From: Ottowia thiooxydans DSM 14619
GTDB lineage: Bacteria; Pseudomonadota; Gammaproteobacteria; Burkholderiales; Burkholderiaceae_C
Direction of reading: 5' to 3'
NCBI RefSeq assembly: GCF_000422885.1
Contig: NZ_AUGX01000001.1
Coordinates: 497,238 to 561,237 of the forward strand
Length of the DNA: 64,000 nt
A model generated the notes under the pieces. That model was not told the DNA's origin, searched no databases, and saw only the letters and a program-made list of their open reading frames with translations. Positions 1 through 64,000 of this stretch are shown here, in pieces. The stretch's first letter is position 1; the number at the start of each line of letters is the position of its first letter. A program made the translations under genes and the position numbers.

Positions 1-617
1 CAGCGGATTTCATAAATGACTTTTATATGCTCAGCAAATAGTGCTTTAAGTTCGATTGTCCAACGACCACCCAAGGGGGACTTTATCTGCTCGGACCTAG
101 GTTCGACTCTAGTAGCCCCGTCGATGGCTCTTTGTATTGCATTTTCCTTTTGCTCATCCGACCATCCGAGACGCTTACCCTCTTCCGACTTGAAGAACCG
201 CGACAGTACTGTCCTAATGATTTTCGGAATGTCCTTCCTGTCCTTGACGTCCCGGGACAGACTGAAACCAACTTCTCCGCCCTCTGTAACCCATACCTTC
301 GGTGCTTGAGGTACAACCCTTGGCGTAAAGTCCTTGTCCAGTTTTATCTTCAACTGACCGTCCGAGCCATTTAGAGAGTAGGTCTCGGAAAACGGCTGTG
401 GGATGTTTCCAGTCTTTCCTTTGATCTTGTATGCAACGCGGGCGAGCTGAATGTGCTTTTGGTCAACATAGGGCGCATCAACCCAGCGCCCCAACTCGTC
501 GTTGCAAGGCTTACAGAGCACGTACTTTGCAATGTTTCCGCCGACAGCTTCGGGAAAAATGTGTTCTTCGGTCAGCAGTTCAGTGGACTCAAGGCAGAGG
601 ATGCATTGGCCGTACAT
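1..617 (-). CDS. HNH endonuclease domain protein, 3' end beyond window
   Basis: The frame is open from the ATG at 617 to the window edge (about 205 codons), so the C-terminus is missing. The N-terminus carries a zinc-binding HNH_5-like pattern: CxxC at residues 5-8, the EHIFPEAVGG stretch with the candidate catalytic His at 19, and CxxCN at 35-39. The rest is mixed alpha/beta sequence with no other motif I recognise. A GGAG ribosome site lies 10 bases before this ATG, although the frame stays open further upstream. HNH proteins of this class are metal-dependent DNA nucleases found in defence loci and mobile DNA. The RloC-like ATPase and possible PD-(D/E)XK protein nearby suggest a defence-type neighbourhood. 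Whether it is a free-standing nuclease is inference. Confidence 0.8.
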   Translation of the reverse strand, partial: MYGQCILCLESTELLTEEHIFPEAVGGNIAKYVLCKPCNDELGRWVDAPYVDQKHIQLARVAYKIKGKTGNIPQPFSETYSLNGSDGQLKIKLDKDFTPRVVPQAPKVWVTEGGEVGFSLSRDVKDRKDIPKIIRTVLSRFFKSEEGKRLGWSDEQKENAIQRAIDGATRVEPRSEQIKSPLGGRWTIELKALFAEHIKVIYEIR

Positions 618-883
618 ATCTCGGGAGCTCCAGAATGATGGTTTATTAACTAATGTGTTCTGCAGAATCGGCGGGATAAACCGGATACTCAGTGAACTCG
701 GCCTTCATTTCCTTGCTCACCTCGCCACCGCCCCAGCGCAATCGAACAAATCACCATCTTGAGCTCTAAAGCTGGTCCTGAAATGCGTCGGGGTAAACAG
801 CTTGCGCAAGGCTCAACAGCGCATCTGGAGGGCAACTTGGCTCCCAGAAGAAAGATAATCCTCGAAACCAAAGGACGTCGCTC

Positions 884-1618
884 TCATTCAGCAATTGGCG
901 TTGGCGCCCATGCCGATCCAACGCCAAACGTAGCCTCACATTTGGGGCATTTTTCAGAGTGCAATGCGATCACGGCATCGCAATTCGGGCAGATTCCTTT
1001 TGGTGCACGTTCAAATTCATCACGTGCCCCAGCATCTCTGAGCGCGTTTATGCGGCGAGATTCATCAGCGATAGTGCTCCATGTGGGGTCGGATACTAGG
1101 CGGCTTTTGCCGTCATCAAATTGCTGCTGCGTGATGCCTCCACGGGAATGTTCCGCCTCCAGCAGGCGGAGTCGTGAAGGCTGCCACGATGGCTCCAAGG
1201 ACCGCAATTTCACAAATACGTCAGACAGTGCAATCCGTAACGCGGATGGCTCCAGATCGCCGTAATGCAAGTGCAGTTCTCCAAAGTTCGTAATCAGAGA
1301 AATGAACGTATGGATCTTGGTTCGGCTTGTCAGCGCGTTGAGTACGCCCGCTATAGCCATGCCCTCTAGCGCGCTCGCAACACCAAAGCCGCCACCAACA
1401 AAGCTGCCGCCTGTTGTGACGGAGCCAGGCCCCGCAATGTTCAATTCGGCAATTTCTACTAGCGAGATGCTTACGAGATAGGCCGACCCATGAACGGTCA
1501 GGCCGTTTTTCCCTAACAAGACGCCTACCGTCTCCCCTGAAGCGAACGGAAAGCCGCTTCCCCCCAAAATAATGCATTCCCGCAGACGTAGAACGCCTGC
1601 ATCAGCTTGGAACTTCAT
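884..1618 (-). CDS. SHOCT-like and zinc-ribbon protein of unknown function
   Basis: About 244 residues. I chose the ATG at 1618 because GGAGG stands 5 bases before it; an in-frame ATG at 1630 has a poorer site. The N-terminal half is rich in Gly and hydrophobic residues and includes a stretch around residues 60-90 (GGSFVGGGFGVASALEG) that may pack on a membrane or form beta structure. Around residue 155-185 there is a short SHOCT-like helical hairpin (leucines, then GGITQQQFDDGK). The C-terminus has a CPNC...CPKC zinc ribbon. SHOCT domains are usually small oligomerisation modules. No enzymatic motif is visible. It lies downstream of the HNH gene on the same strand, 266 bases away, so co-transcription is uncertain. 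Confidence 0.75.
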   Translation of the reverse strand: MKFQADAGVLRLRECIILGGSGFPFASGETVGVLLGKNGLTVHGSAYLVSISLVEIAELNIAGPGSVTTGGSFVGGGFGVASALEGMAIAGVLNALTSRTKIHTFISLITNFGELHLHYGDLEPSALRIALSDVFVKLRSLEPSWQPSRLRLLEAEHSRGGITQQQFDDGKSRLVSDPTWSTIADESRRINALRDAGARDEFERAPKGICPNCDAVIALHSEKCPKCEATFGVGSAWAPTPIAE

Positions 1619-1850
1619 ATGTGCCTCCATTGCCTCTAATTATCGTTCGCACTTTCGAACAGGGCATTTTTTATGAACGAGTCTGTGGCACTTCCAGCCG
1701 AGTTCAGTTCTGAAAAATGAATTGAGATGCAACTTCCTGAGTAACGTTGATTTGCTTAGCTAAAGAAGCCGACCAAAACGATGCCATAAATTCCGCATTG
1801 GTCCTTCATCCTGAATTCCTCTTGATCGATTTTTATTGCTTACTTGTAAC

Positions 1851-2156
1851 TCACACAAACTCAGGCCGTCGCGAGCGTGTCTCTAAGTACGCACAACCGG
1901 GGCGATGGCACGCGGCCAAGCCTCGCTGCAACAGCTCAGCTGCAGTCTCGACATAGGCGCGACACAGTCCGCAAAGGAATTTTTTCGGACTGGGCGCGCG
2001 ATAGTAGGTCCGCATGCGAACACCGTCCGGCTCTTCTTCACGCATATCAATACGGCTGCGGTCTCGGATAAAGAAACGCCCCAATAACCACAGTACCAAT
2101 GCAACTGCCATGGTGTACACCAGCCCACGGAACATATCCCCACGGTTAACCACCAT
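1851..2156 (-). CDS. Small single-span membrane protein, unknown function
   Basis: About 101 residues. The ATG at 2156 follows a GAGG site with 8-base spacing; the frame continues upstream to 2222 without a better start. Residues 9-27 form one hydrophobic segment (GLVYTMAVALVLWLLGRFF) followed by basic residues, so the charged C-terminal domain should be cytoplasmic. That domain contains two cysteine clusters (CGLCRAY and CHRPGCAY), which could bind a metal. I do not recognise a family. The spacing of the cysteines and the clean start support a real gene, but it is short and has no known neighbour partner. Confidence 0.55.
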   Translation of the reverse strand: MVVNRGDMFRGLVYTMAVALVLWLLGRFFIRDRSRIDMREEEPDGVRMRTYYRAPSPKKFLCGLCRAYVETAAELLQRGLAACHRPGCAYLETRSRRPEFV

Positions 2157-2496
2157 GGTCGTCGCCTCGGGTGCGCTTTTTGACGCCCTTGCACAAGACG
2201 ACACGGCAAGCTTCTGTGCCATGCGGTACGGGCGGTGCGTGGTGCGCGGGATCCTGGAGAAATGACGAATATTTAGGACCCTGCGGCGTTGAAGCAGATT
2301 CAGAGATTCGTTGTGTGACTTGCTAGGGCAGCTTTAGGCTGGTAACGGCCTTTCAAGAGCTCAGCGCCGAACAACTACTGTCACCGTATAGCAGTCGTCG
2401 GACAATTGAAACTCATTTGGCCTAAAAGTTGGCCCGCAACGATAAAACAAACAGCATCCAGAAGTCCGGCAGGCGGTCCCTGCAACAAACCTTCCA

Positions 2497-4902
2497 TCAC
2501 GCTGAAAGGGGGTCTCCTGCGTTGATGCTACGCAGGAAGTGTTGGTACTGGTCGGGGTCTTTTGCCTTCATCGCTCCCAGCACAAACTTCGCGGTTCGAG
2601 CAATTTCAGCGCAATCGATTGGCACCATTCCTCGGTCTACATACTCTTCCAGGTGGGAGTGCTCGTTAGTCAATCTGCTCAGGAAGGCAACCGCGCCGAC
2701 GTCATCTCCAAAGAAAAGCTGCAACCGTTTATCGTTGTTCACGGTTCCGCTGGGGTATTTGAAGAACAGGAATGCTTCCAAGAATTTTCTGAGGTTGTTA
2801 CCGAAGCTATAAAAACTGTGATAACTCGCGGCAGAGTTGGCATCGTCCGTGCAAGTATGAATCTCAGCGAAGAGATAGTTGAGTTCGGTGATGTAGGACT
2901 TGAGGTATTTGGGCATGAGCGAGATGGAGCTCGACGCCGCTTTGCGGCTGACGAGGAATCGTTCCACCTGCTCGGGCGCCGTCAGCCGTTTGAGGTACTT
3001 CAGGAAGTCAAGGTTGTGCGTGGAAATGAAGAGCTGCTCGTATCGGTAGACGGGTTTTCCCACGGCATCCTTGAGTTCAGTCCCATCGCTGCTGACAAGC
3101 CGCTTTGCAATGAAGGACTCAATCAGGGTGAAGATGAAGAAGATGTGATTGCTATCAAGGCTCGAAATAGGGTCGTCAATGTAGATGATGGGCTTCGTCC
3201 CATGGGTCTGAACGTCATCCAATCGCGCCAAGTAATAGCAAAAGGCGACGAGGCTGCACTCACCCTCGCTCAGATTGAACGCCTCCTGTTCGCCCCGCAT
3301 GATGCGAAACCGATAGGTTGCCTTACCTTCTTCCTCTTCAGCCTTAAGGCGCAGGCTTGTCCCACCCAGTGAGTGGCCTAGGTAACGGTTGACGCGCTCG
3401 GCGCCGCGCTTCTCGTCTCGAAGCTGCGCTTGCAGCGACTCCAATGCGGCGCGCAGTTTCTTGCCCTCGGCTTCCAACTCCTCGAGCTCCTTTGTAAGCG
3501 CTTCGAGCTTCTGCCGGTCTTGTTCGATGTCCGCCTTGACCTCATCCAGTCCGCTGTCAGCCACAAACGCGGCCACCTCGCTCAGACGCAATTCATCTCT
3601 CAATTGCTTCTGGGATGCGCCGATTCGAGCGGTGTGCTCATTGCTCTGACGAATGAGCTCGTTTCCCTTATCTAAAGCAGCGCCGATGCCCGAATCGGAG
3701 TCAGGAACGACTTCGGTGAGTTCGTGAGCAGAAAAAATGTTATTCGAGCGCTCACGTGCTACCTTGGATAACTCGTCAAGTGCTCGCTCGTACCCTGCCT
3801 TTGCAGCGCCGAGCTTCTCCACAACATAGTCACGCTTTGCGTGGAAGGATGAATAGAACCGATCTCGTTCAGGCAGACCCAAGGCCTGGATCCGAGCGCG
3901 CTCGGACTCGCAATCCTGCAGGAAACGTTGGATTTTGGCCTGCAGCTTTTCTGATTCCTCGTTAAAGTGGTTGTTCAACGTCTCTGTCAGGTCAGCGGGT
4001 AAAGGCTGCCGACAGAATGCACAGCAGTCACGGTTCACATGCAGCGGCCGGCCGTCTCTGACCCAGTTCGCTAGGACGGCAGAGTTCAGGAGGTCTTGAA
4101 GCGGCGCGCTGGGCTGAATCTTCTCGCCTGCAATTGCCACTACGCGCTTGTTCAATGCCGCGATGCTTGATGCGAATGCAGCAAGTGGGCTAATGTCATT
4201 AAGTGGCTTCTCCGTGAGCAGACCGATTTTCTCGACTCGCACTGCCTCATCCAGCGCCGCGATCTGGTGAGACTGGACGTGCGCGATATCTGCATTCAGG
4301 TTGCGGACGTCGTAATAGGGATTGCGGTACAGCGCGTTGTGCTTGATGCCCCCGGGTTTACCGTTAGCCTTGTCGACCAATTTCTTGTTCAAGGCCTCGG
4401 TCTTTCGGGTAACGATGGTTTGAGCATTGCTCTCTTCGGTCTGCTTTTTGAAAAAAGCCGCTCGCAGGCCGGTGTCCGACTCCTTGCTTCCCAGTTGGGT
4501 CTTCACCTTCTCAATCTCTTGCTCGACCTCATTATTCTGGGCACCAAGTACTGCGAACGGCTGGATGTGGCCATGGTCGTCGCGAAGGAAGGTGAGGTTT
4601 GCCTCGACGAAATCCTTGTTATAGACGCGAATAGGCGCTCCTTGCACATTCAACTGTGATTGCGTCCATTGCCCGTTGGCCGTCTTGATTTGGAACGAAG
4701 GGTTATCGTACCGGGCGGGTGTCTGGCCGACTTCGAACGAACGGAAGATGCGGGAGAGCGTTGTCTTTCCCGAATAGTTGCGTCCGTAAAGAATATTGAG
4801 TTTCTTGAACCTCCCAACAGCCCCGTGCGGCTCACGGACATCGGTGTCCCATCGAAAACCGTCAAACGACCCGAAGTTCGCAATATCCAGCTTTTCAATC
4901 AT
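2497..4902 (-). CDS. AAA_13 family ATPase, PrrC/RloC-like candidate anticodon nuclease
   Basis: 801 residues. An ABC/SMC-type ATPase head is split around an insert. Visible motifs are Walker A GRNYSGKTT at 40-48, the LSEGE signature at 544-548, Walker B IIYIDD at 572-577 with SSLD after it, and a STHN switch histidine at 629. Residues 294-297 (CAFC) form a CxxC in the insert, which is flanked by long charged coiled-coil stretches (about 310-400 and 420-505). The last 100 residues contain R705-x3-E709 and, 37 residues on, NEHSH at 746-750. This resembles the Arg-Glu-His catalytic triad described for PrrC and RloC tRNA-cutting nucleases. The ATPase family call is strong; tRNase activity is inferred from that motif. 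No restriction-modification genes are visible beside it, which fits RloC-like, stand-alone use. Confidence 0.85.
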   Translation of the reverse strand: MIEKLDIANFGSFDGFRWDTDVREPHGAVGRFKKLNILYGRNYSGKTTLSRIFRSFEVGQTPARYDNPSFQIKTANGQWTQSQLNVQGAPIRVYNKDFVEANLTFLRDDHGHIQPFAVLGAQNNEVEQEIEKVKTQLGSKESDTGLRAAFFKKQTEESNAQTIVTRKTEALNKKLVDKANGKPGGIKHNALYRNPYYDVRNLNADIAHVQSHQIAALDEAVRVEKIGLLTEKPLNDISPLAAFASSIAALNKRVVAIAGEKIQPSAPLQDLLNSAVLANWVRDGRPLHVNRDCCAFCRQPLPADLTETLNNHFNEESEKLQAKIQRFLQDCESERARIQALGLPERDRFYSSFHAKRDYVVEKLGAAKAGYERALDELSKVARERSNNIFSAHELTEVVPDSDSGIGAALDKGNELIRQSNEHTARIGASQKQLRDELRLSEVAAFVADSGLDEVKADIEQDRQKLEALTKELEELEAEGKKLRAALESLQAQLRDEKRGAERVNRYLGHSLGGTSLRLKAEEEEGKATYRFRIMRGEQEAFNLSEGECSLVAFCYYLARLDDVQTHGTKPIIYIDDPISSLDSNHIFFIFTLIESFIAKRLVSSDGTELKDAVGKPVYRYEQLFISTHNLDFLKYLKRLTAPEQVERFLVSRKAASSSISLMPKYLKSYITELNYLFAEIHTCTDDANSAASYHSFYSFGNNLRKFLEAFLFFKYPSGTVNNDKRLQLFFGDDVGAVAFLSRLTNEHSHLEEYVDRGMVPIDCAEIARTAKFVLGAMKAKDPDQYQHFLRSINAGDPLSA

Positions 4903-5143
4903 CGCAGCGCCTCATTTGTCACAATTGGCAACATTCTGACTCAACGACCTGTAGGGCTCAAGACCGTAGGCCACTGGGATTTTTGCCAATTAGTTAGCTG
5001 TAACGCCCGAACGGCCTGTATCGAGCCTGGCATTTAAACCAAAGCCTCTCCACATTCATTCACCTATAGTGACGCTAAAAGCGTTTCATAGTGCCACTGG
5101 GTTCGCCGAGTCGCACAGATGCTTGCCCAACACTGATACCTAA

Positions 5144-5764
5144 ATGGAAAATCGCCTTGAAAAAGCTTTTCGAAAAGCTGCGCATGCTGCAGACCGAGCT
5201 GTGAGCGCCGCCATGGAGAAGTACGCCAATGGTCATGTGACGGATGAAGACGACATCACTGGCGTTTTGATAGGCCGGTTGGACGCGGCTTTTGATAAGG
5301 ATATTGGTGGTATCAACTGGTCTTCGTCCGTTCTGAGGCACCGCCAAGGGGTAGCGGCACAGGAGAAAACGGCTGGTGCGGACATGCTGGTTCATGTGTC
5401 GATCGCGACGCCACAACTCACCTACTCCAAGGGAGTCCTGATTCAATCAAAGAGAATAGATGAAGGCGTAGCAATGACACTAGGCAGTCACAAAGAGCTG
5501 CTTAGTCAGTGCGACAAGATGCTAGACATCACTCCTGACTCGTTCGTCTTCAATTACACGAAGTCAGGAATGCGCTGTGCTTCGGCAAATAGGATTGCTG
5601 GCGCAAGCAGTCGTGTTTTGAATGACTCGTGCAACCTGACCTCATATCGTTTTTTCCTGGAGTTTTTTAGATGCACCACTGGAGATCGTCGCATCACTTC
5701 AGCCAAGTTTGACGATCTGCAGATACCTCGAGGCATCGCCATCGAAGGCACCTCAGAGCAGTAA
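5144..5764 (+). CDS. Hypothetical protein with possible PD-(D/E)XK-like core
   Basis: 206 residues, divergent from the RloC-like ATPase across a 240-base gap. The N-terminus (1-35) is a charged, Ala-rich helix. The middle has GAD at 78-80 followed by a beta-strand pair and LIQSK at 99-103. The order Asp, about 20 residues, then QxK on a hydrophobic strand is typical of degenerate restriction-endonuclease-like folds in which Gln replaces the usual Glu. The C-terminal half has no motif I recognise. The assignment is structural inference only. The position beside an HNH protein and an AAA_13 ATPase supports a nuclease or defence role. Confidence 0.6.
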   Translation: MENRLEKAFRKAAHAADRAVSAAMEKYANGHVTDEDDITGVLIGRLDAAFDKDIGGINWSSSVLRHRQGVAAQEKTAGADMLVHVSIATPQLTYSKGVLIQSKRIDEGVAMTLGSHKELLSQCDKMLDITPDSFVFNYTKSGMRCASANRIAGASSRVLNDSCNLTSYRFFLEFFRCTTGDRRITSAKFDDLQIPRGIAIEGTSEQ

Positions 5765-6287
5765 TTTGTGGCGAAAGGTGAATCGCCCCGGCTTTTCTAG
5801 ACGTCTTTGAGCCGTTGGTGAACTCCCGCCAGTCAGCACTATACGTGCGTTAGGCAGCAGCCGCTGCAAAGCCGATTTAGCCACTTAAGGACAGCTTCCG
5901 CTGAGAGCGGTCATCGCGTTTCCGAATTCCAATGTCGGCTCACGCTGCGAAGCAGCCATTGCAAGCGGCCGACAGCTGGAGCGCAGTGCGAACCGATTGG
6001 CACGGCGAATACGCCAGTGTGTCGCCGGCGGTCAATTCGACGCACGCACGATCTACGACCTCCCCTCGAGGAGGCGACGCAGTGCCGCTACACGAACAGG
6101 TGTTCGAGCTGCGGCTTCTTTGACCGTCCACAGCGCGAACCAGGTCACCCGATTGAAGCACGGCGACCAATACTTGCTCACATCAGCATACTGATTGAAC
6201 AATTGTGCTTGACCTACTTGGTTGTTCAAGGGGGCGCTAATATGCCAAACACGCCGCCACCCATCGAACATAAACGATAGGCCTTCC
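5765..6287. other. Intergenic stretch without a supported gene
   Basis: About 520 bases. Short frames exist on both strands, but none has a convincing ribosome site or recognisable product, and the stretch from 5930 to 6130 is open in several frames at once, as high-GC DNA often is. It may be decayed sequence. Confidence 0.5.
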
Positions 6288-6578
6288 ATGCCCTACGGTC
6301 GAAAGATAGTGTTGCACTGCCCATGCGGCTACAAAACGGAACTCGATGAAATCGTTGAGCAGTTCATACGCGACGGGGTGGTATTTGTTGGTGTCGTGGG
6401 CCATGATTGCTCGCGCGTGGAAGACATAATCCATGAACTCTTGGTCGGAGACGGTTTCGATGAAACGAGGTTCATCCTCACCTCGTTCCACGAAGGGGAG
6501 TCGCTTGATGAAGCCATTGAGTTTGCCGAGTCTCTGATGGACGAATATGCTGGCAAAGTTCAAGTAGTCCAGCTTTAA
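6288..6578 (+). CDS. Small cytoplasmic protein, resembles DUF7684
   Basis: 96 residues from the ATG at 6288; the frame is open upstream to 6222, but that extension is Arg-rich and unlike the rest. The sequence begins with basic residues and a CPCGY stretch, then alternates hydrophobic strands and acidic helices (VFVGVVGHDC, then an HELLVGDG turn, RFILTSFHEGESLDEAIEFAES). That pattern matches what I remember of the DUF7684 family, a small alpha/beta domain of unknown function. No catalytic residues stand out. It is alone on its strand between two gene-poor stretches. Confidence 0.6.
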   Translation: MPYGRKIVLHCPCGYKTELDEIVEQFIRDGVVFVGVVGHDCSRVEDIIHELLVGDGFDETRFILTSFHEGESLDEAIEFAESLMDEYAGKVQVVQL

Positions 6579-6861
6579 CCATACCCTGCACCGCACTAAC
6601 AACCCTCAAACGAGTTCATTGGCGATCACCACGGCAGTTGGTCGGGCAAACGGACGGCATTCGGAGTTTATTCGTCTCAACACATCAGGTTAGCCGAAGA
6701 CGCTCGCAGTTCTTCTCTGACAGATCAAAGCAAAACAGCGTACCCGATTGCTGTCGAGTGCGCCGTCCGGGGAAAGGTGCACCCGCCCTCCCCCTCAGGC
6801 CCGCTTGGCTCGCCGGCTCCCATCACCCCAACCGGTTCTTCTTCCCGCACACCCATGCGGC

Positions 6862-7872
6862 TCACTCAATCTGAATGTTCGCGTCCCGAATTACTTTTGC
6901 CCACCGTCCTGTCTCAGAACGGATCAGGCTCGCAAACGCTGCAGGGCTACCCGGTCTGGGAGTTGCGCCTTCACGCGCTAGGAGTTCGCGCATATCGGCC
7001 TGAGCCAACAGGTCGTTCATCTCCGAGTTCAACCGTTTGACCACCTCTGGCGGCATGCGTGCTGGGCCGAGCAAGCCCCACCAGATCTCGCATTGCAGAC
7101 CAGGCAATCCGGCCTCGGCAGCCGTTGGAAGATCAGGCGCGAGCGGGGAACGCTCAGCACTTGTTACCGCCAGCCCACGCATCTTTCCGGCCTTCATCTG
7201 CGGCGCTGCCACAGAGAGACTTGGCATGTGCATCTGCACGATCCCGCCTATCAGGTCGTTAAAAGCCGGCCCAGCACCACGGTAGGGAACATGCGTGAGC
7301 TTCACGTTGGCGCTGGAGGCCAGCAGTTCGGCGCCCAGATGATTCATGGCGCCAACGCCCACTGAAGCAAAGTTGATAGACATCGGCTTGGCTTTAGCCA
7401 ATGCGATGAATTCCTGTAGCGTTTTCACAGGCAAATTGTTTGGCACGACCACCACCAGGGCACCCGCACCAATCTGCCCTATCGGGACAAGATCTTTCTC
7501 TAGGTCATACGGCAACTTTTTTCCGCTGGCCTCATTCGTGGATATCGAGGTGGAGGCCAGAACCAGCGTGTACCCATCAGGCGCAGACTTGGCGACAAAA
7601 TCCGTACCGATCGTACCCCCAGCACCACCCTTGTTCTCCACGACCACAGGTTGCCCCAAGCGGGGACCTAACTTTGTGGCCAACGCACGGGCGACCAAAT
7701 CATTGCCGCCACCAGGTGGGAATGGAACGATCAACTTTATAGGGCGGTTGGGCCACGCGGCCTGGGCGCTGGCGCCCATTGGCATCACAGTGCACGCTGC
7801 GGCGGCAGCCAGCAAAGTTCGGCGCTTCACAGAGCGGGCCTCAGACCAGTTCTTGCTATGTAGGTTGTTCAT
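6862..7872 (-). CDS. Bug/TctC-family periplasmic solute-binding receptor
   Basis: 336 residues. The N-terminus is an export signal (basic KRRTLL, then an Ala-rich core ending near ASAQA at 35-37). Diagnostic Bug motifs follow: WPNRPIKLIVPFPPGGGND, the NKGGAGGTIGTDFVAKS block and PDGYTL. Bug receptors bind small carboxylates such as citrate, glutarate, nicotinate or aromatic acids, either for tripartite TctABC-type transport or for signalling. No TctA or TctB genes lie nearby, which is usual for this expanded family in Burkholderiales. A metallo-beta-lactamase-fold gene lies upstream on the same strand, and the pair may be co-transcribed. The ligand cannot be read from sequence. Confidence 0.93.
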   Translation of the reverse strand: MNNLHSKNWSEARSVKRRTLLAAAAACTVMPMGASAQAAWPNRPIKLIVPFPPGGGNDLVARALATKLGPRLGQPVVVENKGGAGGTIGTDFVAKSAPDGYTLVLASTSISTNEASGKKLPYDLEKDLVPIGQIGAGALVVVVPNNLPVKTLQEFIALAKAKPMSINFASVGVGAMNHLGAELLASSANVKLTHVPYRGAGPAFNDLIGGIVQMHMPSLSVAAPQMKAGKMRGLAVTSAERSPLAPDLPTAAEAGLPGLQCEIWWGLLGPARMPPEVVKRLNSEMNDLLAQADMRELLAREGATPRPGSPAAFASLIRSETGRWAKVIRDANIQIE

Positions 7873-8048
7873 GTCAATGTCAGGTTATGAATGAGAGCTA
7901 GGCACGGCGGCGCCGGGTCACATCGCCCAGGCGAAGATGATTTATTTCAGCGGTAGGGACCCGTGTGTTCCGGGCCAGGAAGGTCAACGGCTTCCCGTAG
8001 TTAACTAAGGCGGTTGGCAGCGTATGCGCGCATGCGGGTCCTTCTCTT

Positions 8049-8693
8049 TCAACCGGAGTAATCCATCCGGTAACCATCACCCCAGCGCCGAACCCGGCCT
8101 GCTGAGGGTGGCGGAAAATGCGCTGTACAGCAGAGCGTGGGGGTGTCGCAATAGCGCTCAAAGAAACTCCGCCGGGTTTCGCGAGCAAGCTTGGGATCTT
8201 TGTCGCGTGCGAAGTTCAGCTCGGGGTAACGCATCTGCAGCGGGACATGAATCAGATCTCCCGTCACGACGAGTTCATCCCGGCCGCGGCCAAAGCAGAA
8301 CGCCACATGGCCTGGTGTATGCCCAGGCGTAGGCAACAGGCGCACATGGTCTCCCAGGCCATAGCTGTCTTCCACCAATTCAGCCATACCTTTTCTGACG
8401 ATGGGTAGAACACTGTCGCGATAGGCCGCGAGCGGTTCCTTGGCGTCTGCTGTCTGGGCCCATTCCAACTCTTGCTTGCTGAAAACGTACCGCGCGTTGG
8501 GAAAGGTGGGAACCCATTCACCATTCACTAACTGAGTGTTCCAGCCCACGTGATCACTGTGCAGATGGGTGCACATGACGTAGTGAATGTCGGCGGGAGT
8601 CAGCCCCAGGCAACGGAATAGCTTTTCCTGAGCAGTTTGCAAGCAGCCGGCTACGGCGCCCAGGCAGTAGGAAAAGGGCTGCTCCTGCAGCAC
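8049..8693 (-). CDS. Metallo-beta-lactamase-fold hydrolase, probably 5'-truncated
   Basis: 214 residues from a GTG at 8693. The metal ligands are present: THLHSDH near residue 42-48, the GHTPGH histidine, the TGD aspartate and the final CTAHFP histidine. The closest family I recall is the 300-residue group related to quorum-quenching lactonases. Those proteins have about 70 more N-terminal residues, with the first beta strands and a valine-aspartate-thread, which are absent here. No ribosome site precedes the GTG. The gene is therefore either a truncated remnant or has lost its start to rearrangement; the active-site residues that remain are intact. It lies 176 bases before the Bug receptor gene on the same strand. 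Confidence 0.6.
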   Translation of the reverse strand: MLQEQPFSYCLGAVAGCLQTAQEKLFRCLGLTPADIHYVMCTHLHSDHVGWNTQLVNGEWVPTFPNARYVFSKQELEWAQTADAKEPLAAYRDSVLPIVRKGMAELVEDSYGLGDHVRLLPTPGHTPGHVAFCFGRGRDELVVTGDLIHVPLQMRYPELNFARDKDPKLARETRRSFFERYCDTPTLCCTAHFPPPSAGRVRRWGDGYRMDYSG

Positions 8694-8835
8694 CAGTTGC
8701 GCGATCCAGCGACCGCTTGGCGCCCCTCAGGGTGTATTTGCATGCTGATAGCTGAACAGCTAACAGAAGCGGCTAAGGCTGGTGGCGCCCTTCATAATCA
8801 AGACCTCCCGTTTTTCGAGATGCTGATCTTTCATC

Positions 8836-9318
8836 ATGGATAAATTCTTGCTGCAGCAGCAGGTGCTGGAGCGGCTTGCCGAAGACTTGCTGCAAGCCGA
8901 ACAAGCAGTGAAGACGGCCCATGAAACGGCGACTCACGAAGAAAACATCGCCGAAAACAAATACGACACATTGGGACTCGAGGCCGCCTACCTGGCCACC
9001 GGCCAAGCCCGGCGCGCCGAAGGTATCCGGCAGGCAATGGCCAATTGGCGCCAATTCCGGTCGCACCCCTACGACGCCAGCAAAGGTATACAGCTCGGCG
9101 CGCTAGTCTGCCTGGTCGATTCCTGCGCCAAGCAGCAACATCTCTTTCTCGGGCCGGATGGAGGCAGCATGAAGTTGGTCAGCGGCGCTCAACTCGTTCA
9201 GGTCATCAGCAGCGAAGCCCCTTTGAGCAAGGCCATGCTGGGTAAGTGCGAGGGTGATGAGGTGTGGATACAGGTCGCTGCAATCCGACAGCAGTTTGAG
9301 GTGCTGCGGGTTTATTAA
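8836..9318 (+). CDS. GreA/GreB-family transcription elongation factor-like protein
   Basis: 160 residues. Residues 1-70 form a charged helical pair (MDKFLLQQQVLERLAEDL, then a second helix ending near ANWRQF), like the N-terminal coiled coil of Gre factors that enters the RNA polymerase secondary channel. Residues 80-160 look like the FKBP-like C-terminal domain (QLGALVCLVD, SAPLSKAMLGKCEGDEVWIQ). The SPLGKALLGKxxGD-type segment is typical of GreA/GreB. Many Burkholderiales and Pseudomonas genomes carry such extra Gre paralogues, with unproven function. The gene stands alone on the plus strand and has only a weak ribosome site. Confidence 0.8.
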   Translation: MDKFLLQQQVLERLAEDLLQAEQAVKTAHETATHEENIAENKYDTLGLEAAYLATGQARRAEGIRQAMANWRQFRSHPYDASKGIQLGALVCLVDSCAKQQHLFLGPDGGSMKLVSGAQLVQVISSEAPLSKAMLGKCEGDEVWIQVAAIRQQFEVLRVY

Positions 9319-9448
9319 TCCGCAAGCAAGCCCACGCCGCATTGGCCGAGATCAGCAGACGTGCCTGGAGGCTAGGACCGGACTTTCAATGTCATACGGC
9401 ATTACATTTCATTCAGCTTGGGGTAGGTAAACCTCGTTCCAGAGCTTC

Positions 9449-9730
9449 AGTTTGGACAACCTGGGCGTGCATCACTGCAAGCCCGTGAAGGCTTGGCTGG
9501 CTGAGCGCCGGCGCGGCATCGAAGTCTTCTTCCTGCCTAGCTACACCCCCGAGCTCAATCCCGACACGCGGCTGAACGCCGACATCAAGCACGCCATCAG
9601 CTAAAAGGTTCAAGTTCGTACGAAAGCCAAAGTGCGCGCCACAGCGGATGAGCACATGCAACTCATCTCAGCCAATCGCGATCGGGTTCGGAGCTACTTC
9701 CAGGACCCGATCGTCAAGTATGCGGCCTGA
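9449..9730 (+). pseudogene. IS630-family transposase C-terminal remnant
   Basis: The reading frame gives SLDNLGVHHCKPVKAW, then FFLPSYTPELNP, then HMQLISANRDRVRSYFQD before a TGA at 9728-9730. This is the DDE_3 C-terminal third of an IS630-family transposase, including the PELNP segment near the last acidic catalytic residue, which is replaced here (ELNPDTRL instead of the usual ELNPxERL). A TAA at 9602-9604 interrupts the frame and the first two thirds are missing. It is a dead remnant. Confidence 0.85.
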
Positions 9731-9883
9731 AGAGCCCATCGTGCCGGATCAATAAAACCGATGGATTTTTGATCATGACGAGGCGCAAAAGCCGCAGTGA
9801 TAGCCATAGCTATCACGAGGATTTGCAACGCCGCCACTACCGAAAAGACGCGGTTTAAGTGCCGGATAGCGTCGAACACCACA
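9731..9883. repeat. IS-end-like non-coding stretch with hairpin
   Basis: This stretch lies between the IS630 remnant and the stop codon of the Kelch gene. It holds a perfect hairpin at 9797-9816 (GTGATAGC, CATA loop, GCTATCAC). From memory it resembles the non-coding ends of insertion sequences in Acidovorax-type genomes. It abuts the 3' end of the Kelch gene. Confidence 0.3.
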
Positions 9884-11794
9884 CTAGGTAGGCCTGCGCC
9901 AGCCTCGCGCGCTCAGCAGCCCCAGCAGCGCCGCCAGCAGCGCCAGCCCCCACTGGGAGAGCGTGGGAATCGCCTGCGTGCCGCCGGGCGGCGCGGCCAG
10001 CAGCAGCATGGCGTGGGGGTCTTCGATCACGCCCGCGTTGGGGCCGCTGGTGGCGCTCTGGTTGTCGCCCGTGCCGTTGTCGGTCACGGTGTAGGTCACG
10101 CTGTCGCCGGTCTTGCCGCCGTGGGCAAACCAATCCGGCGTGGCGCCTGCGCTGGCCGGGCCGAACTTGTAGGGCGTGAGGCCGGCCAGGCTGCCCGCAG
10201 GGTAGTCCACCGTGACGGTGAGCGTGGCGCCCGCGCAGCCCGTGGCGGTGAAGCGCAGCACGCCCAGAGGGGCGGTGGCGTTAGCGGGCAAGTTGTCGGT
10301 AGGGGCGGCGGCGGCCAGTGCCAGGCTGCCGACCACGCAGCCGGGCGGGCCGCTGACGGTGACCCCCGTGGGCCCTGGGCCCAGGCTGGCCTTGTCCACG
10401 GTGTGTGCCAGCGGGGCGCTGGTGGCGGGGGAGTTGCTGGCGTCGCCCGCGTAGCTGGCGGTGAGGGTGTGCGCGCCCACCAGCAGGCCGCTGACGGTGC
10501 AGGTGGCCGTGCTGCCACTGATGGCAGGCGGGGCCACGCAGGTCAGCGGCACGCCGTCCGCGCTGAAGGCCACCGTGCCCGTGGGGCTGCTGGCGCTGCC
10601 CAGCGTGGCGTTCAGGGTGACGCTGGCGCCCAGGACGCTGGGGTTGGCGCTGGCTGCCAGCGCCAGGGTGGGCTGGGCGGTGGGTTGGTACAGCTCGGTG
10701 CTGGCAAGGTACGGGGCGCCATTGCTCCCCCCGGCGGCAAGCACCATGCCGCTTTGCAGCACGGTGGCGGTATGGTCGATGCGGGCATGGGCCAGCATGC
10801 CGGTGTCAGCCCAGGTGCTGGTGGCAGGGTCGTACACCACCGCACTGCTGGTGGGCGGGACGAGGTCGGTCTGCCCCGACGCGACCAGCACCTTGCCGCC
10901 AGGCAGCAGGCTCGCGGTGTGGGCGAAGCGTGGGGTGGGCAGCGCGCTGGTGCCTGCCCAGGTGCCGGTGGCGGGGTCGTACAGTTCGGCGGCACTGAGA
11001 AAGCTTGTACCCGCCCCGGCGCCTCCGAGAAGGAGCACCGTGCCATTGGGCAGCAGCGTGGCCGTGGGGCCGTAACGCCCCGTGGCCAACGCGCCGGTGG
11101 CAGCCCAGGTGCCGCTGGCGGGGTCGTAGAGCTCGGCGCTGGTAAGGCCGGTGTCGCCATTGAGCGTGCCCCCGGCAACCAGCACCTTGCCGCCCGGCAG
11201 CAGCGTGGCTGCGTGATAGAAGCGCCCCTGGACCAGGCTGCTGGTGGCCGTCCACGTGCCGGTGGCGGGGTTGTAGATTTCTGCGCTGGTGCTGGCGCTG
11301 GCGCTCAAGGTACCCCCTGCGACCAGCACGCTGCCATTGGCTAGTAGCGTGGCCGTGTGGGCCAGGCGCTGTTGAGTCAGGCTGCCGGTGGCTGTCCAGG
11401 TGTTGGCGCCCGGGTCGTACAGCTCAGCCTGTGTGACGGCGCTAAAGCCCCCCGCGACGAGCACCTTGCCATTGGGCAGCAGCGTGGCCGTGTGCACGCT
11501 GCGCGCAGCCAGCATGCTGGCTGCTGGGGCCCAGGTGCCGGTGGCGGGGTCGTACAGTTCGGCCTGGTTGAGGTCTCCGCTGGCGTTGGCCCCCCCTGCG
11601 ACCAGCACCTTGCCATTGGGCAGCAGCGTGGCCGTGTGGCGGGCGCGCGCCGTGGCCAGGTCGCTGCTGGCAGTCCAGAGGCCGGCCTGCGCGTGTGCGG
11701 CGCCCACAAGCAGCAGGGCCGCTGCCCACAGACCCCAGGCCATGCGTAGAAGCCAGCGGTGGAGGACGTGGGCGGGGTGCGGGGTACTTGGCAT
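9884..11794 (-). CDS. Kelch-repeat IPTL-CTERM surface protein
   Basis: About 636 residues. The ATG at 11794 has GGAGG 8 bases before it; a TTG at 11809 is less likely. After a signal peptide (ending near AHAQAG, residue 38) come seven or eight Kelch-like repeats (about 40-380), each with HTATLLPNGKVLVAGG and AELYDPATGTW signatures, predicting a beta-propeller. Residues 385-475 are a bacterial Ig-like domain. Residues 500-600 match the choice-of-anchor U type (YKFGPASAGATPDWF, VTYTVTDNGTGDNQS). The C-terminus is IPTLSQWG, a hydrophobic helix and an Arg-rich tail, an IPTL-CTERM signal for exosortase processing at the inner membrane. The expected fate is outer-surface or extracellular display. 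The stop codon abuts IS-like DNA, but the sorting signal is complete. Confidence 0.9.
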   Translation of the reverse strand: MPSTPHPAHVLHRWLLRMAWGLWAAALLLVGAAHAQAGLWTASSDLATARARHTATLLPNGKVLVAGGANASGDLNQAELYDPATGTWAPAASMLAARSVHTATLLPNGKVLVAGGFSAVTQAELYDPGANTWTATGSLTQQRLAHTATLLANGSVLVAGGTLSASASTSAEIYNPATGTWTATSSLVQGRFYHAATLLPGGKVLVAGGTLNGDTGLTSAELYDPASGTWAATGALATGRYGPTATLLPNGTVLLLGGAGAGTSFLSAAELYDPATGTWAGTSALPTPRFAHTASLLPGGKVLVASGQTDLVPPTSSAVVYDPATSTWADTGMLAHARIDHTATVLQSGMVLAAGGSNGAPYLASTELYQPTAQPTLALAASANPSVLGASVTLNATLGSASSPTGTVAFSADGVPLTCVAPPAISGSTATCTVSGLLVGAHTLTASYAGDASNSPATSAPLAHTVDKASLGPGPTGVTVSGPPGCVVGSLALAAAAPTDNLPANATAPLGVLRFTATGCAGATLTVTVDYPAGSLAGLTPYKFGPASAGATPDWFAHGGKTGDSVTYTVTDNGTGDNQSATSGPNAGVIEDPHAMLLLAAPPGGTQAIPTLSQWGLALLAALLGLLSARGWRRPT

Positions 11795-12056
11795 GATTTT
11801 GGCCTCCAACGCCCATCCGGCAGGCGCAAGCAGCTATGGTTTTGAGAATTTTTTAATCCCTGCGTGCGCGGGGGCGCTCCATGTTGCCACTGCTTACAGC
11901 TTTTGTATATCCTCAGAGCTTTCAGAACAAACAGAAATCTGATCGCTCATAATTCTTAGCGCCCAGACTCTTTGCTGGGGCGATTCACTGAGCCCGTCGA
12001 TGACACGCGTATGTCGACGTTGAATCCATTACAAAAAAGGCGAGGGGAGACTAGAA

Positions 12057-14294
12057 ATGACGTTCTCCAACATGCTCACGGCGTATCCCGCAGCGGCCAA
12101 GCAAATGAAAAAATCCGGGCCTGCGCGTGGCAGCGCGCGGCATGCGGCCCGTAGCATTTCCTTCACGAACGCTATGCCCGCTGCGGTGCTGGCGGTCGCC
12201 CTGCTTCCGTCGTTGGCGCTGTCCGCAACGATTTCGGTGGCGACCGATGCCGAACTCCGCACCGCCCTCACCCGCAATGGTGCCGGCAGCGCGGATGACG
12301 GCGACACCGTTGTCTTCAGCACCCACATCTTCCTCAGCGGCGACCTCCCCCTCGTGCAGAAGAGCATCACTATCGACGGCGCGGGCTACACCCTCAACGG
12401 CGCGGATAGCTACCGCGGCTTGTTCGTCGCGAACTTCAACGGTGGCAGCACCTTCGCCCCCGTCGCGGTGACTATCCGCAATCTCTCCATCAGCCATGCC
12501 AGCGCCCGCGGCGGATGGGCCGTCATGAGAGCTGGCGGTGGAGGCGGCGCTGGCCTGGGCGGAGCGCTCTTCGTCGCCGACCGGGCCACCGTCACCCTCG
12601 ATAGCGTCTCCCTCGATTCCAGCTCCGCCATCGGCGGTAGCACCGCTGCCAGCTTCGCTGCCAGTGGCGGCGGCGGTATGGGAGGCCACGGTACCGTGTA
12701 CGGTGGCGGTGGCCTCGGCGTCGGAGCCGATGGCGGCAACTTCAGCAGCGGCGGGCCCGGCTTAGCCACCGGCGCGTCGCCCGGCGGCTCCGACGGGCCC
12801 AATGCAGGTGGCATCGGCGGCGGTGGCGGCGGTTCGAGTGGCAACGAAGGCGCGGGGGGAGGTGTAGGCGGCGGTGCGCCCTCTTTCCAGAATTCCGGCG
12901 GTGGCGGCGGCTTCGGCGGCGGCGGTGGCGGCGGCCTCGTTTCGGGCGGCGGTGGCGGCTTCGGCGGCGGCGGCGGTGGCATCGACGCCGGCATAGGCGG
13001 TCCCGGCGGCTTCGGCGGCGGCGGCGGCGGCGGCTACAACGGCGGCGGCTACAACTCCAGCGGCGGTTTCGGTGGCGGGAGCGGCGGCTCATTCGGCATA
13101 GCTTCCTTCGGCGGCGGCGGCGCGGGCATGGGTGGTGCCATCTTCGTGCAACAAGGCGGCAGCCTCATCGTCGCCGGCCCGCTCACGATCACCACCAATG
13201 CCGTCACCGGCGGCACGGGCTACCAGAACGGCTCTGCCTTCGGCAGCGGCATATTCGTCCAAGGGAACAACTCCATCTCCTTTACCCCCGCTTCAGGCGA
13301 CACACAGATAGTGAGCGACGTCATCACCGACCAGACCGCCAATGGCGGCACGGGCACGGGTGCGCTATCGCTCACCGGCCCGGGCTCGTTGGTACTGACC
13401 GGCGCGAACACCTATAGCGGCGGCACGACGATCTCAGCCGGCACCCTGTTCGCGAATACGGCGGCGCCCAACAGCGCCACGGGGTCAGGCACGGTGACGG
13501 TCAGCGGCGGTACACTCGCCGGCAGCGGCAACGTGGCCGGCGCCGTGGCCCTGCAAAGCGGCGCGATCGCCCCCGGCGGCAGCTCCGGCGCTGTGGCCAC
13601 GCTGAGCACCGGCGCACTGACCTGGAGCGGCGGCGCGGCGATTGATTTCCAGCTGGATGGCACTCCGCCAGCATCTGATGCGATCGTCGTCGCCGGCGCA
13701 CTGAGCAAGGCCGGCAGCGGCACTTACGTGTTCCACTTCAGCGACGCGGCCACCGCGCCTGCAGCCTGCAGTGGTGCGGCGTACACGCTGATCCAGGCGG
13801 GCAGCATCAGCGGCTTTGCCGCGAGCGATTTCAGTTTCGACTACACCGGCAGCACAACGGGCTTCACCGGAAGTTTTGCCATCGTCAGCAATGCGCTCGT
13901 GTTCAATGTCTTGTGCGCGCAGAACATCACCTTCCCCGCGATCCCACCGCAAACCTATGTGAGCGGCGCTACGTTCAACGTGGCGGCGACCGCGAGCAGC
14001 GGCCTGACGGTAGCGTTCACCTCGCAGACGCCAAGCGTATGCTCGGTCAGTGGTAGCACGGTGACGATGCTAAGCGCTGGCACCTGCACGATCGCGGCGG
14101 ATCAGGTCGGCGACTCCACCTATGCGGCAGCGAGGCAAATGACGCAGGACTTCGCGATGACACCGGCACCCCCTGTACCGGTGCTGGTACCGATACACCC
14201 GGTACCCGCCTTGTCGGGCTGGCTGCTCGGTTTGCTCGGCGGTTTGCTAGGAGTGGTGGGGTTGGCGCGCGCGCGTGGGTGGGCGCAGCGATGA
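12057..14294 (+). CDS. Glycine-rich autotransporter-strand protein with IPTL-CTERM-like tail
   Basis: 745 residues. The ATG at 12057 has GGGGAG 7 bases before it. The signal region is long, with a hydrophobic core at about 38-55. Residues 58-155 begin a right-handed beta-helix-like fold (TISVATDAELRTAL, ITIDGAGYTLNG). Residues 158-365 are extremely Gly-rich. Residues 438-500 contain an autotransporter-associated beta-strand repeat (GSLVLTGANTYSGGTTISAG) and a second strand repeat. The C-terminus has VPALSGW, a Leu/Gly-rich membrane helix and an ARARGW basic end, an IPTL-CTERM-like signal. It is divergent from the Kelch gene across about 260 bases. It lacks an autotransporter barrel, so surface delivery would depend on the sorting tail. 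Confidence 0.85.
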   Translation: MTFSNMLTAYPAAAKQMKKSGPARGSARHAARSISFTNAMPAAVLAVALLPSLALSATISVATDAELRTALTRNGAGSADDGDTVVFSTHIFLSGDLPLVQKSITIDGAGYTLNGADSYRGLFVANFNGGSTFAPVAVTIRNLSISHASARGGWAVMRAGGGGGAGLGGALFVADRATVTLDSVSLDSSSAIGGSTAASFAASGGGGMGGHGTVYGGGGLGVGADGGNFSSGGPGLATGASPGGSDGPNAGGIGGGGGGSSGNEGAGGGVGGGAPSFQNSGGGGGFGGGGGGGLVSGGGGGFGGGGGGIDAGIGGPGGFGGGGGGGYNGGGYNSSGGFGGGSGGSFGIASFGGGGAGMGGAIFVQQGGSLIVAGPLTITTNAVTGGTGYQNGSAFGSGIFVQGNNSISFTPASGDTQIVSDVITDQTANGGTGTGALSLTGPGSLVLTGANTYSGGTTISAGTLFANTAAPNSATGSGTVTVSGGTLAGSGNVAGAVALQSGAIAPGGSSGAVATLSTGALTWSGGAAIDFQLDGTPPASDAIVVAGALSKAGSGTYVFHFSDAATAPAACSGAAYTLIQAGSISGFAASDFSFDYTGSTTGFTGSFAIVSNALVFNVLCAQNITFPAIPPQTYVSGATFNVAATASSGLTVAFTSQTPSVCSVSGSTVTMLSAGTCTIAADQVGDSTYAAARQMTQDFAMTPAPPVPVLVPIHPVPALSGWLLGLLGGLLGVVGLARARGWAQR

Positions 14295-14477
14295 AGGCGA
14301 CGGATTTTCGGTTCACAGATCGGCCCAAAGCTCCCGTGCGCGGATTGCGCGCGGGCGCACCCTATCCCAGCACCCGGACATTCAGAACGGGAGGATGAAT
14401 TCCGCTGTTCGTACTAAACCGGTCTTTGACGGTAAAACTCTCATCTGGAAAGCTTATTTCATGCGGCTTTCCAGGCA

Positions 14478-16415
14478 TCAGACCGCGCGCCGTGCGCGGG
14501 CGAAGCCGATCATCGCGAGCAGGCCACCGAGCAGGCCGAGCAGCCACGCCGACAACGTCGGCACGGGCACTGCCGGTGTATTCACCGACAGCGCCAGCGC
14601 CTGCACAGTGGCGATCGCGACGTAGTTGTCATCGCCCGCGTAGTACGCGCCGAGGTTGTGCGTGCCCGCAGTGGTGAAGCTGTGCGTGCAGACGGCCGTC
14701 GAATTCGTCGCGCCCGGCACGAGCGTCGCCGTGCACAGCAGCGCGCCGCCGCTGCAGGCCGCGTCCGGCGTCGCCGCGCCGTCGCAGAACGTCACCGTGC
14801 CGCTCGGCGGATCTCCGGCCACGATCGCGGAGATCGTCACCGGGACATTGAGCGGCGCCGGGTTCGGCGTTGCATTCAGCGCGATCATCGAGGTCTTCTG
14901 GCTCACGCTGACGTCTACCGTCGCGGTGACGGCGTTGTGGTTCGTGTCCGCCGCCTTGGTCGCGGTTACCGTGCAGGTGCCGATGCCGGTTCCGGTCAGT
15001 GTTGCGCTGCTCACGCTACAGAACGCGTTGCCTGCGGTCACCGCGTAGCTCACCGCGCCGGTGCCCGAACCGCCCGTGGTGCTCAAGGCGCTGCTGCCGC
15101 CGTAGGCGATGCCCGACGGCGTGGCGATGGCAGTCAACGCGGACTGGCTGGCCTTGCTGTTGATCGTCAACGTACCACTGACGAAGGTGAACGTGTAATT
15201 CGCCGCCGCCAGCTGACTTTGCGTGATCGTGATCGGATACGTCGTGCCCACGGCCGAGGTCGGCGTGTCGGTCGAACTAATCGCCGGTGTGCCGCTCAGC
15301 ACGGACGCGGTATCGCCGTGGACGAAGTCGCTCGGCGTCCAGGTGAACGCGGGGTTGGCTGCCCCGTAGGCGCGCGATTTGTCGTCGGCGGTGATGGTCA
15401 GCGTGGCTTTGTTCACTTCCACGTTGACCGTGTCAGTGACGGTGGAGTTGTTGGCTGTGTCGGTCGGCGTGAAGGTAACGGAGTAGCTCGCCGTGCCCGC
15501 GGGCGGCGCTGTCGCGGGCGTGGTCCACGCGAAAGTGCCCGGAACCGAGGCTGCGCCGCCGGTCAAGGGGGAATCCGCCAGAGTTTGACCGTAGGTGATG
15601 GTGCTGCCGCTCGGCCATGCCGTTATCGTCGGCGCTACGGCGATAAGAATCTGGCCCGTCCCGTTTTGAAAGCCTTGGGTATGCTCCACCGACGTGGCCA
15701 ACGAGCTGGTGTAGCTACTACCACCGCCGCCGCCGCCATAGGCCGCGCCACCACCGCCATAATAGCCGCCACCACCGCCACCAGAAGCGGTTCCGAACCC
15801 ACCTCCATTGCCACCTATACCGAGCACGCCGGCAGTTCCGGGATTGCCTGGGCCGGTGCCGCCAGCGCCGCCTGCTGACTGCGTACCGCCCGGTCCTACA
15901 TAGGTTGACGACTGGTTACCACACTCCCATCCCGCAGCACCGATTAATCCCCCTCCGTCGCCACCAGGCTCCGCATCGGGAGAGCAATTGTTACCGCCGC
16001 CGCCGCCGCCACCGGCTACAACTACGCGATCCGTTAAAGCCGTGCCGCCAATGCGCACATCCGAGGCGCCACCGCCATTTGCCTGGCAAATGGAGCCCGC
16101 CCCGTTACCGCCGCCGTTGTAAGGAAGCCCGCCTACGAACAGGTTCAATATCTGTCCAGGCGTAACCGGGTATACGGTTACCACCCGGCCGCCTTTACCG
16201 CCGGGGTCATCTGGCTTGGCCGTATTGTTATAAATACACTCTCCACCCTGCGATCCCCTGACATCGACCGTAATACTGGTCACACCGTTGGGTACCGTCC
16301 AGGTCTGCATGCCGCCTGTATAACTAAAGGTGACGGCACTCACCGGCGCGGCGGCCAGCACCAGCAACCACGCGGCGCGGCGCGGCGACCATTTCGCGAT
16401 ATCGAAACCGAACAT
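14478..16415 (-). CDS. Glycine-rich MBG/Ig-domain protein with IPTL-CTERM-like tail
   Basis: About 645 residues from the ATG at 16415, which has a GGGGG-type site before it. A signal peptide ends near residue 30 (APVSAVTF). Residues 30-105 form a beta domain (TWTVPNGVTSITVDVRG) that resembles the N-terminal domain of the broken gene at 23615-24646. Residues 105-240 are Gly-rich. Residues 328-412 hold an MBG-type domain (DDKSRAYGAANPAFTW), and residues about 505-608 an Ig-like Big_3-type domain. The C-terminus is VPTLSAW plus a helix nearly identical to that of the 12057-14294 protein and an ARARR end. The two genes converge tail to tail across about 180 bases. Their shared C-termini suggest a common origin. 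Confidence 0.88.
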   Translation of the reverse strand: MFGFDIAKWSPRRAAWLLVLAAAPVSAVTFSYTGGMQTWTVPNGVTSITVDVRGSQGGECIYNNTAKPDDPGGKGGRVVTVYPVTPGQILNLFVGGLPYNGGGNGAGSICQANGGGASDVRIGGTALTDRVVVAGGGGGGGNNCSPDAEPGGDGGGLIGAAGWECGNQSSTYVGPGGTQSAGGAGGTGPGNPGTAGVLGIGGNGGGFGTASGGGGGGYYGGGGAAYGGGGGGSSYTSSLATSVEHTQGFQNGTGQILIAVAPTITAWPSGSTITYGQTLADSPLTGGAASVPGTFAWTTPATAPPAGTASYSVTFTPTDTANNSTVTDTVNVEVNKATLTITADDKSRAYGAANPAFTWTPSDFVHGDTASVLSGTPAISSTDTPTSAVGTTYPITITQSQLAAANYTFTFVSGTLTINSKASQSALTAIATPSGIAYGGSSALSTTGGSGTGAVSYAVTAGNAFCSVSSATLTGTGIGTCTVTATKAADTNHNAVTATVDVSVSQKTSMIALNATPNPAPLNVPVTISAIVAGDPPSGTVTFCDGAATPDAACSGGALLCTATLVPGATNSTAVCTHSFTTAGTHNLGAYYAGDDNYVAIATVQALALSVNTPAVPVPTLSAWLLGLLGGLLAMIGFARARRAV

Positions 16416-16752
16416 GCGTTCCCCCGGTTTGTACAGCGTCGGCTGCACTTCGGCGGCATGATATCCGATAGGGCCAGTTGCGCATCGCTCGAATAAGCGC
16501 AGCGTGCGACGGCAAGCGAACCGTGCGGGTTATGTTCGCCGGGTGAAGAAGAAACGGTTAACTACCCCCTCGAAACCTTGCCCCCCGACGAATGCGCAGC
16601 GCGCCAACCTTCGGGTGCAGGCTGGTCGCCCTGTTAGCGAAATCGGCTACAGCGGCATTCTTCCTTTGACCGAAGATTTCTGGAAAAGCGCAGTCCATGG
16701 GCGGACTCTACAAACCAGTCAAGCGCAAGATCACTGCCCGTTAGAAGGCTTA
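16416..16752. other. Gene-free stretch upstream of terminator
   Basis: No supported gene. A short plus-strand frame at 16697-16744 (MGGLYKPVKRKITAR) ends just before the terminator and could be the last residues of a lost gene. Confidence 0.4.
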
Positions 16753-16785
16753 AAGGCGTTCACCAACATCCGGTGAACGCCTTTT
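16753..16785 (+). terminator. Rho-independent terminator
   Basis: A perfect 10-bp stem (GGCGTTCACC at 16755-16764 with GGTGAACGCC at 16772-16781), a 7-base loop and a following TTTT. The T-run sits on the plus strand. The only plus-strand sequence before it is the short peptide frame at 16697, so it may be left over from a deleted gene. Confidence 0.85.
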
Positions 16786-16968
16786 CTCATTGCAAATCAA
16801 TAATTCCGTCCACGAAGGTATTGCGAAGTGCAAATTTACGTTGCAAAATGAAACTTAATTCACACATTTTGTGCGTCAATGCGCTGGCTACTTATGCGCT
16901 TCAGCCCAGGCTGGCGAAATCGCAGCATCAATCCCTAGATCCTGAACCCTACATCTGAAAGCGCTTCC

Positions 16969-17643
16969 ATGACCCACAATCCGCCGTCCGAAGGCCAGCA
17001 ACTCGACGAAAACTACGCGCAATATTCCGTCATCAACCGCCGGAATTTCCTCTCGGCCGCCGGCTTGGCCGCGTCGGGCAGCGCTCTGCTGGGCGCCAGT
17101 AACGCCGAGGCAGCTGCGGTGACTGCCGTTGGGCCACCCGGTGGTGCGCGCGGCGGCATGGCTGTCGTTACCGACAAGGACCGCGAGTACATGCGAGAGG
17201 CGATCCGCCTGATGCGCCAGGTGGGTGTGGTCGACAAGACGGGTGGCCCATTCGGTGCCGTTATCGTGCTCAACGGCAAAATCATCGCGGCCAGTGGCAA
17301 CAGCGTCGTCAAGGACAAGGACCCTACGGCCCATGCTGAGGTCAACGCTATCCGCATGGCCTGCCGTAACGTCGGTTCGGCTAACCTGACCGGCGCGGTG
17401 CTGTACACGAGCTGCGAATGCTGCCCCATGTGCTACGCCACAGCCTACTGGGCCCGCATCGACAAGATCTTTTTTGCCGCTGGCTGGCGCGACTACGACG
17501 ACATCTTCGACGACTCCAACATCGGTCTGGACTTAGCCAAGCCGTACCCGCAGCGCCAGCTCGCGCCTCAGCAAATCCTGCAGCAAGAAGGCCAGGCCGT
17601 CTGGCAAGAGTTCCGCAAGCTGCCGGACGGCGCGCGGTATTGA
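16969..17643 (+). CDS. Exported nucleoside/guanine deaminase-family protein
   Basis: 224 residues. Residues 22-50 are a Tat-type signal: NRRNFLSAAG with paired arginines, then a mild hydrophobic stretch ending near ASNAEAAA. Residues 65-200 are a cytidine-deaminase-fold domain with the zinc motifs HAEVNA (about 123-128) and CECCPMC (about 147-153; usual form PCxxC), as in guanine deaminase and related nucleoside deaminases. The C-terminal region (LDLAKPYPQRQL) also matches that family. A folded, cofactor-bearing deaminase exported by Tat would act in the periplasm, on purines or similar amino-heterocycles released outside the cytoplasm. The substrate is not determined by sequence. It stands alone on its strand. 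Confidence 0.9.
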   Translation: MTHNPPSEGQQLDENYAQYSVINRRNFLSAAGLAASGSALLGASNAEAAAVTAVGPPGGARGGMAVVTDKDREYMREAIRLMRQVGVVDKTGGPFGAVIVLNGKIIAASGNSVVKDKDPTAHAEVNAIRMACRNVGSANLTGAVLYTSCECCPMCYATAYWARIDKIFFAAGWRDYDDIFDDSNIGLDLAKPYPQRQLAPQQILQQEGQAVWQEFRKLPDGARY

Positions 17644-17700
17644 TCCCTCACGCCCTTCTCGCCCGACAATGACGCGTTGGTGCGCCCTCTAAGCGAGGGA

Positions 17701-18732
17701 TTAAGCGGCGCTGTTCGACCTGGTAAGAGTTTGGTGATTCAGTTGCTTCAGCGCGAAATGGCCAAGCCGTGCAACGGATGGGCTCATATCGGAAGCCGTC
17801 CGCTGCGCGAGGGGAAGCGCGTTCTCGCCCAAAGAGGGGAGCTCGCGGATGAGAAACTCCGCCGCGACCCGGCGAACCATGGGCGACCTATCCGCCATTG
17901 CGGCACCTAGCGTCATTGCGAACGACCAATTCGTAGGAATGTCTCGAGACTCAAGGATGGGCTCGAGTTTCCCTTTGCAATACGCCAAGTCGGTCCACCT
18001 CCACTTGCGGCCCACAACCCAAGTAGTTCGCCCAAGAAACAACCACCGGAAAGCCCGTGCTCGGGCAGCTGGCTGGGCGGCGCCTTGGGCTACCTCCTGG
18101 ATCCAGGAATCGAAAATGCCCAAACGGGCAGATTGAGATAGAACGAGTGCTGCTGGACCTACCGTTGCGTTCATGATCTTCGACCGAAGTGCAAGGGCAA
18201 CAGGTTCGACTGAAGCTATCGTAGCTACAGCGTCTTTATCCGCAGGCTCCAGCCGGCCCCAAGTATTCCAGTGAGCAAGTAGGCTCCAAAGCGCATTGGC
18301 GACGTCTTCTGGCGCAGAGTTTGAAGCGAGCTCTGGAAGCACCTCGCGGGCGGCACTCCTTACTTGCGGCACCCAATCGTTCAAGCGCCTAAATGCGAGA
18401 GTGAGCAGAAACGCACTCGGTGCGCCGCTAGAAGTGGCTCGCAGTGCCGCTTCTCTCTTGTGGCCATCGTGGCTACAGAGGTCAAGCCACGAAGTAAGCC
18501 GACGCGGGCGAACCCAAAACTTCCACGAGGCTTCACTGTTTCCGGGTTCAGCAGACCATAACTCGGCTCTTATCGTGCGTTCCCAGTCGTCCATTCTCCT
18601 CAAGGGGATCGACTTGGTTTCAGAGGCAACACGTGCCATCAAGTCCTCAGCTTCGCTCGCACTCACGGCAGCCGAATGGAGCTTTCGGATGGCGGCGGCG
18701 AGCGCGGGATGATCGTCAAGGACACTACGCAT
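17701..18732 (-). CDS. All-helical protein, HEAT-like, unknown function
   Basis: About 343 residues from the ATG at 18732. The frame extends to a TTG at 18750, but the added residues are unconvincing. The sequence alternates amphipathic helices with conserved-looking turns, for example LNDWVPQVRSAAREVLPELA and a similar MVRRVAAEFLIRELPSL near the end. These resemble HEAT-type repeats that form a protein-binding solenoid. No catalytic motif, membrane span or signal peptide is visible. Neighbours give no clear hint. Confidence 0.7.
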   Translation of the reverse strand: MRSVLDDHPALAAAIRKLHSAAVSASEAEDLMARVASETKSIPLRRMDDWERTIRAELWSAEPGNSEASWKFWVRPRRLTSWLDLCSHDGHKREAALRATSSGAPSAFLLTLAFRRLNDWVPQVRSAAREVLPELASNSAPEDVANALWSLLAHWNTWGRLEPADKDAVATIASVEPVALALRSKIMNATVGPAALVLSQSARLGIFDSWIQEVAQGAAQPAARARAFRWLFLGRTTWVVGRKWRWTDLAYCKGKLEPILESRDIPTNWSFAMTLGAAMADRSPMVRRVAAEFLIRELPSLGENALPLAQRTASDMSPSVARLGHFALKQLNHQTLTRSNSAA

Positions 18733-19020
18733 TAGTTTTGCACCGCCCAATGTTTAGAGCGAGTGGATTGCCGATGGCGAATCCGCTTGGTTGATAGGTT
18801 AGGCCAAGTATCCACGCTAAAGCCTGGCGCGTTTGAAATCGTCATGCCTGATTAATGGACAGGTTGGACCTTCTTGCTTGACCAGATTGACCGAGTGTTC
18901 GCAATCCACAAGATGGTGATAGGCCTCAGAACTAACAGCGATTGTTTTTCTATTCGTGGCAACAAACCTCCAGCGCCACGTTTTGCGGTGTCTTTGTAGA
19001 CGTAAAAGGAAGCGAGGCTC

Positions 19021-19415
19021 ATGTTCTCTTCTGTGGAAAGACTAACGCAATGTAACCCGCAACCCCTGCACTTGCCCGTGGTGATCACAGATGAAACCGG
19101 AACGGGGAAAGAGCTGGCAGCCAATGCCATTCATGAGCTTTCGCCTCGCGCCAAGCGCCCTTTCTTCTGGGTGAACTGCGCCGCCACTCCTGAGAACCTG
19201 ATCAATGCTGAGCTCTTTGGTTACGAAGGCGGTTCAATTCCATGCGCTCGTTCGCACGGCAAGCCAGGAGCATTGGCCGGGCTATTCAGGCCACCGGCGG
19301 AGACAAAGAGCGCGCGGCCGAAATGCTAGGCATCAGCCGCGCAACGCTCTACAGGAAGATCAAGCGCCAGGTTGGCGCGAACCCTGGTAGATCGAGAGTA
19401 TTACTAAAATCCTGA
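19021..19415 (+). pseudogene. Collapsed sigma-54-dependent transcription activator
   Basis: One frame (19021 to about 19235) encodes the start of a sigma-54 AAA+ domain: DETGTGKELAANAIHELS (Walker A) then PFFWVNCAATPENLINAELFGYE. A second frame (19242-19415) encodes a Fis-type helix-turn-helix (GDKERAAEMLGISRATLYRKIK). The rest of the AAA+ domain, about 170 residues, is missing at the junction, and the frames do not join. The Walker A Glu is changed to Asp. It is a deletion remnant with no expected activity. Confidence 0.85.
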
Positions 19416-19417
19416 GC

Positions 19418-20431
19418 ATGACCACCATGCCGCCGTCCTTTGTGGCTCACTTCCGATCTGATGACTGGGCTCCTGTCGAACGACGGGATGCGTGGTGCGA
19501 TGTGGCGCACCGCTGGGTGGACTTTCGCCCTGCGGCCGAAGTGCCCCTGCAGGCGGAGTTGAGTATCTTAGCTAGCGAGGCTTGCACGCTGGGCGTCACA
19601 CGCTCGTCGGCCTACGAGATGCGCACGGGCTCGCACCGGGCGCAGCCCGACGATATGGTGGTGCTCACCCTCATGCAGTCCGGCGGCCTTCTGCCTGATG
19701 TATACGGGCGCAAGGGGCCGGGCGCGCTAAGCCTGTGCGATCCGCGCGAGGTGGGCCGCTTTCGCTGGGAACAAGGCGCACGCCAGGTCTTTCTGGCCTT
19801 ATCACGCAGTGATGTGGCCGCCGCGCTGGGGCAGGCCCCTTTCACACAACTGTTGACGGCCCGCGGTGCGCTGGCTCCGCTGTTGTCCAACCACATGAAC
19901 CAACTGGCGCTGCTGCTGCGCCAGAGTGGCGAGGCCGACGGTCTGGTGGATGCCACCGAGTACGCGGACCTGCTGGACGCCACGCGCGCCCTGGCCCTGC
20001 TCACGCTGCGCAACCTGGGCCGCCACGCCCGCCACAGCCGCAGCGGCAAGCCAGCCGACGAACCCGACGTAACGCCCACCGACACTGAAATTCTGTATGC
20101 AGGCCGTCGTGCGGCGGCATTGCGTTTTATGGAACTGCACGCCCACCGCCCCGAACTAAGCGCCGCTGAAATCGCCCACGGTTCGGGCTGCTCGCGCACG
20201 CGGTTATACGAGGCCTTTGCAGCCGAGGACGGCACAGTGATGGACGCCCTACGCGAGATGCGCCTGCAACGCGCCCGCAGCTTCATTGAGCAGACTGAGC
20301 GCCTGAACGTGGGCGCGCTCGCGTGGCGTTGCGGCTTTGCCAGCCCATCTGGCTTTGCCAAGCTGTTCAAGGCGTGCTTCGGCATCTCGCCTTCGGAATG
20401 GCACCGGCGCGCCTGGGCTGCAGGTGCTTGA
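19418..20431 (+). CDS. AraC-family regulator (A), paralogue of the one at 28469
   Basis: 337 residues. Residues 1-200 are a diverged AraC N-terminal sensor of the AraC_binding_2 type (WAPVERRDAWCDVAH start). Residues 225-335 are two helix-turn-helix motifs: ELSAAEIAHGSGCSRTRLYE, then IEQTERLNVGALAWRCGFASPSGFAKLF. The DNA-binding half is almost identical to that of the regulator at 28469-29452, whereas the sensors differ much more. It converges on the large lipoprotein gene ending at 20587. AraC proteins of this type usually activate adjacent genes when a ligand binds. It starts 3 bases after the collapsed sigma-54 remnant. Confidence 0.93.
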   Translation: MTTMPPSFVAHFRSDDWAPVERRDAWCDVAHRWVDFRPAAEVPLQAELSILASEACTLGVTRSSAYEMRTGSHRAQPDDMVVLTLMQSGGLLPDVYGRKGPGALSLCDPREVGRFRWEQGARQVFLALSRSDVAAALGQAPFTQLLTARGALAPLLSNHMNQLALLLRQSGEADGLVDATEYADLLDATRALALLTLRNLGRHARHSRSGKPADEPDVTPTDTEILYAGRRAAALRFMELHAHRPELSAAEIAHGSGCSRTRLYEAFAAEDGTVMDALREMRLQRARSFIEQTERLNVGALAWRCGFASPSGFAKLFKACFGISPSEWHRRAWAAGA

Positions 20432-20586
20432 AAGCAGCTTTGAATGGCCGCTTCCGCTGAGAAAAATAGTCTGAATTATCTGAATAGACGGCGCTGGGCA
20501 GGAACACCCAAACCCACGGCCAAAGCCCCCCTTTCGCCGAGTGTGGGCAGGGGTTTGCTATGGGCGTGGCGGGTGGTGACGCCGGT

Positions 20587-23532
20587 TCACTGCAGCAGCA
20601 CGGCCAGCTTGTTGACGAGGTCCAGGCTGGTGGGGGTAACGATATCCATCGGCGCCCGCTCAGGGGCATAGTTGAACGCCTGTTTCAGACTCGCGCCCGT
20701 GGTGGTGGTGTTCAGCGGTAGCAGCATCAGCGAGGTGGCGTAGTTTTCGTCGATCTTTTGCAGCGCAGTGTCCACCACCGCGCCGTCGCTCATGCGCCGC
20801 ATCTTGTGCTCTTTGACGGGCAGCCGGAAGGCGTTGTAGGTTGCGTCGGACATTAAGGTGACGTCGTACGCTCCTTTGCGGAAATCGCGCACCGCCGCCG
20901 AGTGCGAAGCAGAATAAAGGGTCTCCCCGCCAGTGAAATCTGCAGGCATAGTAAGCAAAAGCGCATTGAACTTGCGCAGGCGCATGGGGTCATTGCCGGA
21001 CAGCGGGAAGTACACCGAGTAATCCCAGCTCATGTGCTCCAGAAAGGAGTTCTCGCTACCCGTCATGACCGCGCGCATGGCATTGCTGCCCAGCGCTTGG
21101 TAATCCGACCACAGGGGCTTCAGGCTCGGCTTCACGGGCACATCCCCATCGAAGGGCCGCACCACCCAACGGGCACCGTAGATCGCCTGGTAGGCACCGA
21201 AGTTCTGCACGAACACTAGCGCCGGCGCGTTGCCCTGGTTGAAAATGTAAACCGGGTACCAAGGCGTTTGGAGGGCCTTCATGCTGCTGCTGTAGAGCGC
21301 CAGCGGGTCAGCGTTGGGGTTGCTGAAATCCGCCGCCACCACGCCCTCTTTGCCCCTGTGTCCGCCCCGTTCCTGCGACAGCGCTGTCCAGGTGACCAGT
21401 TCCGCGCCACCGCTGCCGTCGCTCTTCCAACGCATGGGCAGGTAGCCGCCCGGTGCGGTGGCCCACGTCTTGCCCTTGACGGGGTCAAGCAGAGTGCCAA
21501 CGACGTAGTCGTAATAGTCCATGTCCTGAAGGCTCTTGTACAACTCGCTCTGCGCTTTAGTGGCGCTGGTACCGCCGAACATGGCCTGTTTGTATCCGGC
21601 AAGCACCTCAGGCGTGATGTCCGCACCCTGCCCGATCGCCAGGGCCACCAGGTCGTAGGCACGCGACGAGGCGGTCTGAAAAAACTGGTGGTAGCGCGCG
21701 CTCATCTCGGGCGTGACGTTGCTGACCGAGAGGTTGGCCAGAAAGCGCAGGTAGGAGTCGAGCTTGCCGAATTTTTCCACGGCCAGCATCATGTCCATCA
21801 ACTGGGGGAAGCTGCCAATGGCCTTGTCCATACCCGGAATCTCCAGGTTGGGGCGTAGCTGAGGGATGACGCTGTCGTAAGGCGTGGTCTCAAAGCCGCT
21901 AACGTACATCTTGTCGAAGCGCACGAGGTTGCCGTCGACCGCTGCGGCCGAAGCTCCAGCCTGCGGCGCCTGCTGGGGAACCCTGGCACGCTGCTTCAGG
22001 TCGTCGAGTTCGGCGATAAGCTGGAGGTAAGCGTTGCCGCCGCTGCCTTGACTGGCTTGCAGGCTCTTCCAATCGCCATCAACGATGATGGGCAGGCTCT
22101 CGGCGCGCTGGCGTGCTCGTTCCAGTTCCTCGGCGTCCTTGGCGCTCTTCTTGTCCGCCTGGTATTTCTTCCAGTCGTCATAGGAGGAAAACACCGAGTC
22201 CGGCGGGCCCTCCTGCTTTTCTTTCTTGGGGCCCACTGGGGTGGGCAGCTTCACGCCGGGGTCCTTGGGCAGGCCGCCCAGCGGCGGCACCACAGAGCTG
22301 CCTTGGTCTTTCAGCATGGTGTAGAGGCTGCTGACCCAGGCAGTGGTGTCTGCCACGCCGGCGGGCCATGACTCAGCAGAGACCTGCACGTTCTGCAGAG
22401 CCGAGGCCCAGCCGTTTTGCTTGTAATACTGGAAGGCACCTGTCGCTCCGGCGCCGAAGGCCGCAGTCTGGTATTCGGCCGAGAGGGAAGCACCGTACTG
22501 CGCTTCGGTGTTTCCGTCGGCACTGCTGAAGGTGAGCTGGCCCTTGCCAACGCCCTGGTTCATCGAGGTGGTCTGGGAGACGAACGAATCGCCATTGAAG
22601 GCGTAGAAATCAGCGATGGCGCTCTCGATCTTGCCGCGCAGCTCGGTCATCTGCAGGATGGATTTCGCCTTGATAGCGGCGTCAGAGCACAGCTCATGCT
22701 GGGCCCGGAGGTCGGCAAAGATACTCTCCATGCGCGAGAGCAACTGCATGTTGGCGTAAGGCTCGGCGTCGGCCATCTTGTAACGACTGATGGTAAGACC
22801 GGTGATGTGGGATTTGCCACCGCACACGTCGGCGGACGCGCTTTCGGTGACGCTGACGTAGCCGCGCAATTGCTCGTCGGTGAGCTGAGTGCCTATGAGA
22901 TAGGGGGTGAGGTTTTCACTGCCACTGAACCCGCTGCTCAAGATAGAGACGATGTTGTTGGTGTTGGCCGACACCATCTGCACGCTGATGGATCCATCGG
23001 AGTGGGTGTTCTTCCAGGCGTTGGCCTGGTGGTAGGCTGCCGCAGCCTTGAAGCCGGCGTAGGAGCCGGAGGCCGAGCCGTCGATGGTGGCCTGGCTGCT
23101 GGCCGAACTGGCGTTCTTGTTGCTGGTAAGCCTCAGCTCGGTCTTTTGCTGCGAGCGCGTGGTGTCCACGTTCAGCAGGTTATCGTCCTTGAGCCGGCCT
23201 AGGTCGAAAATGGGGCGCAGGTTGTAGGTAGAAGCGCCGGAGTCGATGCTGGCGCCAACCGACAGCGACTTGATGGTCTCTTGCGTGATGTCGGTACCCC
23301 GGCCGGCGGTCTTCAGGAAGCGATCGAAGTCTTCCTCGTCCATGGCCGCGTGCGCGGCCAGAGCGGGGTAACGTGAGGCGTAGGTGGGTTCTGTCTCGTC
23401 AGAGCCGCCGCCGCAACTGGCCAGGAGGAGCGTGCAGGCCAGCGCGGACGGCAGCATGGCCAAGCGGGTGGGCAGTAGTCGCGAGGCACCCGCCGAAGGT
23501 CGCGCAATGCAGGTTCGTGAAGCAAAGGGCAT
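20587..23532 (-). CDS. Large lipoprotein with MACPF-like features
   Basis: About 981 residues from the ATG at 23532; upstream (23580) and downstream (23457) starts are possible because no ribosome site stands out. A lipobox LASC ends at Cys40. Several features recall a MACPF pore-forming domain: an SGSYAGFKAAAAY stretch near 155-165, paired helical stretches at 230-310, a FYAFNGDSFVSQTTSMNQG segment near 310-328 where MACPF proteins carry YGTHF, and a later Gly/Ala strand (FGAGATGAF) before a Trp-containing stretch. The last 500 residues have no recognised domain. It is the last gene of the minus-strand cassette. The MACPF assignment is inference, not a database hit. An outer-membrane-anchored or shed protein is expected. 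Confidence 0.75.
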   Translation of the reverse strand: MPFASRTCIARPSAGASRLLPTRLAMLPSALACTLLLASCGGGSDETEPTYASRYPALAAHAAMDEEDFDRFLKTAGRGTDITQETIKSLSVGASIDSGASTYNLRPIFDLGRLKDDNLLNVDTTRSQQKTELRLTSNKNASSASSQATIDGSASGSYAGFKAAAAYHQANAWKNTHSDGSISVQMVSANTNNIVSILSSGFSGSENLTPYLIGTQLTDEQLRGYVSVTESASADVCGGKSHITGLTISRYKMADAEPYANMQLLSRMESIFADLRAQHELCSDAAIKAKSILQMTELRGKIESAIADFYAFNGDSFVSQTTSMNQGVGKGQLTFSSADGNTEAQYGASLSAEYQTAAFGAGATGAFQYYKQNGWASALQNVQVSAESWPAGVADTTAWVSSLYTMLKDQGSSVVPPLGGLPKDPGVKLPTPVGPKKEKQEGPPDSVFSSYDDWKKYQADKKSAKDAEELERARQRAESLPIIVDGDWKSLQASQGSGGNAYLQLIAELDDLKQRARVPQQAPQAGASAAAVDGNLVRFDKMYVSGFETTPYDSVIPQLRPNLEIPGMDKAIGSFPQLMDMMLAVEKFGKLDSYLRFLANLSVSNVTPEMSARYHQFFQTASSRAYDLVALAIGQGADITPEVLAGYKQAMFGGTSATKAQSELYKSLQDMDYYDYVVGTLLDPVKGKTWATAPGGYLPMRWKSDGSGGAELVTWTALSQERGGHRGKEGVVAADFSNPNADPLALYSSSMKALQTPWYPVYIFNQGNAPALVFVQNFGAYQAIYGARWVVRPFDGDVPVKPSLKPLWSDYQALGSNAMRAVMTGSENSFLEHMSWDYSVYFPLSGNDPMRLRKFNALLLTMPADFTGGETLYSASHSAAVRDFRKGAYDVTLMSDATYNAFRLPVKEHKMRRMSDGAVVDTALQKIDENYATSLMLLPLNTTTTGASLKQAFNYAPERAPMDIVTPTSLDLVNKLAVLLQ

Positions 23533-23614
23533 TTTGAATACTTGTCTGAAAAGTTCTCTGTTGAAGCCCGTGGGCTGCATGGTTTTTCTGGGTGTATCTG
23601 CTTTTCTATGGGCT

Positions 23615-24646
23615 TCAGCGCCTGGCAGTTAAGCGCCGTAAACTGATTCGACCCAAGTTCCGCCACCCCAGCGCCGCCAGCCCGAGCAGGACCGACAGCA
23701 GCGCCACACTCCATTCGCCCAGTGTGGGCACGGGCCGCGCGCCCACTGGGGGTGACGGCGCGTCGGTGTAGGTGATGGTGACGAAGCCATTGCCGCCCGC
23801 CTCTGCGGGTAGGTCCGGGCCGTCGCCAGTCGAGGCCCGGAAACTCAGCCCCCCATTGCTGCCGGGGGTGCAGGTACCACCGGTGCTGCCGCCACCGCCG
23901 CCGCCGGCGTCGGTATCGTCGCTGGATCCACCGCCGCCGCCACCGCCCCAGCCACCGCCGCCACCTGCGCCGCCGCCAACGAGTTGGACGTAGGCGCCAT
24001 TGCCACCGCTGCCCGTACCTGCGCCTGACCCGCCGTTGCCCACCAGCGCATTGGCCAGTGCGGCGCTACCGCTTGCGCCACCTTGGCCGCTCTGGCCCGA
24101 CCCGCCCGCATGGCCGCCAGTGCCTGCGATGCCGCCCGCGCCGCCCATGCCCGCGCTGCCGCCCTGGCCGCCTTGACCGTCGTCTGCCGCGTTGTCGCCA
24201 CCCGCTGTACCATGGCCGCCGCAACCGTGGCCACCCTGGCCCCAACCGCCGGTGTCGGAGACGCTGTTGTCGTTCTAGTACGAGCTGCCCCCGCCGCCGC
24301 CCGCCACGACCCAGGTGCCTCCCGCCTGAATGCTGCTGGCACCACCGCCACCTGCGGAGTGGCCGCTATTGCCGCCAGTGCTGGCGCCGCCTCCCCCGCC
24401 CACAACGATGGTGAGCGTAGCGCCCGGCGTGACGGCCAGACCATTCGCAGTGACGCTGCCTCCCGCACCGCCCGGCACGCCATCACCGCCTCCACCGCCA
24501 CCGCCCAGCGCCTGCACATTGATCTGCGTGACGCCTGGCGGCACTGTCCAGGTACCTGAGGCGCTGAAGGATTGTGTGGCCGCCGAAGCCGCCAGAGGCT
24601 GTGCAAGCAGGCCCAAAATGGCCAACTGCACTTTCGTCTTTTGCAT
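23615..24646 (-). pseudogene. Glycine-rich IPTL-CTERM protein interrupted by an amber codon
   Basis: The ATG at 24646 has GGAG 7 bases before it and a clean signal peptide (MQKTKVQLAILGLLAQ to AASA). An N-terminal beta domain (SASGTWTVPPGVTQINVQ) and a Gly-rich region follow. A TAG at 24275-24277 (codon 124) stops the frame right after GGGGSSY. Reading through, the same frame continues uninterrupted for 219 residues (NDNSVSDTGGWGQGG...) to VPTLGEW, a hydrophobic helix and an Arg-rich tail, an IPTL-CTERM signal. There is no frameshift: a single base explains the break. It could be a sequencing error, a recent nonsense mutation, or amber suppression. It lies in the exported-protein cassette between the two lipoproteins. 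Confidence 0.85.
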
Positions 24647-24723
24647 GTGGATACTCCAGTTTTTTAATAGCCTCCAGCACTTGTCCTGCAATTGCTTGAG
24701 GCATCTCTTTTCTTGAATCTGGC

Positions 24724-26799
24724 TTACGGCAGGTACTTGACCGGCACCGGGTAGCTCAGGTGGTTCTTGATCGCCGCTTCGTCGTTTTCCCGGCTCTGGT
24801 TGGGGTTGGCGCCGTTGCACCAGCGGTCGGAGTCAGCGTGTTTCTGTCCCTGCGGGGTGATGACGCTGCACGCGCTCTTGTCCACGATGGCCGCCTTGTT
24901 AGATGGGCAGTTGGCCAGCGGGCCGGTACAGGCCGCGAACTTCTCCTTGATGAGCAAGGTGTAGACGTTGTCCTGCGCGTCAGTGAAGCGCACCTTCATG
25001 GGGTAAGAGGGCATGGTGCCCACGCGAAAGCCAACGACCTTTCGGCCATCAGGCATAGTGACGTCCTGCTTGTCTTTCTCACAGTTCGGGTCGCCCGCGT
25101 CCTGACCCAGCGAGCAAACGCCGTATTTCTTAAGCAGTGGCTTGTTCTCGGGCACTTCGCTGGGTCCGCCCAGCAGCACCTCGAAGCCGTCGGCATAGTT
25201 GAAGGCCCGCCCGTTCTCCAGCCCCTGCTCGCCGCCAACGGTAAATACCAGGCCATTACCCAGCTCGCTCATGAACCCCACGGCGTCATCCACCGAGAAG
25301 CCATAGGCGCTCATGCCCAGGTCCTCGTGGATCAGCTTGACGTACGGGTTAAAGGTGAGCTTGGGGTTAGCCTGCACGGCAGGCTGCTTGTAGTTGTATT
25401 GCAGGTCCTGGATGTACATGCCCTGGATGTAGGCATGATCGCGGCCATGGGCCGTGGTGGTGCTCAGCTTGTTGGCTGCCGCGCCGCAACCTTCGTTGTA
25501 GGGCACCCAGCCATAGATGTGCTTGACGGCCTCCCAGTACTTGAATTCCGCCACGTGCTCCGGTGGCGTGCTGCCCTGGCAGGCTCCGCTGGCGTACAGG
25601 GCCAGGTACTTCCTGTGGTTCTCTGTGAAGAAATCCTTGATGAGGACCATGTTCGCCTTCATCGCATCGGGGGCCGTGCAATCTTGCGGATACTTCTTGC
25701 TTGTGTAGGCAGAAATGTCTTCGCTGCCCCAATCGACACAGGCGCCCCACAAGTCCTGAATGTTCTGCACGGACTGGCCCCATTGCATGTTGCGCTGTTC
25801 CTGCGGGGTGCATTGTTTGTCGATGCACTTCATCACGGTGAGCACCGGCGGATTCAGATTGTCCGGCGGCTGCACGGGCACGTCGGGATCCTTGATCAGG
25901 AAGCCCCCGCGCTGGGCAAATATGTTGTAGCCACCGGGCAGGCGCAGCTCGCTCATGTTGTAGACCGGCCAGCCCTCGCCCAGGTTGCCCAGGAAGCTGC
26001 GCAAGGTGCTGCGAAAGCCGCTGAGCTTTTGCGCCGATCCGCTGTAGCCAATGTAGGGATTTCCCCGCACGCCGATGGCCACAGGCATGTAGACATGATC
26101 GACGTAGGAGATGTTGTAGCCCACGTTCTCGGGTTTGAGTAGCCGCACGGACTGCCCACTGGGGATGTAGGCGTCGCCGAAGGTGTATTCGGACAACTGG
26201 GCGAAGGCATCTTCGGGGAACTGCACTTTGCTGGAATAGGTACTCAGATTGCAGGTGGTACCTTCGCCTTTGCAATTTACGCCACCCGGCGTGGCCATGG
26301 CCTTGTCTTCTTCATTGCGTAGGCGTTGGGTGCGGTCAGCCAACAGAACGCGCCCGCCATTCCACCAGGTGGCGTATTGCTTGGGCCCCAGTTCGCTGTA
26401 CAGCGGCAGCGTAATGGTGACCTCCGAGTTTGGCGGGATGCCCTGTCCGTCGTTGACGTAGAGTTTGTAGACCGATTCGGTGGGCAGCGGCTCGACCGTG
26501 CGCAAACACCCCTGCACCCATTCGTTGACCGCGTTAGTGCTGGTGGCCAGCACAGGGTAGATCTGGCCTTCGGAGTTGTTGCGGATGGTGATGGTCTTGG
26601 GCTGGACCAGCACGTCGTTATTGTCATAGTCCTTGCAGACGATGGGTTTGTTGGCCATGGGGGCGCCTCCAAGCCCGCCACCGCTTGCTGACTCGGAAGT
26701 GCCATTACCGCCACAGGCTACCAAGCTAGCGGTGAGAGCCAGAGCAACGACGGCGGGCACTGGGTGCGGGGTATGGCCGGGTGGAGGAGATGTGCGCAT
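24724..26799 (-). CDS. Lipoprotein with thaumatin/GH64-like N-terminal region
   Basis: About 691 residues from the ATG at 26799; an AGGA-type site stands 10 bases upstream. The lipobox LVAC ends at Cys29. Residues about 50-260 resemble a thaumatin-like or GH64 beta-1,3-glucanase fold: ITIRNNSEGQIYP, the WWNGGRVLLADR segment, a SEYTFGDAY strand and NISYVDHVYMPVAIG, which matches the fold's SYVD-LP motif. The rest (about 260-690) is Cys-rich with mostly paired cysteines and probably forms further secreted domains. No active-site residue could be assigned with confidence. Glucan binding or cleavage is a suggestion from fold resemblance only. It lies between the alpha/beta hydrolase and the amber-split glycine-rich gene. 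Confidence 0.7.
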   Translation of the reverse strand: MRTSPPPGHTPHPVPAVVALALTASLVACGGNGTSESASGGGLGGAPMANKPIVCKDYDNNDVLVQPKTITIRNNSEGQIYPVLATSTNAVNEWVQGCLRTVEPLPTESVYKLYVNDGQGIPPNSEVTITLPLYSELGPKQYATWWNGGRVLLADRTQRLRNEEDKAMATPGGVNCKGEGTTCNLSTYSSKVQFPEDAFAQLSEYTFGDAYIPSGQSVRLLKPENVGYNISYVDHVYMPVAIGVRGNPYIGYSGSAQKLSGFRSTLRSFLGNLGEGWPVYNMSELRLPGGYNIFAQRGGFLIKDPDVPVQPPDNLNPPVLTVMKCIDKQCTPQEQRNMQWGQSVQNIQDLWGACVDWGSEDISAYTSKKYPQDCTAPDAMKANMVLIKDFFTENHRKYLALYASGACQGSTPPEHVAEFKYWEAVKHIYGWVPYNEGCGAAANKLSTTTAHGRDHAYIQGMYIQDLQYNYKQPAVQANPKLTFNPYVKLIHEDLGMSAYGFSVDDAVGFMSELGNGLVFTVGGEQGLENGRAFNYADGFEVLLGGPSEVPENKPLLKKYGVCSLGQDAGDPNCEKDKQDVTMPDGRKVVGFRVGTMPSYPMKVRFTDAQDNVYTLLIKEKFAACTGPLANCPSNKAAIVDKSACSVITPQGQKHADSDRWCNGANPNQSRENDEAAIKNHLSYPVPVKYLP

Positions 26800-26928
26800 T
26801 TGAAAGAATCCTTGTAGATATCGGATTTGGGTTGGTTTGAGGGAAGGGAGCGCCTCGCACACGGTCGAGGCACTGGTACCGCCCGTCTTCGGCGTCGGCG
26901 TCGGCCTCGGACGGTGTACGGACATGAA

Positions 26929-28257
26929 TCAGGTAGCGAACAATTCGTCCAACCAGTCCATGGAGATGGCAGCCGAATACGCCAGGTTGCCGGTCTGGCA
27001 ATGGCCCTCAGCACCCTCCTCGGCCGAGAAGACGTGGCGCCGAACCGGGCCGCCGACCGTACGCAGGAAACGCTCGCACTGGGCCAGGGGCTCGGCACCC
27101 TCGCCAGCGCCGACCAGGGCCAGTGAAGGACAGCGGATACCGCGCAGCCCATCGTCATCCACGCGGAACTCGCGCAGGCGCAGGTAGGCCTGTTTGAAGC
27201 TGCGCTGCCCCATGCGTACGATCAGATTACGCATCATCTCGCGTGTCTGCGGGGGAACGGCGCTGTCAGGTATGTGGTCGATATCCTCCAGCCGAACATC
27301 CTCAGCATCTGGCATAAGGGCTGGATCGAACCCCACGAACGAGGCCATGTAGGCATGCAGATCGACGATAGGCGAGTTGGCGATGAGGGCGCGCACTCGT
27401 GGCTCGTGCGAGGCGATACGGGTAGCGAAGTAGCCACCGAAGCTGATGCCCATGAGCGCCACACGGCGCGGGTCGGTCTCGCGACGCGCCAGCACGTAGT
27501 CCAGCGCGAGGCGGCCCACGTGCTCGTATTCAGGAATGAAGGCCATGCCGGGGTTGGTACGCAGCGCGTCCATCTGCCCTGGGCCAGTGAACAGCAGCAA
27601 GTGGTAGCCACGCTCCAGCGCAGCAAGGCCGTAGGAAAGCCATGTTTCCTCCAGCGTGCCGTCGTAGCCGCTGATGAGCAGCAGTGTCTTGCCAGGACGG
27701 CCGCGCTTGGCGCCAGATTGACTGGGTGCGCGCACATAGTATGCGGGCAGCGATGAGCCACCAAAGCGCAGGAAGACCTCCTCCACATCCTGCCCACGCA
27801 CGGCGGCCAGAAAGCATTCGCGGCTCTTGCGGCCCAGGCGTGCGTGCTCGGGGTTCAAAACACCGCAGTAGTACTCGGCAGCGCGGTAGCTGTTGCACGC
27901 CACCAGGTACTGCTCGCGTGCGCTGACGGCGTGGCCCCGCAACGCGCGAACCCGTGCGTCAGCCTCCTGGCGCTGGGCAGCCTTGGTGAACTCTGCCACC
28001 CAACTGGCCGGAATGCCATTTTGTATGCGCTGCGCCAGCGCCAAGCATTCGCCCACCGACGCGCCACCATAGCGCGCCGAGCCCAACTGGCGGATCAGTT
28101 GGTAGTCCATCTCCGCGCTGGCAAAGCCAGCCACACGGGTGTTGCCGCGCTCCATTCGGGCGGCGGGCCTGGGCTGCGCCTGCGCAGGCAGGGCCAGACT
28201 GGCGACTGCAGCGGCCATGAAATGGCGGCGCGGCTGATGGGTGTGCAGATCTAGCAT
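26929..28257 (-). CDS. Exported alpha/beta hydrolase, FrsA/dienelactone-hydrolase-like
   Basis: About 442 residues from the ATG at 28257; the frame is open to 28365, but that extension has no signal. The N-terminus (QPRRHFMAAAVASLALPAQAQ) is a Tat-like or Sec signal. The central domain has LLISGYDGT as the oxyanion-side strand, GISFGG as the nucleophile elbow (Ser near 310), and a late GHCQTGN histidine. The helical N-terminal third before the fold is typical of the group that includes 2,6-dihydroxypseudooxynicotine hydrolase and FrsA-like proteins. A carbon-carbon or ester hydrolase acting in the periplasm is likely, with unknown substrate. It is the first gene of the cassette, divergent from the AraC regulator at 28469. 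Confidence 0.88.
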   Translation of the reverse strand: MLDLHTHQPRRHFMAAAVASLALPAQAQPRPAARMERGNTRVAGFASAEMDYQLIRQLGSARYGGASVGECLALAQRIQNGIPASWVAEFTKAAQRQEADARVRALRGHAVSAREQYLVACNSYRAAEYYCGVLNPEHARLGRKSRECFLAAVRGQDVEEVFLRFGGSSLPAYYVRAPSQSGAKRGRPGKTLLLISGYDGTLEETWLSYGLAALERGYHLLLFTGPGQMDALRTNPGMAFIPEYEHVGRLALDYVLARRETDPRRVALMGISFGGYFATRIASHEPRVRALIANSPIVDLHAYMASFVGFDPALMPDAEDVRLEDIDHIPDSAVPPQTREMMRNLIVRMGQRSFKQAYLRLREFRVDDDGLRGIRCPSLALVGAGEGAEPLAQCERFLRTVGGPVRRHVFSAEEGAEGHCQTGNLAYSAAISMDWLDELFAT

Positions 28258-28398
28258 AGAAGGCTCAGGTTTTCTCTGTTTTTTGATAGTTGAATACGAC
28301 AGACTGACAAGCGCTGGAGACTGAAATTTCCTTGAGCTCCACGGTGCGCAACGGGACATCTGCAAAGTCTAGGGACGGAGGCAGAGGCCCTGCGCATG

Positions 28399-28438
28399 AG
28401 ATTGAGCACAGGCGTCCCAGATTGAGCACACGCGTCCC
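28399..28438 (+). promoter_or_regulatory. Tandem 20-bp direct repeats, likely AraC-type operator
   Basis: Two adjacent 20-base copies, 28399-28418 and 28419-28438, read AGATTGAGCACAGGCGTCCC and the same with one G-to-C change. They lie 30-70 bases before the AraC gene at 28469 and between it and the divergent hydrolase gene. AraC-type regulators bind direct repeats spaced about two helical turns apart, as here. Confidence 0.6.
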
Positions 28439-28468
28439 GCGCGCCCGGTCATCACTAGAATTCGGTGC

Positions 28469-29452
28469 ATGTCGCACCCTTTGCCTCAGTCCCTGCTGAC
28501 TCACCTGCGCACCGACGCTTGGGAACCATCCGTGCGCAGGGATGCCTGGAAGGAGATCGCTCATCCCTGGGTCGGTTACGAACCCATGCCCGGCGTGCCA
28601 CTGGAGGCTGAGATGGACATCCTTCGGGGCAGCACTTGCGCCACCGGCTCCATGCGCTCTTCGGCCTACGACATGCGCACCGGCCCGCGCTGGCAGCGCC
28701 CCGAGGACATGGTGGTGATCTCGCTCATTCAGTCTGGCGAAATGCTGCCTGGCCTGGACGCACCCAGAGCCGCGGGCGGCATGGGCTTGTGCGCCACCCG
28801 GCGAGCGGGGCACTTTCGCTGGACCCAGGGCACCCGCTACGCCTTCATCGCCCTGCGGCACTGCGATGTGCAGGCCGCGTTGGGCCGCGAGCCTCCAGCC
28901 TCCCAGTCCATCAGCACCGCCCGCTGCGCGCTGGCGCCCGTACTGGCGTCCCACATGAATCACCTGACTCCGCTGCTGCGCCAGCGCGCCCAGGTGAACG
29001 ACGCGGAGTACGCTGACCTGCTGGATGCCACGCGCGCTCTGGCCCTGCTCATGCTGCGCAACCTGGGCCGCCAGGGCGAAAGCTCGGATCTGCCTGACAC
29101 CACCGAAAGCCTGCACTCGGGCCGCCGTGCGGCGGCGTTGCGTTTTATGGAACTGCATGCCCACCGCCCCGAACTAAGCGCCGCTGAAATCGCCCACGGT
29201 GCGGGCTGTTCGCGCACGCGGTTGTACGAGGCTTTTGCAGCCAGGAACGGCACGGTGATGGACGCGCTGCGCGAGATGCGCCTGCAACGCGCCCGAAACC
29301 TCATCGAGCAAAGCCAGCGTCTGAATGTGGGGGCAATAGCGTGGCGCTGCGGCTTTGCAAGCCCATCGGGTTTCAGCAAGCTGTTCCGGCTGCGCTTTGG
29401 GCTGACACCCACTGAATGGCATCTGCACGCGCAGACCAACACAACGGGCTGA
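28469..29452 (+). CDS. AraC-family regulator (B)
   Basis: 327 residues. It has the same layout as regulator A at 19418: an N-terminal sensor (about 1-200, WEPSVRRDAWKEIAHPW) and a C-terminal pair of helix-turn-helix motifs (ELSAAEIAHGAGCSRTRLYE, then VGAIAWRCGFASPSGFSKLF). The DNA-binding half matches A almost base for base over about 330 bases, while the sensors are only moderately similar. It is divergent from the hydrolase gene and probably drives the minus-strand cassette from 28257 to 20587. The tandem repeats at 28399-28438 are a likely binding site. Confidence 0.93.
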   Translation: MSHPLPQSLLTHLRTDAWEPSVRRDAWKEIAHPWVGYEPMPGVPLEAEMDILRGSTCATGSMRSSAYDMRTGPRWQRPEDMVVISLIQSGEMLPGLDAPRAAGGMGLCATRRAGHFRWTQGTRYAFIALRHCDVQAALGREPPASQSISTARCALAPVLASHMNHLTPLLRQRAQVNDAEYADLLDATRALALLMLRNLGRQGESSDLPDTTESLHSGRRAAALRFMELHAHRPELSAAEIAHGAGCSRTRLYEAFAARNGTVMDALREMRLQRARNLIEQSQRLNVGAIAWRCGFASPSGFSKLFRLRFGLTPTEWHLHAQTNTTG

Positions 29453-29759
29453 GTAGCCGCAGATTTTTGCTACGGCAGCCCGTGATGCCCAGCCGCCTAA
29501 TCGTTGCCCTGCGCGTCCCATGTTCGGCTCTTCGTCTGTACCCTGGGCGGCAAACTGCTCCAAATTGTCGGGAAATATTCCTTCAATCTAGAATGGATCG
29601 ACCAGAGAAAATAGTTTTCTTAAGTAGTTAATAAAGACCGGCCTGTACCCGTCGATTGCTGCATAAAGCTTACCTAGGACACTAGATTGCGCCTATCCAC
29701 AGATGTGTAGGGTTGACACTCCATATCCCCGCAGGGTGAAGAAATAAAGGACAACTGAT
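29453..29759. other. Intergenic stretch upstream of LuxR gene
   Basis: No gene supported. A TTGACA at about 29713-29718 may be a -35 element for the LuxR gene at 29760, but no good -10 follows. Confidence 0.3.
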
Positions 29760-30542
29760 TTGCTGGATTCAGCCGTTCAAGAAGATATTCACAGCTTGTG
29801 GGATGAACTAACGGACTTCGATGCAGGCCAGACCGATGCGGCCGCAAGACATCTGCAGGAGCGCCTGTGCCGCATGGTGGGGGCGTGGAATTCGACCTGG
29901 GGTGGTGCTACCCGCCTCGACCCTGGCCCGGACAACGATGACCCTCTGCAAGGCTGGCGCGTGGCCGTCACCCGGCTGCTCTACCCCTTCGAGGCACCCG
30001 CCGAAGACGGGCCATTCCAGGAACTGCAGAAGCGCTGGAACAACCGCGAGATGGATGTTTCCTTCTTGCAGCCCATGCAAGGCATCGGCCAATTCCGCAC
30101 CTACGGGCACAGGCGCGACCTGCCGCCGGAGTGGTTCGACGGACCGGTGTACCAGATGTTCAGTGCGCGCTACGGCATCGTGGATTCACTATGGGTGGGT
30201 TTTCCGATCAACAGCGATGCGGAATCGCATTTCGGCTTCTATTCTCATAAGGTCTTTACTGACAAGGACTGCGAACTGCTGGCCTACGCGCTGCGCGGCA
30301 TCAAGTGGTTTCACCGCCAACTCATGCTCACCAGCGGGCCGTTGGTAGCGAAGTCGCCATTAACGCCAACCGAACGCAAGGTGCTCAGGCTGCTGCTGAC
30401 CAAGGCATCGGAGCGTGTCATCGCGGATCAGCTTGGCCTGGCTGTCTCTACCACGCACCAGCACATCGTTGCCGTGTTCCGAAAATTCGCAGTGCGCAGC
30501 CGTGCTGAATTGATGAGCTTGTGGCTGGGCAGCAAGAGTTGA
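29760..30542 (+). CDS. LuxR-family transcription regulator
   Basis: 260 residues from a TTG at 29760; AAAGGA stands 8 bases before it, which decides the start. The first 190 residues have no recognised domain, though they could be a PAS/GAF-like sensor. The C-terminal helix-turn-helix is clear: LTPTERKVLRLLLTKASERVIADQLGLAVSTTHQHIVAVFRKF-like sequence, with the second helix binding DNA. It converges on the IPTL-CTERM beta-helix gene ending at 30596, 53 bases away. LuxR proteins of this layout act on their own neighbours, so regulating that gene is plausible but not shown. Confidence 0.85.
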   Translation: MLDSAVQEDIHSLWDELTDFDAGQTDAAARHLQERLCRMVGAWNSTWGGATRLDPGPDNDDPLQGWRVAVTRLLYPFEAPAEDGPFQELQKRWNNREMDVSFLQPMQGIGQFRTYGHRRDLPPEWFDGPVYQMFSARYGIVDSLWVGFPINSDAESHFGFYSHKVFTDKDCELLAYALRGIKWFHRQLMLTSGPLVAKSPLTPTERKVLRLLLTKASERVIADQLGLAVSTTHQHIVAVFRKFAVRSRAELMSLWLGSKS

Positions 30543-30595
30543 TAGCCAACACGACCTGCTTGCGAAACACAGCAGGACATAAAGCGAAAGTGGCT

Positions 30596-32542
30596 TTAGT
30601 TTCGAAGGCGTTTTCGCCACGGGACGAAGCCACCCAGAAGCCCTGACAGCAGTAGCCAGCCCCATGTGCCCAGCGTGGGGATGGCCGTTGGGCTGGCGCC
30701 GCCTCCACCGCCCCCGACATCGCCACCCGGTCCGGTTACCGTCAGGGTGAACACCGCGCTGGCGGTGCCGTCCTTGTCGGAGGCAGATAGCAGCAGCGGG
30801 TAGATGCCGGGTGTACCGGGTGTGCCGGTGAGCAGGCCAGTGGCGGAGTCGAACCCCAGACCTGGCGGCAGCGTGCCCAACAACGCGTACGACTGCAGGG
30901 AATCGCCGTCGGTGGCCGTCACGTACTGCGCCAGCGCGTGGCTGAAGGGCTGGTTCACCAGCGCGCTGGCGCTGCCGGACGCCACGGCGGGCGGCGTCGG
31001 CGCGTCGGAGCCACCGCCCTGTATCTGCACTGCCACGCAGCGCGAGAACTCCGAACTGGCCGCGAATCCATTCACACCGATCCAAGTGGCTGTCAGCGCC
31101 ACATGGGTGTAGCCGGTTGGTAAGGCGGAAAAGCTTAACGCGCCGGCCCAACCGCCGCTCGCGAAGGTCTGTATGTTGGCCGCACCCAGGAAGGCCTGGC
31201 CCTCGCCATAGCCGCTGACGTTGCAGGCAGTGCTAGCGAAAGCTTCCACGCGGAAGTTGGCACTGGGTCGCAGGCTGTCCATCAGCGTGGTGTGGATCTG
31301 CGTGCCGGCAGCGCTGCCGGTGGCGCTGGCGATCATGGGCAACTCTTCAGCCCAAATGGGCTGGGGTTGCGCGGGGTCAGCGCCCACGACAAGGGGGTTG
31401 CCAGGGTCGATCAGTTCAATGCCCAGCGCACCGTTGCTGTAGATGCTGTTGCCACGCCAGTTGTTCCCCTGGGGGTTCCTGACCTGCAGAAGGTTGTGCT
31501 CCACGCGGATACCGTTGCCGCCCCAGTGGGCGATGGCATTACCCTCGCCAGCGCTGGTGCCGCCCACGCGGTTGTTCCAGGGGAAGGATTTGTTGATGTT
31601 CATCCAGTTGCGGATGAGCACACCGTGGCCGCTCCCACCGATGGAAGCACTGCCGTCGGCGCCCACGCCGATGCGGTTCGACCGGATTTCGTTCGCGTCA
31701 CTCTCGTTCACGATGTCAATACCTGTCTCGCGAGCGCCAATCACGTTGCTGCGGATGGAAACGCTGTTGCTGCCCATCACCTGGATACCGATGGGCGCAC
31801 CGCCGCGCAACTGGTTGCCACTGCGATCCGTTCCAATGAGGTTGTCGTGGATGGAGGTGCCCAGCACCTTGTCGGTAGCGAGAATGCTTATGCCGCCATC
31901 GCTGGCCACAATCAGGTTGCGTCCAGCGGGCGTGCCATTGCCCACCGAGGTGCCCTGGGCACGGTTGGCGACGCCTACCCCGCGCCCGTTGGCCAGCAAG
32001 CCCGCCACATCGTCCGCCGAGCCACTGCCATCTGTGCCGATGAAATTGCCAAGGACTTGCACGCTATACACGTCGTTCAACTGCTGGGAAGTAACCCACA
32101 CGCCCGTGTTGCCGAACCGAGTAACAGCCAGCCCGCGCACCACTGAACCAGACGTGCCGCGCACCAGTTGCAGGCCAACCGCGTTGGCCCCGGCGTTCGC
32201 GCCATCAATCCGCACCGTGATGACCGCGTTGGTCCCCGTAGCCGCGCTATTGGGCGTTCCGCCGTTGGTGTAGCCGTCGATGGTGACCGGGTAGGTGATG
32301 AACGGCAGCGGTGTGGCCGGGCTGATGATGGTGGGCACGCCGCCGAAGTCGAACGCAATAGTGTCGCCCGGCTGCGCGTGGTCGATGGCCGCGCGCAGCG
32401 TACAAGTGGAACTACCCGTGTTGCAGTGCACCGCACCACCCAGCGGCGCGTCACCCGCGTCAGTCACGGTGACCGTAGCAGCCCCTGCAGCGACAGGCAG
32501 CCATATGCAGGCCAGGGATAGTGACAACGGGAAGCGGGGCAT
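30596..32542 (-). CDS. Beta-helix IPTL-CTERM surface protein
   Basis: About 648 residues from the ATG at 32542; a longer frame to 32632 lacks a signal. Residues 1-20 form a signal ending at AAGAAT. Residues about 25-340 form a right-handed parallel beta-helix (CSLREA-like start TCTLRAAIDHAQPGDT, repeated IGTDxxG segments). Residues about 517-607 look like a putative-Ig domain (GSASALVNQPFSHALAQ, GLLTGTPGTPG). The C-terminus is IPTLGTWG, a hydrophobic helix and KRLRN. It is a paralogue of the 53939-55609 protein: the first 100 residues share TIDGYTNGGTPN and other blocks. It should be exported and processed by an exosortase. Confidence 0.9.
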   Translation of the reverse strand: MPRFPLSLSLACIWLPVAAGAATVTVTDAGDAPLGGAVHCNTGSSTCTLRAAIDHAQPGDTIAFDFGGVPTIISPATPLPFITYPVTIDGYTNGGTPNSAATGTNAVITVRIDGANAGANAVGLQLVRGTSGSVVRGLAVTRFGNTGVWVTSQQLNDVYSVQVLGNFIGTDGSGSADDVAGLLANGRGVGVANRAQGTSVGNGTPAGRNLIVASDGGISILATDKVLGTSIHDNLIGTDRSGNQLRGGAPIGIQVMGSNSVSIRSNVIGARETGIDIVNESDANEIRSNRIGVGADGSASIGGSGHGVLIRNWMNINKSFPWNNRVGGTSAGEGNAIAHWGGNGIRVEHNLLQVRNPQGNNWRGNSIYSNGALGIELIDPGNPLVVGADPAQPQPIWAEELPMIASATGSAAGTQIHTTLMDSLRPSANFRVEAFASTACNVSGYGEGQAFLGAANIQTFASGGWAGALSFSALPTGYTHVALTATWIGVNGFAASSEFSRCVAVQIQGGGSDAPTPPAVASGSASALVNQPFSHALAQYVTATDGDSLQSYALLGTLPPGLGFDSATGLLTGTPGTPGIYPLLLSASDKDGTASAVFTLTVTGPGGDVGGGGGGASPTAIPTLGTWGWLLLSGLLGGFVPWRKRLRN

Positions 32543-33002
32543 GGCTTGGAAGTCCGGGGTGAGAACCACCGGGTATTTTTCGGAATTCGCTGCGACTTGT
32601 ATTGGCTGTACACGCCATGCAATTGGCTCCATGTGACATAGCCCTGCCTATACGCGGCACTCTGGAAGTGGCATTTTTTAATATCAGTCACTGATCCAAT
32701 TTATTCTCATGAGGTGGTTACAAAAAAACTAGCACACTCTGTATTTCTCGGGAAACCTCATAACCGGTACCACTGAATATTCGTGATTAACTATTGACTT
32801 AAATTCAAGCAGCGCCGCCGTTGGCTGTCTCCATACCCGATTCTGAATCCGGCGACAGTAGGCGGGTACGGCAGCGTGTGCATGTAGCAACGTAATCTGG
32901 AACTAGTCGAATGAGCAAGCTTTCTGTGGTCAACCCACCTGCGACCCTTGGCCGGCCCAGGTGACCAGATCTTGCAGCAAGGCTTGCGAGATATCTCATC
33001 AT
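32543..33002. other. Intergenic stretch without a supported gene
   Basis: About 460 bases. AT-rich at 32680-32800, which may hold the promoter of the beta-helix gene. No gene is supported. Confidence 0.35.
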
Positions 33003-33590
33003 TCAGGTCGAGCAGCTTATATGGATCACGGAAAACCCGAATGAACAAGCCGCACAGCGCGGAATTGCGGGCGGTACCGTCAATGGAGTTACTGGTGTAG
33101 CCGGCCTGCTCGTGGCCCTTATCTTGAGGATTCACCGCGGGAATACCTTTGGATTCAGTAGAACTTCGTGGAAGTGGATCCTTTTCGGGATAGGAATAGG
33201 CTTTATCGCGTTTGCCGCAAGTTTCGCGATTGAAGCGGTCTATTTCACTTCATCAACGAACCCACCACCCAAGGCGATTTTCAAGCAGCCGCCCAGGCCG
33301 ATGGAGTTACTCTTGCCGTGCTCCTGTTCACGGGCTCCATCCTTACGCCCATCGGTGAAGCGGCTCCCTTCCGCGGCGTCATTGCCAATGCTTTAAGCCG
33401 TTATGGAGCCTGAACTGGGGTGGTAGTCCGCTCGCTGATCTTCCCGAGTGCACACGACCCATGCATTATTTTCCTGCTCGCGTCCATGGTGGAGGTGCTC
33501 GCAAGGTGGCTGCTGCACAAGACCCGACGCAACTGGCCGTGCATGGCTCTGCACGTGACCTACAACGGCCTTCACCTTCTACTACGTCAT
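33003..33590 (+). pseudogene. Decayed CPBP intramembrane protease
   Basis: A reading across frames gives membrane segments (VALILRIHRG, then WILFGIGIGFIAFAASFAIE), then in another frame the CPBP motif GEAAPFRG (usual EExxFRG), then a late PSAHDPCIIFLLASM and LHVTYNGLH, which match the family's conserved histidine and asparagine segments. At least two frameshifts and a stop near 33413 separate the pieces. The gene is dead; CPBP proteases cleave membrane proteins or confer bacteriocin immunity. Confidence 0.75.
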
Positions 33591-34064
33591 CCAGTGAGCC
33601 ACGAGCACCGAGGCAGAGTGTTGCCCTGGCGGGAGGGAACGAGGCTGTTGTATGGCTATCCGCGCCATGATGCCAAGCCACCTTTTAAAGAAACCGATCG
33701 ACGTTTCCAAGTAACGAATTCTTGAAAACCCATTAAACCTTTGGTATTTATTAATTTTCTTTGATTAATTTCAATAACCCATGTGGCATTGAGTTAAATA
33801 TCTCAAAGAAAGCTCGACAAATTTGGCGTTCCGCAGTAATTTCACGCCAAGCCACTTGCCCAGACAAAGTAGTTATAGATACTCTCGCTGAATCTTCAGT
33901 ACGGGAAACTTCCTTATTCAGCTCTGGGAATTCACGAATGAAGCCGCAAGACGAAGGAGAGCTCAGCGGGAGAGGCTCCTTCATTGCGTAAAGGTTCTTA
34001 TCAATAAGTGGCAACCGGTCCTGAAGCTTTCGCATTGGGGCCACAACTGAACGAGGAAGACACG
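33591..34064. other. Gene-free stretch upstream of the thioester-like gene
   Basis: About 470 bases. It is AT-rich around 33720-33790 and probably holds the promoter of the gene at 34065. No gene is supported. Confidence 0.4.
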
Positions 34065-35525
34065 ATGCGTAAATTACTCTCTGCCTTAGGAGTGGCGTTC
34101 GCCATTGCCGCGCCGAGCTTGTCCATGGCAGCCACGGTGACAGGCTATATGCGCTACACCTTTACCCAAGCCTACGCGGTTGAGTCGACCAACCTTCAAC
34201 ATCCCGATTCCACGCCTTACAGCGACCTGCCGGTGACGCTGATTTGCGTAGACCATTCGACACAGGCCCCCTTCGACCAGACAACCACCTTCCTCACGGA
34301 AGCAGGTGGCACTGCGCTCAAAGGTGGCTCGGGCAACGCTGGCGTCGCCGCAGTCCATTGGCTGCTGGATAACTACTATCTCACCTATTTCAAGAACGGA
34401 ACAGGGCCGCAGCAACGAGCCATTCAATATGCGCTCTGGGAGATCGGAAACGACTACAACGGCACTGTCGGCAGCATCAATGACAACGCAGGTGCCTCAC
34501 GTCCAGCCAGCGGCAACGATGTCGTTTATCCGCCGACTCATGCAGACTACCCTGCATTCGTCACTGCCTACCAAACTCTGTACCAGGCCATGACGACTGC
34601 ATTTGCCACCCTTCCCTCGACATACCGCGCCACTACGTTAACCGTGGATCTTTTCAACAATCAGGATCCGGCAAAGCAAAGCATGGCGGCCATCATTGAG
34701 CGGGCACCACCCAATGTGGTTCCCACAGCGGTTCCGACGATCACGGGCACCACCCAGGTGGGATCCACAGTGACCGGCACCTATACCTATGCCGACAGCA
34801 ATTCTGATATTGAAAACCCTAGCGGCACCCTCTACCGCTTTGTCACCAGCACCAATTCAACCATTACTGGTTCCGGAGATGGCACCGTGGTGGCGACTGG
34901 CTCTACAGGTGGTGCTGCCAGCAGTGTCAACTACACATTGCAAGCAGCCGATCTGAACAGGTACGTCTACTACTGCGTGACACCTGCTGCGCAGACGGGT
35001 GCGTCCCCAGGGCTGGAGGCATGTACCCTGGCTTCCGGGCCTGTCACTAATGCTCCTCCTCCCAATGTGGTTCCTACGGCAGTTCCGACTATCACAGGGA
35101 CCACGCAAGTAGGATCCACCGTGACCGGCACCTATACCTATGCCGACAGCAACTCTGATATTGAGAACCCCAGCGGCACCATCTATCACTTTGTCACCAG
35201 CACAAGCTCAACAATCACTGGCTCCGGCGGTGGCACGGTGGTGGCAACTGGCTCTACAGGTGGCGCTGCCGGCAGTGTCCCCTACACATTGCAGCCAGCG
35301 GATCTGAACAAGTACGTCTATTACTGCGTGACGCCTGCTGCGCAGACCGGTGCCTCCCCAGGCTTGGAAGTGTGTACGCTTGCATCAGGCCCTGTGACCA
35401 GCGCTGCTGTTCCACAGACACTCACGCCAACACCCGTGCCAAGTCTGGGCCAGTGGGCGCTGATGGCGTTGATGTCCCTGCTTGCTTTGTTCGGCATGTC
35501 GAGAGTTCGCCAACGCAATATCTAA
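34065..35525 (+). CDS. IPTL-CTERM protein with thioester-domain-like head and tandem repeats
   Basis: 486 residues from the ATG at 34065; GAGGAAG precedes it. A signal ends at SLSMAAT. Residues 25-210 contain LICVDH with Cys61 and QYALW with Gln121. The Cys, then about 60 residues, then QxALW pattern is typical of bacterial thioester domains, where Cys and Gln form an internal thioester that binds host or surface amines. Residues 216-450 hold two 117-residue repeats (TAVPTITGTTQVGSTVTGTYTYADSNS), as Ig-like stalks. The C-terminus is VPSLGQWA, a hydrophobic helix and RVRQRN, an IPTL-CTERM-like tail. A strong terminator follows. The thioester reading is inference; the sorting tail and repeats are clear. 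Confidence 0.88.
   Translation: MRKLLSALGVAFAIAAPSLSMAATVTGYMRYTFTQAYAVESTNLQHPDSTPYSDLPVTLICVDHSTQAPFDQTTTFLTEAGGTALKGGSGNAGVAAVHWLLDNYYLTYFKNGTGPQQRAIQYALWEIGNDYNGTVGSINDNAGASRPASGNDVVYPPTHADYPAFVTAYQTLYQAMTTAFATLPSTYRATTLTVDLFNNQDPAKQSMAAIIERAPPNVVPTAVPTITGTTQVGSTVTGTYTYADSNSDIENPSGTLYRFVTSTNSTITGSGDGTVVATGSTGGAASSVNYTLQAADLNRYVYYCVTPAAQTGASPGLEACTLASGPVTNAPPPNVVPTAVPTITGTTQVGSTVTGTYTYADSNSDIENPSGTIYHFVTSTSSTITGSGGGTVVATGSTGGAAGSVPYTLQPADLNKYVYYCVTPAAQTGASPGLEVCTLASGPVTSAAVPQTLTPTPVPSLGQWALMALMSLLALFGMSRVRQRNI
34711..35401 (+). repeat. Two tandem 351-bp coding repeats
   Basis: The block starting CCAATGTGGTTCC recurs at 34711 and 35062 with a 351-base (117-codon) period. The two copies are highly similar at the DNA level and encode the Ig-like stalk of the thioester-like protein. 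Such repeats change copy number easily by recombination. Confidence 0.85.
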
Positions 35526-35532
35526 TTTAAGC

Positions 35533-35560
35533 AAACCGCCTTCGGGCGGTTTTTTATTTT
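35533..35560 (+). terminator. Rho-independent terminator after the thioester-like gene
   Basis: A 6-bp GC stem (ACCGCC with GGCGGT) closed by a TTCG tetraloop at 35535-35550, followed by TTTTTATTTT. It lies 10 bases after the stop codon of the gene at 34065. Confidence 0.9.
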
Positions 35561-35619
35561 GGGGGGCTCACTGCTAGCAGCTTTCTGGTCAAATCCTTTT
35601 TCACCAGACATGCCCGCAT

Positions 35620-36162
35620 ATGGACTCCCTTCATGACCTTGGTTCCCGTATTTGCATATTGGGGCCTTCGAACAGCGGCAAGTCCACACTAGCGGAGGCC
35701 ATCGCACGCAAGCGTGGGCTTCCGGCTATTCACCTCGATCAACTATTCCATCAGCCCCACACAGATTGGCAGCCCCGGCCCCAAGCGGAGTTCATTCGCC
35801 TGCACGACCAGGCGATAGAGCAGCACCAGTGGGTCATGGAGGGCAATTACACGCGCACCCTTGACCAACGGCTGGAGCGAGCCACAGGCTTCATCTTGCT
35901 GGAGGTGTCGACGGCCATCAGCCTCTTTCGCTACTTTCGTAGAACCTGGTTCGAACATCACCGGCCCGGAGCACTGGAGGGCGGCAAGGATTCAATCAAG
36001 TGGGGAATGCTTCGTCATATAGCCATCGTCACCCCAGGCAACCGGCTGCGTTATGCAGAGCTGTACGAGAAGGCCCGCCTGCCCAAAGTGAAACTCGCAA
36101 CCACAGGTGAACTCAACCGCTTCTACCAGGCTGAGCAGCTCGGTGCTTATACGCGAGCCTAG
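35620..36162 (+). CDS. P-loop nucleotide-kinase-like protein (FlaR/topology-modulation type)
   Basis: 180 residues. A Walker A motif GPSNSGKST lies at about 15-23, followed by AIHLDQLFHQP and WVMEGNYTRTLDQRLERA, features of the small adenylate-kinase-like group annotated as DNA topology modulation protein (FlaR-like). The group's actual reaction is unclear; they may be small-molecule kinases. Its last 4 bases overlap the end of the convergent MmyB-type regulator at 36159. Confidence 0.85.
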   Translation: MDSLHDLGSRICILGPSNSGKSTLAEAIARKRGLPAIHLDQLFHQPHTDWQPRPQAEFIRLHDQAIEQHQWVMEGNYTRTLDQRLERATGFILLEVSTAISLFRYFRRTWFEHHRPGALEGGKDSIKWGMLRHIAIVTPGNRLRYAELYEKARLPKVKLATTGELNRFYQAEQLGAYTRA

Positions 36163-36947
36163 GAATACACCACCAGCCGCAGATCAGGATCTGAGCCGAT
36201 GGAAAAAGACGTGTGATGCATCAGCAGATCGCCCTCGCCTTTGATGCGGAAACGCTTGTCACCTTCACTTAGATCCAGAACATCTTGCCGGCCCCACCAT
36301 TGCAAAAAGTGTGGGCTGATGCTGCGCAGCTCTTCTACCAGCCGGTGGTTGGCTGGGTCAGACTCGCCGCCTCCGCGGGCATAGGCGACACGGAACTTGG
36401 CCAGCACCCGTTGCGCATCCTGTTCCCAGTTGACGAACAGGTGTCGGTAGGAAGGATCAGCGAAGACGAGCCACACGAGATTACGCTCCTGGCCATTGCG
36501 ATTGGCGAAATCTCCAAAGAGGTCGGACGTCGGTTGATTCCAGGCCAAGATGTCCCAATGGCGGTCAATGATGTAGGCAGGGGTACCGATCACATCCAGC
36601 ACGCGCTGCAGCTGAGGTGATACGGTGGCCTGCTCTGCGGGAACTTCGAATATGGGCTGCTGTGCCAGCGCGAACAAGTGGTTGCGTTCGCTGGTATTCA
36701 GCTTCAATGCTCCCGCCAGACGGTTAAGGGCACCTCGCGAAAAGTTGATATCGCGCCCCTGTTCCAACCACGTATACCAAGTCAAGCCCACTCCAGCCAA
36801 GTGGCACAGCTCTTCCCTTCTTAGGCCTGGTGTGCGCCGCCGTGCACCGATAGACATGCCTACATCCAGTGGAGAAATCTCAGCCCTGCGTGCGCGAAGG
36901 AACACCGCCAGATCCTTACGCGCTTCGGTTCTGTCCTGCAAGGCCAT
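36159..36947 (-). CDS. HTH regulator with MmyB-type ligand-binding domain
   Basis: 262 residues. Residues 10-80 are an Xre-type helix-turn-helix (FLRARRAEIS, TPGLRREELCHLAGVGLTWYTWLEQGRD). Residues 100-260 match the MmyB-like ligand-binding domain (YIIDRHWDILAWNQPTSDLFGDF). MmyB family regulators bind fatty acids or similar hydrophobic ligands. It is divergent from the Bug/enoyl-CoA hydratase/acyl-CoA synthetase operon at 37046-41073 and probably controls it. Two TACTAGT repeats lie between them. Confidence 0.93.
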   Translation of the reverse strand: MALQDRTEARKDLAVFLRARRAEISPLDVGMSIGARRRTPGLRREELCHLAGVGLTWYTWLEQGRDINFSRGALNRLAGALKLNTSERNHLFALAQQPIFEVPAEQATVSPQLQRVLDVIGTPAYIIDRHWDILAWNQPTSDLFGDFANRNGQERNLVWLVFADPSYRHLFVNWEQDAQRVLAKFRVAYARGGGESDPANHRLVEELRSISPHFLQWWGRQDVLDLSEGDKRFRIKGEGDLLMHHTSFSIGSDPDLRLVVYS

Positions 36948-36967
36948 GCTTAGCTTGGTAGTTTTTA

Positions 36968-36997
36968 TACTAGTGTAATAGGTAGTATTGTACTAGT
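36968..36997. promoter_or_regulatory. Paired TACTAGT sites between divergent genes
   Basis: TACTAGT occurs at 36968-36974 and 36991-36997, 23 bases start to start. Its core ACTAGT is a palindrome. The pair sits just upstream of the MmyB-type regulator and before the Bug gene, as an operator would. The assignment is inference. Confidence 0.4.
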
Positions 36998-37045
36998 CGA
37001 AAAAGCCAAACAGAATGGGAGACACATACAACGAAGGAGACATAT

Positions 37046-38029
37046 ATGACCATCCCCCGCCGCCATTTCGTCAATGCGGGCGCACTCATAGCACTCGGGT
37101 CGTGGGGTGCTGGCATCCAGCCTGCCAGGGCGCAATCAGTGGCTTATCCGACGAAGCCAATCACCTTGATCGTGCCGTTTGGAGCCGGTGGCCCACCAGA
37201 TGCCTATTGCCGGCTGTTTGCTCGCAAATTGGAAAGTCGCGTCGGCCAAAGGGTAGTGGTTGATAACCGGCCCGGCGCCAACAGCATGATCGGGACCGGC
37301 TACGTTGCCAAAGCCAAGCCCGACGGCTACACCGTGCTCTACGCCACCAATTCTTCGCTTTCAGCCGCGCCTTCCCTTTCCAAGTCTCTCAGCTACAACC
37401 CCACAAAAGACTTCAACGGCATCACGATTACCGGTGAAGGCTACTTCGCGCTGTTGATTGGAGCCCGAGACAAGAACGCCACGCTGGCTCAATTCATAGA
37501 GCGTGCGCGCGAATCTCCTGAGAAGTATGCGATTGGCGGATCAAGCACAACGGCGGAAGTGCTCAACAAGCAATTGCAGAACAAGGCCAAGTTGTCGCAC
37601 ACCTACATTCGGTACGCGGCCTCTTCGCAAATGATGACCGATCTCATGGGCGGCCGATTGGCGGCGGCGTTCCAGCCGGTGATTGGCGTAGCGCCTTTCT
37701 TGCAGCACGACGGCCTGCAGATGATCGCCATTGCGGCACCAAGCCGGCTACCGGCCTACCCACAGACTCCGATCATCAATGAAACGGTACCCGGAGTGGA
37801 TGTGGGTTACTGGAACGGCTTCTTCGTGCCTGCTGGCACGCCTCGCTCAGTGATTGATTTTCTCTACCCACAGATGCTCGAAGTGGTGAACGACAAGGAA
37901 GTCGTACATATGGCTGAACAGGGTGGTGCTGTGTTGCGCATGCCCCCCAGAGAAGTAGATGAGTTCGTGCGCAAGGACATGGACCGTTGGGATGGGCTGC
38001 TCAAGGCGGCCGGCATCGAGCCGACATAA
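37046..38029 (+). CDS. Bug/TctC-family periplasmic receptor
   Basis: 327 residues from the ATG at 37046 with GGAG before it. The signal (PRRHFVNAGALIALG, ending at ARAQS near 32) has paired arginines and may be Tat-dependent. Bug motifs follow: YPTKPITLIVPFGAGGPPDAY and NRPGANSMIGTGYVAKAKPDGYT. It is the first gene of an operon with an enoyl-CoA hydratase and an ADP-forming acyl-CoA synthetase, which suggests its ligand is a carboxylic acid activated to a CoA thioester. The MmyB-type regulator is divergent upstream. Confidence 0.93.
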   Translation: MTIPRRHFVNAGALIALGSWGAGIQPARAQSVAYPTKPITLIVPFGAGGPPDAYCRLFARKLESRVGQRVVVDNRPGANSMIGTGYVAKAKPDGYTVLYATNSSLSAAPSLSKSLSYNPTKDFNGITITGEGYFALLIGARDKNATLAQFIERARESPEKYAIGGSSTTAEVLNKQLQNKAKLSHTYIRYAASSQMMTDLMGGRLAAAFQPVIGVAPFLQHDGLQMIAIAAPSRLPAYPQTPIINETVPGVDVGYWNGFFVPAGTPRSVIDFLYPQMLEVVNDKEVVHMAEQGGAVLRMPPREVDEFVRKDMDRWDGLLKAAGIEPT

Positions 38030-38125
38030 GTTTCATACATCACCGTGCGGACCGACTCGGTCTGCGCCTCTCCCCTCCCCGCCCACTCCGCGGCGGGAAA
38101 GCTCCTACTCCATTCAGGTAAACCA

Positions 38126-38917
38126 ATGAGCGCTGTTATTTTTGAAATTGAGGGCTCTATTGCCCATATCCGCTTGAACCGCCCCGAAGCCCTTAATAGC
38201 TTCAACCTGGCGATGTTCCAGGAGCTGAACGCGGCCATAGATCAGTTCCGCAACGATAAATCTTTGAAGGTTGCTGTCATCAGCGGAGAGGGTAAGCGCG
38301 CCTTCTCTGCAGGGGTTGACCTCAAGGCCATGAAAAATTCATTGGCAGGCGAGTTCCACGACAGTGATTACGAGATCCCCTTTGCAGAGCCCGGATACCT
38401 GGACAAACCGGTAGTAGCCGCCATTCGCGGCTGGTGCGTGGGCGAAGGAATGCACCTGGCCCTTGCCTGCGATTTCCGCGTGTGCGCATCAGATGCGATT
38501 TTCTCTGTGCCCGAAGTGGCGGTCGGTATGCCGTTGATCAGGCTCAGCTCCCAGTGCGTGCGTGCTCTCGGCCTTCCGGCAGCGGTTGAACTCTGCTTCC
38601 TGGGCGAGAAAAAAGACGCTGCCTGGGCACTGGCACACCAGTTGGTTCATAGGGTCAGCTTGCCCGGCGAAGAGCTTGGCGAGGCCATGCGCATTGCCAA
38701 GCGCCTGTGTGACATGAGTGCCCCCGCTCTGCAACTCACGAAGAAAACCTTGTACAAGTCGCTCGACCATTCCTATGGCGATGTCTACAAATTCGGCATT
38801 CCTTTGCGGCAGGAAGTTTTCCGGGCCGGCGATGCAGGGCGGGCTGTCGATGCCTTCGTGAACACCCGTTCTGCAGCGGATTCAGCGGCGGCTCCGAATG
38901 CCAAGGTGGTGGGCTGA
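38126..38917 (+). CDS. Enoyl-CoA hydratase/isomerase family protein
   Basis: 264 residues from the ATG at 38126 (AGG 8-10 bases before it); an upstream GTG frame at 38045 lacks a site. The crotonase fold is clear: AHIRLNRPEALNSFN, AFSAGVDLKAMK (oxyanion hole) and a GWCVGEGMHLALACDFR block. The second acidic catalytic residue region (VPEVAVGMPL) is present, though one of the usual glutamates appears shifted, so hydratase versus isomerase or hydrolase activity is open. Its stop overlaps the next start in TGATG, so the two genes are translationally coupled. Confidence 0.92.
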   Translation: MSAVIFEIEGSIAHIRLNRPEALNSFNLAMFQELNAAIDQFRNDKSLKVAVISGEGKRAFSAGVDLKAMKNSLAGEFHDSDYEIPFAEPGYLDKPVVAAIRGWCVGEGMHLALACDFRVCASDAIFSVPEVAVGMPLIRLSSQCVRALGLPAAVELCFLGEKKDAAWALAHQLVHRVSLPGEELGEAMRIAKRLCDMSAPALQLTKKTLYKSLDHSYGDVYKFGIPLRQEVFRAGDAGRAVDAFVNTRSAADSAAAPNAKVVG

Positions 38918-41073
38918 TGGTGGGCTCTGAGGAATGCAAAGTGAGTTGCGCCCCGCCACGCCTCACGGTGGCGCAAGTAATGAACCCACGTTCAGTGGCG
39001 ATCATTGGGGCGTCTGCCAGTACGGAGAAATTCGGAGGCCGGTTATTCGCCTGTCTGGTAAAGCAGGGGTTCAGTGGCCGTATCTTCCCTATCAATCCGC
39101 AGCGCGACACCCTGCTGGGTCTGCGCGCCTACGCCAATATCTCAGACGTGCCAGAGCCCGTGGATGTGGCGGTGATCGCGCTGCCCTCCTCCCAACTGCT
39201 GGAAACGGTAAGGGCGTGTGCGAATGCGGGTGTTGGTGCCTGCGTGCTCATCACTGCGCAAACGGCAGAATTCGATGAGGCTGGAGAAAACCTGCAACGT
39301 GAGGTCGTTCGCACGGCTCGCGAAGCCGGCATGCGATTGGTGGGGCCGAATTGCCTGGGCATCATCAATCCCGCCCACGGAATGGCATTGACTTCGTCAG
39401 CCACCATGCTCCACGTGCCTTCGTTGCCCAAGGGCGGCGTTGGGCTGGTCAGTCAAAGTGGGGCATTGATGGCCACACTCTTCATGATTGGCTATGACCA
39501 CGGCGTTGGTTTCAGCCGCATGATCTCGGTGGGTAACCAGGCTGACCTGGAACTCTGTGACTTTTTTGAGTGCCTGATTGATGACGCCGCCACACGTGTG
39601 ATCTGCCTCTATGTGGAAGGACTGGTGAACCCTGAACGGTTCATTGCACTGGCCCGTAGAGCGCGCGACGTGGGCAAGCCTGTGCTCGTGGTGAAAGCCG
39701 GCCGCACGACCAGCGGTCAGATCGCCGCGTTGTCTCATACGGCCAGCCTGGCGGGTTCGTTCGAAGCGTTCAGATCCGCCTGCGAGGCCACCGGGGCGCT
39801 ACTGATCGATGAGCCGGAAGGTATGGTGCTGGCGGCTGGTGCAATGGATAAGCTGGGAGAACTGCACCCCGGTGGCATTGCCATGATGGTGTCTTCAGGC
39901 GGTTGCGGCGCTGTTACCAGCGACCGGCTTGACCTCCTTGGTCTGCCCTTGCTCACGGCCTACGGAAAGAACGCGCGCGATGCGCTTGGTGATTGTTATC
40001 TCGATCGGCATATCAACAATCCGATTGACCTTGGCGCCTTGAAGCGCGGCCCCAATCTGGAGGATTCCGTTACTACCGTGCGTGCGATCCTTGCCGACCC
40101 GGGGGTGGCCGTCATGCTGTTCCTGATGACGCCGCAACCTTTCATGCCAGAGATGGCCGATGCACTGGCCGCAGCGTGGAAAGATTCCGGCAAGCCGCTC
40201 CTGGTGGTGCTCAATACGGGTAGCCTGGGCGAGCCTATACGCCAACGCTTCATTGCCAGCGGAACTGCCTTCGTGAGCCGAATCGACGACGGAATTCGGA
40301 CGCTGGAAGTGATGTGTCGCCTTTCCAAAAATGCGGGAACCCACGATGCCTCGCCTGTTCGGCCAGCAGATGTACCCCAGAACTTCAAGGCCGCTTATAG
40401 CGGTACGCACGCGCCGGGCACGATATTGACCGAGCCGGAAGTCAAAAGCATGCTGGCGAGCTATGGCATTCGAGCAACGGAAGATCATGTCGTCGACAGC
40501 GAAGCCAGTGCAGTGGCCATTGCGGATGCCATCGGATACCCGGTGGTTCTCAAAGGGGTGGCCCGCGATATCTCGCACAAAAGCGATTCAGGATTAGTGC
40601 AACTGAACCTGAGCAATGCCGCAGATGTGCGCCAAGCTTACAAACACCTCAGCGACGTGCTCAAGCGCTTATCGACGAGCGCCGGCAACGCGATCGTTGT
40701 TCAGCCAATGATCCATGGCGCCACAGAACTCATCATGGGCGGCCGCTACGACAAGCAGTTTGGCCCGCAATTGCTGGTCGGCTTTGGCGGCGTACAGGTG
40801 GAGCTTCTGCAAGATGTGTGCTCCGCGCTCGCACCTGTCACGCGAGAGAAAGCGCAGTCCATGCTGATGAGCCTGAAGCTGTTCCCGTTGCTCAATGGGT
40901 TCAGGGGTAAGCCAGCCGCTGACATGGAGGCGGCTGTTGACGCAATCTGTCGCTTTTCCTGGTTGCTTTCCGATCTGGGAGATTCGCTCCTAGAACTCGA
41001 CGTCAACCCTCTGCTGGTACGCCCAGCCGGACAAGGGGCCTTGGCGGTTGACGGGCGCGGAGTGGTAGCGTAA
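38917..41073 (+). CDS. ADP-forming acyl-CoA synthetase (acetate-CoA ligase family)
   Basis: 718 residues. Domains in order: CoA-binding (about 18-115, VAIIGASAS and VDVAVIALPSS), two succinyl-CoA-ligase-like domains (about 150-450, with GLVSQSGALM and the phospho-His segment LSHTASLAGS), and an ATP-grasp domain (about 490-715, YPVVLKGVARDISHKSDSGLV, LLELDVNPLLV). This single-chain form makes acyl-CoA from acid, CoA and ATP with ADP release. Given the Bug and enoyl-CoA hydratase partners, it probably activates the imported acid. The ATG at 38917 overlaps the stop of the hydratase gene. Confidence 0.95.
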   Translation: MVGSEECKVSCAPPRLTVAQVMNPRSVAIIGASASTEKFGGRLFACLVKQGFSGRIFPINPQRDTLLGLRAYANISDVPEPVDVAVIALPSSQLLETVRACANAGVGACVLITAQTAEFDEAGENLQREVVRTAREAGMRLVGPNCLGIINPAHGMALTSSATMLHVPSLPKGGVGLVSQSGALMATLFMIGYDHGVGFSRMISVGNQADLELCDFFECLIDDAATRVICLYVEGLVNPERFIALARRARDVGKPVLVVKAGRTTSGQIAALSHTASLAGSFEAFRSACEATGALLIDEPEGMVLAAGAMDKLGELHPGGIAMMVSSGGCGAVTSDRLDLLGLPLLTAYGKNARDALGDCYLDRHINNPIDLGALKRGPNLEDSVTTVRAILADPGVAVMLFLMTPQPFMPEMADALAAAWKDSGKPLLVVLNTGSLGEPIRQRFIASGTAFVSRIDDGIRTLEVMCRLSKNAGTHDASPVRPADVPQNFKAAYSGTHAPGTILTEPEVKSMLASYGIRATEDHVVDSEASAVAIADAIGYPVVLKGVARDISHKSDSGLVQLNLSNAADVRQAYKHLSDVLKRLSTSAGNAIVVQPMIHGATELIMGGRYDKQFGPQLLVGFGGVQVELLQDVCSALAPVTREKAQSMLMSLKLFPLLNGFRGKPAADMEAAVDAICRFSWLLSDLGDSLLELDVNPLLVRPAGQGALAVDGRGVVA

Positions 41074-41187
41074 GGCGACTTAGGGCTCTCGCAAGGCCCT
41101 TGCTAAACCACTTGCGCGACCCCGGCCTCTTCAGTGGTCGGCGCAAAGTATCGCTAACGCATCAGCAGTGAGGGAGTGCTCCACTTT

Positions 41188-41583
41188 TTACTGCTGGGGG
41201 TGTCCTGGGAACTGTATGGCGCTATCGCATATGTCGTACCAGGTTGGCTTTTCCTGGACGAATTCGTGGAACTGATTGCTGAGCGGTAATTCGTCGTCAA
41301 AGCAATTGGCAGCAACAGGGAATGACTCACTAAGCGAAGTCACTTCGCCCAGGGCAGAACCGCACTGCGAGCAAAAGCAACGGCTGTACTTGTAAGGGGC
41401 TTGTGGCTTGAACGTGGCGATGAGCTCTGCCCCAGAAACCAAGGTGAAAGATTCACGCTTGACGAATACGAAGGTGCTGGCGCCGATCTTTCTGCATCGG
41501 CTGCAATGACATGTGCCCATCATGCTCGGAGGCATGGAAACCGTAAATTTCACTTCCCCACAGCAGCAGCTACCTCTCAGCAT
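41188..41583 (-). CDS. GFA/CENP-V-family zinc protein
   Basis: 131 residues from the ATG at 41583; AGGA stands before it. Zinc ligands: CCCGEVKF at 6-13, CHCSRCRK at about 26-33 and CFCSQCGS around 73-80. The fold (Mss4-like) includes glutathione-dependent formaldehyde-activating enzyme and many small proteins of unknown role. A near-consensus LexA box lies 36 bases upstream, which suggests SOS control. Formaldehyde or glutathione chemistry would fit a damage-linked role but is not shown. Confidence 0.9.
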   Translation of the reverse strand: MLRGSCCCGEVKFTVSMPPSMMGTCHCSRCRKIGASTFVFVKRESFTLVSGAELIATFKPQAPYKYSRCFCSQCGSALGEVTSLSESFPVAANCFDDELPLSNQFHEFVQEKPTWYDICDSAIQFPGHPQQ

Positions 41584-41618
41584 GGCTCTTCCTTTACCTT
41601 TATTGGAATACTGTATTT

Positions 41619-41638
41619 TAATACAGTATTCCATGGGT
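41619..41638. promoter_or_regulatory. LexA (SOS) box before the GFA gene
   Basis: TACTGTATTTTAATACAGTA has CTGT and ACAG separated by 8 bases, the LexA pattern, and differs from the E. coli consensus at 3 of 20 positions. It sits within a 30-base inverted repeat (arms 41614-41627 and 41630-41643, TGGAATACTGTATT). Its position 36 bases before the ATG at 41583 overlaps the expected promoter. Confidence 0.8.
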
Positions 41639-41678
41639 GCCTCATGTACTTTTCAGAGTTGGGCTTGGGTGCAAAAGG

Positions 41679-42443
41679 CTAGGCGCGAAAGATGTTGGTC
41701 ACTTCCTTGGCTGCCTCTTGAAGGCAAGGCAGGATGTCCAGCACACGTTTCTCGGTCATGCGCGCCATGGTGGCTGCCACGGCCACGGCGGCCACCGGCG
41801 TACCGTTTTCACTTTTAACGGCCAACCCCACGGCACTCACTCCGGGCACAGCGCGGTTAGAGATCCAGGCGTAACCCGTGCGCTTGGTTTGCGCGCACAG
41901 CCGGTGAATTTCTGCGGCATCCAGATCACCGTACACACTGAGCCGCGCATCAATTGCCTGCGTGATGGTTTGGATCTCTGTTGGAGAGAGGCTGCTGAGC
42001 AGCGCCAGGCCACCCGCACTGACACCTAAGGGCTGCCTGCTACCCACCGGCACTGCGGGTGTCTGTATGGGGTACTTGCCTTGCACGCGGCTCAGGCACA
42101 CGGCATCGTTTCCGCTGCGAACGAACAGAAATGCTGTGTCGCCGGTTTGCTCTGCCAAGTGCTCAAGGATGGGTGCGCAGAGATCTCGCAGATTGAACTG
42201 ATGCGCGGAAGCCAGGCCAAGCTCAAACACCAATGGCCCCAGCGTATACCGGCGGCTACTGGCGTCTTGCACCAACATGCCCTCCACCATCAAGGCCTTC
42301 AGCAAGCGGTGCGCTGTGGGTCGCTCCAGCTGCATCTCGCGCGCCAAATCCACCAAACGCATGCCTTGGTAGCTCTGGCTTGCGAGGATCTTCAGTGCCC
42401 TGATCGCGCGGGTGATGGTCTGAGCACCGTGGGTAATGGTCAT
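41679..42443 (-). CDS. IclR-family regulator
   Basis: 254 residues. An N-terminal winged helix (ITRAIRALKILASQSYQGMRLVDLAREMQLERPTAHRLLKAL) is followed by the IclR effector domain (about 80-250, GDTAFLFVRSGNDAVCLSRVQG, TGYAWISNRAVPGVSAVGLAV). It is divergent from the deacetylase/asparaginase pair at 42607 and is the likely regulator of those genes. IclR proteins often respond to aromatic or glyoxylate-type catabolites. Confidence 0.95.
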   Translation of the reverse strand: MTITHGAQTITRAIRALKILASQSYQGMRLVDLAREMQLERPTAHRLLKALMVEGMLVQDASSRRYTLGPLVFELGLASAHQFNLRDLCAPILEHLAEQTGDTAFLFVRSGNDAVCLSRVQGKYPIQTPAVPVGSRQPLGVSAGGLALLSSLSPTEIQTITQAIDARLSVYGDLDAAEIHRLCAQTKRTGYAWISNRAVPGVSAVGLAVKSENGTPVAAVAVAATMARMTEKRVLDILPCLQEAAKEVTNIFRA

Positions 42444-42606
42444 AGGGCGGATGCGTCCAAATAGTGAAACGAATTTTACTTGTGTTGACTGAATTTCACT
42501 CGAAACAATAATGCTTCTACAGGCATTTGTACTAAATCAAAGTAGTCCAAATAGTAGAAAACATTCGCCCAGTGTTGAACCCTGGCGCGAGCACGAGACA
42601 AATCAG

Positions 42607-43500
42607 GTGAACCCAAACAACCCGCTACGCACCGCGAGAGACCGGATTCCTTACGAGCCCATCGTGGGGCGCCGCCCATTCGTGCTGCCGAGCAACGCAC
42701 GTGTGGCCGTGTGGACCATCGTGAACGTTGAGAACTGGTTACCGCAGGCCGCCATGCCGCGTGCGGTACTTTCGCCACCAATGGGACAACCGCTGCTGCC
42801 CGATGTGCCCAACTGGTGTTGGCACGAGTACGGCATGCGCGTGGGCTTCTGGCGTTTTCTGGAGGTGTTGAAAAGCAGGAAGCTTCGCGCAACGTTTGCG
42901 GTGAACGGATCCGCATGCCAAGAGTACGAAGCAGCATGCCGCGCCGCGCTGGATGCGGGCTGGGAGTTCATGGGACATGGCTTTGAACAAAAGCCCATGC
43001 ACCGCGTAGAGGACCAGGCCTTGGCCATACAACAGACCGTGGACGCGATCCGCGCCTTCACCGGCCAGCCGCCACGCGGGTGGGAAAGCCCGGGCCTGAC
43101 GGAAACAGACAGCACCATAGACCTGCTGGCTGCCGCCGGCATCGAGTACGTGGCCGACTGGGTTCTGGATGACCAGCCGGTGAGCATCCAGACGCAATCT
43201 GGCCCCATTGTTTCAGTGCCCTACAGCGTGGAAATCAACGACGTGGTCATCTCTGCGGTGCAACAACACGCCTCAGACGAGCTATTCCGCCGTGGGCGCG
43301 ACCAGTTCGACCAACTCTACAAGGAAGGCGCGAGCATTCCGCGCGTGATGGCTATCTCTATTCACCCGTACCTGACGGGCGTGCCTCATCGCATTAGATA
43401 TCTCGAAGCCCTGTACGACCACATCCTCCAGCACCAGGACGTGGCCTGGATGACGGGTTCAGAAATCATGGATGTGTACAAAGCGCAGCAGCCCGCATGA
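42607..43500 (+). CDS. Polysaccharide-deacetylase-family hydrolase, allantoinase-like
   Basis: About 297 residues from a GTG at 42607; an in-frame ATG-type start at 42511 would add an unusual N-terminus. Motifs: VAVWTIVNVENW, a CWHEYGMRVGFWRF stretch, LRATFAVNGSACQEYE and WEFMGHGFEQ, typical of the PuuE allantoinase-like branch of the NodB-like family. The usual metal-binding aspartate-His pattern is not fully conserved: the first segment has NVEN in place of a DD pair, so activity on C-N bonds of ureides or other amides is more likely than polysaccharide deacetylation. It is followed by the asparaginase gene, which starts 49 bases later. Confidence 0.9.
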   Translation: MNPNNPLRTARDRIPYEPIVGRRPFVLPSNARVAVWTIVNVENWLPQAAMPRAVLSPPMGQPLLPDVPNWCWHEYGMRVGFWRFLEVLKSRKLRATFAVNGSACQEYEAACRAALDAGWEFMGHGFEQKPMHRVEDQALAIQQTVDAIRAFTGQPPRGWESPGLTETDSTIDLLAAAGIEYVADWVLDDQPVSIQTQSGPIVSVPYSVEINDVVISAVQQHASDELFRRGRDQFDQLYKEGASIPRVMAISIHPYLTGVPHRIRYLEALYDHILQHQDVAWMTGSEIMDVYKAQQPA

Positions 43501-43549
43501 GCCTCGCTGCTGGCCGATGCGGCAACCTTCATCTGCAAGGCTTTCCCAA

Positions 43550-44569
43550 ATGACCAAGCCCCTTTCTCGCGTGCTGCTCATCTCCACGGGCGGCACCATC
43601 ACCATGACATCCGGGCCAGGCCCCGGCGGCATTGTGCCCACCCTCACGGGCGATGACCTGGTGAAGGCCGTGCCTGAACTGGCACAACAGGCTGAACTGG
43701 ATGTACTGAGTTATTCACAGAAGCCTGGTGCCTCATTAACCCTGGAAGACCTGGTAGAGATTGCGCGCCTTCTGGATGATGGCTTTGCGCGGGGGTTTGC
43801 GGGCGCGGTGGTGGTTCAGGGCACAGACACCATCGAGGAAACCGCTTTCGTGCTGGATGTTCTGGTGGCGGCGGGCCGGCCTGTGGTGGTCACAGGCGCA
43901 ATGCGTGGCGCTGGCGCTCCAGGCGCCGATGGGCCGGCCAACTTGCTGTCAGCGGTGACGGTGGCAGCTTCTCCCGCTGCGGCCGGCATGGGAACGTTAG
44001 TGGTGCTGAACGATGAGGTTCATGCCGCGCGTTATGTTCGGAAGTCTCACACCGCACTCACCTCCGCATTCGCTTCGCCCGGTTTCGCTCCTCTGGGCCG
44101 AGTCATTGAAGGCCGGTTGCGCCTGCAGGCACGCGTGCCGCAAGCACCGAAGCTCGCGCGGCCCGAGCGCGTGAACCACTGCCCAGTGGCTTTGGTAAGC
44201 ACGGTGCTGGGCGACGATGGCCGCTTGTTGGCTGCATTGCCTGGGTTGGGGTTCCATGGTGCGGTAATTGAAGCCTTGGGTGCGGGGCATTTACCGGCCT
44301 CCCATGCGGCCATCGTGGCGCAATTGGCCCAGACCCTACCGGTCATCCTGGCTACACGCGTGGTCAGCGGACCTGTATTCACCTCAACCTATGGTTTTGC
44401 CGGGTCCGAGATGGATCTGATCAGCAAAGGGGTACTGCCTGCAGGAGAACTGTCAGGCCCCAAAGCGTGCCTGCTGTTGCGGCTGCTTTTGGCACAGGGG
44501 CTTCAGGGTGAGCCCCTCAAGCAGGCGTTTGCAGCCCTGCGCGATGGTTTCTCTTCAGGGGCGAAATGA
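43550..44569 (+). CDS. Type II-like asparaginase/amidohydrolase
   Basis: 339 residues from the ATG at 43550; AAGG precedes it. The first catalytic Thr is in STGGTITM at about 13-20; the second is in VVQGTDTIEETA at about 89-100, followed by VVTGAMR. Asparaginases hydrolyse asparagine or glutamine side-chain amides. No clear signal peptide is seen, so it may be cytoplasmic. With the allantoinase-like partner and the IclR regulator, it may release ammonia from a nitrogen-rich compound; this is inference. Confidence 0.94.
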   Translation: MTKPLSRVLLISTGGTITMTSGPGPGGIVPTLTGDDLVKAVPELAQQAELDVLSYSQKPGASLTLEDLVEIARLLDDGFARGFAGAVVVQGTDTIEETAFVLDVLVAAGRPVVVTGAMRGAGAPGADGPANLLSAVTVAASPAAAGMGTLVVLNDEVHAARYVRKSHTALTSAFASPGFAPLGRVIEGRLRLQARVPQAPKLARPERVNHCPVALVSTVLGDDGRLLAALPGLGFHGAVIEALGAGHLPASHAAIVAQLAQTLPVILATRVVSGPVFTSTYGFAGSEMDLISKGVLPAGELSGPKACLLLRLLLAQGLQGEPLKQAFAALRDGFSSGAK

Positions 44570-44583
44570 TGCGTTTCAGCCCT

Positions 44584-45399
44584 CTACGTAGCATGCGCAG
44601 GCGTGGCATCCATCTGAGCCTGAACAATACGAGGCACCAGGACACGCGCTCCCGCGATGAAGTGCTCAATGGTCAGTTGCACCAGCTCTTCCACACTCGA
44701 TTCCAGCGGCACATTGAAAATCCAGCGGCGTTGGCCGAAGTAAAAGATACGGGCGTTGATGCCCCACACCAGCTCAATCTCCTGGATATGGAGCGGCACA
44801 CGGTCCGGCCCTGGCAGGCCAAGCTCCGCGCGCAACTCGATAGCCACCGGCTCCAGGATGCGGCTGCGCAAGAAGCCCAGGTAACGCTGGTTGATGGCTT
44901 CGCCTCGAAGGCCGGAGAACATGAACAAGCGAACCCAGTCCCAGGTCAGCGCGGTTTGGGCGTAGTCCGTATACAGCCGAACGAGCCGCTCCTGCAGAGA
45001 AGTGCGTCGGTCGGCAACGATCTCCTCCCAGTACGAATTCCATCGCCCTACATACACCTCCTGGTACACGCGCTCGACCAAAGAGGCTTTGTTGGGGAAA
45101 TATTTGAACAACAGGGATTGTGTGACGTTGAGGCGCCGCGTGAGCTCTCGGGTGTCGCCATCAAAGCCGACTTCCGCAAAAAACTTGACCGCCTCTTCCA
45201 CGATGCTGCGCTCACGCTCTGGCCTCGACAAGCGGCGGCGAGTCGGTGGCTCAGGGCTCGCGGCTTGGGTGCCGGTGGCGGCGATAGCGGCGCCAGGGAT
45301 CGAATCCGACCTGTGTTTCAAGGGAGCCTTGTCAGTGGGGACATGAAAGATTGTAGGGGCGGCCAAGCCTGTGCGGATTAGCTCACCTCTAGTGATCAT
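44584..45399 (-). CDS. TetR-family regulator, divergent from the monooxygenase operon
   Basis: 271 residues. The start is probably the ATG at 45399, because a start at 45444 would overlap the divergent hydrolase start at 45443. After a 45-residue basic extension comes a TetR helix-turn-helix (IVEEAVKFFAEVGFDGDTRELTRRLNVTQSLLFKYFPNK). The C-terminal ligand domain is diverged. The ATG lies inside the palindrome at 45391-45408, so the protein probably represses itself and the operon to the right. It converges with the asparaginase gene, 14 bases away. Confidence 0.92.
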   Translation of the reverse strand: MITRGELIRTGLAAPTIFHVPTDKAPLKHRSDSIPGAAIAATGTQAASPEPPTRRRLSRPERERSIVEEAVKFFAEVGFDGDTRELTRRLNVTQSLLFKYFPNKASLVERVYQEVYVGRWNSYWEEIVADRRTSLQERLVRLYTDYAQTALTWDWVRLFMFSGLRGEAINQRYLGFLRSRILEPVAIELRAELGLPGPDRVPLHIQEIELVWGINARIFYFGQRRWIFNVPLESSVEELVQLTIEHFIAGARVLVPRIVQAQMDATPAHAT

Positions 45400-45408
45400 A
45401 TGATCACT
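45392..45408. promoter_or_regulatory. TetR operator copy 1: TGATCA-N2-TGATCA
   Basis: GTGATCATATGATCACT is a perfect palindrome that holds two TGATCA halves 2 bases apart and overlaps the TetR start codon. The same arrangement recurs at 46253. RutR of E. coli binds TTGACCA-N2-TGGTCAA, the same spacing. Confidence 0.7.
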
Positions 45409-45442
45409 TAAATCACATATTTTCTTGGATTTAAACACACTC

Positions 45443-46213
45443 ATGCACGCTGAAGCAACTTATTCAATCGCAGGGCCAGCCGAAGGCCCCTGGGTCACCT
45501 TGGCCCATCCGGTGGGCGCGAACCGCAAGACCTGGGCGCCGCAAGCGGCCAAGCTGTCTCAGCGTTACCGGGTGTTGAGCTATGACATGCGCGGCCATGG
45601 TGAATCTCCCAGCCAAGGGCCTTCCTGTGGAGTTGATGATCTCGCTGACGACGTGTATGCACTGTGGCAGCAACTGGGTATTGCAAGAAGCCATTTTGTG
45701 GGCCTGTCCCTGGGTGGTTGCGTGGGGTTGGCGCTGGCCCACCAGTACCCTGAAGCGGTGCAATCCCTGGTGATAGCCAATGCGCGCCTGGAGATGGACT
45801 CCGCGGCAACGCAAATGTGGCAACAGCGCGCCATTTCAGTGGAGCAACACGGTATGGCTGCGGTGGTAGATGCCACGCTAGACCGCTGGCTCACACCGGC
45901 GTTCAGAGCCACTGAACCGCACATCACGGAGGCTGTACGAGAGACCTTGTCTTCCATGTCTGCCGAAGGCTTTGCCGCTTGCGCACGTGCCCTTGCCGAC
46001 ATGCACCAGGCTCAGCGCCTGAAGCAATTGCAGGTGCCCGCGCTGTTGATCTCAGGGCGTGCAGACCAGGCGGTGCTCAGCGCGCTGGTGAAAGCTGATG
46101 CCGCCTCTAACGACCGCTTGCAACTGATCGAGATCGATGGCCCCCACTTGGTGCATATCGAGAACCCGGTGGGCTTTGATCGAGCCGTGCAGAACTTTCT
46201 GGCTTCGAACTGA
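45443..46213 (+). CDS. Alpha/beta hydrolase, PcaD/RutD-like
   Basis: 256 residues from the ATG at 45443. Canonical alpha/beta-hydrolase layout: LAHPVGANRKTWAPQA (oxyanion strand), VGLSLGGCVG (Ser nucleophile near residue 98), GRADQAV aspartate and DGPHLVHIENP histidine. It resembles 3-oxoadipate enol-lactonase and RutD hydrolases. It is the first gene of the operon, so it may act on an early product of the flavin monooxygenase step. Confidence 0.92.
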   Translation: MHAEATYSIAGPAEGPWVTLAHPVGANRKTWAPQAAKLSQRYRVLSYDMRGHGESPSQGPSCGVDDLADDVYALWQQLGIARSHFVGLSLGGCVGLALAHQYPEAVQSLVIANARLEMDSAATQMWQQRAISVEQHGMAAVVDATLDRWLTPAFRATEPHITEAVRETLSSMSAEGFAACARALADMHQAQRLKQLQVPALLISGRADQAVLSALVKADAASNDRLQLIEIDGPHLVHIENPVGFDRAVQNFLASN

Positions 46214-46252
46214 ATGCGTTTTTTCTCGAATAGGGGAAACCCCGATTTTCTG

Positions 46253-46269
46253 GTGATCACTTGATCACT
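46253..46269. promoter_or_regulatory. TetR operator copy 2: TGATCA-N2-TGATCA
   Basis: GTGATCACTTGATCACT repeats the half-sites and spacing of 45392-45408, and both copies are followed by a similar C-T-x-AA-x-TCAC stretch. It lies 40 bases after the hydrolase stop and 60-75 bases before the flavin reductase start. Confidence 0.7.
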
Positions 46270-46327
46270 AAAGTCACGGCAAATGCCCTTATTTCTGCGG
46301 CGCATGAACCCAACAAGGATGAGCACC

Positions 46328-46870
46328 ATGGCAGCGGCGAACATGAAACCTGAGATCGACCCTCTCGATTTACGACGTGCCCTCGGTCGCTTTGGCACAG
46401 GCGTGACGGTTATCACCACGCGCACCTTTGATGGCACACGCGTTGGCGTGACAGCGAACTCGTTCAACACGGTGTCATTGGAGCCCCCCATCGTGTTGTG
46501 GAGCCTGGCGACCAAGTCGCCCAACCTTGAAAACTTCCGGAACGCGGGGCGTTTTGTGGTCAACGTACTGGCACTGCACCAAATGGACCTGTCTGGCCGC
46601 TTCTCACGCCCCGCACCGGACAAGTTCGCCGGCGTCGAGTACGCAGATGGCTTGGGTGGTTTGCCAGTGCTCACAGGATGCACTGCAACGATTGAGTGCG
46701 CGGTTATCAATAGCCATACGGTGGGAGACCACATGTTGTTTTTGGGCCGGGTGGAGCGCTACACCTACGAAGACGCTGCGCCCCTGCTCTTCCACAACGG
46801 CAAGTACATAGAGGCCACGGTCATCACACCGCCACCTGCAGCCGCCCCAGCACGCAACGCCGCCTGCTGA
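46328..46870 (+). CDS. Flavin reductase-family protein
   Basis: 180 residues from the ATG at 46328; AAGGA lies 8 bases before it, while ATGs at 46283 and 46319 lack a site. Fold motifs: LRRALGRFGTGVTVITT, GVTANSFNTVSLEPPIVLWSL and a late GDHMLFLGRVE. This family supplies reduced FMN to partner monooxygenases. Its partner is very probably the luciferase-like protein encoded 57 bases downstream. Confidence 0.95.
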   Translation: MAAANMKPEIDPLDLRRALGRFGTGVTVITTRTFDGTRVGVTANSFNTVSLEPPIVLWSLATKSPNLENFRNAGRFVVNVLALHQMDLSGRFSRPAPDKFAGVEYADGLGGLPVLTGCTATIECAVINSHTVGDHMLFLGRVERYTYEDAAPLLFHNGKYIEATVITPPPAAAPARNAAC

Positions 46871-46927
46871 CGCCGGGCTGGCCACACCCAACGATTCACC
46901 AATTCACAGAAAACCAAGGAAAAGACA

Positions 46928-48019
46928 ATGAAGCTGGGCATGTTCATGATGCCGTTGCACCCACCGGGCCGCAATGTGACTCAGACACTGCAGGAAGACC
47001 GTGAGGCCATCATCCTGGCTGATCGGCTGGGTTTCTCTGAAGCCTACGTTGGTGAGCACGTTACCGATGCCGCAGAAACCGTCACCTCGTCGATGATTTT
47101 TCTTGCCAGCCTGATCGCCGAGACGCAGCAGATCATGTTGGGCACCGGAACGATCAACGTTCCCAACAGCCACCCTGCGGCCATCGCCACGCAAGCCGCC
47201 ATGCTGGACCATTTGCTGAAAGGCCGCTTCATCATGGGCATCAGCCCGGGTGGGCTGATGTCAGATGCAGAGGTGTTCGGCAATCTTGGCAATAACCGCA
47301 CCGAGATGTTTGTGGAGGGCATCAATGCGGTGCTCAATATCTGGCAGTCTGATCCGCCCTACAACATTGAAGGCAAGTACTGGAACATCTCAGTCGCCAA
47401 GACCATGATCCCCGAGATTGGCCAGGGCTTCATGATGAAACCGTTCCAGAAACCGCATCCCTTGATCGTGGGCACGGCAGTCGCCCCCTTCTCGCAAGGC
47501 GTGACGGAGATGGCCATGCGTGGTTGGCAGCCCATCTCTGCAAACTTCCTCATGCCTGAATGGGTCAAGACGCATTGGCCCAAATACGTGGAGGGGCGCA
47601 CGGCCATCGGTGCTGAGGCCTCCCCCAATGAATGGCGCATCGCCAAGAGCATATTTGTGGCCGATGACGAAGCCACAGCGCGCCGCTACGCGCTAGAAGC
47701 CGATGGCCCCTACCATTTTTACTTCAAGCAACTGGTGCGCAAACTGGTGGGTGCAGGCGGGCGCGGCAACCTGTTCAAGACCGACCCCAGCATGCCCGAC
47801 GAAGCCATCACGCCGGATTACGTGACACAGCGGTTGGTGATTGCCGGCACGGTCGATTCAGTGGTGGACCAACTGCTGGCCTTCCGCGAGCAGGTGGGTG
47901 ACTTCGGCACCCTGCTCTACGCCGGGCACGATTGGGTAGACCCAGCGTTGGGCAAACGCTCCATGCAGCTGATGTCCGAGCAGGTCATGCCCAGGGTCAA
48001 TGCAGCCATTGGCGCATGA
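46928..48019 (+). CDS. LLM-class flavin-dependent monooxygenase
   Basis: 363 residues. A luciferase-like TIM barrel: MKLGMFMMPLHPPGRN, EDREAIILADRLGFSEAYVGEH, GTGTINVPNSHPAAIATQAAMLDHLLKGRFIMGISPGG. It resembles limonene-1,2-monooxygenase-type LLM proteins rather than RutA. With the flavin reductase it forms a two-component monooxygenase. The substrate is likely an alicyclic, heterocyclic or ketone compound imported by the ABC system downstream. Confidence 0.95.
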   Translation: MKLGMFMMPLHPPGRNVTQTLQEDREAIILADRLGFSEAYVGEHVTDAAETVTSSMIFLASLIAETQQIMLGTGTINVPNSHPAAIATQAAMLDHLLKGRFIMGISPGGLMSDAEVFGNLGNNRTEMFVEGINAVLNIWQSDPPYNIEGKYWNISVAKTMIPEIGQGFMMKPFQKPHPLIVGTAVAPFSQGVTEMAMRGWQPISANFLMPEWVKTHWPKYVEGRTAIGAEASPNEWRIAKSIFVADDEATARRYALEADGPYHFYFKQLVRKLVGAGGRGNLFKTDPSMPDEAITPDYVTQRLVIAGTVDSVVDQLLAFREQVGDFGTLLYAGHDWVDPALGKRSMQLMSEQVMPRVNAAIGA

Positions 48020-48128
48020 ACCCCGCGCAAGCTAATCGACGGACCGAGGCGCGCCCTGACCAGCACGCCCGTACGCCCGCCTTCCTGCCGGGAAGCGGCA
48101 TCAATCTCAACCCGGAAGTGAGTCTGTG

Positions 48129-48980
48129 ATGGGGACCTTGATACAGATCGCCAACGCGCTCTCCCTGGCGGCCTTGCTGTTTGTGGTGGCCAGTGGTTTC
48201 ACGCTGATTTTTGGCCTGCTCCGGGTGGTGAACCTTGCGCACGGAGCCTTGTACCTGCTGGGGGGCTACATAGGCCTCACGGTGGCACGCTCGTCAGAGA
48301 GTTTTCTGCTTGGCATCCTCGCGGCCACTGCTTCGGTAGCCTTGGCCGGCTACCTGCTGGACCGGTTCCTGCTGGAGCGCGTGAAGGACCAGGATCTGAA
48401 ACAGGTCTTGCTCACGCTGGGTGTGGCGCTGGTCATCAATGATCTGGCGCTGGTGATCTGGGGCGGTGATGCGTTGACCGTACCTATTCCTGAGTTCCTG
48501 CGCGGCGCGATGGAAATCGGCGAAGCGTTCTATCCCAAGTACCGAGTGTTCGTCATGGCCGCAGGGCTCTCCACTTTTGTGTTGCTCTGGCTGGTTTACA
48601 ACCGCACTCGCCTGGGCGCCTTGATACGCGCGGGCGTCGACGACAAGGAAATGGTGCAGGCCATGGGGGTCAACATTGGCCGCCTCTTCGTGTTCACCTT
48701 CATGCTGGGCTCAGCTCTGGCCGGCTTGGGCGGTGTTCTGGGTGGTGCATTCCTCACGCTGTATCCCACGGCAGATTCCGAAATCCTGGTGTTCAGCCTG
48801 GCGATCGTGATCATTGGCGGACGAGGCAGCCTGGGCGGCGCAGCGATTGGCAGTTTGCTGGTTGGCGGCCTGGCAACGTTCGGGCCTCTATGGCTACCCG
48901 AGCTGGCTTACTTCGTGATTTTTGGGCCGATGGCATTGCTGCTCGCCTTCCGCCCTCTTGGCTTGTTTGGAAAGGCCTGA
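48129..48980 (+). CDS. Branched-chain amino acid-type ABC permease, LivH family
   Basis: 283 residues with about 8 hydrophobic segments. GFTLIFGLLRVVNLAHGALYLLGGY and a C-terminal GGRGSLGGAAIGSLLVGGL loop are typical of LivH permeases, which form half the channel of high-affinity importers for branched-chain amino acids, urea or aromatic acids. The ATG at 48129 follows a GGAAG site; a GTG at 48126 is less likely. It is followed 4 bases later by the LivM partner. Confidence 0.95.
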   Translation: MGTLIQIANALSLAALLFVVASGFTLIFGLLRVVNLAHGALYLLGGYIGLTVARSSESFLLGILAATASVALAGYLLDRFLLERVKDQDLKQVLLTLGVALVINDLALVIWGGDALTVPIPEFLRGAMEIGEAFYPKYRVFVMAAGLSTFVLLWLVYNRTRLGALIRAGVDDKEMVQAMGVNIGRLFVFTFMLGSALAGLGGVLGGAFLTLYPTADSEILVFSLAIVIIGGRGSLGGAAIGSLLVGGLATFGPLWLPELAYFVIFGPMALLLAFRPLGLFGKA

Positions 48981-48983
48981 AAC

Positions 48984-49934
48984 GTGATTCAACGCACTCC
49001 GCTTCTGTTGGCGCTGGTTTTGTTCCTGGCCTTGGTGAGCGCTCCGTTCTGGTTGAATGCCTACCCGCAAACTTTGCTGACCGAGATCTTGATCTTTGGC
49101 CTGTTTGCAGCCTCCATCGACCTGCTGGCCGGTGTGGCTGGCCGCACCTCACTGGGTCACGGAGCGATCTTTGGTACAGCCGCCTATGTGGTGGCCTGGT
49201 GCCAGACTTCTGCGGGCATTGATCCCTGGATGGCCGCTGCACTGGGTGTGGGGGCCGCCACCTTGCTGGCTCTGGTCTTTGGTTTGCTGGCCGTGCGCAC
49301 AGAAGGCGTGTACTTCCTGCTGCTCACGCTGGCGCTGGGCATGGTGGTCTGGGGGGTGGCCTACCGCTGGGTCTCGGTCACGGGCGCCGAGAGCGGCCTG
49401 CGGGGCATTGCCAGACCAGAAGGCCTGGAGGACAACGCCCATTTCTACTGGTTCGTGCTCGCGGCGGTGGCGCTCACCTTCTTTGCGCTCCGCAGCGTCG
49501 TGAACTCCCAGTTCGGCCTTGCACTGCGTGGCATCAAGCAGAGCAGCACACGCATGCGCACCCTGGGCTACAACGTGCCGCTGACACTCGCTCTCGCATT
49601 TACGGTATCTGGCTTCGTTGCCGGCGTGGCCGGCGTGCTGGGCGTGTACCTGAACAGCTTTGTGAGCCCCAGCAGCGTGGCGCTGGCGCAGTCCACCAAA
49701 GGCCTGCTGATGGCCATCCTGGGCGGCGTTGGCACCTTGTGGGGGGGCTTCATTGGTGCGGGCGTGATGATCGCCCTGGAAAACCTGGTGAGCTTCTACA
49801 CCGAACGCTGGGCCATGGTGCTGGGCGTGATGTTTGTGCTGACCATGTTGTTCGCCCCCACAGGCCTGCTGGGCACGGCGCGCACCGTGATTGAGCGCCT
49901 CAAGAAGGGTTCGTCCAAGACGACGCCACCCTGA
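48984..49934 (+). CDS. ABC permease, LivM family
   Basis: 316 residues from a GTG at 48984, starting 4 bases after the LivH stop. About 8-9 hydrophobic segments; GVAGRTSLGHGAIFGTAAYVVAW and a C-terminal GGVGTLWGGFIGAGVMIALEN loop identify the LivM partner. The two permeases form a heterodimeric channel. Confidence 0.95.
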   Translation: MIQRTPLLLALVLFLALVSAPFWLNAYPQTLLTEILIFGLFAASIDLLAGVAGRTSLGHGAIFGTAAYVVAWCQTSAGIDPWMAAALGVGAATLLALVFGLLAVRTEGVYFLLLTLALGMVVWGVAYRWVSVTGAESGLRGIARPEGLEDNAHFYWFVLAAVALTFFALRSVVNSQFGLALRGIKQSSTRMRTLGYNVPLTLALAFTVSGFVAGVAGVLGVYLNSFVSPSSVALAQSTKGLLMAILGGVGTLWGGFIGAGVMIALENLVSFYTERWAMVLGVMFVLTMLFAPTGLLGTARTVIERLKKGSSKTTPP

Positions 49935-49979
49935 ATCCCGTTCCCGTCCTTCGAACTTTCAATACCCTAGGAGACAAGC

Positions 49980-51236
49980 ATGCAACGCAGAAACTTCATC
50001 TTGAACAGCGCCCAAGCCGGTGCCGCACTTATGCTGCCGACACTGAGCCCGCTAGCCTTCGGCCAGACCGGCCCGATCAAAATCGGCTTCATGAGCCCGC
50101 TCACTGGCGTGGCAGCCTCCACAGGCCGGGAGTTGCTGGATGGGTGGAATATGTTCTGGCAACAAAACGGCCTGAAGATTGGGAACCGAATGGTGGAAAT
50201 CCTCGTGGAGGACGATGGCTCCAACCCCGACACAGCCATGCAGAAAGCACGCCGTTTGCACCAGCAGCAAGGTGTGCACATGCTGGTGGGCAACGTGCTG
50301 GCGAACACCGGCCTGGCGGTGGCTGAATACGCCAAGACGGCCAATGTGCCCTATCTCATGCCAGCGGTGGCCGCCGATGAACTCACCCAGCGTGGCCGTA
50401 TTCCCAATGTGCTGCGCACCGGTGGTTTCTCTGCCAGCCAGATCACGCGCCCCCTGGCAGACTGGGCCCGCAAGCGCGGCTACAAGCGCGTGGTCACTCT
50501 CGGCCAGGATTACGCTTTTGGCCATGAGCAGGTTGGTGGTTTCGTGCAGGTCTTTACCGAGGGTGGGGGTTCAGTCGCTGGCCAGTTCTGGCATCCACTG
50601 AACACGCCAGACCTGAGCACCTACCTTGGACAGATCAAAGCCCTGAACCCCGATGTGGTGTTCTCGGTGCAAACGGGTGCCGACTCCGCGCGTATCTTGC
50701 AGCAATGGTCGAACTATGGCTTCAAGGACAAGATCCCGCTGATCACCTCCCAAAACGTCACCGATCAATCCGTGATTCGCACGCTCAATGCCGCCGAGTG
50801 TGAGGGCATCATTTCCAGCTCCCATTTCGCCGAAGGGCGCGATTCGCCCGACACCAAACGCTTCGTGGACAACTACGAAAAGGCGTTCAAGAAGTTGCCA
50901 GGCATCTTCGCTGCCGAAGGTTTCACCGGCGCCATGTGGCTGGCCCACGCACTGAAGAAGATCAATGGCCGCTCCGAAGACTCCGCCGCCCTCATTTCTG
51001 CCTTGTCTAGCGAGACCATTGAAGGCACGCCGTTTGGCAAGAGCGTGAAGATGGATGCCTATGGCAACCCCGTGTTCGACGTGTACATTCGCCGCGTGGT
51101 CAAGCGCGCCGATGGCAAGCTGGTGAATGCCGTCGTCGAGACCTACCCTCAGGTCTCGCAGTTCTGGAACTACAACCCCGTGGAGTATTTGAAGCAGCCT
51201 GCGTACAGCCGCGCCTTCCAAGGCATTGCCAAATGA
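49980..51236 (+). CDS. ABC substrate-binding protein, LivK/UrtA type
   Basis: 418 residues. The N-terminus (MQRRNFILNSAQAGAALML) is a signal with paired arginines, ending near FGQT. IKIGFMSPLTGVAAS opens the Peripla_BP_6 (LivK-like) fold. It should capture the ligand in the periplasm for the LivHMGF channel. The ligand is not evident. The gene overlaps the ATPase start by ATGA. Confidence 0.95.
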   Translation: MQRRNFILNSAQAGAALMLPTLSPLAFGQTGPIKIGFMSPLTGVAASTGRELLDGWNMFWQQNGLKIGNRMVEILVEDDGSNPDTAMQKARRLHQQQGVHMLVGNVLANTGLAVAEYAKTANVPYLMPAVAADELTQRGRIPNVLRTGGFSASQITRPLADWARKRGYKRVVTLGQDYAFGHEQVGGFVQVFTEGGGSVAGQFWHPLNTPDLSTYLGQIKALNPDVVFSVQTGADSARILQQWSNYGFKDKIPLITSQNVTDQSVIRTLNAAECEGIISSSHFAEGRDSPDTKRFVDNYEKAFKKLPGIFAAEGFTGAMWLAHALKKINGRSEDSAALISALSSETIEGTPFGKSVKMDAYGNPVFDVYIRRVVKRADGKLVNAVVETYPQVSQFWNYNPVEYLKQPAYSRAFQGIAK

Positions 51237-52018
51237 GTCTAGCGAGTTCAGCGGCAAACGCAGGCGCGGCGGCCATTGAGCTGCACGGCGTGAGCCGTAG
51301 CTTTGGTGGCTTGAAGGCGGTAGATGATGTCACGCTCCGCATTCAGGCCGGCACGCGCCACGTGCTCATTGGTCCGAACGGGGCGGGCAAAACCACTCTG
51401 TTCGCATTGATGTCAGGCGAGCTGGGTGTGAGCGCTGGCAAGGTCAACCTATTCGGCCAGGATGTTACATCCTGGTCTGCCATGCGCCGCTCGCGGGCAG
51501 GATTGGGCCGAACCTACCAGATCACCAACGTGTTCTCCGGCCTCAGCGTGCAGGAAAACCTGGTGCTAGCCATGCGCGGGCGCGGCGGTGGCCAACTCAA
51601 TATGTTCACCAGCACTCGCCCAGATGCGGCCAGCAGTGCGCGCATCGACGAGTTGCTGAGCATGTGTGGCCTGCAAAACCGCCGTGATGTGCGCGCAGGG
51701 GCGATGTCCTATGGCGAGCAACGCTTGCTGGAGTTGGCGATTTCGCTTGCCAATGATCCGCGTTTGCTGCTGCTTGACGAGCCCGCGGCCGGCCTTTCAC
51801 CGGCCGAGCGAGGCCCCATGGCCGAGACCATCCGCCGTTTGCCGCGCGAGCTGACCATCGTGCTCATTGAGCACGACATGGAGCTGGCGCTCGGCTTGGC
51901 CGACCGCGTCAGCTGCCTCTACTATGGAAGCCTGCTCGCCGATGGAACGCCGGAAGAAGTGCGCTCGGACAAGAAGGTGCAATCAGTTTATTTTGGAACA
52001 GCCAGCAGCCATGCTTGA
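51233..52018 (+). CDS. ABC ATPase, LivG family
   Basis: 261 residues, overlapping the binding-protein gene by ATGA. Walker A GPNGAGKTT, signature SYGEQR (usual SYGQQR), Walker B LLLLDEPAAGLSPAE and a late HDMELALGLADR switch region. A LivG-type ATPase for the LivHM channel. Confidence 0.95.
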   Translation: MSLASSAANAGAAAIELHGVSRSFGGLKAVDDVTLRIQAGTRHVLIGPNGAGKTTLFALMSGELGVSAGKVNLFGQDVTSWSAMRRSRAGLGRTYQITNVFSGLSVQENLVLAMRGRGGGQLNMFTSTRPDAASSARIDELLSMCGLQNRRDVRAGAMSYGEQRLLELAISLANDPRLLLLDEPAAGLSPAERGPMAETIRRLPRELTIVLIEHDMELALGLADRVSCLYYGSLLADGTPEEVRSDKKVQSVYFGTASSHA

Positions 52019-52721
52019 AATCAAATCCGTATCGTCCAGCTATGGCGAAGCGCAGATTCTGCATGCGGTGAATCTGACGGTGGAAGTCGGCCAAGTCGTC
52101 GGCCTGCTGGGACGCAACGGCACCGGCAAGACCACCCTGATCCGCTCCATCATGCAGGTCAAACCACCGCAAGTGACTACTGGCTCCATTCGCTGGAACG
52201 GGCAGGAGTTGTGCGGCCTCTTGCCTAATGAGGTGGCCATGTTGGGCATAGGCCTGGTGCCACAGGGGCGCCGCTTGTTCCCTTCTCTAACGGTACAGGA
52301 GCACCTGGAGATCATTCCGCGTCGACCAGTCTCATCGGGCCGTCAACCCTGGACGGTGGAGCGGGCCTACGAGCTGTTTCCCCGGCTGGGCGAGCGCCGT
52401 GGCCACCGAGGTAATCAGCTCTCAGGCGGAGAGCGCCAGATGCTGGCCATCACCCGGGCCCTGATGCTCAACCCGGACCTGATGCTGATGGATGAGCCGA
52501 CTGAGGGGCTGGCGCCGTTGATCGTGCAGCACGTTGAACAGGCTGTCCGCACCCTGCAGGCCGAGGGCATGACGGTCTTGCTGGTGGAGCAGAACCTGCG
52601 CAGTGCCTTGTCCGTGGTGGACTCTGTGTACGTGCTTGAAACGGGCGCGGTGGTTTACAACGGCACGGGAAGAGAACTCGCGAACGACACCGCCACCCTG
52701 CACCGCTATCTAGGCGTTTAA
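52011..52721 (+). CDS. ABC ATPase, LivF family
   Basis: 236 residues from the ATG at 52011, overlapping the LivG stop by 8 bases. Walker A GRNGTGKTT, LSGGERQ signature, Walker B LMLMDEPTEGLAP. It completes the five-gene LivHMK-GF-type importer that follows the monooxygenase genes. An AraC gene on the opposite strand follows 73 bases later. Confidence 0.95.
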   Translation: MLEIKSVSSSYGEAQILHAVNLTVEVGQVVGLLGRNGTGKTTLIRSIMQVKPPQVTTGSIRWNGQELCGLLPNEVAMLGIGLVPQGRRLFPSLTVQEHLEIIPRRPVSSGRQPWTVERAYELFPRLGERRGHRGNQLSGGERQMLAITRALMLNPDLMLMDEPTEGLAPLIVQHVEQAVRTLQAEGMTVLLVEQNLRSALSVVDSVYVLETGAVVYNGTGRELANDTATLHRYLGV

Positions 52722-52794
52722 GGTCTTCGGACGCGGATTGGCGTGAAGATCAATGCCGCGAGGGCGACCTCCCCTTGGGACCGGGTTTGGCTAA

Positions 52795-53766
52795 TCACCT
52801 TGCATGCCATCGGGCTTCCCCAGGCGTCATGCCATAGTGCTGCCGGAAAGCCCGGTTCAACCCCGGTGCATCTGAAAACCCGCACGCGTACGCGATCGCT
52901 GTGATGCTCATCGCCGCGTTCTTTGGATCCTTCAGCATGGCGTAAGCCGCTTGCACGCGCACCTGGCGCAAAGTATCAAGGTAGCTCGTGCCCTCTGCGG
53001 CCAGCATACGCTGCAGGTGACGCGGTGATAGGCCCTGGCGCGCGGCCAGCCACTCCAGGCAAAGACGGCTGCTGGTCAAATGTGCAGCCATATCGGCGCG
53101 CAGTGCTTGCAATCGGGCGGAGGCCAGGCTGTTCTGCTCAGCCCAGGCGGCGTAGTCAGGCGATTGGCCAAGGGCCACGGCCAGCATGTCCTGCAATTGG
53201 CGTGCTGCCAGTTGCTGGGTAGCCGCACCCCGCAGCGCTTCTGATTCCAGCAATTTGCCATAGCGCTGCAGCAGCCCCAGCATGGGCGTGTCTTCGTGCA
53301 GCGCAATCATAGGAGCATCGCTCAGGCGCGGCAGCATGCGGGCTGCATCGCGATGCGGCACGCGCAGCATCCAGGCCGCTCCGGCTTGCTGGCTGATCTG
53401 CATGGGCCGCGCCTGCGACACCAGTACCGCACCGCCGGGCCGTACTCGCAGCGCCTCTCGCCCAGGCTGCTCGATGAGCGTCTCTGCCTGCGGCATGAGC
53501 AGCATCAGGTCGTCCTGGCCGTCTTTGCAGAGTGCCGCCGTACGCGTGGTGCGCACAGGGCTCACCCGGGCGCCACCCCAGCTCGCACCCGGCACGGTGC
53601 GCAAGCTCGCTTCATAGCGCAGCGGCTGGGTGGCATCCAGGGGCGCAAGATCCACCCGCATAACACTGGCAAGGTATTCACGCATAGCCAGCATCTCGCG
53701 GCCAGCGTGCAGGCCGGAAAGGCGTATGGTGGCCATGGGAGCAGCAGCGTCTACGGAAGTCGTCAT
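52795..53766 (-). CDS. AraC-family regulator (C)
   Basis: 323 residues from the ATG at 53766; GAGGAA stands 6 bases before it. A longer frame to 54057 would overlap the divergent gene and has no signal for translation. The N-terminal 220 residues are an AraC-type sensor (YEASLRTVPGASWGGARVSPV); the C-terminus has two helix-turn-helix motifs (LCLEWLAARQGLSPRHLQRMLAAEG, ITAIAYACGFSDAPGLNRAF). Its DNA-binding half differs from regulators A and B. It is divergent from the IPTL-CTERM gene at 53939, which it probably controls. Confidence 0.93.
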   Translation of the reverse strand: MTTSVDAAAPMATIRLSGLHAGREMLAMREYLASVMRVDLAPLDATQPLRYEASLRTVPGASWGGARVSPVRTTRTAALCKDGQDDLMLLMPQAETLIEQPGREALRVRPGGAVLVSQARPMQISQQAGAAWMLRVPHRDAARMLPRLSDAPMIALHEDTPMLGLLQRYGKLLESEALRGAATQQLAARQLQDMLAVALGQSPDYAAWAEQNSLASARLQALRADMAAHLTSSRLCLEWLAARQGLSPRHLQRMLAAEGTSYLDTLRQVRVQAAYAMLKDPKNAAMSITAIAYACGFSDAPGLNRAFRQHYGMTPGEARWHAR

Positions 53767-53938
53767 GCACAGTTCCTCGTTCTTCGTACTGTAATGAAAA
53801 GTGTCGCAGATCGCATCGCGCCATTTACCCGTGTTTTCGCTAATGTCGTGTACAGACAATTGCGTGGCGCACGCAGCCAATACAGGTGATGAGGTATTTC
53901 TAAGAATACGGGGCAACGCATTCCTTCGAATCTTCCCC

Positions 53939-55609
53939 GTGCCCAATTCTTTTGCTTTGCTTTTCCTGGCCTGTGTGCTGATGCCATCGGCCTCATGGGC
54001 CGCCACCTTCACAGTCAACCGCTCGGACGACGCCCCTGACCATGCCCTGGGCGACAACGTGTGCTACGCCCAAGGCAACGGTTGCACGCTGCGCGCGGCC
54101 ATTGAGCAAGCCAGCGCCCTGCCGGGAATGCACACCATCGCGTTCGACTTTAGCGGCGCGCCCACCACGATCAGCATCGACACATCGCTGCCTTCTATCT
54201 CTCACCAGCTCACCATCGACGGCTACACCAACGGAGGCACCCCCAACACGCTGGCCGCAGGCAACAACGCCATCATCACCGTGCGCATAGATGGCGGCAA
54301 TATTGGCCCATCGGGAACACCTGGCCTGCGCTTTCTCCCCGGCGCATCCAATTCGGTGGTGCGTGGGGTGGCCATCACACGTTTCACCGGAGCCGGCGTG
54401 CTCATTGATGGGCAAGGTGGCAGCAATCTGACCGGTCTCACCCTAGCAGGCAATTTCGTCGGCGTGGATCTTGATGGATTCACACCCCTGCCGAATGAAG
54501 GCGACGCTGTGAGAATTCAGAATGAAGCTGCCTATGCCACCGCGGGTGGCTCTCAGCCGGCGGACCGCAACCTCATAGTTGCGCCCAGCTCAAGCGCGGG
54601 CATCAGCGCCTTCGGTGCCACCTCGGCCCGCGTGGCGGGCAACTTCATCGGGACAGATCGCACGGGCAATGCGTTGATAGCCACTGGCCAAGGCCTGTAC
54701 GTGGGATCTTCAGACAACACCATGGCGGAGCACAACGTCATTGGTGCCCAAGACGTAGGAGTCTACATTGATGGTGGGGTCAACCACATCGCCCTGCGGA
54801 CCAACCGAATTGGCGTGGGCACAGATGGCGCCAACCTCACCGGCGCCAACAGCCGCCACGGAGTGTTCATCACCAATGGCAGCCACGACCAAAGCCCCTA
54901 CTTCCCGCAGATAGGCACCACCAACCCCGCCGACGGAAACACCATTGCACACTGGCGTGGCAACGGAATACGAGCTGATCGCCAAACAAACAACGCCACC
55001 AGCATCAGCTTCATGAGCGTCCTGGGAAACAGCATCTATGCCACTGTAGGCGAAGGCATCGAGCTGATCGACACGGCCACGGGGCAAGGCGCAGCCCCAG
55101 GCAGCAGAGCGCCCAACTCTGTGGTCGGCATGTCGCGCCCCACTATTACCAGCGCGACGGCGGGTGTGGTGAACTTCATGTTGACAAACGGCCCTCTGGA
55201 ATACCCAGTACGTTTCGAACTCTTCAGCAACACCGAATGTGGCGCAAGCGGCTGGGGCCCTGGCCGCACCTATCTGGGCAGTGTCAGCGTGAGCGGGAAC
55301 GGCGGTCAGTACAGCGGCAGCATGGCGCTGCCCAATCTACCTGTAGGCACACCGCTCACCATGACCGCTACGGTGGACTACGGCGGGCAATTCGGTACGT
55401 CTGAATTCTCGCAGTGCGTCGCTATACAGGCCGGGCCAGTGAGTAACGGTGGCAGCAAGGTCGCTGCGGTCCCCACAATGGGCGAATTAGGTTTGGCCTT
55501 GCTGTCTGCCCTCTTGTTAGGTGTGGGAGCACTGCGCGCGCCACGGTCCGTAGACTCCGATCTTGAGCAAAACGACGGTCGGGCCCCAGGAAAACACGGC
55601 GCGAAGTAG
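53939..55609 (+). CDS. Beta-helix IPTL-CTERM-like surface protein with atypical tail
   Basis: About 556 residues if it starts at the GTG at 53939; a longer frame starts at GTG 53801 and an ATG at 53843, but the signal peptide (PNSFALLFLACVLMPSASWAAT) begins right after 53939. Residues 20-380 form a beta-helix (GNGCTLRAAIEQASALPGMHT, repeated GNFIGTD-type segments), a paralogue of the protein at 30596-32542. The C-terminus has VPTMGELG, where the usual Trp of IPTLxxWG is replaced by Leu, then a long hydrophobic helix, a basic stretch and an extended charged tail. Sorting by exosortase is likely but less certain than for its siblings. Confidence 0.85.
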   Translation: MPNSFALLFLACVLMPSASWAATFTVNRSDDAPDHALGDNVCYAQGNGCTLRAAIEQASALPGMHTIAFDFSGAPTTISIDTSLPSISHQLTIDGYTNGGTPNTLAAGNNAIITVRIDGGNIGPSGTPGLRFLPGASNSVVRGVAITRFTGAGVLIDGQGGSNLTGLTLAGNFVGVDLDGFTPLPNEGDAVRIQNEAAYATAGGSQPADRNLIVAPSSSAGISAFGATSARVAGNFIGTDRTGNALIATGQGLYVGSSDNTMAEHNVIGAQDVGVYIDGGVNHIALRTNRIGVGTDGANLTGANSRHGVFITNGSHDQSPYFPQIGTTNPADGNTIAHWRGNGIRADRQTNNATSISFMSVLGNSIYATVGEGIELIDTATGQGAAPGSRAPNSVVGMSRPTITSATAGVVNFMLTNGPLEYPVRFELFSNTECGASGWGPGRTYLGSVSVSGNGGQYSGSMALPNLPVGTPLTMTATVDYGGQFGTSEFSQCVAIQAGPVSNGGSKVAAVPTMGELGLALLSALLLGVGALRAPRSVDSDLEQNDGRAPGKHGAK

Positions 55610-55653
55610 GTCGTGTGAACACGCCAGCCTAAGATTTTCGCCGTTGCCAGTCG

Positions 55654-55866
55654 CTACTTGCTGGCGGCCAAGTGCACCGCCACGAGCGCGTTGGCATGCC
55701 CATGCCCCATCCCATGTTCGGTCTTCAGAAGAGCAACATACTCCATGTGCTTCAAGGGACCCGCCGCTTGCAGGACTTCCATCCAGTGGCTGATGGGCTT
55801 TCCATACTTGCTCTCTATGGACGGGAAATAGGAGGCTGGGCCTTTAACTGTGTTTGAAGTAGCCAT
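55654..55866 (-). CDS. DUF4287 domain protein
   Basis: 70 residues from the ATG at 55866. The frame extends to 56010 but without a start signal. The sequence (YFPSIESKYGKPISHWMEVL, then LLKTEHGMGHGHANALVAVHL) matches DUF4287, a short helical domain of unknown function often found alone or fused to DUF5655. The domain fills the whole protein. No partner gene is visible. Confidence 0.85.
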   Translation of the reverse strand: MATSNTVKGPASYFPSIESKYGKPISHWMEVLQAAGPLKHMEYVALLKTEHGMGHGHANALVAVHLAASK

Positions 55867-56137
55867 GAACTGAAACACCTTTCGAAATATTCTTGAGGTA
55901 TGCCCCCCGCCATGCTGCGGCAGCAGGCACTCCCCCGACAGGCCACCGCGACCAACTACATGGCCACTACCGGCGCCGAAACCACGCCCAACCCATCGCG
56001 CTAGCGCCAACTGTAAACTGACTTCGGCATTTTGATGTCTGGGAACGCCAGGCTATGAGTGGAAACGCGAACTCCCCCCTGTGGCATATAAGCTTTTCAA
56101 CGAGTGCTAAGGTTGCAGCAACTTCTTTGGAGAGCAC

Positions 56138-57088
56138 ATGACCCGACCTGGTGAACTTCGAGCCACAGGCGTCAGCCGAGCGCAGTTCCTGCGAGCCACC
56201 GCGGCCGCCACAGTGGCGGCGACGCTCGGGAGCACGGCATTTTCTGCCTCCCAGGATGTCCAAGGAAGCAAGATGATCACACGGAAAATCCCCACCACAG
56301 GCGAACTTCTTCCTGTGGTTGGATGTGGTACCTGGCAGGGCTTTGGGCATGCCGAAGGGAGCGCCGAGTACCTGCGCTTGCCTGGCGTGGTCGACGCGCT
56401 TTTCGAAGCTGGCGGCACTGTTTTAGATAGTTCACCCATGTACGGCCGCTCTGAGAAGACTACCGGAGAGTTACTGGCGAAATCGAAGCATCGGAGCAAG
56501 GCGTTCCTGGCCACCAAAGTCTGGACATCTGGGCGTGAGGCGGGCATTGCACAGATGAATGAGTCCTTTTCTTTGCTGGGCGTCAGCAAGCTGGACCTGA
56601 TGCAGGTTCACAACTTGGTGGACTGGCAAACACACCTGAGGACTCTTCGGGGTTGGAAATCACAGGGGAAGATTCGGTACATTGGCATCACGCACTACAC
56701 CCCTTCGGCGTTCCGCGAGGTAGAGCAGGTACTCAGGCGTGAACAATTGGATTTCTTGCAAATCAACTATGCCTACGATGATCAAAGCGCTGCCAACACC
56801 CTGCTCCCTTTGGCTGCAGACAAAGGCGTAGCCGTATTGATAAACAAGCCGTTTGGTGGCGGCGAGTTACTAAGGGAACTGCGAGGCAAACCGTTGCCTG
56901 GTTGGGCCAAGGAAATCGATTGCGCAAGCTGGGCGCAGGTGCTTCTCAAGTTTGTGCTCAGCAACCCCGCAGTGACCTGTGTCATCCCAGGAACCAGCCG
57001 ACCTGAGCACATGGTAGACAACGCCAGAGCCGGCATGGGCATCATTCCTGAGGCCTCCTTCTGGCGCAACCGGGCCCTTGGCGCCTAG
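56138..57088 (+). CDS. Aldo/keto reductase with signal-like N-terminus
   Basis: 316 residues. The first 45 residues (SRAQFLRATAAATVAATLGSTAFSA) resemble a Tat signal but lack the second arginine, so export is uncertain. The aldo/keto reductase tetrad is visible: VLDSSPMYGRS (Asp, Tyr), FLATKVW (Lys) and DLMQVHN (His). The NADPH-binding end (ITHYTPSAF, IPGTSRPEHM) is also present. The stop codon lies in a 21-bp hairpin shared with the convergent YCII gene. Confidence 0.9.
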   Translation: MTRPGELRATGVSRAQFLRATAAATVAATLGSTAFSASQDVQGSKMITRKIPTTGELLPVVGCGTWQGFGHAEGSAEYLRLPGVVDALFEAGGTVLDSSPMYGRSEKTTGELLAKSKHRSKAFLATKVWTSGREAGIAQMNESFSLLGVSKLDLMQVHNLVDWQTHLRTLRGWKSQGKIRYIGITHYTPSAFREVEQVLRREQLDFLQINYAYDDQSAANTLLPLAADKGVAVLINKPFGGGELLRELRGKPLPGWAKEIDCASWAQVLLKFVLSNPAVTCVIPGTSRPEHMVDNARAGMGIIPEASFWRNRALGA

Positions 57089-57130
57089 GAGTCTGCGCGG
57101 CTGGGCGCCCCCAGCCGCGCAGACTCCTAG
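57085..57130. terminator. Long perfect hairpin between convergent genes
   Basis: 21-base arms (57085-57105 and 57110-57130, CTAGGAGTCTGCGCGGCTGGG) pair perfectly around a 4-base loop. The element contains the aldo/keto reductase stop and ends 3 bases before the YCII gene stop. No T-run flanks it, so it may block read-through or protect 3' ends rather than act as a standard intrinsic terminator. Confidence 0.7.
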
Positions 57131-57133
57131 CCT

Positions 57134-57475
57134 TCAGCTTTCGGGGTCATACCCAAACTCGCGGAGCTCCTGCGAGCAGCGGCAAGCTTTGGCGAGTTTT
57201 GCCGCCCAGAGAATGGCGGCTTCGCGAGACGGAAGCTCCAGCACGCAGAAGCCCCCATCGAACTCCTTGGTCTGGGGATAGGTTTCATTGGTAACAGTAC
57301 CGTCTGGAGCCACCATGCGTGTGGCAACCTCTGCGTTGACTCCGCCACCGAACACATACACGCCAGCTTCCTTGGCCTCCCGGATGACCTGGTGCGAAGC
57401 ATCGCTCACGGCGGCCAGGTCCTCAGGGGCGACTTTCATCGCACCGGCAGGAAAGGAGATCAGGAATTTGGTCAT
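57134..57475 (-). CDS. YCII-domain protein
   Basis: 113 residues from the ATG at 57475; a longer frame to 57577 crosses REP-like DNA and is unlikely. A ferredoxin-like YCII fold: MTKFLISFPAGAM, HQVIREAKEAGVYVFGGGV, DGTVTNETYPQTKEFDGGF. The conserved His of YCII proteins is probably the one in SDASHQV. Such proteins are small enzymes or binding proteins of mostly unknown role. It converges with the aldo/keto reductase gene. Confidence 0.9.
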   Translation of the reverse strand: MTKFLISFPAGAMKVAPEDLAAVSDASHQVIREAKEAGVYVFGGGVNAEVATRMVAPDGTVTNETYPQTKEFDGGFCVLELPSREAAILWAAKLAKACRCSQELREFGYDPES

Positions 57476-57491
57476 CGTTGGTCTCGAGTAA

Positions 57492-57532
57492 TCACTCCCT
57501 CTCCCGCATGCGGGAGATGGCTGGGGTGAGGG
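57492..57532. repeat. REP-like palindromic element
   Basis: A perfect 18-base palindrome (TCTCCCGCATGCGGGAGA at 57500-57517), flanked by CTCCC and GGGTGAGGG, resembles dispersed REP-like elements of high-GC proteobacteria. It lies between the YCII gene and the beta-lactamase gene. Confidence 0.55.
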
Positions 57533-57639
57533 CCGGCAGCGTCTCCCGTGTTTGTGACCTGTCCAACTCAAGCTCACTGGACCGAGGGGCGAAGCCGTCT
57601 TGTCGGCGAAAATTCAAACTTCAACACTTAAAGCCTAAC

Positions 57640-58449
57640 ATGCGCAGAGCCACGGCACTTGTTCTTACGTCAACCCTGGCGTTCTCAGCACCCACGTCAT
57701 TTGCCGGTGAGTTGTGCACACTGATCATCGACGCAGCCAGCGGTGACACCGTCCTGAAAACCGGCCAACACTGTGCAACGCGCGTAACTCCCGCGTCGAC
57801 CTTCAAGCTCGCCATTAGCGTGATGGGGTTCGACTCTGGCGTTCTATCTGATGCAAAAAACCCTTCATGGCCGTATCAGGTCGGCTACCCCGATTGGGCT
57901 GGAGACGCATGGAGACGAGACATCGATCCTGCCGACTGGATGAAGGTATCTGTATTTTGGTATTCCCAACAAGTGTTGAAGCAGCTAGGACAAGCTCGCT
58001 TCGAGAAATACGTAGAGGCCTTCGGGTATGGGAACAAGGATGTCTCGGCCGTACCCGTTAAAGCGTCAAGCAGCCATGGTGTTTGGGTGATGTCATCGCT
58101 TCAAATATCGCCCAATGAGCAAGTTTCTTTCCTGCGAAAGTTTGTGAATCGTCAACTGCCTGTGAGTGCCCACGCATATGAGATGACAGCCACCATTGCA
58201 AGGCAAGATATGCATTTGGACGGCTGGCGTATTTACGGGAAAACAGGCACGGGCTCACCAGGTCAGGACAACAGATATCGGGCGGATCAAGCGTATGGCT
58301 GGTACGTTGGATGGGCAACCAAAGGCACGCAAACGTTGGTGTTCGCCCGACTCATTCAGGACGAAAAAGCGCAAAAACCGAATGCGGGCGTCCGTGCAAG
58401 AGATCAGCTATTGGAGGAGCTATCTACTGCAAGCCTTCGCTTGCGTTGA
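57640..58449 (+). CDS. Class D (OXA-type) beta-lactamase
   Basis: 269 residues from the ATG at 57640, which has a clear signal peptide (to SFAGEL); a frame open from 57478 lacks a site. The class D motifs are present: S53-x-x-K56 (PASTFKLA), S104-V-F (SVFWYSQ; usually SxV), Y130-G-N (FGYGNKDVS) and K201-T-G (YGKTGTG). Length and the NEQVSFLRKF block also fit. Hydrolysis of penicillins and possibly other beta-lactams is expected, but the SxF variant leaves the spectrum open. No regulator, integron attC or insertion sequence flanks it, so a chromosomal intrinsic gene is likely. Confidence 0.92.
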   Translation: MRRATALVLTSTLAFSAPTSFAGELCTLIIDAASGDTVLKTGQHCATRVTPASTFKLAISVMGFDSGVLSDAKNPSWPYQVGYPDWAGDAWRRDIDPADWMKVSVFWYSQQVLKQLGQARFEKYVEAFGYGNKDVSAVPVKASSSHGVWVMSSLQISPNEQVSFLRKFVNRQLPVSAHAYEMTATIARQDMHLDGWRIYGKTGTGSPGQDNRYRADQAYGWYVGWATKGTQTLVFARLIQDEKAQKPNAGVRARDQLLEELSTASLRLR

Positions 58450-58507
58450 TGAGCGAGTGGAGCTGAATGTGGTCGCGGTCGAACTTCCCGGCTACGCCTG
58501 GTAGTGC

Positions 58508-59986
58508 TCACATGAAAAAAGCAATGTATAGCGCCCCCAGCATAAGCACAGCAAGACAACAAGCTGCGTAAGGCAGAAGCGCGCGATAGACCAGGCGCTC
58601 CTGCCCCACTCCATGTGCCATACCCGCGGCGATCGTCATCCGAACAGGTGAAAAGATGCTCATGGCGGTGCCTGATACGTGCTGCAATGCGGCAACGGCT
58701 GGCAGGCTCAGACTAGCCTGCGCAGCCAGAGCGAGTTGAGAGGGCATGAACAGGCTGTTGGGAGCGTTGCCGCTATTGGTCAGAATACCGAAAGCGCTTG
58801 AGATCAACGGGGTGACCAGAATCGCTTTTTCATGCAGCGCAGCAAACATGGCCTGCGCGCTGGCCCCCGAGATACCCGCGGCAGACAAGACTTCCGCCAT
58901 CATGGCAAACAGGAATACGGTTAATACCGCATGCTTGCCGGTCACCCATGCCGCGGTAGCTTCCAAAGGAATGAGCTGGGCCTGCCTGCGGACCCAAGCA
59001 GTGACCACACCACCGGCCAATAACCAGGAGCCCGCATGAAAGAGCGGGGACCACGCAGGCAGATCCTCAAAAGGTGCAATCCTGAATATGCTCCCAAGGA
59101 CATCCTTGAGAGGTGGCAGCAGCCGTGTCAGTACTAGCGCGCTGATCAACGCCACGTACGGCATGGCTCGTATTGCTGCCTTCCGGGCACTGGCAAGGTC
59201 CGGCTTTTCATCGACCAAGTAACGCAGCAAGATCAAGGGGCCATAGGCTGCAAGAAGAGCTGTTTCGGGCCCTAGGTACCAGGTGGCAAAAGCCAGCAAG
59301 ACCAAGCCTGTGGCGATCCACGCAGTTTCGCGGATGCACTCCCCTTTTGAGACTTCCCAGCCTGCGGCCCGCATGGTCCGCCAGAACAACTGCAGCCATA
59401 TCATCATGAACAAGCTGATGGGCACCATCAAGTAAAGCCCCAGCACGGACGCTGGAATGCGCGCGTACGCGGCTGCCAGGAGAGTCCCGCTGCCCATGGC
59501 ACCCCAAGGAATCATGGTTTGGCTCAGCAACCCAAAGACCATGAGATGCCGAGGAGCAAAGCCCATGTGGCGAATCAAGGTCACGGTGCCCAACATTCCG
59601 GCACCGAAGCCCGTAGCGGCCTCCGCAAATGGGCCCACCAGGAAGCAAGCAAAGAACAGCCTCCGGCGCCGGGCCAGCGGCGATTGCGTTGCAGAGGCAC
59701 CTGATAAAGCCGTATCCGCGCTTTCGGTTTGAACCTTGCTATGCGAAGCAATTCGCCAGAAAAAAAGCCCACCCAGGATATAGGGCGCTATGGTGGCCCC
59801 AATCCAGAAACCACGCGTGAGTGCGTGGCTCAATTGCTCTATTCCGAATGCCGTTGGCCCCGTGGTGAATGCGATAGGGATGGCAGACAAAAGCCCCAGC
59901 ACCGCAGCATTCGTCATACTGACACGGCCACTGCAAATGGCCAGCACCATGACAAACGCTGGCATTGACCATAGTAAGTAGGTCAT
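58508..59986 (-). CDS. L-lactate permease-family transporter
   Basis: 492 residues from the ATG at 59986; the frame continues to 60073, but MTYLLWSMPAFVMVL is the natural start. About 12-13 hydrophobic segments. GPFAEAATGFGAGMLGTVTLI and the SAFGILTNSGNAPNSLFMPSQ block are typical of the LctP/GlcA lactate-glycolate permease family. It probably imports lactate or a related 2-hydroxy acid with protons. No lactate dehydrogenase gene lies next to it. Confidence 0.92.
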   Translation of the reverse strand: MTYLLWSMPAFVMVLAICSGRVSMTNAAVLGLLSAIPIAFTTGPTAFGIEQLSHALTRGFWIGATIAPYILGGLFFWRIASHSKVQTESADTALSGASATQSPLARRRRLFFACFLVGPFAEAATGFGAGMLGTVTLIRHMGFAPRHLMVFGLLSQTMIPWGAMGSGTLLAAAYARIPASVLGLYLMVPISLFMMIWLQLFWRTMRAAGWEVSKGECIRETAWIATGLVLLAFATWYLGPETALLAAYGPLILLRYLVDEKPDLASARKAAIRAMPYVALISALVLTRLLPPLKDVLGSIFRIAPFEDLPAWSPLFHAGSWLLAGGVVTAWVRRQAQLIPLEATAAWVTGKHAVLTVFLFAMMAEVLSAAGISGASAQAMFAALHEKAILVTPLISSAFGILTNSGNAPNSLFMPSQLALAAQASLSLPAVAALQHVSGTAMSIFSPVRMTIAAGMAHGVGQERLVYRALLPYAACCLAVLMLGALYIAFFM

Positions 59987-60156
59987 TGAAGCCGGGATGG
60001 GGAAAGCTGGGTCATCCCGCTGATGGTAGCGGACGCCACGGCCCTGAGGGCAATAGGCCGCAAGGCCTGTCATGGCCTGTCATGGCCAAGCCGAAAGCAA
60101 CACCCTTGCAAATAGCAAACCGCCGGGGCCTCTCTCAGCCTGCCGGCGGTCTCGAG

Positions 60157-60360
60157 TTATGGAGTGGTTGTCTTGGCGACGTCTCTACGGCCGCGCCATT
60201 CGCCCCGGCAGTGGCGTGGACGACGAAATAGAAGTGCCACCCCGAGCGCAATCAACAAGACCGGGCCAATGAGGGGAAACATGCCGACGGGGATCAGGCC
60301 CAGGTATTTGGCGACGCCAAGCGAGCCGATAACAATAAATGCAAGAGGAAGGATTCTCAT
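60157..60360 (-). CDS. Small two-span membrane protein, LiaF/DUF5668-like
   Basis: 67 residues with two hydrophobic segments (LPLAFIVIGSLGVAKYLGLI, then FPLIGPVLLIALGVALLF) and a basic tail. It matches the first 40 residues of the protein encoded at 60379-60747. It follows that gene by 18 bases and is probably the third gene of the sigma-factor operon. Confidence 0.8.
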   Translation of the reverse strand: MRILPLAFIVIGSLGVAKYLGLIPVGMFPLIGPVLLIALGVALLFRRPRHCRGEWRGRRDVAKTTTP

Positions 60361-60378
60361 GATGTGCTCTAGGTTGAA

Positions 60379-60747
60379 TCAAGAGGTGGGTGGCTGAGCG
60401 AACTGCTTCGAGGAAGATGTTTCTTTTGTGGAGGCGGGAAAGTGTGAGTGGCCTGCAGGGCCACCATGAGAGTGCCACTGCCGCATACCTGCGCGAAAGC
60501 GATTGCGTTCTTCTTCGCTCAGATTGGTCCAGCCGGGGCCGAATTGACGATTCATGCGCCGCTCCCAACGGTCTTGCATGCGTTCACGCATGTCGGCGCG
60601 CCAACGTGGGCCACGCGCAAGCATGGCGATGCCAATGCCTATCAAAATCAAAGGCCAGAACAACTGCACAAAGGCGGGGTCTATGAAACCGAAGTGTTTG
60701 AGCACCCCAAACACGCCTATGGCGATGAGGGCAAATGGAAAGATACG
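60379..60747 (-). CDS. LiaF/DUF5668-like membrane protein with charged tail
   Basis: 122 residues from the ATG at 60747; GGAG precedes it. Two membrane segments (FPFALIAIGVFGVLKHFGF, then FWPLILIGIGIAMLA) are followed by a 70-residue basic and Gln/His-rich tail (RWRADMRERMQDRWERRM, SHFPAST). The membrane pair is a paralogue of the next gene's. It starts 39 bases after the sigma factor stop. In some bacteria such proteins sense envelope stress beside a sigma factor or two-component system; here it might act as the anti-sigma factor, but no zinc motif supports that. Confidence 0.85.
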   Translation of the reverse strand, partial: RIFPFALIAIGVFGVLKHFGFIDPAFVQLFWPLILIGIGIAMLARGPRWRADMRERMQDRWERRMNRQFGPGWTNLSEEERNRFRAGMRQWHSHGGPAGHSHFPASTKETSSSKQFAQPPTS

Positions 60748-60786
60748 CATGGCTTTCTCCAACAAAAAAGTGCAAATAAGTGAGCG

Positions 60787-61371
60787 TTAGATGATGAAAT
60801 CGCCGTATTCGCCGTACTCGGCTTGTAGCCTTTCACGCAAGGCCAGCACGGCGTAACGCTTGCGCGCAAGCAGGGTGTTCTGCGGCACGTGCCATTGGGC
60901 GGACATCTCAGCGAACGAAAGGCCTTCAATCTCATGCGCAACAAATACGTCGCGCTGTTCGGGCGGAAGCGTTTGTAGAGCGGTTTGTATAGAGGCCAGT
61001 AAAACCGAACGGGCATAGGCTGCATCAGGCCCGGCAGCGGGATCAGGCAGACTCTCTTCAAGCCAGCTTCGGCCTTCTTCGCCGTCAACGGGCGCAAACG
61101 GCTCTTCTTTTTTCTTGCGTGAACGGTCAATGATTCGGTTCTTGGCCACTCGAAATAGCCACCCACTGGCTTTCTCAATGGTTTCGGTGGCGGCGTAAAA
61201 ATCCAGCAATACGTCTTGCAAGATGTCCTCTGCCTCCGCAGCATCACGCACCTGGCCGCGGATAAAGTTACCCAGCCGCGACCGCTCGCGCTTAACGACT
61301 TCAGTAAAACGCGAAACATTGGTCGGCATGGCGAATTGTGCTGCGGGGGGCGGGCTGACTACGGCGTCCAT
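60787..61371 (-). CDS. ECF-type RNA polymerase sigma factor
   Basis: About 194 residues from the ATG at 61371; another ATG at 61329 is possible, and a frame to 61524 is poorly supported. Region 2: RSRLGNFIRGQVRDAAEAEDILQDVLLDFY, ASGWLFRVAKNRIIDRSRKK. Region 4: LQTLPPEQRDVFVAHEIEGLSFAEMSAQWHVPQNTLLARKRYAV. No classical anti-sigma gene follows; instead two LiaF-like small membrane proteins do. The operon may respond to envelope stress. Confidence 0.93.
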   Translation of the reverse strand: MDAVVSPPPAAQFAMPTNVSRFTEVVKRERSRLGNFIRGQVRDAAEAEDILQDVLLDFYAATETIEKASGWLFRVAKNRIIDRSRKKKEEPFAPVDGEEGRSWLEESLPDPAAGPDAAYARSVLLASIQTALQTLPPEQRDVFVAHEIEGLSFAEMSAQWHVPQNTLLARKRYAVLALRERLQAEYGEYGDFII

Positions 61372-61581
61372 ACTAGGAAGACGTACGAGCACAGGAAATA
61401 TTGTGGACGAACGGAATTTAGGCGCGATTACAGCTCGCCTATCCCTTGCCAGACGATGCAGCTGCCCCTGCCAAGTGCGAGCATGAAGCTGCTGAGCGGG
61501 AGCTCGGCGGTCCCGGCAGCTCAAGTGGGTCCCGAAGAAGACTCCGTGCCTTTCGAACTCAGCCTACTCAACCTCGCTCAG

Positions 61582-62688
61582 CTAAGGCGCCAACAATAGC
61601 CCCTGCAACTCCTTGCGGCTCTTCACCCCCAATCGCGTGTAGATCTGCCGCCGATGGTAGGTGGCGGTATTGGCGCTGATGCCCATGCGCGTGGCGATCT
61701 GCTCCTCAGACAGGCCTCGTACCAACCAGTAGGCTAGTTCGTACTGGCGCTGCGGCAACTTCAGCGCCCGCAGTGCGGAAAGCAAATGCGCCACACGCGG
61801 CACCCGCTGGGTGATGTGGATACCCACCGCCCGGCCCTCACCCTTGGCATCGGCCATCTGCGTGGTGCGTAGCGTGAAAGAGCCGCTTGCGTTGTACAGC
61901 TCCAGTTGCGGCAATGCTGAAGATAGGTTCTTCGAGCTCCTGAGCGCAGGTTGCTGGACAGATTGCAGGCGCAACAACACTTCTTGCAACGCGGGCGGCA
62001 GCTCGCTGCGGCGGTACCAGCGTAGCCCGAAGGCCAGAGCCATCAGCCGGTCAGCCTGTGGCGATGACCACAGCAACCGCCCCTGAGGCGTGGCCACCAG
62101 CATGGCGTTGTCGCACACCACGCTGTCCTGCGCATTCAGCTCTCCGGTCTGCAGGATGCGCGCCAGCCAAGGTTCAAGCCCCGCCAACACTGCCGTATCT
62201 GCGGGCGTGAAGCACGGGGCGCCCGGCTTGCGGCATAGCTTGAGCGAACCCAGGCCCCGCCCCTGCGGTGTGCGCAACACCAGGCTCAAAAAATCCTGCA
62301 GCTCGGATGGTCGCGCCACCTGGTTGTAGAAATCGCTGCGAACGAATACGCTCCTGGGTACGGAGATGAGCTGCTCCATCACCCGCACCCCATGTTCATG
62401 CCGCACGGCGGCGGCGAAGTCGTGCGAGCTGTAGTTGACGACCTCGTGCTCCAGCGCCGCCATCTGCGGATCAAAATAGCGGTGCATCCACTCGCGCGCT
62501 ACCGAAGGCTCGATGTACGCATCCAGAGCCCCGCTGGCATCGGGGTGGAAATAAACACCCGTATCAAAGGCGATCAGTTGGTGCAGCTCATGCATCACTG
62601 GCTCAATGAGCGCCAGCCCGCTGAAATCCAGACAGGCCATTAATTGCAGGCGCTCAGTGGCCTGCTGATGAATATGGGAACTTTGCAT
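61582..62688 (-). CDS. LuxR-family regulator (tandem copy 1)
   Basis: 368 residues. The C-terminal helix-turn-helix (ALKLPQRQYELAYWLVRGLSEEQIATRMGISANTATYHRRQIYTRLG) is clear. The first 290 residues are a sensor-like domain (LIEPVMHELHQLIAFDTGVYFHPD) shared with the neighbouring regulator at 62713, without a recognised ligand pocket. The two genes are 24 bases apart and probably co-transcribed. They follow the IPTL-CTERM gene that begins beyond the right window edge. Confidence 0.92.
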   Translation of the reverse strand: MQSSHIHQQATERLQLMACLDFSGLALIEPVMHELHQLIAFDTGVYFHPDASGALDAYIEPSVAREWMHRYFDPQMAALEHEVVNYSSHDFAAAVRHEHGVRVMEQLISVPRSVFVRSDFYNQVARPSELQDFLSLVLRTPQGRGLGSLKLCRKPGAPCFTPADTAVLAGLEPWLARILQTGELNAQDSVVCDNAMLVATPQGRLLWSSPQADRLMALAFGLRWYRRSELPPALQEVLLRLQSVQQPALRSSKNLSSALPQLELYNASGSFTLRTTQMADAKGEGRAVGIHITQRVPRVAHLLSALRALKLPQRQYELAYWLVRGLSEEQIATRMGISANTATYHRRQIYTRLGVKSRKELQGLLLAP

Positions 62689-62712
62689 GGGTGATAGGCG
62701 CTTTGCGCCGCA

Positions 62713-63804
62713 TCACTGCGGTGCAAACAAAAACGCTTGCAGCTCCTGCCTATTCTGCACCCCTAGCCGTATGTACACCTGCCTGCGATGGTAGGTGGCT
62801 GTATTCGCGCTGATGCCCATGCGCGTGGCAATCTGCTCCTCAGGCAGGCCACGGACCAGCCAGTAGGCGAGCTCATGCTGGCGCTGCGGAAGACCCAGGG
62901 CGCGCAGCGTGGGCAACAATTTGGCTACGCGCGGCACACGCTGCGTGATGGCGATACCTACCGCCCTGCCCTCGCCAGCGACCGCTTCCATCAGCGTAGC
63001 GCGCAGCGAGAACGTGCCGCTGGCGTTGTGCAAATCCAGTTGCGGTGGCTCAGGGAGACTGGCGCCCTGGCGGGCGTACTCCAGGCGCCGCAGCAATGCC
63101 TGCAACGCGGGCGGCAGCTCGCTGCGCCGATACCAGCGCGGCTCGAACGCCAGAGCCATCAGCCGGTCGGCCTCGGGCGATGTCCACAACAGTTGCCCCT
63201 GCGGGGATGCCACCAACATGGCGCTGTCATGCACCACAGTGTCCTTCGCATCCGCCTCACCTAGCTGCAGCACACGCGCCAGCCAAGGCTCCAGCTGCGC
63301 CATCATGGCCACCTCTTCGGGGCCGAAGCGCGGCGCCTGCGTCCCGCGATACAGCTTGATCGCACCCACACCGGCGCCCTGAGGCGTGCGCAACACCAGA
63401 CTCAGGCAGTCCAGCAGTTCTGCCGGGCGCAGCGTCAGATTGTAAAAATCGCTGCGCATCAACTCGGCAATCGGCACGGTAATGAGCTGCTCCATCATCT
63501 GCGGCCCGTGGTCACCACGCACCGCAGCAGCAAAGTCGTGCGCACTGCGCCGGATCACTTTTCGCTCGCTGGCCATGATCTCCGGGTCGAAGTAAATGTG
63601 CATCATGTCGCGCGCCAGCGAAGGCTCGATGTAGGCCCCCATCGCACCCTCGCTGCCGGGGTAGAAATAACCCCCCGTGTCAAAAAAGATCAGGTGATGC
63701 AGCTCGTGAAACAGGGCCTCGATCAGTTGCGGCCCGTTGAAATCCAAGCAGGCCATATGCTGCACGCGCGCCAGGGCTTGCTGCTGAACTCGAGAAAGAG
63801 ACAT
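62713..63804 (-). CDS. LuxR-family regulator (tandem copy 2)
   Basis: 363 residues, with the same layout as the regulator at 61582: a sensor half (HLIFFDTGGYFYPGSEGAMG) and a C-terminal helix-turn-helix (QRQHELAYWLVRGLPEEQIATRMGISANTATYHRRQVY). The DNA-binding parts are nearly identical, the sensor parts about half identical. It lies 136 bases after the end of an IPTL-CTERM gene on the same strand. Confidence 0.93.
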   Translation of the reverse strand: MSLSRVQQQALARVQHMACLDFNGPQLIEALFHELHHLIFFDTGGYFYPGSEGAMGAYIEPSLARDMMHIYFDPEIMASERKVIRRSAHDFAAAVRGDHGPQMMEQLITVPIAELMRSDFYNLTLRPAELLDCLSLVLRTPQGAGVGAIKLYRGTQAPRFGPEEVAMMAQLEPWLARVLQLGEADAKDTVVHDSAMLVASPQGQLLWTSPEADRLMALAFEPRWYRRSELPPALQALLRRLEYARQGASLPEPPQLDLHNASGTFSLRATLMEAVAGEGRAVGIAITQRVPRVAKLLPTLRALGLPQRQHELAYWLVRGLPEEQIATRMGISANTATYHRRQVYIRLGVQNRQELQAFLFAPQ

Positions 63805-63940
63805 GGTGTGGATCAGTCGGTTGTTAGTGCACTTTGTAACAACCTACCACATACACCGCGCTCTCCGCCCCACCCCAAGGGGTAGGGATAAGTATTCACC
63901 GGCGAAAAAAGGCGAAATACCTATTGAGCAGTCAGAACGC

Positions 63941-64000
63941 TCAGCGCCTTGCTCGGCGGCGCCGGACCAAGGCCAGCATGGCCAATGACAGGCCCAGCAG
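63941..64000 (-). CDS. C-terminal end of an IPTL-CTERM-like protein, cut by window edge
   Basis: The minus strand reads LLGLSLAMLALVRRRRARR and then TGA at 63941-63943. A hydrophobic helix followed by an Arg cluster right before the stop is the end of an IPTL-CTERM or PEP-CTERM type sorting signal, as in the other seven such genes here. The conserved IPTL motif itself would lie beyond the window edge, so the call is tentative. Confidence 0.6.
   Translation of the reverse strand: MLGLSLAMLALVRRRRARR

Follow-up and report, generated by a model that had tools for sequence, protein, structure and literature searches.

The window, that is, the whole 64,000-nucleotide stretch of the Ottowia thiooxydans DSM 14619 genome analyzed here, contains a cassette of genes for exported proteins that is very probably a genuine unit switched by AraC-type regulators (Table 1). 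The first-pass annotation had pictured four minus-strand genes for exported products with a plus-strand AraC gene at each end. Both AraC genes and the four reading frames were found in place, except that one of the four, the glycine-rich IPTL-CTERM gene, is interrupted by an in-frame TAG. The core of that picture, a set of exported proteins controlled by AraC, finds support: the gene order is kept in other genera, members of the set are under purifying selection, and the loci have a candidate tandem operator in common. As to function, we tentatively regard the genes as an inducible envelope cassette, giving the whole chain proposed below, from an AraC switch to a glucan-like target, somewhat less than an even chance. 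Conserved co-location, export signals, candidate operators, and GH64 motifs were found in the sequences, while the target and the mechanism are what we infer.

Table 1. Features of the cassette in the window and candidate operator pairs in related loci (positions refer to the window unless a locus is given).
Feature	Position	Strand	Remark
AraC1, AraC-type regulator, 337 aa	19418..20431	+	convergent with LP997; HTH_18 E 2.3e-15
LP997, orphan outer-membrane lipoprotein (predicted)	20587..23580, likely start 23532	-	no family match
Glycine-rich IPTL-CTERM gene, broken, not a conserved cassette member	23615..24646	-	TAG 24275-24277
GH64lp, probable GH64/thaumatin-superfamily lipoprotein	24724..26799; open frame up to 26925	-	
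Tat-exported alpha/beta hydrolase	26929..28257	-	3fnb match E 3.7e-28
Candidate AraC operator, two direct GGGACGC..GCTCAATCT copies, 20-bp period	28399..28440	-	
AraC2, AraC-type regulator, 327 aa	28469..29452	+	divergent from hydrolase; HTH_18 E 1.1e-16
Candidate regulatory motif of LuxR gene, CTATCCAC-N2-AT-N2-GTAGGG	29693..29712	+	
LuxR-type regulator of cassette	29760..30542	+	GerE E 8.1e-10
IPTL-CTERM beta-helix protein adjoining LuxR gene	30596..32632	-	loosely associated
Operator pair	L018:4715-4756		between AraC and hydrolase
Operator pair, 21-bp period	L017:2292-2334		between AraC and hydrolase
Operator pair	L019:1885-1926		beside AraC gene
Operator pair	L016:7475-7516		before GH64lp; Pigmentiphaga
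Operator pair	L011:12598-12639		before GH64lp; found by scan
Operator pair	L011:16140-16181		before an AraC gene
Operator pair	L011:15035-15074		over start of another AraC gene; found by matrix, 21.5 bits
Operator pair	L024:8644-8685		60 bp before GH64lp paralogue, source genome; own AraC gene downstream

Both lipoproteins, GH64lp and LP997, carry a lipobox (LVAC and LASC), and the export signal earlier ascribed to the hydrolase is present as the Tat motif RRHFM. The start codons given for the hydrolase (28257), GH64lp (26799), and LP997 (23532) are our choice and likely ones. A promoter scan returned a single site against 2.8 in shuffled sequences, and terminator-like sites (19 against 9.5 in shuffles) were spread over genes and so were not used. 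The LuxR-type gene lies outside the interval covered by the first-pass annotation, past its end.

We recognized 8 distinct loci with LP997 (the window, L010, L011, L015, L016, L017, L018, and L019), counting L009 and L018 as one locus and L014 and L015 likewise. L015, situated at a contig edge, was left out of the adjacency count, leaving 7 readable loci. GH64lp adjoined LP997 in all 7 loci in which both were readable (window included), and only 43-80 bases separated the two genes in L010, L011, L016, L017, L018, and L019. The hydrolase gene was found ahead of this pair in 6 of the 7 (missing from L016), a gene for a beta-lactamase-fold lipoprotein in 5 (missing from the window and L016), an AraC gene in 5 (none seen in L010 and L016), and the LuxR gene in 5 (none seen in L010 and L011; incomplete in L019). 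The genes are usually ordered with LuxR and AraC outward, followed by the hydrolase, the beta-lactamase fold, GH64lp, and LP997. L011 departs from this order in that LP997 precedes the beta-lactamase-fold gene, and its AraC genes run in the same direction as the operon; in the window, AraC1 is placed at the far end of the cassette. Pigmentiphaga (L016) yielded LuxR, GH64lp, and LP997 as the only members of the set. Co-occurrence, which the first-pass annotation had suggested checking for the four proteins and an AraC gene, was seen for GH64lp and LP997 (7/7), the hydrolase (6/7), and AraC (5/7), but not for the glycine-rich IPTL protein, whose gene has no counterpart in the other cassette loci. 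The cassette is modular, its members differing between loci.

The dN/dS values ranged from 0.08 to 0.26 in the pairs computed for the hydrolase and GH64lp, indicating that purifying selection acts on both, and from 0.08 to 0.30 in the pairs computed across the hydrolase, GH64lp, and the beta-lactamase fold. Since other genera repeat both the genes and their order, we regard the cassette as more than a product of chance. The broken IPTL gene, the members missing from some loci, and the variable flanks are what would be expected of genes that became neighbors accidentally; against the order kept in other genera and the shared operator, such an origin is scarcely credible, and it stands refuted where GH64lp, LP997, and the hydrolase are concerned.

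The distribution of the cassette is patchy. LP997 was detected in 2 of 41 close relatives (source genome included), in 6 of 349 genomes of the family, 2 of those matches being weak and unrelated, and among 369 genomes of the class in the source genome only. Two peptide patterns located LP997 at 5 loci among 84,980 species genomes, namely in Rubrivivax sp. SJ498 (at a contig edge), Pigmentiphaga humi, Comamonas testosteroni JL40, Acidovorax sp. MR-S7, and a Moraxellaceae MAG. The Moraxellaceae contig has a G+C content of 63.6% and may be a binning error. The candidates G099 and G273 were rejected as LP997 relatives, as their sequences, read by eye, apparently represent a coupling-protein-like ATPase and a PhoX-like protein. 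Neither LP997 nor GH64lp was found in the plasmid searches, and the viral contigs searched gave no match. PADLOC (E <= 0.01) had no match for LP997, GH64lp, the hydrolase, AraC1, or the beta-lactamase-fold protein; LuxR matched two of its models through the HTH region only.

AraC1 and AraC2 share a C-terminal pair of helix-turn-helices (HTH_18). Their DNA-binding halves, previously described as nearly identical, turned out to be 80% identical (87/109), and the N halves 53% (113/214). AraC1 belongs to the same clade as AraC2, L019_a, and L011_near_hyd, and AraC2 is 71% identical to the AraC protein encoded at the same place in L019. In the sensing domain, AraC1 matched AraC_binding_2 only below the cut-off and AraC2 gave no match; the AraC proteins also scored on FeaR and AndR, far below the cut-off. 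Regulators of the AraC/XylS family include those acting on direct-repeat operators of the araI1-I2 type. Ahead of the hydrolase gene, we found a tandem repeat, GGGACGC-N13-GGGACGC, that reads GGGACGCGTGTGCTCAATCT and then directly GGGACGCCTGTGCTCAATCT. The geometry of this candidate site is as expected of an AraC operator: as in the araI1-I2 type, two direct half-sites stand two helical turns apart beside the regulator gene, and each half-site has two conserved blocks approximately 10 bp apart, a spacing suited to reading by a pair of HTHs. The cassette differs from that type in having two paralogous regulators with poorly matched sensing domains.

Related repeat pairs amounted to 9 sites in 7 loci, the paralogue locus L024 included, and lay at cassette genes in 6 of the 7 readable cassette loci (all but L010); the period was 20 bp at all listed sites but that of L017. 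A regex scan over 502,068 bases of cassette and related loci (some overlapping) retrieved only such sites, a count that is partly circular since the sites were first spotted by eye, and the repeats had no match in 400,000 bases of contig C1 of the source genome. Fairer tests are provided by L011:12598-12639, L011:15035-15074, and leave-one-out scores. With matrices built from the 7 sites of 20-bp period, the omitted site scored 20.3-47.4 bits and the best background score in about 800,000 positions was 7.0-13.1 bits, while the L017 site obtained 13.9 bits (background best 9.3). When three mismatches to the consensus were allowed, the window contained 2 matches against a mean of 1.89, not rarer than chance, and within the window we give weight to the exact site and the matrix test only. 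Sites preceding orthologous genes share ancestry and hence are not independent; the candidate sites at the paralogue and at the other L011 genes appear more telling than these. No copy of the operator was found ahead of AraC1. L010 had neither a site nor an AraC gene. In Pigmentiphaga a site is present, but the stretch examined contains no AraC gene, and the regulator may be encoded elsewhere.

The LuxR regulators of the window, L016, L017, and L018 are 78-93% identical to each other. The motif CTATCCAC-N2-AT-N2-GTAGGG precedes the LuxR gene in all 5 cassette loci with that gene and was absent elsewhere in the examined loci, including the regions before the distant LuxR relatives in L039, L040, L047, and L048. 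LuxR is tied to the cassette less strictly. Matches occurred in 4 of 280 genomes of the family, and the relatives in G248 (58%) and G281 (33%) had no other cassette gene in the surrounding stretch. Relatives of LuxR with approximately 41% identity were also found on plasmids: in Martelella the surroundings include genes for a TpsB-type and a beta-lactamase-fold protein (47%), and in Roseibium the adjoining gene encodes an autotransporter.

The nearest solved relative of the cassette hydrolase was the acylaminoacyl peptidase SMU_737 (3fnb), followed by DHPON hydrolase, AntI, and Ayg1. The protein matched Abhydrolase_6 above the cut-off, bears a nucleophile elbow (GISFG 306) and a histidine motif (GHCQ 454), and is 73-87% identical to the hydrolases of L010, L011, L017, L018, and L019. 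Judging from sequence, it would belong to the same fold family as SMU_737, AntI, and Ayg1, with the Ser and His motifs kept, and differs from them in being Tat-exported and encoded in a lipoprotein operon. The beta-lactamase-fold lipoprotein of the relatives, which is not in the window, matched Pfam Beta-lactamase with an E value of 1.3e-54, and the L017 version carries the SxxK/YxN/HxG motifs as SVSK 96, YTN 187, and HSG 337. The nearest such protein of the source genome, located elsewhere, is 45% identical.

The two hydrolases would be central to a module that breaks down or detoxifies an acylated small molecule, with the lipoproteins capturing the substrate and AraC sensing it. Besides the kinship of the hydrolase to SMU_737 and, further off, DHPON hydrolase, AntI, and Ayg1, this possibility is consistent with the hydrolase being better conserved than GH64lp and LP997 in most pairs, with the sub-threshold scores on FeaR and AndR (catabolic by name), and with the LuxR relative near a beta-lactamase-fold protein on the Martelella plasmid. 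We nevertheless consider such a module unlikely. Pigmentiphaga possesses only LuxR, GH64lp, and LP997, and the paralogous locus only GH64lp and AraC; because of these gene contents, GH64lp, rather than the hydrolases, is the constant part.

Among 399 genomes of the order, GH64lp had matches in 3, namely the source genome, G453, and G412 (weak). The source genome encodes it in two places, the second of which (L024) comprises the GH64lp paralogue, AraC, and the operator, without the hydrolase or LP997. Pfam GH64 (PF16483) was the most frequent family match of GH64lp, found weakly in 5 of 8 family members (best E 0.013), with all scores below the Pfam cut-off of 27 bits (three scores shown, 12.8-15.2 bits). 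The motifs SEYT, N-x-[ST]-x-VD, PGGYN, and AYGF-x-x-DD occurred in this order in 7 of the 8 proteins, and the eighth, of Pigmentiphaga, has AYAF in the last motif. The four-motif order was seen in 0 of 20,000 shuffles, a figure serving as a guide only since the pattern was drawn from 3gd0 and the GH64lp proteins themselves. The putative catalytic pair, E246 and D276, is invariant in all 8 proteins; their counterparts in 3gd0 are E154 and D170, which we take to be its catalytic acids. In hhalign, the GH64lp profile matched a GH16-like fusion protein over 251 columns (Prob 82, E 1.1e-5) but gave no significant match to a typical GH64 protein (Prob 2.9). The fusion protein belongs to another Burkholderiales genome, G453. 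No PDB chain matched the profile at E <= 10, and a plain MAFFT alignment of GH64lp and the typical GH64 protein brought the VD motif together but not SEYT, PGGYN, or AYGF. The structural model (mean pLDDT 32.6; five-row alignment) was too poor to use. The laminaripentaose-producing beta-1,3-glucanases of GH64 (3gd0/3gd9) have the four motifs in the same order as GH64lp, while GH64lp is a lipoprotein with 14 more residues between the two acids, approximately 180 further residues at the C-end, and similarity below the Pfam cut-off. The initial description as a thaumatin/GH64-like lipoprotein is thus upheld by the motifs and the GH16-like fusion match but not by the Pfam cut-off or the comparison with a typical GH64 protein, and we regard GH64lp as probably a divergent member of the GH64/thaumatin superfamily, either an enzyme or a binder.

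LP997 had no match in Pfam, PHROGs, PADLOC, or PDB sequences, and in NCBIfam only one with an E value of 0.1, far below the cut-off. Its relatives share 62-86% identity with one another. Sequence variability is concentrated in residues 481-520, a linker, and in the C-terminal region, at 841-960; apart from the signal region, conservation among 7 proteins is lowest at residues 481-520 and 881-960 (window numbering). For LP997, dN/dS was computed for a single pair, L018/L010, and came to 0.60; 42 of the 138 residue differences of this pair fall within residues 801-900 of the L018 protein.

LP997 had been called MACPF-like and pore-former-like, which would make the cassette an attack module with a MACPF-type pore-former steered by GH64lp to a glucan-coated target cell. 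Stretches of LP997 appear by eye to be rich in alternating small residues, like pore hairpins, its tail is variable, and the GH64/thaumatin folds include glucan binders according to two papers (PMC13251364, PMC13106811). On the other hand, Pfam MACPF was matched by 0 of 7 LP997 proteins at E <= 10 (HMMER filters apply), hhalign against one Burkholderiales MACPF-domain protein gave a Prob of 0.6, and the MACPF family had no match in the genome of the window, leaving the MACPF label unsupported. The pore-former assignment finds no support in the sequence either, and the AlphaFold model of LP997 (mean pLDDT 31.5; five-row alignment) is too poor to use. We consider such a module very unlikely. Attack on fungi or predators in general would be favored by the GH64 resemblance only.

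What the TAG leaves of the glycine-rich gene is a fragment of 123 residues and, further downstream, a piece bearing the IPTL tail. The tail scored above the cut-off, but neither an unbroken frame nor conservation in the cassette was found. Proteins with IPTL-type tails are likewise encoded next to the cassette in L010, L018, and, as judged by eye, L019. Together with this recurrence, at least 58 IPTL matches over the cut-off in the source genome and the LuxR relatives beside autotransporter and TpsB-type genes on plasmids could point to self-envelope or surface-layer maintenance, in which the cassette would act on the cell itself and remodel its exopolysaccharide or its surface coat of IPTL-CTERM proteins. 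However, with so many IPTL proteins in the source genome, adjacency to one is weak evidence, and the absence of the cassette from nearly all relatives searched is unlike a maintenance function. We thus find this role rather unlikely.

In the inducible envelope cassette that we tentatively prefer, an AraC dimer bound to the two direct half-sites would turn the operon on upon sensing a soluble cue, and the lipoproteins would be displayed at the outer membrane. The polymer that GH64lp may grip or cleave there would resemble beta-1,3-glucan and come from fungi, oomycetes, or algae. The two serine hydrolases may trim acyl or amide groups off the released material, and LP997, with the fastest-varying tail, may face a changing target or partner. 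The LuxR regulator would set a second condition, perhaps surface- or density-related. Several observations count against the glucan reading: the best relatives of the hydrolase are peptidase- and polyketide-type rather than glycan enzymes, GH64lp falls below the Pfam cut-off, and both the hhalign comparison with a typical GH64 protein and the PDB search were negative. The lack of a transporter among the cassette genes identified also counts against the proposal, as do the modular make-up of the set and the LuxR relatives in G248 and G281 that stand apart from it. Polysaccharide utilisation loci are defined by a SusC/D or TonB-type uptake pair. The cassette resembles them in combining a regulator, outer-membrane lipoproteins, and a glycan-hydrolase fold, and differs in having no SusC/TonB transporter among its identified genes and serine hydrolases in place of further glycosidases.

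The remark that no described system has such content agrees with our search, as no description of the cassette was found in the open-licence papers searched, PMC13251364, PMC13106811, and PMC4960229 among them. The parts of the cassette are of known kinds except LP997. LP997 represents a large protein family undescribed in Pfam, NCBIfam, PHROGs, PADLOC, and PDB sequences. More boldly, LP997 could be a new family of fast-evolving outer-membrane effectors that works with a glucan-gripping GH64-fold lipoprotein, is switched by AraC via the tandem operator, and recognizes or breaches beta-glucan-walled microbes such as fungi, oomycetes, and algae. We hold this to be improbable; if true, Gram-negative bacteria would have in it a small and exchangeable organ, dependent on contact, for feeding or for acting against eukaryotes. 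What emerges is a delimited set of genes for which an operator and a class of substrate are predicted, and if the glucan reading holds, the cassette would be an uncharacterized way for beta-proteobacteria to meet fungi or algae.

The contig of Comamonas testosteroni JL40 (L017) carries just the cassette, and its two ends are 59-base inverted repeats that are 98% complementary, one lying beyond the stop codon of the LuxR gene and the other overlapping that of the orphan lipoprotein LP997. These terminal repeats represent either a dispersed repeat or the boundary of a mobile unit; the 59-base sequence was not found in the other loci compared. Separately, inspection by eye in several genomes revealed another repeat, with the pattern GATAGCTGCTTGCGC / GCGCAAGCAGCTATC, close to the ends of LuxR or LP997; it looks like a dispersed hairpin repeat.

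Features at cassette loci of other genomes (L010, L015, L017, L018), in the window, at a second place in its genome (L024) and in another Burkholderiales genome (L025)
Locus	Position	Feature
L017	1-59	Terminal inverted repeat
L017	10459-10517	Terminal inverted repeat
L018	1380-1545	GATAGCTGCTTGCGC / GCGCAAGCAGCTATC repeat (by eye)
L018	12800-12990	Same
L010	7880-8060	Same
L015	2790-2990	Same
L010	16178-18801	Apparent two-component regulator genes (by eye)
L024	8746-10944	GH64lp copy
Window	19021-19329	Short frame (by eye)
Window	16969-17643	Deaminase-like gene (by eye)
L025	5107-7275	Fusion gene

L010 is the sole full cassette without AraC or its candidate operator. An apparent OmpR-type response regulator and sensor kinase occupy the AraC position there, and a regulator swap is possible.

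In the window, a short frame adjoining the AraC1 regulator gene resembles a broken AAA+ domain of a sigma-54 activator, suggesting a past rearrangement at the cassette edge. Another gene of the window encodes a nucleoside-deaminase-like protein with an apparent twin-arginine signal, an unusual location for such an enzyme.

The genome of the window is very rich in IPTL-CTERM surface proteins, which are clustered locally in the window. At least 75 matches were found at E up to 1, at least 58 of them over the cut-off (lower bounds, as 150 of the 240 candidates were scored), and 6 of the 7 matches starting inside the window (region 9890-64000) were over the cut-off.

The same genome has a second copy (60%) of the GH64-like lipoprotein GH64lp. 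An AraC gene of its own (52%) and a candidate operator accompany this copy, but neither the hydrolase nor LP997 was found in the 20 kb stretch examined. In L025, a lipoprotein-like product of 722 residues aligns with GH64lp in its C-terminal part, while its N-terminal part looks GH16-like. We regard this GH16-like/GH64lp fusion as a pointer to beta-glucan.
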